A stretch of DNA of 24,058 nucleotides, from IMG/VR virus record IMGVR_UViG_3300036828_001341, positions 1-24,058 of that record; one strand, written 5' to 3'. The stretch comes from a virus. The notes under the pieces were generated by a model. The model was not told the DNA's origin. It made no database searches and was given only the letters and a program-made list of their open reading frames with translations. This document shows, piece by piece, positions 1 to 24,058 of this stretch. Position 1 is the stretch's first letter, and each line of letters opens with the position of its first letter. The translations under genes were made by a program, and so were the position numbers.

Positions 1-2
1 AC

Positions 3-332
3 TATTTCTTTTGTCCCGACCCGGGCTTTGATCCGTATTGCGCGCTGCCAAATGACTACTCGGCGGCGCTGCACCACCAGCCCAGCTTCGATGTCCCGCC
101 TGAGGGGCGTCCTGGGCCACCGGTACTGTTGGCTCCTGGGCTGCCGCCAGCCCTTGGGGCGCTCGCCGATCGAGCTATCCGCAATGCGCTGCGACCGCGC
201 TATCAGGCGCCGCCAGCCCCGCCGCCCCAGATGTCGATGGAGCAAGAGCGCGAGGCCATCATCCGCCAGGGCGAGGAGCATTGCCGTCGGTTCCCGCAGG
301 ACACGCAGGTGTGCCACCCACCGAAGCAATGA
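3..332 (+). CDS. Hypothetical proline-rich protein, 5'-truncated by window edge
   Basis: The reading frame is open from the left window edge to TGA at 330-332 (about 109 residues visible), so the true start lies outside. An internal TTG near 129 could also start translation. The middle is rich in proline and alanine. The C-terminal third is charged (a run of E, R and Q) and ends in a Cys-containing tail of the form EHCRRFP...VCHPP. The stop is 18 nt before the next plus-strand ATG and just upstream of that gene's ribosome binding site, so the two are probably co-transcribed. I do not recognise a functional domain. Coding status rests on the open frame and on the tight spacing to the next gene. 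Confidence 0.5.
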   Translation, partial: YFFCPDPGFDPYCALPNDYSAALHHQPSFDVPPEGRPGPPVLLAPGLPPALGALADRAIRNALRPRYQAPPAPPPQMSMEQEREAIIRQGEEHCRRFPQDTQVCHPPKQ

Positions 333-349
333 GAGGAAGGAACAAGCGA

Positions 350-625
350 ATGACGCAGGCCGAGTTTCTCAACGGGTTACGCATTTTATATTCGCTCGAC
401 AGCGATGAGGTCGGCGATATTCTCAACGGGTTACGCATTTTGCGATCGCTCGACAGCGATGAGGTCGGCGATCCAGATTGGTGGCCATCGTTTCGCGACG
501 ACCCCTACCGGTTCATGATGCACTGTAGCGACGCGCGCGCTGCACTGATCTGGGCCGCGATGAACAGGCGCGGTGAGTTGTTTTCAATGGAAACAACCTC
601 CGGTGTCAAACAATCAGCTTGCTAA
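350..625 (+). CDS. Small phage-associated protein with internal tandem duplication
   Basis: 91 residues. I chose ATG 350 because GAGGAAGG at 333-340 sits at normal Shine-Dalgarno distance. An upstream in-frame start at 281 would run through the preceding gene. The N-terminal part holds two near-identical 18-residue units (LNGLRIL.SLDSDEVGD), encoded by a 54-bp tandem duplication. The C-terminal part has a W-P-x-F-R-D-D-P-Y-R-F motif followed by C-x-D-A-R-A-x-x-I-W. That pattern resembles small hypothetical proteins I associate with prophages of Hyphomicrobiales, function unknown. Its 3' end overlaps the 3' end of the minus-strand hydrolase-like gene by 20 nt (convergent). Expression is separate from the minus-strand late operon. 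Confidence 0.6.
   Translation: MTQAEFLNGLRILYSLDSDEVGDILNGLRILRSLDSDEVGDPDWWPSFRDDPYRFMMHCSDARAALIWAAMNRRGELFSMETTSGVKQSAC
366..473 (+). repeat. 54-bp direct tandem duplication, in frame
   Basis: Two adjacent copies, about 366-419 and 420-473, differ at only a few bases around 389-391 versus 443-445. The period is 54 bp (18 codons), so the reading frame is kept and the encoded peptide is doubled. The low divergence suggests a recent event. Confidence 0.9.
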
Positions 626-1097
626 ACTCGGCCAGCGCGTCCTGCCAAACCTCGGGCGCGAAGTCCATCAACAAATGTACTTTGTTGCTGTCGTGTACCA
701 CGTCATAGCCGAGATTGGCGCCGGCACTACTGAGCGCACCGGGCCCGCGCCACAGCACTGACCGTTTGGTGTTCTTGTGATTGATCGGGGTATTGCGCCC
801 CAGTTGCGAGTCGGCGATCGAGAACAGCAGATCGAACGGCGCGTATTGCTGCAGCCACAGTGCCGCGGTATTGCCCAACGAATAGGCCAGCGCGCCGACC
901 GGCCGGTGCGCAGTGCGCGCGGTCGTCAGTCGCGCTTCCGCGAGGTAGGTTTGATCGTAGTTGAAACACTCGGCCTCAATGCCGAGGGCGCGCAATTTAT
1001 TGGCAGTGCGCCAGACTCCGGCCGACGTGATGGCGCCACCCCACGCCCAGATGCCGGTCGGTCCAGCGCCAAAGAAGCAGGCGGCATATGGTGTCAA
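606..1097 (-). CDS. Alpha/beta-hydrolase-like (lipase/esterase-like) protein
   Basis: 163 residues. The start is TTG at 1095-1097: the only in-frame codons before an upstream stop are non-starts, and AACAGG lies a suitable distance upstream. The N-terminus has a hydrophobic strand followed by FFGAG. Around residue 73 is A-Y-S-L-G-N, a nucleophile-elbow pattern (G/A-x-S-x-G). Asp96 and a late His (H135 or H141, in HLLMD) could complete a triad. This fits small phage/prophage alpha/beta-hydrolase-like proteins, but the first Gly of the GxSxG motif is Ala here. The gene is the last of the minus-strand lysis cluster, 12 nt after the coiled-coil gene. It could act on envelope lipid or polymer during lysis (inference) or be a non-lytic accessory enzyme. 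Confidence 0.55.
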   Translation of the reverse strand: MTPYAACFFGAGPTGIWAWGGAITSAGVWRTANKLRALGIEAECFNYDQTYLAEARLTTARTAHRPVGALAYSLGNTAALWLQQYAPFDLLFSIADSQLGRNTPINHKNTKRSVLWRGPGALSSAGANLGYDVVHDSNKVHLLMDFAPEVWQDALAEFSKLIV

Positions 1098-1109
1098 TGA
1101 TCGACCTGT

Positions 1110-1517
1110 TTATGGTTGGCGGTGCAGCTTCTGGTCGCGCAGGTGTTCCTGCAACAAGTGGTAGGTCTGGTCCAGCGCTTGGACCACGCGATCTACGCGA
1201 TCATCTTCACGTTTCAGGTGCCCGTCTAAACTCTCGTCCCGAGCGGCATTTGCGGTATTGACCACGTTCTGCTTGTCGTTAAGAGTACGCACAAACTCAT
1301 CAAGCCGAGCTAGCCGCGCGTCCAATTGTGCGAGGCGACCATCGGCCTCTCGAATGCGCACATCAACTTGTTGTTGTAAAGTGACGCGCGCATTGTGCTC
1401 GTTGGTCGCCCAAACGATCACACCCCCAAGCTGCACCAGCAACGCGATGATAATGCTGAGCGTGCTAAGGTTGGGGAGGCGTACTGTACGCCCGTTGCCA
1501 TTCGCGTCAGCCACCAC
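1110..1517 (-). CDS. Membrane-anchored coiled-coil protein (i-spanin/XhlA-like candidate)
   Basis: 135 residues. The start is GTG at 1515-1517, overlapping the holin-like gene end by 11 nt. A short polar N-terminus is followed by one transmembrane segment (about residues 17-37). After it comes a long charged helix with leucine heptads (about 44-82, RLAQLDARLARLDEF) and a second amphipathic helix up to the end. One N-terminal TM plus a periplasmic coiled coil, next to a holin and endolysins, is the topology of inner-membrane spanins (Rz type). However, no classic nested Rz1 lipoprotein frame was recognised. Hemolysin XhlA-like or tail-associated roles remain possible. Topology is well supported; the function is inferred from position. 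Confidence 0.6.
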   Translation of the reverse strand: MVADANGNGRTVRLPNLSTLSIIIALLVQLGGVIVWATNEHNARVTLQQQVDVRIREADGRLAQLDARLARLDEFVRTLNDKQNVVNTANAARDESLDGHLKREDDRVDRVVQALDQTYHLLQEHLRDQKLHRQP

Positions 1518-1833
1518 TTTTCCATTGGTCGCGCCCCACTACGTGCATGAACGCCGGATTGGCGTTGGCTAGTTGCTTGATCGAGGGGTACTCGTCGAGG
1601 ACCTGCTCCGGGACTTCCATCTTGATGCCGGGGCTGAGGCGCTTCACCGCCTGCAACTGCTGCGCCGGTGTGTGTGTCCACATCGACCAACCCAGGGAAG
1701 CGAGAGCCAGGGCGACGCCAATGATGCCGGGCACCCACTCGTCCTGAATCCAGCCCTTGGTCAGCAGCCAGCCACACAGGCCAGTGACCAGCCAGCGCAC
1801 GAATGAGTAGAGCTGGTCCTGGCTGAGTTTCAC
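1507..1833 (-). CDS. Putative holin (two-TM, Pam3-gp28-like)
   Basis: 108 residues. GTG at 1831-1833 overlaps the preceding gene's TGA in a GTGA junction. The first 52 residues form two hydrophobic helices (about 8-28 and 34-52). They are separated by a short K-G-W-x-x-D/E turn, a pattern I associate with the Pam3-gp28 family of putative phage holins (VRWLVTGLCGWLLTKGW, then VPGIIGVALALASLGW). A soluble C-terminal tail of about 55 residues follows, longer than in minimal holins. It lies among peptidoglycan hydrolase genes, as expected for a protein that permeabilises the inner membrane at lysis. A non-holin small membrane protein is the alternative. Confidence 0.7.
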   Translation of the reverse strand: MKLSQDQLYSFVRWLVTGLCGWLLTKGWIQDEWVPGIIGVALALASLGWSMWTHTPAQQLQAVKRLSPGIKMEVPEQVLDEYPSIKQLANANPAFMHVVGRDQWKSGG

Positions 1834-2297
1834 GTCTTGGCCCCATGCTGTGCCGCTTCCGCACTGGGCGTGCCCGACGCTGGCGCCGTCATGGCATGCG
1901 CATGGGCATCGGCCGCCACCTTGCCAAACAGATGATCCAGCGTCTCCGATCCGGCCCAGCCGTCCACGGTCAGACCATGTCCGCGCTGATAGGCCTCCAC
2001 CGCTTTGTGGGTACGGTCACCATAAATGCCGTCGGCCTTCACGTTGGCGCCATAGTGGTTAAGCATCTCTTGGAGTTGTTTGACGGAGACGCCAGTCATC
2101 GCTGGCGGGTGCTGCTGCGACTGCTGAGCTTCCGGGAAGATGGTCGCGTAAAGCGCTTGTGCCTGGGGCATCATCGCCATCAGCGACTGAATGTGCGGCA
2201 GCGCCCGCGCCTGCAGGTCGCGGATCTCGCCGAGGTGTTGGTAGGCACGCCACGCGGCCGGGATGTAATCGGACAAAGCCTGGATATTGGTGCTCAT
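1830..2297 (-). CDS. Peptidoglycan-binding domain protein
   Basis: 155 residues. ATG 2297 is preferred over longer frames because GGAGAG sits just upstream and the ATG overlaps the lipoprotein stop (ATGA). The N-terminal 65 residues are helical and Ala/Gln-rich with no signal peptide. Residues about 70-124 form a peptidoglycan-binding type 1 domain (PF01471-like), with KQLQEML, ADGIYGDRTHKAVEAYQ and LTVDGWAGSETL, the usual D-G-x-x-G-x-x-T pattern seen twice. The C-terminus is low complexity (Ala/His). No catalytic domain is visible. It may target a lytic partner to the wall or be a structural component. A second such domain is present in the GH108 protein nearby. Confidence 0.75.
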   Translation of the reverse strand: MSTNIQALSDYIPAAWRAYQHLGEIRDLQARALPHIQSLMAMMPQAQALYATIFPEAQQSQQHPPAMTGVSVKQLQEMLNHYGANVKADGIYGDRTHKAVEAYQRGHGLTVDGWAGSETLDHLFGKVAADAHAHAMTAPASGTPSAEAAQHGAKT

Positions 2298-2689
2298 GTC
2301 TTGCTCTCCGGGACCAAGGTGCCGTGCACCTGAACTCCGTTGACGGTGACGTCGAGAGTCCGCTCTTTCAGCGGTTCGCCGGGCTTGGTTGAGCTTTTCA
2401 GCATCGCCTGCTGCGCGGTCACGGCCTTGCAGACATCGGCGACCAGCGCCGAGCCGACCGCAACACCGACCGTGGCGGCAGCGCCCGCAGCTGGATTGAT
2501 CGTGCTGGTGATTGTCGCCGCGAGCGACGCGATGCTCTCGATAGTCGGCACATAGTTGCAGGTGGTCTTGATGGAGTTCTGGATCTGCTCCAGCGTGAGA
2601 GTGGCGTCGGGCGCTTGGCCGTTCTGCGAACACGCGACCAGTGCGGCCAGCGCGATAGCAGCGGCGGTCCCCTTGAGGTAGGACAGCAT
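2294..2689 (-). CDS. Small lipoprotein of the lysis region
   Basis: 131 residues. I place the start at ATG 2689, not the upstream ATG 2707, because GGAG lies 7 nt before it and the upstream one would overlap the previous gene. The N-terminus is a type II signal peptide: Lys, hydrophobic core, then lipobox LVAC with Cys20, so the mature protein should be a lipoprotein. The remainder has two more Cys and a long Ala/Gly/Val-rich hydrophobic stretch (roughly residues 50-85), then a short beta-like end (LDVTVNGVQVHGTLV). An outer-membrane spanin (Rz1) role is tempting given its neighbours, but it is longer than Rz1 and not proline-rich. Function unassigned. Confidence 0.7.
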   Translation of the reverse strand: MLSYLKGTAAAIALAALVACSQNGQAPDATLTLEQIQNSIKTTCNYVPTIESIASLAATITSTINPAAGAAATVGVAVGSALVADVCKAVTAQQAMLKSSTKPGEPLKERTLDVTVNGVQVHGTLVPESKT

Positions 2690-2699
2690 GCTAGTACTC

Positions 2700-3485
2700 C
2701 TATGCATGTGATGGGATGGATAGTGCAGCTAAGTCGGTATCAAGTTGCGTTTCCGCCAAGAGTTCCGGGGTTTGACCTCCGGCCGTCAGATACTCCCGTG
2801 ATAAATAGATGATGACCTCGTCCAACTGTTCCATCATGAACACCGGGGTGATGGCGGTGGTGCGCCCCCAGCTGATACCGACCATATTGCCGCGCGAGTT
2901 CCGACCGACAACGGGCACATAATGGCCCCCGACAATCGGCGATCCACGCACCAAGCCCCACGGCTGTTTCTCATCGAACTGCGTCCCCTGCACTTGCTGC
3001 ATGCGAAAGCCGCAGCCGACCAAGCCAAAGGCAAAGGTCAGTTTGACGATCAGATCGAGCATGTGCTGGTCGTTGGTGATGGGAATGGTGGCGTAGGCCT
3101 TGATGAAATGCAGCGCGCCGTCTGCATCGGGCATGCCGGTGACGCGACGAAACTCCGCAGCTGCCTGCATGTCGGTGCCATCGTCGGTCGATGGCACGCC
3201 GGGAATATACCCGGTTTCCTGACTATAGACCTTGACGACGCTGTCTTCGGTGAAGCGCGGCCATGGCTTGCGCGTCGCCGCGCGGAAAATTTGCGTCTCG
3301 TGCGCAGCCCCGGCCCAAACACAATCCCCGCATGCATCATTCCCGAGTTCGCCGAACGGCCACGCGTTGTTGACGTGCCCGAACACGATCGGCGGCGTCG
3401 GTAGCCGGGCCAGATCCACATAGTTCATCGCCATGAACCTGATGGCGCCAGGGCGCGCCGGCTTCTTGCCGAAATAGTGGATCAA
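2700..3485 (-). CDS. Papain-like cysteine peptidase-fold protein
   Basis: 261 residues. Translation likely starts at TTG 3485. GGAG sits 8 nt upstream, and the TTGA junction overlaps the muramidase stop. The motif A-C-G-D-C-V-W-A-G-A (Cys52/Cys55) resembles the papain active-site block CGSCWA. GGHYVPVVG contains His188, and G-I-S-W-G follows near residue 205, matching the Cys...His...Asn/Ser-Trp-Gly order of C1-type folds. GTDMQAAAEF near residue 103 also fits a papain-like helix. Phages of this kind often carry such a protein near tail or lysis genes, with no experimentally settled role that I know of. It could be a protease or a peptidoglycan endopeptidase, or a structural relative. No signal peptide is seen. 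Confidence 0.55.
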   Translation of the reverse strand: MIHYFGKKPARPGAIRFMAMNYVDLARLPTPPIVFGHVNNAWPFGELGNDACGDCVWAGAAHETQIFRAATRKPWPRFTEDSVVKVYSQETGYIPGVPSTDDGTDMQAAAEFRRVTGMPDADGALHFIKAYATIPITNDQHMLDLIVKLTFAFGLVGCGFRMQQVQGTQFDEKQPWGLVRGSPIVGGHYVPVVGRNSRGNMVGISWGRTTAITPVFMMEQLDEVIIYLSREYLTAGGQTPELLAETQLDTDLAALSIPSHA

Positions 3486-4336
3486 TGTTCGTACTCCAAA
3501 TGAATGTCGCTGATGTTTTCGACACCCTTGGCCATGGTTTCCGGCTCCTCGGCCTCGAACAGCGTCAGCACGCCCGGCACCGGCGGCACGACTTCCGCCA
3601 GCTTGGCCATCGTGTGCTCGCCGATGATGCCGTCGACCTCGAGTTCGTACTCTTGTTGAAAGCGACGGGTAACGGCTTTAGTCTCGGGCCCCTCGAATCC
3701 GTCAACATCGAGATGCAGGTGATAGAGTTGATTGTATTCGCGCTGCGCCGTCTTCACGGTCGGGACGTGATCAGAGATGGTGTCATGCGCAGGCGACACC
3801 GGCTGGTCATTGGCAATGTTGTGACAGTAGCGCCGCAAGTCAGCGACGCGGGTTGACCAGCCGCCACGGAAGCGTGGCCAGATGGCGAGCCCCCGCAAGA
3901 ACGTCATGCGCTCATCGCACATACGGTCGACGAAGCGTGGCGCCGAGTAGTCGTTGATCGCTCTAACGAGGCCGTCGTCGAAGTTGTTGGAGCGCGGCCG
4001 ACCGGTGATCTTTTGTGCGATCCACACCGGCCGCAGCACGCCACTATTGATCCCGTAGTCGAGGATGACGCAATCGCTGCCCGCCTCCAACTCGTTGAAG
4101 CGATCCTTCTTTGCGTACTTCTGGGCATAAATCTCTTCGGCCGTCTGCAGCGACATGGCGCGCACGATCGGCGCCCAGGCGGCCATCGACTGCATCTTCC
4201 GCCCCATGTGTTGCGCGAGGTCGTAGCAGGTAATACCGGCTTTGGTCGGCCCGCCGGGATCGCCGGCATCCCACCCATAGCCGCCCTCGTACATCGAGAT
4301 CACGCGGCGAATAAACTTGTCATAGTTGGCTTGCAT
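3482..4336 (-). CDS. Endolysin: GH108 muramidase with peptidoglycan-binding domain
   Basis: 284 residues. ATG 4336 has GAGG upstream. Residues 1-180 match glycoside hydrolase family 108 (N-acetylmuramidase). The E-G-G-Y catalytic motif has Glu17, followed by GDPGGPT-AGIT, the central D-Y-G-I-N-S-G and a late GGW-RV. Residues about 193-247 form a peptidoglycan-binding repeat domain (VDGFEGPETKAV, VDGIIGEHTMAKL). The C-terminal 35 residues are acidic and look disordered. No signal peptide or SAR anchor is visible, so export would depend on the holin. It should cut the beta-1,4 MurNAc-GlcNAc bond of the host wall at lysis. It is followed by a 4-nt overlap with the papain-like gene and preceded by the M15 peptidase gene. 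Confidence 0.9.
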   Translation of the reverse strand: MQANYDKFIRRVISMYEGGYGWDAGDPGGPTKAGITCYDLAQHMGRKMQSMAAWAPIVRAMSLQTAEEIYAQKYAKKDRFNELEAGSDCVILDYGINSGVLRPVWIAQKITGRPRSNNFDDGLVRAINDYSAPRFVDRMCDERMTFLRGLAIWPRFRGGWSTRVADLRRYCHNIANDQPVSPAHDTISDHVPTVKTAQREYNQLYHLHLDVDGFEGPETKAVTRRFQQEYELEVDGIIGEHTMAKLAEVVPPVPGVLTLFEAEEPETMAKGVENISDIHLEYEH

Positions 4337-4342
4337 GAGACC

Positions 4343-4819
4343 TCATTCGTGCGCAAACTGGAAATGCATCGGGTCGTGCCGGATGCGAAAGTCACCGCCC
4401 CAGAACGCGCCTTCAGCCTTGAAGGCATCGATCACCGGTTGGGCCATATTGTGCGGATTGCTTGGCCGCGAATTCATTTCGTTGGCGTCAGGATCAAAAT
4501 CGACGGCGGCGCCAAACGCGTGCACGGACCAGCGCGACGAGCCGCGTACCGTGCGCGGGTTATAGGCACCGCCCCAGAGATGCATGCCAATGTCTTCGAT
4601 CGCGTCCTGCGATTGTTTGTAGTGCTGCCAGATGTTGTTGAGGATGCGGTGCATCGGCTCGATGCATTTCACGTGCATGGCAAAGCGCGGCACCACGTGA
4701 TGTGTGTCCCACGAGAACACCATGTGCCAGGGCACAATGACGTGACCAAGCTCAACCTTTCCCGGCTGCCCGTAAAACGCGATCAGACTGTGGGTGTCGT
4801 CGTGCGGCCAGAGCGACAT
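4343..4819 (-). CDS. M15-family peptidase (D-Ala-D-Ala carboxypeptidase/endopeptidase-like)
   Basis: 158 residues. I chose ATG 4819 because it forms a TGATG junction with the upstream stop and has GGGGG 9 nt before it; ATG 4828 would be too close to that site. The zinc motif S-x-H-x-x-G-x-A-x-D is present (Ser98, His100, Asp107). The late H-D-P-M-H-F supplies Asp149 and His152, so the M15 ligand set (His, Asp, His plus catalytic acid) is complete. Members hydrolyse peptide bonds in peptidoglycan stem peptides. With the muramidase 6 nt downstream, this suggests a two-enzyme lysis system, one cutting glycan and one cutting peptide. A tail-associated role cannot be excluded. Confidence 0.85.
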   Translation of the reverse strand: MSLWPHDDTHSLIAFYGQPGKVELGHVIVPWHMVFSWDTHHVVPRFAMHVKCIEPMHRILNNIWQHYKQSQDAIEDIGMHLWGGAYNPRTVRGSSRWSVHAFGAAVDFDPDANEMNSRPSNPHNMAQPVIDAFKAEGAFWGGDFRIRHDPMHFQFAHE

Positions 4820-5283
4820 CACCACCATCCCCCGTAATAGGGGTAGTAGGGCTGGCTTCCGTTTGGCACCGTCCACCACCACTGCGGCACGACAACCAAC
4901 GCATCTTCATAAGAAGAAGTTGGTGGAGGTGGCGGCGGTGGTGGCGGCGCGAATGCATTCGCATCAACCAGAACGAAGCCAACCCATGTCGTCGCGATCA
5001 TGTCGCTTATGGTCACGCGCAACGCATCGGAATATCGACCTGGATTGAGATCAACGGTGACCGAGTTGGGCACCAGGATATTGATCTGACCGCTAGTCGA
5101 TGGGCTCACGGTGGTGATCGTTGCGTCGGTCGTGACTTGATTGCCGTCGGGATCGAGCAACATCCATTCCAGCGTTGCGGCGGTCAGATCCAGAGGCGCG
5201 CCGGTGATGTCCGTCAACAAACCAGGTATCAGCCAATCATCGCCGGGAACCAGTTCGATATCGACGTGATGCGGGACCGCCAT
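4819..5283 (-). CDS. Small tail-region protein: beta-sandwich head, polyproline linker, aromatic tail
   Basis: 154 residues. ATG 5283 has AGG upstream. Residues 5-110 look all-beta: G-D-D-W near residue 14, then LTDITGAPLDLTAATLEW. This resembles small N-terminal domains of phage baseplate or receptor-binding accessory proteins. Residues 113-121 are nine consecutive prolines. The C-terminus is strongly aromatic, with WWW near 135-137 and a YYPYYGGWW end. The gene lies directly downstream (7 nt) of the giant fibre gene, so a virion accessory role, such as a fibre tip or chaperone, is plausible. I recognise no exact family, and the polyproline plus aromatic tail is unusual. Confidence 0.7.
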   Translation of the reverse strand: MAVPHHVDIELVPGDDWLIPGLLTDITGAPLDLTAATLEWMLLDPDGNQVTTDATITTVSPSTSGQINILVPNSVTVDLNPGRYSDALRVTISDMIATTWVGFVLVDANAFAPPPPPPPPPTSSYEDALVVVPQWWWTVPNGSQPYYPYYGGWW

Positions 5284-5290
5284 TTGTTAC

Positions 5291-8200
5291 CTATGCCCCT
5301 AACTTTTCGAATGGAGTTTGCGCGCCGATAGCTGCGCTGTGTCCGGCTTCTCCGCGCAGCGCGACACGGTTGAGCCCGCCCATACTGGTACCCTGGCTGC
5401 GCTCACCCACTAGCCGTGCTCCGGTTGCGCTGTGCCCGCTCAATGTTGGAACGAGTTGCCGTTGTCCCAACACTGGCGCGCAGGAAACCAGCCGCACGCT
5501 GCGCAAGGGCATGTTGGCGAACAAGCTGCCGGCGCCAGCGAACGCAGTCGCACCGAGCAGCGTTCGTTGCGCCAAGATGCCGGCGAACCGGGCATCACCC
5601 GCCAGCGCCGCGACGACTTGCTGGAAGGCCGTAGTTCCGGCTTGCAGTATGCTGGCGCCACCGAGCAGCGTTTGCAGCGCCATCAGGTTGGTGGCATGCG
5701 CGTTTATCGCACCAGCGCCCTGCAATGGCTGCGGGGCGAGCGCCGCCATTTGGCGGGCGACGGCGATCAGCGTACCTGCCGCACCGAAGCTCGCGCGGAG
5801 TGGCAACTCCACGCTGGCAACAACACTGAGGCCACCAACACTAGCGAACGCGGCGGAAATTCCCGCAGCCTGACCCAGGCGACCGAGATCCGCGGTCAGC
5901 ACGCCGGTCCCAACCCACAACGAGCCGGCGCTCATTCTGAGGGAGGCAGGAACGGTCAGCGTTGCATTGCCTGCCAGCAGCAAACTGGTGGCCATGGACT
6001 GGTTCGCGGCGGCGGCCAGCAACCCAGCGCCTGTGAATAGCGCAGAGCCTTGAGCAACGCCGGGCGTGAACGCACCCAGATCAGCCGCAAGCTGACCCGC
6101 GCCAGTCGCGGCCGAAGCCAATGACCCGCTGAGGGTCATGCGAGGAGCTGTGAGCGCGCCCGCGCCGAAGAGCGTGGCGGGGATGGGTAGCCGCTGCGCT
6201 GTCTGCGCTGTCAGCGCGCTCGTGCCTGCCATGGCGGCCGAGGCGGGTAACTGCGCCTGCAAGACCGTCGTGAGATTGCCAGTACCGACCAGCGCCGCGC
6301 TGCCCTGCAGAATATTAACGGCGAGCTTGACCAGATCGACGTTGAAGCTGCTAGCGCCACTAAACGCGGTCGCTACCTGCAACCACATATTCTCGCGGCT
6401 GGATAGCGCGCCAGCAGCAGTGAAGCTGGCAGTGCTGCCGATCAACTGCGGCAGCGCGGCTGAGAGTTGGCCAACGCCGGCCAATAGGATGCTGGTAGGG
6501 AGTCTAGCTTGGAGACCGCCAATGAGTTGGCCAGCGCCCGCGAGGTTCGCGGCGGACGCCAACCGCATGATCTCGGTTACGCTCAGCGCGCCAGCGCCGG
6601 GCCACAGAGCCTCACCGCTCCAGAGGTTCACGGCACCGAGAATGCGGAGTTCAACGCCGAGATTGCCGACGCCTGCAGTCTGAGCGGCGATGACTTGCCG
6701 CTGCGTTTCGGCCAGACTGAGTTGACCGTTAGCCGAGAATAGCGCCGCAGAGGTCGCGAGCCACTGCTGCGGACTGATAACGAGGTTGCCGGCGCCAGAG
6801 AGCGCGGCGCTCGCACCGCGCTGCACCGGCAGATTGGCCTGGAGCGCGCCAATGCCGAAGAAGTTGGCCGCCCCCGCAAGCCACTGCTGCGGGAGAGAGG
6901 CCGCGAAGGTGCCCGCGCCAGCCCATGCCGCGACGAGTGGTTGTCGCTGAACGGCAGTGGCCGTCAACGCAGCGGAGCCAGCAAACGCGGCATTGTCCGC
7001 GATCAACTGGTTGGCGGCGGCGACTAGGCTGGCGACACCAGCAAACGCGGAGGTGACAGGCCGCAGCGTCAGCAGGCTCGATGCCGAGGTGCCAGCACCG
7101 GCAAGTGTTGCGCTGCTCGCTAGCTGCAGGGACGGAGCAACAACTGAAAGCGTGCCAGCGCCGGCAAGTGCTGCCGTCGCGGCGAGTCCGACACTCGCTT
7201 GCGCTGCGAGTGCGGATGCACCAGCCCATAGAGCCGTGCCCTGCCAAGCAGTACCGGCACCGGCTAGGCGAGCTACGTCACCGACCAGCACGCCACTGCC
7301 GACCAGCGCGCTGGAAGTAACCAACAACTGATCGATCGGATCAGTGGTCGGCCAACTGGCCGTGCCCGCGCCGCTCAGTACTGCTGCGGTACCGAGCAGG
7401 ATGTTGAGCGCGGATGACTGGCTGCCCGCGCCTGCCAGCGTTGCCCGAGCAGCCAGCAATTGATTGATTGGATTGACCGTCGGCCAACTGGCTTGCCCAG
7501 CGCCGATTAAACTAGCCGCGCTGGGCAATAGTTGCGCTAACGCGGGCGCGGCAAGGGTGCCCGCACCGGACAGGGCAGCGGTCCCCTGCCACGCCGTCGC
7601 GGGGACTTGTCTGGTCAGATCAACACTTAGCGCACCTGCAGCTGACCAGATCGGAGCAACGAGCGGCGAGTATCGTTGCGCGCCAGCTGCAAGGACGCCA
7701 GCACCAGAGAAGCCGGCATTGCTGACAAGCTGCTGCGTTACTTGAGGTGCTGCTAGCGCCCCGGCGCCAGCTAATGCGGCAGCAGCCCGCGCGAGTAAAC
7801 TGGCATTGACAGTTAGGGCACCGATGCCAGCGGCAGTCGCCGCGCCTGGCCATGCAGGCGAAGCCGTACTAGAAATGTAAGTTGATAGACGACTATAAAA
7901 GTTGCTGGCGTCTGTCGCGGTCAGCGACCCACCAATAGAAATCATCACGTGCGTGTACGTATAGCATATCAATTGAGCAGTATCTAAATTGAAAGCAGAT
8001 GATGTATTGGAACCAAGGCTAACGCCATTGCGATAACCCTGCAGCGCAGCAGCGCCGCTGCGATTGGCAATAAAGAATCCACTGCTGTTAGAATTGGCGA
8101 ATCCGCCCGAACTGCTATTGTTGACTCGCAGGTAGCAATTGCCATCAGTATAAAGAGGATAAATTTCAGTTCCGCCAGCCCCGGTGATACCGTTCGCCGG

Positions 8201-9649
8201 CGAAGTTGATGCTACATTATTTAAAAACCACCCGGCAAGATGTCCGGCATTTAAGGTAAAATTTACTCCGTTGCTGCTAGGGATGTAACCAGTCGTGAGA
8301 TATGCACTACCATCCATCGGGCAGGCGTAACTGCTATAGGCCGTAAATACCGGCGCGCCAACTTCTGCTGCCAAAGCCCCCGCCACAACGTCGGTCAGCG
8401 CACCTATCTTAGTGTCAGCAGCAAATAACCAAAGCCGATCAAGCTTCGACCAAATACCGTCAGCCGTGAGGCCATCAATTAGATCGCTGACGATTTGCTT
8501 ATAAATAGCACCGACGCTGCCACCGTTGGCGACAACGGCAGCGACCCATGCATCAATTGGAGCTACTGGAGCTGCGCCCCCGGTTACATTGGCAGTCAGC
8601 GCACCGGCACCAGCAAGAAGCGCAGTACCCTGCCACTGCGTGCCCGCGCTCGCCGCCGTGTAGGTAACAACGATCAGGCCCGCGGCGCCGGTACCGATGC
8701 CGCCGGAATTTGTTCCACGCGTGCCGCCCGCCCCACCGCCGCCACCGCCGTAGAGCCCGCCCGCGCCGCCAGCAGAGGTTGCGGTTACGTTGCCGCTGAA
8801 GCCACCTCCACCGCCGCCGCCCGCGCCAGCACCGGCGTGCGAGCTATCGGATGTCTGTATCCAGTCGGTGACGTTGCCGAGTGTGCCACCCGCGTAGCCC
8901 GAGCCGACCATGCTGGCCGTCGTGGCGGTCGAACCCGCGCCGCCGCCGCCGCCGTGGCCGCCGGTCCCGGCCGAGCCGTTCGGAGCCGTCGCGCTGGAAG
9001 AACCAACACCAGCGCCGTTGGTAGCACCGACGCCGGCGGCACCCGCGGTGCCAGTTGCGGAGGCGACGCCACTACCATTCACGAGATTATTGGCAGCTCC
9101 ACCGCCAGCGCCGCCGAACCCGGCAGTGGCAGAACCTGGTCCGCCACTGCCCGCCTGCGCTGTGGGGCCACCAGCGCCACCGCCGCCACTGCCACCCCCG
9201 ATGACGCCGGTATTGGCCGAGCCACCAGCGCCGCCAGCGTTGCCAGTGCCGCTGTAGGTGACCGGGCTGGGAGTGCCATTGAGGCCGTTTGCAGCACCAG
9301 CGGAACCAGCCGTGGTCGTGTTACCGGCCTGGCCGCTGCCAGCGTAGTTCGAGTTTGTCGTGGAGGTCGATTGCCAGCAGGTCGAGCCGGTGCTGGGGTT
9401 GGCCGTGGTCGTGGAGTTGCCGGCGTTGCAGTCGAACTGGATCGTGCTGGCGGTGGTGCCGCTGGCGTAAGTAAGCTTGGTGTAAGCACCGCCCGCGCCG
9501 CCGCCACCGCCGCGCCCGCTGGTGCCGGTTGAGGCCGCGCCGGAGTTGCCGCCGCTGCCGACCAGCTCAACAGTATGGCCAGCGTCGGCCCAGTCGCTCG
9601 GCCGCGTCCACGGAACGGTGCTGGCGCTGGTGAGATAGACGACAGCCAT
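5291..9649 (-). CDS. Giant repeat tail fibre / receptor-binding protein
   Basis: 1452 residues. ATG 9649 overlaps the upstream stop (TGATG). The N-terminal ~30 residues contain a W-T/V-P-S-D-W motif typical of glycine-rich phage tail proteins. Residues ~30-330 are extremely Gly/Ala/Ser/Thr-rich with GGGGG runs (Gly_rich_2-like). One GAG repeat follows (~336-360), then a 250-residue globular domain (~345-595). That domain has an LDRLWLFAA motif and jelly-roll-like strands, similar to concanavalin/LamG-like receptor-binding domains of alphaproteobacterial phages. Residues ~600-1385 are about 37 copies of a 20-25 residue unit, A-x-L-x-G-A-G-x-L-x-A. The last ~65 residues are a distinct non-repeat end. 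Cell adsorption is the likely role (inference). The repeat type recurs in the fibre at 12505-14082. Confidence 0.85.
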   Translation of the reverse strand: MAVVYLTSASTVPWTRPSDWADAGHTVELVGSGGNSGAASTGTSGRGGGGGAGGAYTKLTYASGTTASTIQFDCNAGNSTTTANPSTGSTCWQSTSTTNSNYAGSGQAGNTTTAGSAGAANGLNGTPSPVTYSGTGNAGGAGGSANTGVIGGGSGGGGAGGPTAQAGSGGPGSATAGFGGAGGGAANNLVNGSGVASATGTAGAAGVGATNGAGVGSSSATAPNGSAGTGGHGGGGGAGSTATTASMVGSGYAGGTLGNVTDWIQTSDSSHAGAGAGGGGGGGFSGNVTATSAGGAGGLYGGGGGGAGGTRGTNSGGIGTGAAGLIVVTYTAASAGTQWQGTALLAGAGALTANVTGGAAPVAPIDAWVAAVVANGGSVGAIYKQIVSDLIDGLTADGIWSKLDRLWLFAADTKIGALTDVVAGALAAEVGAPVFTAYSSYACPMDGSAYLTTGYIPSSNGVNFTLNAGHLAGWFLNNVASTSPANGITGAGGTEIYPLYTDGNCYLRVNNSSSGGFANSNSSGFFIANRSGAAALQGYRNGVSLGSNTSSAFNLDTAQLICYTYTHVMISIGGSLTATDASNFYSRLSTYISSTASPAWPGAATAAGIGALTVNASLLARAAAALAGAGALAAPQVTQQLVSNAGFSGAGVLAAGAQRYSPLVAPIWSAAGALSVDLTRQVPATAWQGTAALSGAGTLAAPALAQLLPSAASLIGAGQASWPTVNPINQLLAARATLAGAGSQSSALNILLGTAAVLSGAGTASWPTTDPIDQLLVTSSALVGSGVLVGDVARLAGAGTAWQGTALWAGASALAAQASVGLAATAALAGAGTLSVVAPSLQLASSATLAGAGTSASSLLTLRPVTSAFAGVASLVAAANQLIADNAAFAGSAALTATAVQRQPLVAAWAGAGTFAASLPQQWLAGAANFFGIGALQANLPVQRGASAALSGAGNLVISPQQWLATSAALFSANGQLSLAETQRQVIAAQTAGVGNLGVELRILGAVNLWSGEALWPGAGALSVTEIMRLASAANLAGAGQLIGGLQARLPTSILLAGVGQLSAALPQLIGSTASFTAAGALSSRENMWLQVATAFSGASSFNVDLVKLAVNILQGSAALVGTGNLTTVLQAQLPASAAMAGTSALTAQTAQRLPIPATLFGAGALTAPRMTLSGSLASAATGAGQLAADLGAFTPGVAQGSALFTGAGLLAAAANQSMATSLLLAGNATLTVPASLRMSAGSLWVGTGVLTADLGRLGQAAGISAAFASVGGLSVVASVELPLRASFGAAGTLIAVARQMAALAPQPLQGAGAINAHATNLMALQTLLGGASILQAGTTAFQQVVAALAGDARFAGILAQRTLLGATAFAGAGSLFANMPLRSVRLVSCAPVLGQRQLVPTLSGHSATGARLVGERSQGTSMGGLNRVALRGEAGHSAAIGAQTPFEKLGA
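5500..7855 (-). repeat. Coding array of ~37 GAG-type protein repeats
   Basis: Reading the translated C-terminal half by eye gives about 37 units of mostly 20-21 residues, some 22-26. Each is centred on a G-A-G (or G-x-G, G-A-S, A-A-G) box preceded by A-x-L/F and followed by x-L-x-A. Longer units carry an inserted W-Q-G-T, L-Q-G-S or A-Q-G-S motif at intervals. At DNA level the units are diverged, so this is an old protein repeat rather than a satellite. Two WPT-x-x-P-I-x-Q-L-L units, near 7320-7360 and 7460-7500, are more alike and point to a later local duplication. Confidence 0.85.
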
Positions 9650-10041
9650 CAGGCAAGCACCAGCTTTGTCGTATCAAGCGACTTTTGCCGGTACCACGTC
9701 TTGCGCGCCCGATACGCGCGGATCGCCTCCTGCTTGTCGGGATCGTTGGTCATGGCGTTCTTGTCGACCCAGTGCTCCACAGCCAACTCACCGAGCGCGA
9801 TGACGTAGGGATGGTCACCCCAGGCGATTGGCTCGTGCACAGTCTTGCCTGGGACCAGGCAGACGTATTCACCTAGCCCGACGTGTGCCGCGAGCTGGTC
9901 GGGATGCGTCACCACCACCCGCGTTCCGCCGAAACGGTCGAGGATGCCCGCAATGCGGCTAGTACGCCGATCGCGCTTGCGGCATAGCTTGTTGCCGCCG
10001 CCCTTGCATTGCCCTTCCAGGCACGCCGGGCAGAGCGCCAT
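9649..10041 (-). CDS. Small cysteine-rich (zinc-ribbon-like) protein
   Basis: 130 residues. I use ATG 10041 because it overlaps the stop of the preceding gene (TAATG). The longer open frame to 10461 only antisenses or shadows its neighbour. The N-terminus has C4-x2-C7-x4-C12-x7-C20 with basic residues (KGGGNKLCRKRDRR), suggestive of a metal-binding knuckle. The middle has a beta/alpha pattern (TRVVVTHPDQLAAHVG). The C-terminus is basic, with RAYRARKTWYRQKS. It sits between a Gp80-like tail protein and the giant fibre and is translationally coupled to both. Possible roles are fibre assembly chaperone or adaptor. No family is recognised with confidence. Confidence 0.65.
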   Translation of the reverse strand: MALCPACLEGQCKGGGNKLCRKRDRRTSRIAGILDRFGGTRVVVTHPDQLAAHVGLGEYVCLVPGKTVHEPIAWGDHPYVIALGELAVEHWVDKNAMTNDPDKQEAIRAYRARKTWYRQKSLDTTKLVLA

Positions 10042-10451
10042 TAGGTCAAGGTGATCACCAAAGCGCTCGATGCAAGGACGAGTGAGTCGCCCGCGAGCGG
10101 GGTGCGAGGCGTTGCCAGGTTGCCGTACCAGAGCATATTCGGTGCCGCGCTGGTGGCGTTGTCGACCACGGTCAGCCCGCTGATCGCTCCCGAGGAAGAG
10201 AATGGGCCAAACGTGGCAGCCGTGGCGTTCCAGGAAGTGCCGATCCCGCCGCCAGTGGTGGCAGTGGTGAACCAGGTCGTGGCCGCGCCGATCCTGCTGT
10301 AGCCAGAACCAGCACCTACTTCCGACATGGACTGATAGGTTGGCGCCCCCAGGGCCAGCGCGACGTAGGTGCCGGGCGGCTTGACTGGCGTCGCGCTGCA
10401 CAATACCCAATCCAGCATGTTCTTCTGGCTCCAGAGACCAATATTTGCCAT
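10041..10451 (-). CDS. Phage tail protein, Gp80-like small fibre/structural family
   Basis: 136 residues. ATG 10451 has a clear GGAG 9 nt upstream. The layout matches a widespread family of small phage tail proteins: a short helix at the N-terminus, then YVALALG, a G-S-G-Y-S-R motif (about 48-53), TFGP near the middle, G-A-I-S-G-L, and MLWYGNLATPR followed by L-A-G-D-x-L. Typical members read G-G-G-Y-A-R, a central F-x-x-A-x-G, L-x-Y-G-x-L and I-x-x-G-D, and end in ALxITL, as here (ALVITLT). These proteins are found in virions or beside fibre genes; their exact position is not settled. It lies between the methyltransferase and the Cys-rich gene, overlapping the latter by 1 nt. Confidence 0.75.
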   Translation of the reverse strand: MANIGLWSQKNMLDWVLCSATPVKPPGTYVALALGAPTYQSMSEVGAGSGYSRIGAATTWFTTATTGGGIGTSWNATAATFGPFSSSGAISGLTVVDNATSAAPNMLWYGNLATPRTPLAGDSLVLASSALVITLT

Positions 10452-10457
10452 AGCATT

Positions 10458-11144
10458 TCACTCCTCTGCTTGATCGTGCCGCTGGAAAAATGCCAGGCGA
10501 CCTTGTGAAGACGGGAACGGTTGATCCCAGTGTTGGTGAAACAGCCTGCGCAGTTCGCCCCAGACGTCCTGATGGTCATCAACCCAATCGCAACTGCGGC
10601 CATTGACTACCGGCAGATAGCGAAACTGTTCATTCAACACCAACAGTCGCCCATCGCCGGAGAGATTGCGCCAGATGAAATTGATGTCCTCGATCGGTCG
10701 GCGGCAATGCTGCAGTGTCCAAATCGCAATAGCAGCATCGAAGTCCGGCGCCAGCGCGTCACATATTTCCGCTGAGCAAGACATAAACCGGTCGCTCTGC
10801 ACATAGGTGTGCGCCATGCTGCGCATCGACTTGCTGATATCGACGCCGACAACATGACAGCCGTAGTGCTCGATCATCACTTTGGCGAGACGCCCAACGC
10901 CACAGCCGTAGTCCAACACCCAGCTGTCGCGCGTGAGCTTGAGTTGATCGAAATACTGCACCATGAATTCGGTTTCATGAGTCCAGCGTTCTGCGACCGT
11001 GATGCTGGGCGTCGGCGTCAAGATCACACTCTTGGCGGCGTCGATACTCTGCTGATTGAAGATCAGCGGATTGTAGTCCAGGTCGACGGTCGGTCCGACG
11101 CTGAGTCCGTTCGCGTCGACCCCGCGGATCAGGGTCCCGTGCAT
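10458..11144 (-). CDS. Class I SAM-dependent methyltransferase
   Basis: 228 residues from ATG 11144. The longer frame to 11384 lies over the neighbouring gene and is a shadow. GGAG lies 10 nt upstream of the ATG, which is separated by one base from the preceding stop. Motif I is V-L-D-Y-G-C-G-V-G-R-L (residues 76-86), motif II G-V-D-I-S (100-104), and a motif IV-like stretch F-D-A-A-I-A-I-W-T-L-Q-H lies near 135-146. These make a Rossmann-fold SAM binder of the small-molecule or glycan O/N-methyltransferase type, rather than a DNA methyltransferase; no DPPY/NPPY motif is seen. Its place next to a glycosyltransferase in a fibre module suggests modification of a glycan or of the fibre itself (inference). 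Confidence 0.85.
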   Translation of the reverse strand: MHGTLIRGVDANGLSVGPTVDLDYNPLIFNQQSIDAAKSVILTPTPSITVAERWTHETEFMVQYFDQLKLTRDSWVLDYGCGVGRLAKVMIEHYGCHVVGVDISKSMRSMAHTYVQSDRFMSCSAEICDALAPDFDAAIAIWTLQHCRRPIEDINFIWRNLSGDGRLLVLNEQFRYLPVVNGRSCDWVDDHQDVWGELRRLFHQHWDQPFPSSQGRLAFFQRHDQAEE

Positions 11145-11145
11145 G

Positions 11146-11388
11146 TCAGTGGCGCTCCACCTTGTTCCCGTCTTTGTCGACAATATGGATCTGCGATTCG
11201 TCAATGCGCAGAACGCCAAAGCCCTTGCTTTCGGCGAGTGGCTGCTGCGTCTGGATCGGACGGCAGATCTGATAAATCGCGCGCGGCGTCGTACCGGGCA
11301 CCAGCATCCAGCCTTCGCGTCCTTTGGCTTCCAGCGCCTGTTGAACATTCGCATCGAGCGGAACGACGAACGTGTCGAATTCAAGCAT
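11146..11388 (-). CDS. Small hypothetical protein between glycosyltransferase and methyltransferase
   Basis: 80 residues from ATG 11388, which follows GGGGAAG at good distance. It overlaps the glycosyltransferase stop by 8 nt. The N-terminal 45 residues (EFDTFVVPLD, EGWMLVPG) recall the short alpha/beta DUF4177-like pattern of a strand, then a helix, then E-G-W-x-L-V. The second half ends in a strand-rich basic tail (FGVLRIDES, IHIVDKDG). There is no signal peptide or TM. It is coupled to both flanking enzymes, so it may be a partner of one of them. Function unknown. Confidence 0.65.
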   Translation of the reverse strand: MLEFDTFVVPLDANVQQALEAKGREGWMLVPGTTPRAIYQICRPIQTQQPLAESKGFGVLRIDESQIHIVDKDGNKVERH

Positions 11389-12484
11389 GAGGCTTCCCCT
11401 TCTCCAGCAATTGCGCCGCCGCCCTGATGACTGCATCAGCCGGGATATCGGAGATGCATGCAGCGCCGTTCTTCCATTGGTTCAAGCGGCAGGTGTCTGC
11501 AGTGTCGTGCAGCCTATGGCACGGCCAACAATCGACCCGGCGCGGGTCGGCATGCAGGCTGACCGTATTGCGCCAGTGTTTGGTAATGTTCTGGACCGAG
11601 GCATGCGAATGCAGCACGATTTTCGGGCTGGGCTCGAGCGCGACCGCCCAAGCTGGCCCAGTATCTGGTCCAATCATTAAATCCAGCGATTGCGTGAACG
11701 ACAACACCCGCCGCAGCGGCCAACCGTCGCCGCCCACATGCTGCAGTCCGGCTTTGCTGCCGTTCTGCGCTTCGACCATCTGGAAAGTCTGCTCGGCCAG
11801 TGCATAGTCCGGCGTGCCCGGTCCCCTGCCGATCAGCACGACTTGCGCGTCCAACTCCTTGATCAGTCGACCAATGGTCTGTGGCGCTTGTGGATAGACC
11901 TTGTCGATACGCGTGCCGTTGCAGCACCAGCCAATGATTGGACCGGTGCCGATCTTGTTGCGCGTCTGTTGCGCGTTCTCGATCTCTTCATCGGTCGGCC
12001 AGAACAGCCGATCAAAGGTATAGGGAACATCGAGTAGATCGCAGGCCGTTTCCAGATAACTGCCAGCGAAAAACTTGCGGCGATAATGCGCTGGCCACCA
12101 AAACGACGACATGGCCGGGAACGCTGCATGCCGCACCTCGACGGTGTGGCTCAGATTGGCGAAGCGGTCGTATTCTTTGCTGCGCTTGGCAAACCATTGG
12201 CACCAGGCGAGTTGGTCTTTGGGCCAATCCTCTTGCTGGTAAACCGATAGCTTATCGATATGAGGGTTGTTGAGATACAGTTCGTGGTTCGGCTCTTGGC
12301 TGATGCACTCGACCATGTAGCCGAGATCCTTGAGCGGCTTGGCGACAGCGGCCGCGATGAGGTTATCACCGACGCCGCCAAATCGACAGAAGCAAGCCCA
12401 GGCTTTGGCACCGACCTCGCGCTCAGCGTAGTGCACGAAGTTCCCATCCCGCGTGGTCGCGCTCTTCATATTGCGTTCAAGCAT
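11381..12484 (-). CDS. GT9-like glycosyltransferase (heptosyltransferase fold)
   Basis: 367 residues. ATG 12484 has GGGGG just upstream; ATG 12469 is an alternative without a clear ribosome binding site. The N-terminal C-R-F-G-G-V-G-D-N-L-I (about 33-43) matches the R-x-G-x-x-G-D loop of ADP-heptose:LPS heptosyltransferase-type GT-B enzymes. The C-terminal lobe has VVLIGRGPGTPDY (about 215-227), then L-M-I-G-P-D-T-G-P-A-W-A (269-280), the canonical sugar-nucleotide site. A Cys cluster (C319-x2-C322, C332, C343) follows and could bind metal. No signal peptide is seen. Sugar donor and acceptor are unknown. It lies directly after the SPRY fibre gene and before the methyltransferase, pointing to a virion-glycan or fibre-modifying cassette (inference). 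Confidence 0.8.
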   Translation of the reverse strand: MLERNMKSATTRDGNFVHYAEREVGAKAWACFCRFGGVGDNLIAAAVAKPLKDLGYMVECISQEPNHELYLNNPHIDKLSVYQQEDWPKDQLAWCQWFAKRSKEYDRFANLSHTVEVRHAAFPAMSSFWWPAHYRRKFFAGSYLETACDLLDVPYTFDRLFWPTDEEIENAQQTRNKIGTGPIIGWCCNGTRIDKVYPQAPQTIGRLIKELDAQVVLIGRGPGTPDYALAEQTFQMVEAQNGSKAGLQHVGGDGWPLRRVLSFTQSLDLMIGPDTGPAWAVALEPSPKIVLHSHASVQNITKHWRNTVSLHADPRRVDCWPCHRLHDTADTCRLNQWKNGAACISDIPADAVIRAAAQLLEKGKPHA

Positions 12485-12504
12485 TTAACCCCCAAGGTGA
12501 TGTT

Positions 12505-14082
12505 TTAGCCCCAAGCCAAAAAGCCACTCGGTGGCGTGTAGGCAAACGTTGGCCCGGTGTTGATGGTGCACTGTCCCGTTCCGCCCGTGACGTCCAATGT
12601 GCAGGTCGGCCACAACGATGTACCCGCGCTATATACTGCCTGGAAATCAGCTGACCCGGTGCCGCCGGTTGAATGGAACCAAGTTCCATTAAGGTGCACC
12701 CAGACATTTTGGTTGGTGAGATCAACGGCGAAGCCGAGGACATCCCCCGCGCGGGGCGCTGTCGGGCCGCCCCCATAGTTCGTGCCAAGTAGCATCTCAG
12801 CATATTGGCCACTCTTAATCATAACGCCGAATGCAGCTGTGCCGGCGCCAAGGTCACCCCCCACGCTGTAACCAGTGGTGCTTAGACCCGCGTTGGGGCT
12901 GGTGGTTGATAGTACGTTCAGCGTGACCTCAAAATACAATTGGCCGCTGTTCCGGCTCTTGGTGCCGAGCGCACCCGCGAAGTTAGCCGTAGCGGTCGCG
13001 GTCTTGTTGCCATTGGTGAGTGTCGCATTCGTGGTGTTGACCGGGTCCCAAGTCGAGGACTGCACGAACGGATTGGCATTGACGCCACCTGCGCCAACCA
13101 GAGTGGTCTGCAGGATCCGTTGCGTTTGTATCAATCTAGCCGCAGAGGTACCCGCGCCAGCGAGGCTCGCTGATCCACCCAGCGCTATGGGCAAGCTGAT
13201 ACTGAGATTGCCAGCTCCTGCCAATGTGGCCGGCGCCGCCAGCCTCAGGCCCAATCTTGATGTGCCGCCACCAGCGCCAGCAAACAGCTGAGACCCGAGC
13301 TGCTTGACGGAGCTGGCCACTTGGGTCAGATCGACGTGAGCGGCGCCCGCACCAATCATCGTGGCCTGGATGCCGCGAAAATTAAACACATCGGCCGCGA
13401 CGCCGCCAACAGCGGAGAATGATCGAGGAGCCATTGGCAATTGGAACCCGATCAACGCCTGCAGGTTGCCGCTTCCAGACAAGGTCGGTAGAGCCAGAGA
13501 GTACGGCGTGACCAAGGCCGCGGCCAGCGCCCCTGCCCCAGCAAGGCCGGCTTGGCCGTACGGGTTAAGGGCGCTCGACTTGAGCGTCGCGTAGAGAAGC
13601 TGCACCTGGGTATTCAACGTTGCGAACTGCTGCTGCAGCGTGGTCAGCTGATTAGTCAGCGTTGCGAACTGCTGCTGCAGCGTGGTCAACGTCGCGAACT
13701 GCTGCTGCTGCTGCGTGGTCAGCGTCGCAAACTGCTGCTGCAGCGTGGTTAGCTGATTAGTCAGCGTCGCGATCTGATTTTCTACGTCAGTCGGATCGTA
13801 AGCGAGATTACCATTGGCATCGAACTGCAACGCGCCACCAAGGGGGATCTGTTGCAGCGGGCCGAGGCCCGGACTGGCGCGCCCGATCAACGACGGGCCC
13901 ACGCCTTCCATATAAATGCCTTCGTTGCCCCAGTTCGTCGTGACGGCTTCCATAATGCCGTCATCGAGATGGGACCACAAAAAGGCACGCGGATAGAGCG
14001 GATAGGGATCGGCGACTAGAACGCCTTCGCCGTCGAACTCGGCCTGGAGTGTGTATGTGCGCGCGAGGCGGCGGTTAGACAC
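12505..14082 (-). CDS. Tail fibre: coiled coil, GAG repeats, SPRY-like tip
   Basis: 525 residues. I prefer GTG 14082, with AAGGG about 9 nt upstream, over TTG 14088, which is too close to it. Residues 1-95 are a compact N-terminal domain, probably the attachment part (RRLARTYTLQAEFDGEGV...). Residues ~100-165 are a Gln/Thr/Leu coiled coil built of a 14-residue repeat (TNQLTTLQQQFATL). Residues ~175-335 hold about eight GAG-type repeats like those of the giant fibre. Residues ~340-525 resemble a SPRY/concanavalin-like domain (S-G-x-x-Y-F-E-V-T-L, then FAVDLTNQNVWVHLNG-W). A trimeric fibre with a receptor-binding tip is likely. The gene starts 12 nt after the gpD stop. Confidence 0.8.
   Translation of the reverse strand: MSNRRLARTYTLQAEFDGEGVLVADPYPLYPRAFLWSHLDDGIMEAVTTNWGNEGIYMEGVGPSLIGRASPGLGPLQQIPLGGALQFDANGNLAYDPTDVENQIATLTNQLTTLQQQFATLTTQQQQQFATLTTLQQQFATLTNQLTTLQQQFATLNTQVQLLYATLKSSALNPYGQAGLAGAGALAAALVTPYSLALPTLSGSGNLQALIGFQLPMAPRSFSAVGGVAADVFNFRGIQATMIGAGAAHVDLTQVASSVKQLGSQLFAGAGGGTSRLGLRLAAPATLAGAGNLSISLPIALGGSASLAGAGTSAARLIQTQRILQTTLVGAGGVNANPFVQSSTWDPVNTTNATLTNGNKTATATANFAGALGTKSRNSGQLYFEVTLNVLSTTSPNAGLSTTGYSVGGDLGAGTAAFGVMIKSGQYAEMLLGTNYGGGPTAPRAGDVLGFAVDLTNQNVWVHLNGTWFHSTGGTGSADFQAVYSAGTSLWPTCTLDVTGGTGQCTINTGPTFAYTPPSGFLAWG
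13065..13550 (-). repeat. GAG-type protein repeats (about 8 units) in the SPRY fibre
   Basis: About eight ~20-residue units share the A-x-L-x-G-A-G-x-L box with the giant fibre's array, for example GLAGAGALAA, TLAGAGNLSI, SLAGAGTSAA and TLVGAGGVNA. Sharing between two fibres of one phage suggests duplication or exchange of the shaft module. Confidence 0.75.
13612..13790 (-). repeat. 42-bp class coding repeats of a coiled coil
   Basis: About five tandem units of 30-42 bp share the core aactgctgctgcagcgtggt (plus strand). Whole 42-bp units appear near 13615-13656 and 13720-13761, with shorter 30- and 33-bp units between. They encode the two-heptad unit TNQLTTLQQQFATL and truncated versions. 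High DNA identity points to recent slippage or unequal recombination that changes shaft length. Confidence 0.85.
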
Positions 14083-14094
14083 ATTCAATAACCC

Positions 14095-15648
14095 TTACAG
14101 GAACCCACCGGTGACTGCGATCGGGAACCCTCCGCCCGGCCCGAACGGGTCCAGTTCAATCGGAGGCGGCGCTTCCGGCGGCAAACTCGTGATGCTGTTG
14201 ACCGACGTCGATGGATTAATGCCCGGGTCGAGCAGCCCCGGCAGCTCCAGCGGCGGCGTCGGCACTAACGGTGGCGCAGTGTTTGATAGCCCGAAGGCAA
14301 TCGGCGGCAACTGCGCGATCTTCTCGGCAAAGTATCCTTGCAATACGTTGATGTTGGCGCCAGCGTATGGATTGGTGCGCACATCCAGCCAAGTAATGTA
14401 ACCTTGGCGCGAATAGATGTGCTCAACCGCGTCGATCGCGATGTAGTCGCCATCAACGCCAGGCCGCACGCCACTCACCAAACAATGACAAGCCCAACGC
14501 GCTCTCGGCTCGCCGTTAATACAGATGCGACCGTGCCCGGTGTCAGTCCCGGCCAAGTTAGCGCCACCCGCAGCGTCGTCCTGCGCATCGATCCTGCTGG
14601 CAGCTGGCGACGGGTGCAAGGCGTTGGCGATCGCTCCGGTCACCGCATCCACCTGCGCGTCGAAGTTATTGCCGACCTTAATCCGCTTCCATTGCCCAGA
14701 GAGCGTGTCGTAGTAATGCTGCTCGTCGGCATTAAACACGCCGCGCGATACGTATGGCCGCACGCGCAACGAGATTAGGTTCTGGCCGACAATGACGGGG
14801 ATGTCCACTGGACTCTCGGTGAACGCCATGATCGCCAGCTTGTTGCCGTCATGCCAGAAGGCGAACAGCCCGTGCGAGTCGCACAGTCGTGTCACCATCT
14901 GCATGAAGCTCTCGTTCTGCCGGTCCCAGTGGTCGCGAACGAAGGTCTTGGCCATCGGCGACATATGGTCGATCGTCACGCCAGCCATCTGGGCGCCCTG
15001 CTGGATGAACTCATCCATCCCGTGGGGCGTACCTTCATTTGCCCCCGGCGGCGCACCCTCGCCGAGGTTATCAGAGGCAGGTTCTTTAATTTTGTTGGTG
15101 ATGTTGATGCCAAAGACGTGCACGGTCATGTGCCGTCCGCCCTGGCGCGCGTCACTGTACTCGACCTCCCAAACGTTGCCGGAGAACAACAACCCGCTCG
15201 CCGGCTCGTTGATCCAACCGAGCTGGATCTCGACCGCCGCACTGACTGGCGGCAATGGCAACCATCCGTAGCGATCGTCGATCTCAATCTCGGCGGTCAG
15301 TAGCGGCCGTTGGATGATGCGCACCGAAATCAGAAAGGGCAGAATTTTATTGGTGACATCGATGCCGCCGACTATGATCACACAGAACGCCCGCACCCGC
15401 CCTGCCTGCGAATTGCCTATAAAGGGATTATACGGCGGATTGTTGGGGTCCGGCGCAAAGATGTCGGTGGTGAATTGCTTCCCTTGCCAGGTACCATCCA
15501 AACTCAGCCCGCCGCTGGCGCTATTGATGAGCCGCGGCTTGGGCGGCCGGACATCAAGCAACGGATTGCCAAACGGCTGCTGCACTTGCCCCGGCTGCAG
15601 CCCCGCATTCTGATTGAGCAATGCGGGGAGGCCGGTGCCGTTGCTCAT
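14095..15648 (-). CDS. D: Baseplate hub / late control protein D (gpD-like)
   Basis: 517 residues. ATG 15648 overlaps the gpX stop (ATGA). The protein matches the phage late control gene D family (PF05954-like; T4 gp27 equivalent). There is an N-terminal beta domain with EIDDRYGWLPLPP and VEIQLGWINEPASGLLFSGNVWEVEYSD. The middle carries F-V-R-D-H-W-D-R-Q-N-E-S-F-M-Q and R-L-C-D-S-H-G-L-F-A-F-W-H, a typical block. A C-terminal barrel-like part (GDYIAIDAVEHIYSRQGYITWLDV) follows. It forms the trimeric hub under the tube. It is longer than P2 gpD (about 390 aa): there is a Pro/Asn-rich N-terminal leader of about 80 residues and a Pro-rich C-terminal tail of about 60. The order U-X-D is classic for P2- and Mu-related tails. 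Confidence 0.9.
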   Translation of the reverse strand: MSNGTGLPALLNQNAGLQPGQVQQPFGNPLLDVRPPKPRLINSASGGLSLDGTWQGKQFTTDIFAPDPNNPPYNPFIGNSQAGRVRAFCVIIVGGIDVTNKILPFLISVRIIQRPLLTAEIEIDDRYGWLPLPPVSAAVEIQLGWINEPASGLLFSGNVWEVEYSDARQGGRHMTVHVFGINITNKIKEPASDNLGEGAPPGANEGTPHGMDEFIQQGAQMAGVTIDHMSPMAKTFVRDHWDRQNESFMQMVTRLCDSHGLFAFWHDGNKLAIMAFTESPVDIPVIVGQNLISLRVRPYVSRGVFNADEQHYYDTLSGQWKRIKVGNNFDAQVDAVTGAIANALHPSPAASRIDAQDDAAGGANLAGTDTGHGRICINGEPRARWACHCLVSGVRPGVDGDYIAIDAVEHIYSRQGYITWLDVRTNPYAGANINVLQGYFAEKIAQLPPIAFGLSNTAPPLVPTPPLELPGLLDPGINPSTSVNSITSLPPEAPPPIELDPFGPGGGFPIAVTGGFL

Positions 15649-15896
15649 AGGGTGCCCCCCGCCCGATCAGTCCACAAGCTGTCTGTTGGCAACGGCTGAA
15701 TGCGGCCCAGGATCATCCCAGGATCAATTGGCACGCGCAGATAAGTGCCGGGCGGAATGAAGGGCGTGGTCCGGTGCACGAATGCCAACTGTGGATTTGC
15801 ATCAAGCATCAACTCAACCATGCCCGGCGCTTTGCGCTTATAGCGCTTCCATATTATAAGGTCGCAACTGACAAAGTCAGTTGTCACCTGGACCAA
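15645..15896 (-). CDS. X: Tail protein X (LysM-like)
   Basis: 83 residues as read from TTG 15896, with GGGG 7 nt upstream. The pattern D-F-V-S-C-D-L-I-I-W-K-R-Y, then V-E-L-M-L-D-A-N-P-Q-L, then P-G-T-Y-L-R-V-P matches phage tail protein X (PF05489, a LysM relative). That protein sits in the baseplate hub next to gpU and gpD. The start is uncertain. A better-looking ATG with a strong AAGGAG site lies at 15918 but is out of frame by one base, reaching a stop after six codons. Either translation truly begins at TTG, or there is a one-base indel in the GGGGTTTT tract, or a frameshift joins them. Confidence 0.8.
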   Translation of the reverse strand: MVQVTTDFVSCDLIIWKRYKRKAPGMVELMLDANPQLAFVHRTTPFIPPGTYLRVPIDPGMILGRIQPLPTDSLWTDRAGGTL

Positions 15897-15897
15897 T

Positions 15898-16002
15898 TCA
15901 AAACCCCGTGACGCTCATGACGTCACTCTCCTTTTCTCCCAGCCATGCCCGGGCACTGTTAGACTGTTGTAAACGCTTCTCAGGCAAGGCATTCTTGCCC
16001 AT
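15898..16002 (-). CDS. Possible 34-aa small ORF between gpU and gpX
   Basis: ATG 16002 lies one base after the gpU stop, with a GCAGGG-like site upstream. The frame runs 34 codons to TGA at 15898-15900, filling the only gap between gpU and gpX. The peptide is basic and polar with no recognisable motif. An internal ATG at 15918 in the same frame has a much stronger AAGGAG site. It may be a true micro-gene, a translation bridge, or simply leader sequence of gpX with an indel. Confidence 0.3.
   Translation of the reverse strand: MGKNALPEKRLQQSNSARAWLGEKESDVMSVTGF
15908..15926 (-). promoter_or_regulatory. Inverted repeat around ATG 15918 upstream of gpX
   Basis: Perfect 6-bp arms GTGACG / CGTCAC flank a 7-base loop (15914-15920) that contains the ATG at 15918-15916. 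AAGGAG lies just upstream on the minus strand. The 11-base string GTGACGTCATG is identical to the gpU start region (plus strand 16592-16602). This supports 15918 as a real initiation site and suggests start-codon masking in a small hairpin. Confidence 0.45.
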
Positions 16003-16003
16003 T

Positions 16004-16594
16004 TTAACCCTGCCCCTGCGGATTGACCAAGGTGCCCCAGAGATCAGTGATGCGTTGATCGGCGGGGGGGACCGGCATGCGAACCAACACGGTCTCAAAC
16101 GCGATCTGCTGACCAACGCCCTCAGCAGATAGGAACGTATGACCGCGCACCAGCTTCTGGCAGGCAAACCAACCCATCACCAAACCGTCCCCGCGGATTA
16201 ATTGATTGGTGATACCGGCACGCCGCTGCAGCTCGAACGCCTCCAGTTGGGTTATGCCCATGATGCGATATGGGTATACGCGCCCGCGCACGTACAAGGT
16301 CTCATCATTTTCCCCCGTCCATTCTCTATAGATAGCTGCGTTTACAATCTCCTTCTGGGCCCAGTCTGTCTCCGTGTCGTGATCCAACTCGTGCGTGTTT
16401 AAACCAACAACAATGAACTGGATCATGCCCCACTGATACAGAACGTTGTTGATGCCGCTGTCGGTGGTTGGCGCATATAGACTGGGGTAGTTCTGCGCCC
16501 AGCTGGCGAAGGGTACGCGGCTGGTCAGGCCAGCCGACTGAAACGCCAGGTAATCGTTAACGCTTAACTTGTTGGTCGGCGGCGGCTGGGCCAT
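16004..16594 (-). CDS. U: Tail terminator/completion protein gpU-like
   Basis: 196 residues, ATG 16594, with AGG in the leader TAGGTGACGTC. After a ~55-residue N-terminal extension, the protein follows the P2 gpU pattern (PF06995): W-G-M-I-Q-F-I-V-V-G, then R-G-R-V-Y-P-Y-R-I-M-G, E-A-F-E-L-Q-R-R-A-G, L-I-R-G-D-G-L-V-M-G-W-F, and finally G-Q-Q-I-A-F-E-T-V-L-V-R. In P2-type tails this protein is needed for tail completion near the baseplate hub. It starts 8 nt after the tape measure stop and precedes gpX and gpD, the expected order. Confidence 0.85.
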   Translation of the reverse strand: MAQPPPTNKLSVNDYLAFQSAGLTSRVPFASWAQNYPSLYAPTTDSGINNVLYQWGMIQFIVVGLNTHELDHDTETDWAQKEIVNAAIYREWTGENDETLYVRGRVYPYRIMGITQLEAFELQRRAGITNQLIRGDGLVMGWFACQKLVRGHTFLSAEGVGQQIAFETVLVRMPVPPADQRITDLWGTLVNPQGQG

Positions 16595-16602
16595 GACGTC
16601 AC

Positions 16603-19600
16603 CTAGTTGCTATCGACCAGGGCTTCGTGCGCGGTACGGCGCGCCTCAGTTCGCTTGCGCGCCCACGACACGGAGCGGCTGAAGGCCTGGCGGTGGGCGT
16701 TCAGATGCGGCCCCTCGATCGGCACCTTGATCGGGTTCTTCTCCAGGTGATCCTGTAGGGCCGCATGGTGTTGCTTGATGGTCGCCGCATGCTCGTCGAG
16801 ATCGGCCTGGTGCAGCCGCGTCTGCAGACCGGCCTCCTCGCCGCGCCGTACCTCGGGACTACGGCCGGTGATTTGCTCAGGGCGATGCACCGCCATCCGA
16901 TGTAATGGCGCGGCTCCAGCGCCTGGAACTCCTCCACCACGCGCACCAATCTGCGCCGCGGCTGCTGCGCCTCCGGAGAGATCGCCACTCTCGCGACCGC
17001 TCGGCCATGCGGTGAGCCCACGCGGCGTGGTCGTTTCCGTCCCCGCACCTGGACCGGCGACCTGCGTCTCGCCGGGTGGGGGCGGTGGTGGAGCGCGGAA
17101 CTCGTACTGACGCGTGGGCATGTCTCGTTGGAACGCGCCTTGATTGCCGCCGATCGACTCAAACGTTCCAGTCTTCGGGTTGTATTGCCCCGTTGTTGTT
17201 GTAACGTGCGAGCCCGTCTGGCCTGTCGGAGTCCCCCGGCGCACTGCAACGCCACCTTCAACCGGCACATCGCTGGCCACGCCCCAGTTGCGCCAGTTCG
17301 TCGCGACCGCCGGGCTTGCTGGAGGTTTGCCTCCTGCATTCGTAACAACGGCTGCCGCGAACTCCCCGCACCAAGCCTCGCCAGCGTTGCGATAACCGTT
17401 ATCTGCCATAAATTTTTTGACTGCCGCGATATTACCGGTCGCTGCCAGTTGCGCTGCAACTTGATGAATATGCGCGGGCAATGCGCCTGCAGCCGCAGCC
17501 CCCGGCGGCGGCAATCCGCCCTCCCAGGTGCCGGCCGGCATGCCGCTGGTGATTGGTGATGTGGTGACAGGACCTGCCGTCGTGGGCGCGGTGCCCGCTT
17601 GCGCTTTCTGTCGCTCGACCCACGCTCGCCATATTGCCGGTGTGCTGCGAGCACCGCCGGCTGTTCCTGGAGTTTGTAGATACTCGCCGTTGATAATCCC
17701 GCTGCGGCCAGGCCCGCCGGTACCAGCAGTAAACGCCCCTGAAGCGATTTGCCGACTGGCATAGTGGGTTCTGCCCTCCGATGAGTTCTCGGTGGCGTAG
17801 ACGGACACGTTGCTGCCAGCCAACACATCCTTGAGCGCGGCCTCTGTTGCCGCCCGGTTCATGCCGCGGCCCATATTGCCTTGGGCGTAGTAGCCGCCTT
17901 CCCCCGTCCAGCCCGTGATCCGTTTTTCAGATAACGACCGGCCTTCCATATCGGCGCGGTTGAACAGAGTTTCCATCACCCCACGCATACCTTCGGGATG
18001 GCCGCCTTGCTCATTCCAGGCAATCTGCATGATGCGTTCGCGCATCTGCGGATTGTTTGCGAGTTGCTGTGCAAACTTGGTTCGATCTACGGCTCCAGCC
18101 CCTCCGCCCGCGGCCGCAACACTCGGCCAATCCGCGCCGGTCTTGCCGCCGAGATGCTCGCCACCGAGCCCACCACCGCGCAGGAGCGCATCCATGCTGG
18201 CGCCCGACTGCGGCGTGTACTGAGCGAATGAGGGCGGCAACCCGGTGAGTGCGCTGAACCGCTGCGGATCGACGTTGAGACCAAATGGCTGGCCGCCATG
18301 CAGCCCGCCGAGCGGCACACCACTGGCGCCGCGCGCCAGAGGGGGAGGCGTACCAGTGCCGCCAGTTGTTGATTGACCGCCAGCCCCAGAACCGCCGGGG
18401 CTGGTGCCTGCGCCGTGGCCGCTGCCCGGTCCCCAGCCCGTATCTCCGCCACCACCTCCACCCCCACCACCACCTCCACCACCGCCGCCCCCAAGCAGCT
18501 TGCTCAACTCCTCATCGCTCAGCTGCCCCTTGAGATCGACATGCTTGTGCGTGGCCATGGCCTCGCCGTGCAGGCGGCCCCACATCTCAGCAGCTTCGCG
18601 CTGGGCCGGTGCGCCCTCGCCGCCACCCATAGATCCCGACGGGCCTTGCAGCGGCACCACGGCCTCGGGGCCGGCCTCGCCCAGCAGCGCCACTTCGGGA
18701 CCGTGCTGTCCGGCGATGCCGCCGGTTTGATAGGCCAGACCGCGCGATTTGAGGAAGTCATGCAGTTTCCCAGCGCCTAGAGCCTGCGATGCGCGAGCCG
18801 TCGCATCGGGAACAACATTGCCCTGCTCGTCTTTGACCTCGGGTGACGGGCCGAGCAACAACTTCAGCGCACCCTTAATCTCCATGTTGCTGAGTTTGTC
18901 GAGCGCACTAGCAATATTCTCGACCTCGCCCGCCAATTTTTGTAACGCCGTCGAGGCACCCAACTTTTCTAACAGTGCGCCGACATTCGCAAGGAGAATC
19001 CCCCATTCACCATTCAGTTTTTCCAATGCGGCCAGTCCACCCTTGGTGAACTCAGCGTGCTGCCTATCAGCCGCGCTCACCGCTGTAGTTGCTTTCTGAA
19101 TGGCTTCGAGTTGCTTGCGCCATGCACCCTCTGTGTCTTCAAATTTTTTCTTCAGGTCCAATTGCAGGGCCTCGTTACCCAGGCCAAAGCCCTGAAGTTG
19201 TGCCTTCAAAAGTTGAATGTTATCGCCTGCTTGACGGGAAAACGTACCATATTGATCAACGAAAAATTGATAAACGTCGACTGCACCCTTTGTGCCATCT
19301 TGTAGACCTCGAACCAGATTTCGGCCTAGTAAAGCCATTGGACTATTAGGATCGCCCAACGCCTTCATCATTGCATCGACTGAGCTGAGACCCTTCTCCA
19401 ATGTGCCGGTCGCCTGCGTTGCCGATTTCAGCATTACCTGTGCCGTCTCAGCAGCCTTAGGACCCTGCGCGTGCAACAGAGTCATTTGATCAATAATCTT
19501 TCCAAGGCCGGCAGCAGCGCCAGGGCCAAGCCCAGCCAACGTCTTGGCAAATTCCGCCGTTATGTGCGGCATATCCTCCATCTTCAATTTCAGATCGGCC

Positions 19601-20217
19601 ATCGCGGTGCCGGTCAATCGCGACATGTCGCGGATTTGCACCCCCGCTGTATCGGCCGCGTCAGCGATCATCCTGAACGCCTTCGAGGCCTGCCCTTCCT
19701 CCAACCCCGAGCGGCTCATAAAGTCGCGGAAGCCTGTAGCCAACTCCCCAAGCGAGCGGCCAGTCTCTTTCGATAGATCCTGGAATTGGTTTTTTAGCCC
19801 CTCGATTTCCCCGCTCGAAGCATCAGTGGCCAATTGGATGCGGCGCATATTGGTCTCAAAATCAACAGAGGCAATGTAAGAGCGGCGTATAAACTCCTCG
19901 ATCGCGACCACCGAAAACGCACCGACAACTTGTCGCTGTAACTGGTTGGCGGCATTGGCCGCGAGGTTGAAGCCCCCGGCGGCCTGCTTACCCGCGCGCT
20001 CGGTTTTCTCGCCGAACTCCTGCGCCGATCTTGTTGCCTGCTGATTGATGCGAATGATGTCGGCCTGCCCCTTCGCCATCCGCCGGGACGCTTCTTCGAC
20101 CGAGACGCCGGCCTGCTTGGCGAATGCTTGCACGCTCGACGAAGCCTGCTGCAGCGTGCCGGAGAGTTTGTCGACACCTTCCAAAACAACTTGCGCGCTA
20201 GCGACGATCTCGTCCAT
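16603..20217 (-). CDS. T: Tape measure protein with two peptidoglycan hydrolase-like domains
   Basis: 1204 residues. ATG 20217 overlaps the chaperone stop (TAATG). Residues ~1-470 are long alpha-helix with the TP901-type tape measure core (SFMSRSG-like block near 150-170, then AMADLKLKMEDMP). Residues ~490-540 contain a short hydrophobic Gly/Ala block (GGIAGQHGPEVALLGEAGPEAVVPL), the usual C-terminal signature of tape measures. A run of 16 glycines (576-591) leads into a linker. Residues ~705-820 look like a SleB/hydrolase_2-type domain (WNEQGGHPEG with Glu ~735, then ETLFNRA). Residues ~915-1060 look like a CHAP/NlpC-type amidase (AWCGEF with Cys950, SHV with His1004). It sets tail length and probably degrades the wall locally at injection. 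Confidence 0.85.
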   Translation of the reverse strand: MDEIVASAQVVLEGVDKLSGTLQQASSSVQAFAKQAGVSVEEASRRMAKGQADIIRINQQATRSAQEFGEKTERAGKQAAGGFNLAANAANQLQRQVVGAFSVVAIEEFIRRSYIASVDFETNMRRIQLATDASSGEIEGLKNQFQDLSKETGRSLGELATGFRDFMSRSGLEEGQASKAFRMIADAADTAGVQIRDMSRLTGTAMADLKLKMEDMPHITAEFAKTLAGLGPGAAAGLGKIIDQMTLLHAQGPKAAETAQVMLKSATQATGTLEKGLSSVDAMMKALGDPNSPMALLGRNLVRGLQDGTKGAVDVYQFFVDQYGTFSRQAGDNIQLLKAQLQGFGLGNEALQLDLKKKFEDTEGAWRKQLEAIQKATTAVSAADRQHAEFTKGGLAALEKLNGEWGILLANVGALLEKLGASTALQKLAGEVENIASALDKLSNMEIKGALKLLLGPSPEVKDEQGNVVPDATARASQALGAGKLHDFLKSRGLAYQTGGIAGQHGPEVALLGEAGPEAVVPLQGPSGSMGGGEGAPAQREAAEMWGRLHGEAMATHKHVDLKGQLSDEELSKLLGGGGGGGGGGGGGGGGDTGWGPGSGHGAGTSPGGSGAGGQSTTGGTGTPPPLARGASGVPLGGLHGGQPFGLNVDPQRFSALTGLPPSFAQYTPQSGASMDALLRGGGLGGEHLGGKTGADWPSVAAAGGGAGAVDRTKFAQQLANNPQMRERIMQIAWNEQGGHPEGMRGVMETLFNRADMEGRSLSEKRITGWTGEGGYYAQGNMGRGMNRAATEAALKDVLAGSNVSVYATENSSEGRTHYASRQIASGAFTAGTGGPGRSGIINGEYLQTPGTAGGARSTPAIWRAWVERQKAQAGTAPTTAGPVTTSPITSGMPAGTWEGGLPPPGAAAAGALPAHIHQVAAQLAATGNIAAVKKFMADNGYRNAGEAWCGEFAAAVVTNAGGKPPASPAVATNWRNWGVASDVPVEGGVAVRRGTPTGQTGSHVTTTTGQYNPKTGTFESIGGNQGAFQRDMPTRQYEFRAPPPPPPGETQVAGPGAGTETTTPRGLTAWPSGRESGDLSGGAAAAAQIGARGGGVPGAGAAPLHRMAVHRPEQITGRSPEVRRGEEAGLQTRLHQADLDEHAATIKQHHAALQDHLEKNPIKVPIEGPHLNAHRQAFSRSVSWARKRTEARRTAHEALVDSN
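18445..18492 (-). repeat. Poly-glycine codon run (16 GGN codons) in tape measure
   Basis: Sixteen consecutive GGN codons form a simple 3-bp-period tract that is prone to slippage. It separates the tape-measure part from the hydrolase domains as a flexible linker. Confidence 0.9.
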
Positions 20218-20744
20218 TACCTCACCGCCTTCATGGCCTCTGGTCCAGCGAGGCCGAGATCGAGATTGTCATCCGACGGGACTGGTGCTTGGGGGGCTGG
20301 GGCTTGCGCGCCGGGAACATGCGTGACTGGCGGCGTCGGGAATCGCTTTATCGGTCCCTCCACATGTGGGAATCGCGGATCAATCTGATCCGCTATTCGG
20401 GTTTCAGGTTCTGGTTCTGGCAACTGTTCATCCGGCGTGGCGAGCGGACGCCTACCCTCAAACACATCCGCCTGCGCAAACTTCGCCTGCGAGAACAATG
20501 CGACGGTGATGCGTTCGATATCGGGGCTGACCACCTGCCGCAGTAACCGCTCCGGCAAGCCGGAGAGTTCTGCCAGCAAGGCAAAGCCAGACGGAATGTC
20601 GCCACGGTTCCAGCGAATGGTGTGCTCGTAGCGCGGCGCTTGGATGATGATGTGATCCACCTCGCGACCTTGGTATTTGAGCGGGGTGTAAAGCTCGACG
20701 ACGAACGTCCCGTCGCGGCGCATCGCCCAAGCGGCTGTCGACAT
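20217..20744 (-). CDS. E: Tail assembly chaperone (gpE / Mu gp41-like)
   Basis: 175 residues, ATG 20744; the leader is weak (GGGC, AAGC). It overlaps the tape measure start by 1 nt. The first ~95 residues fit the tail assembly chaperone family of P2 gpE / Mu gp41 (Phage_TAC_7-like). There is an N-terminal strand L-Y-T-P-L-K-Y-Q-G-R-E-V with I-I-I-Q-A-P-R, then a helical part ending V-V-S-P-D-I-E-R-I. The C-terminal ~75 residues are Pro/Glu-rich and probably disordered. In P2 the extended product needs a -1 frameshift. Here an extended protein is encoded in one frame, and I saw no convincing slippery site. It binds the tape measure during tube assembly. Confidence 0.75.
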   Translation of the reverse strand: MSTAAWAMRRDGTFVVELYTPLKYQGREVDHIIIQAPRYEHTIRWNRGDIPSGFALLAELSGLPERLLRQVVSPDIERITVALFSQAKFAQADVFEGRRPLATPDEQLPEPEPETRIADQIDPRFPHVEGPIKRFPTPPVTHVPGAQAPAPQAPVPSDDNLDLGLAGPEAMKAVR

Positions 20745-20749
20745 TTAGC

Positions 20750-21340
20750 TTATTGCCCAGGCTGGAACGGGAACACGGTCGTGATCGCCGGGGCCGCCGT
20801 AACCGCCGCAGTATTGAGGAAGCTGTTGATGACCTGGTTCTGATCGATATTGCCAATGATCCTCGTGTTTGTCTGGTAGTCCCAGAGATAGATGTTTGCC
20901 CCAGCAATGTTCAGTTCATAGTGCTGGATGGCCCGAATGGCGTAGTTCGTATGCATCAGATCGCCGCGCCGATAGTTCTGCGGGTCGGCACGGCCAAGCT
21001 GACCCTGAAGTGCCGCCGCGACCTGCGCCGCCTCGCCGGTCCCCTGATCGCGGATCACACCGTAGATCCAGAACCAGTTCATGCTGCTGGTCCAACTGCC
21101 GATCAATTGATAGATCTGCGGTTGGAAGCCGACGCACACGAACGTGCATTCAAGCCGGGCAATCACCGTGCTGACTTCGATGGCGACCGGCGCGCCACCA
21201 CCACGATGATCGACATACTGCATGTCGAGGCCGGGCAACTTCACTTCGGTCAGCACCAGGTGGTTGCTGGCCGTGTTGTCGGTGGGGCCGACACCACAGA
21301 ACATGTTAGCGTCTTCGAGGGTCCAGACGGGATTGGCCAT
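20750..21340 (-). CDS. FII: Major tail tube protein (FII-like)
   Basis: 196 residues. ATG 21340 has a strong AAGGAG 9 nt upstream. The protein matches the P2 FII tail tube family (PF04985): V-L-T-E-V-K-L-P-G-L-D near residue 30, then G-G-G-A-P-V-A-I-E-V-S-T-V-I-A-R-L-E, and G-F-Q-P-Q-I-Y-Q-L-I-G. The second half has strands typical of the tube fold (HYELNIAGANIYLWDYQTN). It polymerises into the inner tube. In P2 it follows the sheath gene directly. Here the sheath stop lies 1183 nt upstream because two endonuclease genes intervene. Confidence 0.88.
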   Translation of the reverse strand: MANPVWTLEDANMFCGVGPTDNTASNHLVLTEVKLPGLDMQYVDHRGGGAPVAIEVSTVIARLECTFVCVGFQPQIYQLIGSWTSSMNWFWIYGVIRDQGTGEAAQVAAALQGQLGRADPQNYRRGDLMHTNYAIRAIQHYELNIAGANIYLWDYQTNTRIIGNIDQNQVINSFLNTAAVTAAPAITTVFPFQPGQ

Positions 21341-21353
21341 TTGTCATTTCTCC

Positions 21354-21382
21354 TTGCGTTAAGGCACTGATTCTGCTATGCT
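21354..21382 (+). promoter_or_regulatory. Candidate sigma70-type promoter for the HNH gene
   Basis: TTGCGT at 21354-21359 and TATGCT at 21377-21382 are separated by 17 bp, a fair match to a housekeeping promoter (3/6 and 4/6). It would transcribe rightward into the plus-strand HNH gene, whose ATG is about 49 nt further on. The expected start point would fall inside the hairpin at 21381-21416. Confidence 0.35.
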
Positions 21383-21416
21383 TTTTCCATGGCCAGTTTC
21401 TAAGCCATTGAAAAAG
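21381..21416. promoter_or_regulatory. Long inverted repeat between tail tube and HNH genes
   Basis: The arms 21381-21393 and 21404-21416 pair at 12 of 13 positions, with a 10-base loop. The stem begins with a T tract and ends with an A tract, so it is not a normal intrinsic terminator on either strand. It lies between the divergent starts of the tube gene (minus) and the HNH gene (plus). Possible roles are transcript processing, masking of the HNH leader, or a remnant of insertion. Confidence 0.55.
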
Positions 21417-21430
21417 CAGGGAGATTTTTG

Positions 21431-22105
21431 ATGCGGGACTTGACGGGGTTGAGATTTGGTCGCTTAACGGTGGTTCAGCGCGCCGAGGGCGCCTTCGAAC
21501 GGCCGTATTGGCTGTGCCGTTGCGACTGCGGCGGCACCATCGTGGCGAGGGGGAATAACCTCACAGGGCGCAAAAACCGCTCCTGCGGCTGCATGCTGAA
21601 CGACACAAACGCACGCCAAGGAATGATTGGACGCCGCTTCGGGCGCTGGAAGGTTCTCGAACAGGGGCCTTCTTCGGCGACCAGAATTGCTCGCTGGTGG
21701 TGCCGCTGTTCTTGCGGCGCTGAAGCTCTTGTCAACGGCTCGGATCTCCGCAGAGGCAAAAGCCGATCATGCGGATGTCTGGTCCCCGAGGCTGTTGCGG
21801 ATAGTCATCGCACTCACGGCCAAGGCCGCTGGCAAGAGCGCTCGCCTGAATACGTATCTTGGCTTTCCATGAAAGCCCGCTGTTATTTCACCAAACACCA
21901 ACACTATTCCTACTACGGCGGACGCGGGATTAAGGTCTGCAAACGTTGGCTACACAGTTTTGAAACCTTCCTGGCGGACATGGGACCGCGCCCGCCAGGA
22001 CTGACGCTCGAACGCATCAACGACAACGGTGACTACAAGCCAAGTAACTGCCGGTGGGCTACACGAAAAGAGCAGGCCAATAATCGCCGTCCACGATCTC
22101 GTTAG
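21431..22105 (+). CDS. HNH-type homing-endonuclease-like protein with duplicated zinc module
   Basis: 224 residues from ATG 21431. AGGGAG 8 nt upstream decides against TTG 21428. Residues 1-56 and 65-118 are two copies of one module: G-x-R-F-G-R-x-x-V, then C-x-C-x-C-G (C29/31/33 and C91/93/95), and R-S-C-G-C (C52/54 and C114/116), probably zinc-binding DNA-recognition units. Residues ~138-220 match a common phage block: [30 protein letters not shown], then [19 protein letters not shown] and NNRR. This is an HNH-like nuclease/AP2-associated fold. It stands alone on the plus strand inside the minus-strand tail operon, as free-standing homing genes do. Confidence 0.75.
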
Positions 22106-22481
22106 GCCGAGATATTCGAGCGCGGACTTCTGGATTGGTCCATTGCAATTTAACACTTTCCGACGTTCGTCCCTGACCTCCAGGTTCTAGATTCCAGAGA
22201 TTTGTATGTGAACTAATTGTACGAATTTCGTAATTGAATGCCTCTTCATCAGACAACCCCCCAACTAAAATTACTTCTTCGATTTGACGACCATTTAACA
22301 ATGCATGTGATAATTTCTTATAGAACAAAGTCGTTTGTACCGTTTCACCTACAATACGGCGCAACGCTATGCCACGAGCCTTTGAAACGTGATCGTATAC
22401 GCGTCGTCCTCTACCCTTGCCGATGTAACGAACAACACCATCAACTTTGATTGCGTAAACGTAGGCCATGTCCTTTTTCAT
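22059..22481 (-). CDS. GIY-YIG homing-endonuclease-like protein, C-terminus probably truncated
   Basis: 140 residues. ATG 22481 follows GAGGA at normal distance; ATG 22469 is an alternative. The N-terminus is a GIY-YIG domain: Y7-V-Y, then R-Y-I-G-K-G (Y19-I-G21) with R26 and a downstream E-E-A-F-N-Y-E helix that could hold the catalytic Glu. The end ([14 protein letters not shown]) looks like the start of a NUMOD-type DNA-binding motif but stops soon after. The last ~16 codons are read antisense through the HNH 3' end (47-nt overlap). The gene is visibly AT-richer than its neighbours, a sign of separate origin. It may be a functional short nuclease or a remnant cut off by insertion of the HNH gene. 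Confidence 0.7.
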
Positions 22482-22522
22482 GACCTACGTTCCTCACGTA
22501 TTGCCGGTTGTGCCGTGAAAAA

Positions 22523-24058
22523 TTACGCGGATATGTTGAGTTGTTGTTCCAATTGGGAGACCATCGCATCGATTGCTGGTTTGTATCGAGCACTCATGGT
22601 GGTGATCAGCTTCAGCACCGGTGCTTCTTCGGCGGCGAACCCGACCGTCAGATGCCCGAGCCGGATCTGGTCGGCCGTGTTGAAGCTGCCGTTGAAGGAT
22701 GCTTTGCCGTCGATGATTTGCTGGCGCGCCTTGAGATTGAACAGGAAGGCGTTGATCGTGGTGATAACGTTTGTGATCGTCTGCCGATCAATGTTGGAGC
22801 GCCCAAGGTAGGTCCGTAAAACCGGCATGAGACTTAAGTGTATGAAATCTCTACCTCTTTTGACATTTATCATGATCCACAGCGGGTCATCCCCTGTGTT
22901 GTCAAGCGTGATCGAGACGAACCCACCCGAACTGATCGCCGTTTCAACACCAATCAATCCGCGGGCAATGATGCCGATATTAGCGGCAAGCAGCTGCTGG
23001 CCCTCGCAGGCCGGATCAGTCAGTGAGAACTCGACCGTGCGAGCGGGTCCGACGATGCCTTGGATGGGTTGATTGGCCCAGGAGTGGAATGGTGCGCCAG
23101 TGGCAAAGTCGCGCGCCACAGCGAGCCCGGCCTCACGACCTGCCCGTGGCATCACGATGATGTTGCCTGACACTGGGTCCTGGATCTTCACACCACCACT
23201 GACGGCGATGACCCGTTGATTGTTCATGGTCGTCCGCCAATTCTCATCGGCGATCTGACTAGTGCCGGCGCTCTCGACGATGGCCATGCCGATCAGATTG
23301 TCGAGCACACCGCCGCCCAGAGAGGCGCAGACCGGGTTGGCGCCGAGCGCCACGGTGGACGTCAGTGTGCACTGAGTCGAGACCATTGCATTTTGACCGC
23401 CCGTCAGAGTCGGCCCAGAGATCGATAGCCCGGTGACCGTCCCGCCCAACGTAAAGCCATTGCCCGCAGCTCCCGCGGCCGTCGCAATGATCAGCAGCTG
23501 GTTGGTGCTCGTCGTATACGGCTGGCACAGCTTGATATTGGTGTCATTGCTGGCATTGAGCATCGTCAGCAAATTGGTCAGCGTGACTGACAGATTGCCA
23601 CCGATCTGCACCTGATTGCCGGTCGGCGAACCGGAAACAAACGTCACTGTCGTTCCGCCGAGCAAGATGGTCGATCCGATGCCAGGGTTCTGGTTGAAGA
23701 TCATGCTGCCCGAAGCATGTTGCGCGAGGACCGGCGGCCCGTCGGGCGGCACGATGGTCGCAGTCGGGGCTGACGTAAACCAAGCGCCCCATGCATCGAT
23801 AAAGATGTCTCGTTCGTGGATTGAGCCGTCAGCTTCAGCGACCGCATGCGCAGTGGGAAGAACCAGCGTGGCTCCATTGAGTTCACCGGCGCCTGGCGCA
23901 AATTGGATCTGATAGTTTCCATTCGGCACATAGCCAATGCCAACTGTGTTGACGAACAGCGTGTTCAAGCTGTTGGCCATTTGGCTGGTATAGCCAGGAG
24001 CGATGATCAGGCGCGGCGTGCAGTACAACATGTTGGCTGCGGTGGTGAATGCCCACAC
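22523..24058 (-). CDS. FI: Tail sheath protein (FI-like), 5'-truncated by window edge
   Basis: The frame is open to the right edge, with 511-512 codons visible. The real N-terminus (probably ~80-100 residues) lies outside. T-P-R-L-I-I-A-P-G-Y-T-S-Q and, near the end, R-D-F-I-H-L-S-L-M-P, TYLGRSNID, QQIIDGKASFNG and the GHLTVGFAAEEAP block are typical of contractile tail sheaths (Phage_sheath). An extra ~80-residue beta-rich domain, about residues 125-205 (GSTILLGGTTVTFVSG ... AGNGFTLGGT), is inserted in the middle, probably exposed on the outside of the sheath. The stop at 22523 is followed by the endonuclease genes rather than the tube gene. Confidence 0.88.
   Translation of the reverse strand: MWAFTTAANMLYCTPRLIIAPGYTSQMANSLNTLFVNTVGIGYVPNGNYQIQFAPGAGELNGATLVLPTAHAVAEADGSIHERDIFIDAWGAWFTSAPTATIVPPDGPPVLAQHASGSMIFNQNPGIGSTILLGGTTVTFVSGSPTGNQVQIGGNLSVTLTNLLTMLNASNDTNIKLCQPYTTSTNQLLIIATAAGAAGNGFTLGGTVTGLSISGPTLTGGQNAMVSTQCTLTSTVALGANPVCASLGGGVLDNLIGMAIVESAGTSQIADENWRTTMNNQRVIAVSGGVKIQDPVSGNIIVMPRAGREAGLAVARDFATGAPFHSWANQPIQGIVGPARTVEFSLTDPACEGQQLLAANIGIIARGLIGVETAISSGGFVSITLDNTGDDPLWIMINVKRGRDFIHLSLMPVLRTYLGRSNIDRQTITNVITTINAFLFNLKARQQIIDGKASFNGSFNTADQIRLGHLTVGFAAEEAPVLKLITTMSARYKPAIDAMVSQLEQQLNISA

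Follow-up and report, generated by a model that had tools for sequence, protein, structure and literature searches.

A glycosyltransferase–methyltransferase gene set between tail-fibre genes suggests fibre glycosylation in uncultured phages

Virion glycosylation is, to our knowledge, documented in few phages, mostly phages of actinobacteria. In mycobacteriophages, as the work of Freeman 2023 is recounted in PMC11600133, glycosyltransferase (GT) genes beside an O-methyltransferase gene modify the capsid and the tail tube. A related system is TibC, which heptosylates beta-helical autotransporters; the genes for TibC and AAH often precede that of their autotransporter substrate, and the donor-site residues of TibC are D110, T226-x3-K230, R286 and W305 (PMC4358343). 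Here we describe a gene set that recurs in many distantly related phages and suggests that they attach sugars to the tail fibres they encode.

The set was analysed in a 24,058-base IMG/VR virus record of an uncultured phage, taken over its whole length (the window), with genes read on the minus strand. In that direction a gene with a weak match to a sheath family (PF04984) and the tube, tape measure and hub genes are followed by fibre 1, a GT, an 80-aa protein (p80), a methyltransferase (MT), a Gp80-family protein, a Cys-rich protein, the giant fibre, a 154-aa tail protein and lysis-type genes. The earlier note had listed the two fibres and the five genes between them, and all are present on this strand:

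14095 to 15648, minus strand: tail hub / late control D-like protein (PHROG 52, 3.7e-15), preceding the module
12505 to 14088, minus strand: fibre 1, 527 aa, with conserved N-terminus, coiled coil, GAG repeats and SPRY-like tip (PHROG 10080, 1.1e-15)
11381 to 12484, minus strand: GT9-family glycosyltransferase (GT), 367 aa, assigned through relatives and predicted fold
11146 to 11388, minus strand: p80, 80-aa protein, conserved in L004-L006 and without Pfam match
10458 to 11144, minus strand: class I SAM methyltransferase (MT; Methyltransf_11), 228 aa (PF08241, 1.1e-12)
10041 to 10451, minus strand: Gp80-family fibre protein, 136 aa (PF23140, 61.3 bits against a cut-off of 27)
9649 to 10041, minus strand: Cys-rich protein, 130 aa
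5291 to 9649, minus strand: giant fibre, 1452 aa, with Gly-rich N-terminal part (~1-340), repeats mostly at ~600-1383 and conserved C-terminus
6572 to 7186, minus strand: ten giant-fibre units whose structure was predicted (all-beta, low confidence, pLDDT 54)
4819 to 5283, minus strand: tail protein of 154 aa (PHROG 1084) that follows the giant fibre and is conserved in L004-L006

The fibre 1 and GT genes lie 20 nt apart, the GT gene shares 8 nt with p80, the gaps from p80 to MT and from MT to Gp80 are 1 and 6 nt, and 1-nt overlaps join Gp80 to the Cys-rich gene and the latter to the giant fibre. On this layout, translational coupling from the GT through the giant fibre is plausible. The earlier calls of a SAM methyltransferase and a Gp80-like tail protein are borne out by the family matches listed above. 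The hub has weak similarity to Aurantimonas and Microcystis phages, in which an annotated cassette of comparable kind is absent. Terminase matches are broad and name no host.

At E ≤ 1 the window GT has no hit in Pfam or PHROG. PF01075 is matched by 18 of 26 clade members (best 6.1e-9), the window protein not being among them, and an AF2 model of the window GT (pLDDT 88) has a GT9-type fold. Comparison of this model with solved structures gave Z scores of 25.3 for GT9 3tov, 24.5 for WaaF, 20.8 for WaaC and 19.6 for TibC, and at most 13.4 for other GT-B structures. The GT9-like assignment of the earlier note was right, but it is reached only through the relatives and the predicted fold, by which the window protein is a divergent GT9 enzyme. 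Across the 26 aligned relatives D40, K195, R258, T275 and G276 are invariant, W279 is invariant in the core clade and four Cys (319/322/332/343) are near-invariant. The catalytic Asp, the Lys and the DTG donor motif are kept (D40, K195, T275-G276), with residue equivalence by order only. The GT is under purifying selection (dN 0.04 versus dS 0.56-0.70), and the ranges for GT, MT and p80 together are 0.04-0.08 for dN versus 0.33-0.70 for dS.

BFVD contains other viral GT9 models, one of them named Aah/TibC, at 10-16% identity. When 50,697 phage records were searched by tblastn, the GT (three members) and the MT found no match; neither did the repeat region, a query mostly masked by the low-complexity filter, so that its absence carries little weight. 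Matches to an FkbM-GT fusion query were confined to the FkbM part. A GT scan of genome contigs gave three matches, all distant (22-41% identity) and two of them partial, which therefore identify no bacterial home or host.

By these Z scores and by Foldseek, the closest solved relatives of the GT besides 3tov are the LPS heptosyltransferases WaaF and WaaC, as might be expected if GT and MT modified a host surface glycan (LPS core or capsule), either blocking superinfection or lessening adsorption of progeny to debris; the position among fibre genes would then mean no more than that both kinds of gene concern receptor glycans. It is well established that phages encode enzymes that modify receptors. 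However, the surface-modifying genes of temperate phages usually lie in lysogeny regions, and superinfection exclusion requires early or prophage expression, whereas this GT is flanked by fibre genes within a late tail operon, in an order kept across phages with only ~45% GT identity. We regard action on the host surface as unlikely. Nothing pointed to DNA modification by the GT.

How widely the arrangement is kept was assessed in viral contigs. A GT profile scan gave 38 loci, and a Gp80 scan, whose query was built from GT-linked members with the GT itself not used, gave 18 loci in which GT adjoins Gp80 without exception (18/18), 11 of these having been missed by the GT scan. After duplicate removal the core clade comprised 37 viral loci, the window included, two of which (L014 and L015) are near-identical; the clade occurs in none of the isolated phages searched. 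Downstream genes were counted in the 25 loci whose sequence extends 6 kb or more beyond the GT; at 60% GT identity these loci fall into 15 clusters. A protein with repeats of 20/21-residue period lies downstream of the GT in 22 of the 25, even in loci whose repeat sequence differs, and Gp80 is present in 23. Flanks were sufficient to look for methyltransferases in 24 loci: FkbM or Methyltransf_11 is present in 21 of these, and in 16 FkbM lies on the same strand as the GT, often next to it or fused with it. In control loci without GT the repeat protein was seen in 8 of 74 (22/25 versus 8/74, Fisher p 1.7e-12, relatedness of loci ignored). Selection of the controls with a GAG DNA pattern should inflate their count, but they are not matched tail modules; the association could come partly from both kinds of gene living in tail modules. 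In one locus (L025) no repeat protein accompanies the GT, L075 has a Gp80 but no GT, and the distant phage GT9 enzymes (23-28% identity; L035, L037, L038 and L040) are without such repeats. A search for the gene set in other phages had been proposed in the earlier note, and a set of GT, Gp80 and repeat fibre does recur in distantly related viral loci; its link between enzymes and repeat fibres stands as a conserved association over these clusters, but not as an exclusive one, repeats also being found without a GT. Across loci the GT and methyltransferase genes are linked to virion genes, as in virion-glycosylating phage cassettes.

The closest relatives, L004 and L005, have the entire gene order in common with the window, with 93% identity in the GT and 91-92% in the MT; identity falls to 61-68% in fibre 1 and 40-63% in the giant fibre. 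Within fibre 1 the N-terminus is 88-91% and the tip 32-49% identical. The N-terminal part of the giant fibre is Gly-rich in the window and LamG-type in L004 and L005 (PF13385 in L005), and the preceding gene is swapped along with it, the 130-aa Cys-rich protein being exchanged for a CxxCxxCC protein that looks YkgJ-like by eye. The distant relative L006 keeps the gene order of the window at ~52-69% identity (fibre-1 N-terminus, GT, p80, MT and Gp80). p80 is 66-93% identical in L004-L006, with weak relatives in L025, L027 and L019; additional glycan genes lie inside the module in L009, L026 and L033. Such swapping of fibre tips and giant-fibre N-termini between close relatives, and the absence of p80 and MT from most distant relatives, would suit a GT and an MT that are unrelated morons landed in a recombination-prone fibre region and not acting together. 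This is very improbable given the GT order kept over the 15 clusters, the presence of either methyltransferase type in most loci, the FkbM-GT fusion in several and the strong purifying selection.

The profile of the MT matches solved small-molecule methyltransferases, including D-glucose O-methyltransferase 6uv6. Its best PHROG match is a 'tRNA methyltransferase' family (9.4e-10), and the fold class leaves the substrate unfixed, so the enzyme might act on protein or nucleic acid and not on sugar. We consider this rather doubtful: MT pairs with GT in separate lineages (L006, L022, L153 and L186), and in the last three an MT relative immediately precedes the GT; elsewhere FkbM takes the place of the MT or is present as well. 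Members of the FkbM family commonly act on sugar substrates. In L006, one of several fused loci, the GT protein carries an FkbM methyltransferase domain at its N-terminus (PF05050, 7.2e-20), and residues 1-~20 of the window GT align to the start of this FkbM domain. Because of this leader, the window gene looks like a fusion after internal loss; by these alignments, the window group looks to have lost FkbM while keeping the Methyltransf_11 gene and the ~20-residue leader.

In agreement with the earlier note, the giant fibre and fibre 1 share a repeat of 20 residues, A-x-L-x-G-A-G-x-L; its period is 20-21 and sometimes 24. Units were scored with a profile of 20 positions built from the giant fibre, with shuffled sequences as baseline. 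The giant fibre has 36 scored units (shuffled repeat region: mean 0.47, max 3), close to the ~37 claimed before. Fibre 1, for which 8 had been claimed, has 5 confident units (shuffles: mean 0.06, max 1) and about 6-8 by eye; a regex does count 8, two of them inside the SPRY-like tip. The tip itself had been called SPRY: the matches are to PHROG 10080 and, below cut-off, to PF00622 (E 0.0055), and the assignment is weak. Ten giant-fibre units were predicted as all-beta with low confidence (pLDDT 54), so that a solenoid shape is a guess. A special Ser/Thr acceptor position in the repeats of GT phages was rejected as a discriminator, Ser/Thr content and placement being alike in GT-linked and GT-free repeats.

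The GAG DNA pattern scan was unspecific, with profile-confirmed repeats in 3 of 120 loci, and it yielded GT-free repeat cases. GAG-repeat proteins with no GT within 9-11 kb, which the earlier note had said would count against its proposal, do exist in L075, where the repeats lie beside Gp80, and in L116; the repeats are thus a generic phage shaft unit for which the enzyme is not required. The GT predicts repeats far more than repeats predict the GT, and it looks as if the repeats are a general shaft unit and the GT is confined to a subset of the phages using them. We treat modification of the repeats themselves as a hypothesis. Repeats without GT would also fit a cassette that glycosylates some other virion protein (Gp80, tail tube, sheath or capsid), its linkage to repeats being positional only. 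That Gp80 closely follows the GT in nearly all loci, and that the mycobacteriophage targets described in PMC11600133 are capsid and tail tube, point the same way; on the other side, a repeat fibre follows the GT in nearly all counted loci, and the tube and sheath genes of the window lie 8-10 kb from the cassette. We hold this to be possible, though not favoured, and it overlaps our preferred explanation, in which Gp80 is also a candidate acceptor.

Taken together, gene identities, fold, selection and conserved co-occurrence are shown here, and the cassette is probably a virion glycosylation-methylation system in a tail-fibre operon, acting on the fibre system. Late in infection, the GT9 enzyme would transfer a sugar from a host-made nucleotide sugar to the fibre assembly encoded next to it. 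From the enzyme family, the donor may be ADP-heptose-like; six large relatives carry no epimerase or nucleotidyltransferase family able to make ADP-heptose, so a host donor must be assumed. As acceptor, the giant repeat fibre or Gp80, its partner, would be most likely. The MT, or elsewhere the FkbM domain often fused to the GT, would then methylate the sugar or its acceptor, in a presumed order. The shaft built from the repeats would be rich in beta structure and probably solenoid-like, acting as a spacer and possibly also offering acceptor sites at regular intervals, and the benefit could be fibre masking, stability or tuning of adsorption. A narrower version, with the phage GT9 as a protein heptosyltransferase of the TibC kind that places one (then methylated) heptose per ~20-residue turn of a beta-solenoid shaft, seems improbable to us; if true, it would mean a regularly sugar-coated fibre in a widespread uncultured phage group. 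If the broader glycosylation-methylation reading is true across this broad set of uncultured phages, tail-fibre glycosylation would be a common trait, heptosyltransferase-like genes within phage tail operons would be accounted for, and the module would offer a compact, testable enzyme-substrate pair.

Compared with the GT9 heptosyltransferases WaaC/WaaF and with 3tov, the window GT has the same predicted fold over ~265-290 residues (Z 20-25) at ~15% identity. The N-terminal GD motif of 3tov aligns with the window GT, and the DTG motif is common to GT9 and the window GT; the phage core clade differs in its DTGxxW, its location in tail modules and its frequent FkbM fusion. FkbM methyltransferases (PF05050) are present in the clade, as in L006, and apparently lost from the window group.

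The BAHT enzymes (TibC, AAH), which place heptose on Ser in beta-helical proteins, have a GT9-like catalytic domain similar to the phage GT (Z 19.6), and D110, T226, K230, R286 and W305 of TibC would correspond to phage D40, T191, K195, R258 and W279 by order and rough spacing only. The iron-finger Cys 339/342/358/370 in the C-lobe of TibC may be compared with phage C-terminal Cys 319/322/332/343, though other GT9 enzymes may share such Cys. The arrangement is also BAHT-like, since the phage GT gene likewise precedes that of a repetitive elongated protein. However, the BAHT N-terminal beta-barrel (~97-residue domain) is absent from the predicted phage model, and so is the beta-hairpin thumb, there being no thumb strand pair in the C-lobe stretch 191-258; the phage GT is therefore not classed as a BAHT member, and it is no closer to TibC than to WaaF. 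TibC, with AAH, offers the closest mechanistic analogy for a GT9 enzyme whose partner is a long, repetitive protein.

The window Gp80 is above the cut-off of the podophage GP4 fibre I family (PF23140), but here the phage has a sheath gene (by its weak match) and Gp80 is tied to the GT. In the mycobacteriophages, to the extent that PMC11600133 describes them, GTs stand beside an O-methyltransferase, and in the window a GT likewise stands near a methyltransferase, with glycosylation predicted from the genes; that account has three tandem GTs with capsid and tail-tube targets, whereas the window has one GT9 between fibre genes.

Between the Gp80-family fibre protein and the giant fibre, a small Cys-cluster protein is encoded in several lineages of the viral loci compared:

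window 9649-10041
L004 6611-6925
L005 11137-11448
L006 8826-9215
L020 13669-13923
L009 14384-14893

Its type covaries with the N-terminal domain of the giant fibre, the CxxCxxCC form accompanying LamG and the other form the Gly-rich domain; none of those scanned had a Pfam match. L005 lies with L191 on one 87.8-kb contig, where a second fibre cluster of LamG-like (by eye) and weakly SPRY-like (8.7e-5) proteins is found upstream of the tail tube genes:

L191 3104-5671 and 9827-10531

In the window, two ORFs between the sheath and tube genes are probably homing-endonuclease-like:

21428-22105 (+)
22059-22481 (-)

One displays HNH/AP2-like Cys motifs (by eye) and has no Pfam match, and the other a weak GIY-YIG match (PF22945 7e-4, below cut-off). 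Separately, a 54-bp tandem duplication (366-472; two copies, 92% match) lies close to the record end.

In L017, the gene immediately upstream of the GT9-family glycosyltransferase (GT) encodes an S53 peptidase-like protein in which a pro-kumamolisin activation domain is recognised (PF09286, 7e-16):

L017 7665-10022, 785-aa protein

Further glycan-type genes occur within three GT tail modules:

L009 11388-12906
L026 7047-9651
L033 11032-11799

Across these, they encode a UDP-glucose/GDP-mannose dehydrogenase, DUF5672 proteins and a second FkbM-family methyltransferase, and some phages may therefore build larger glycans.
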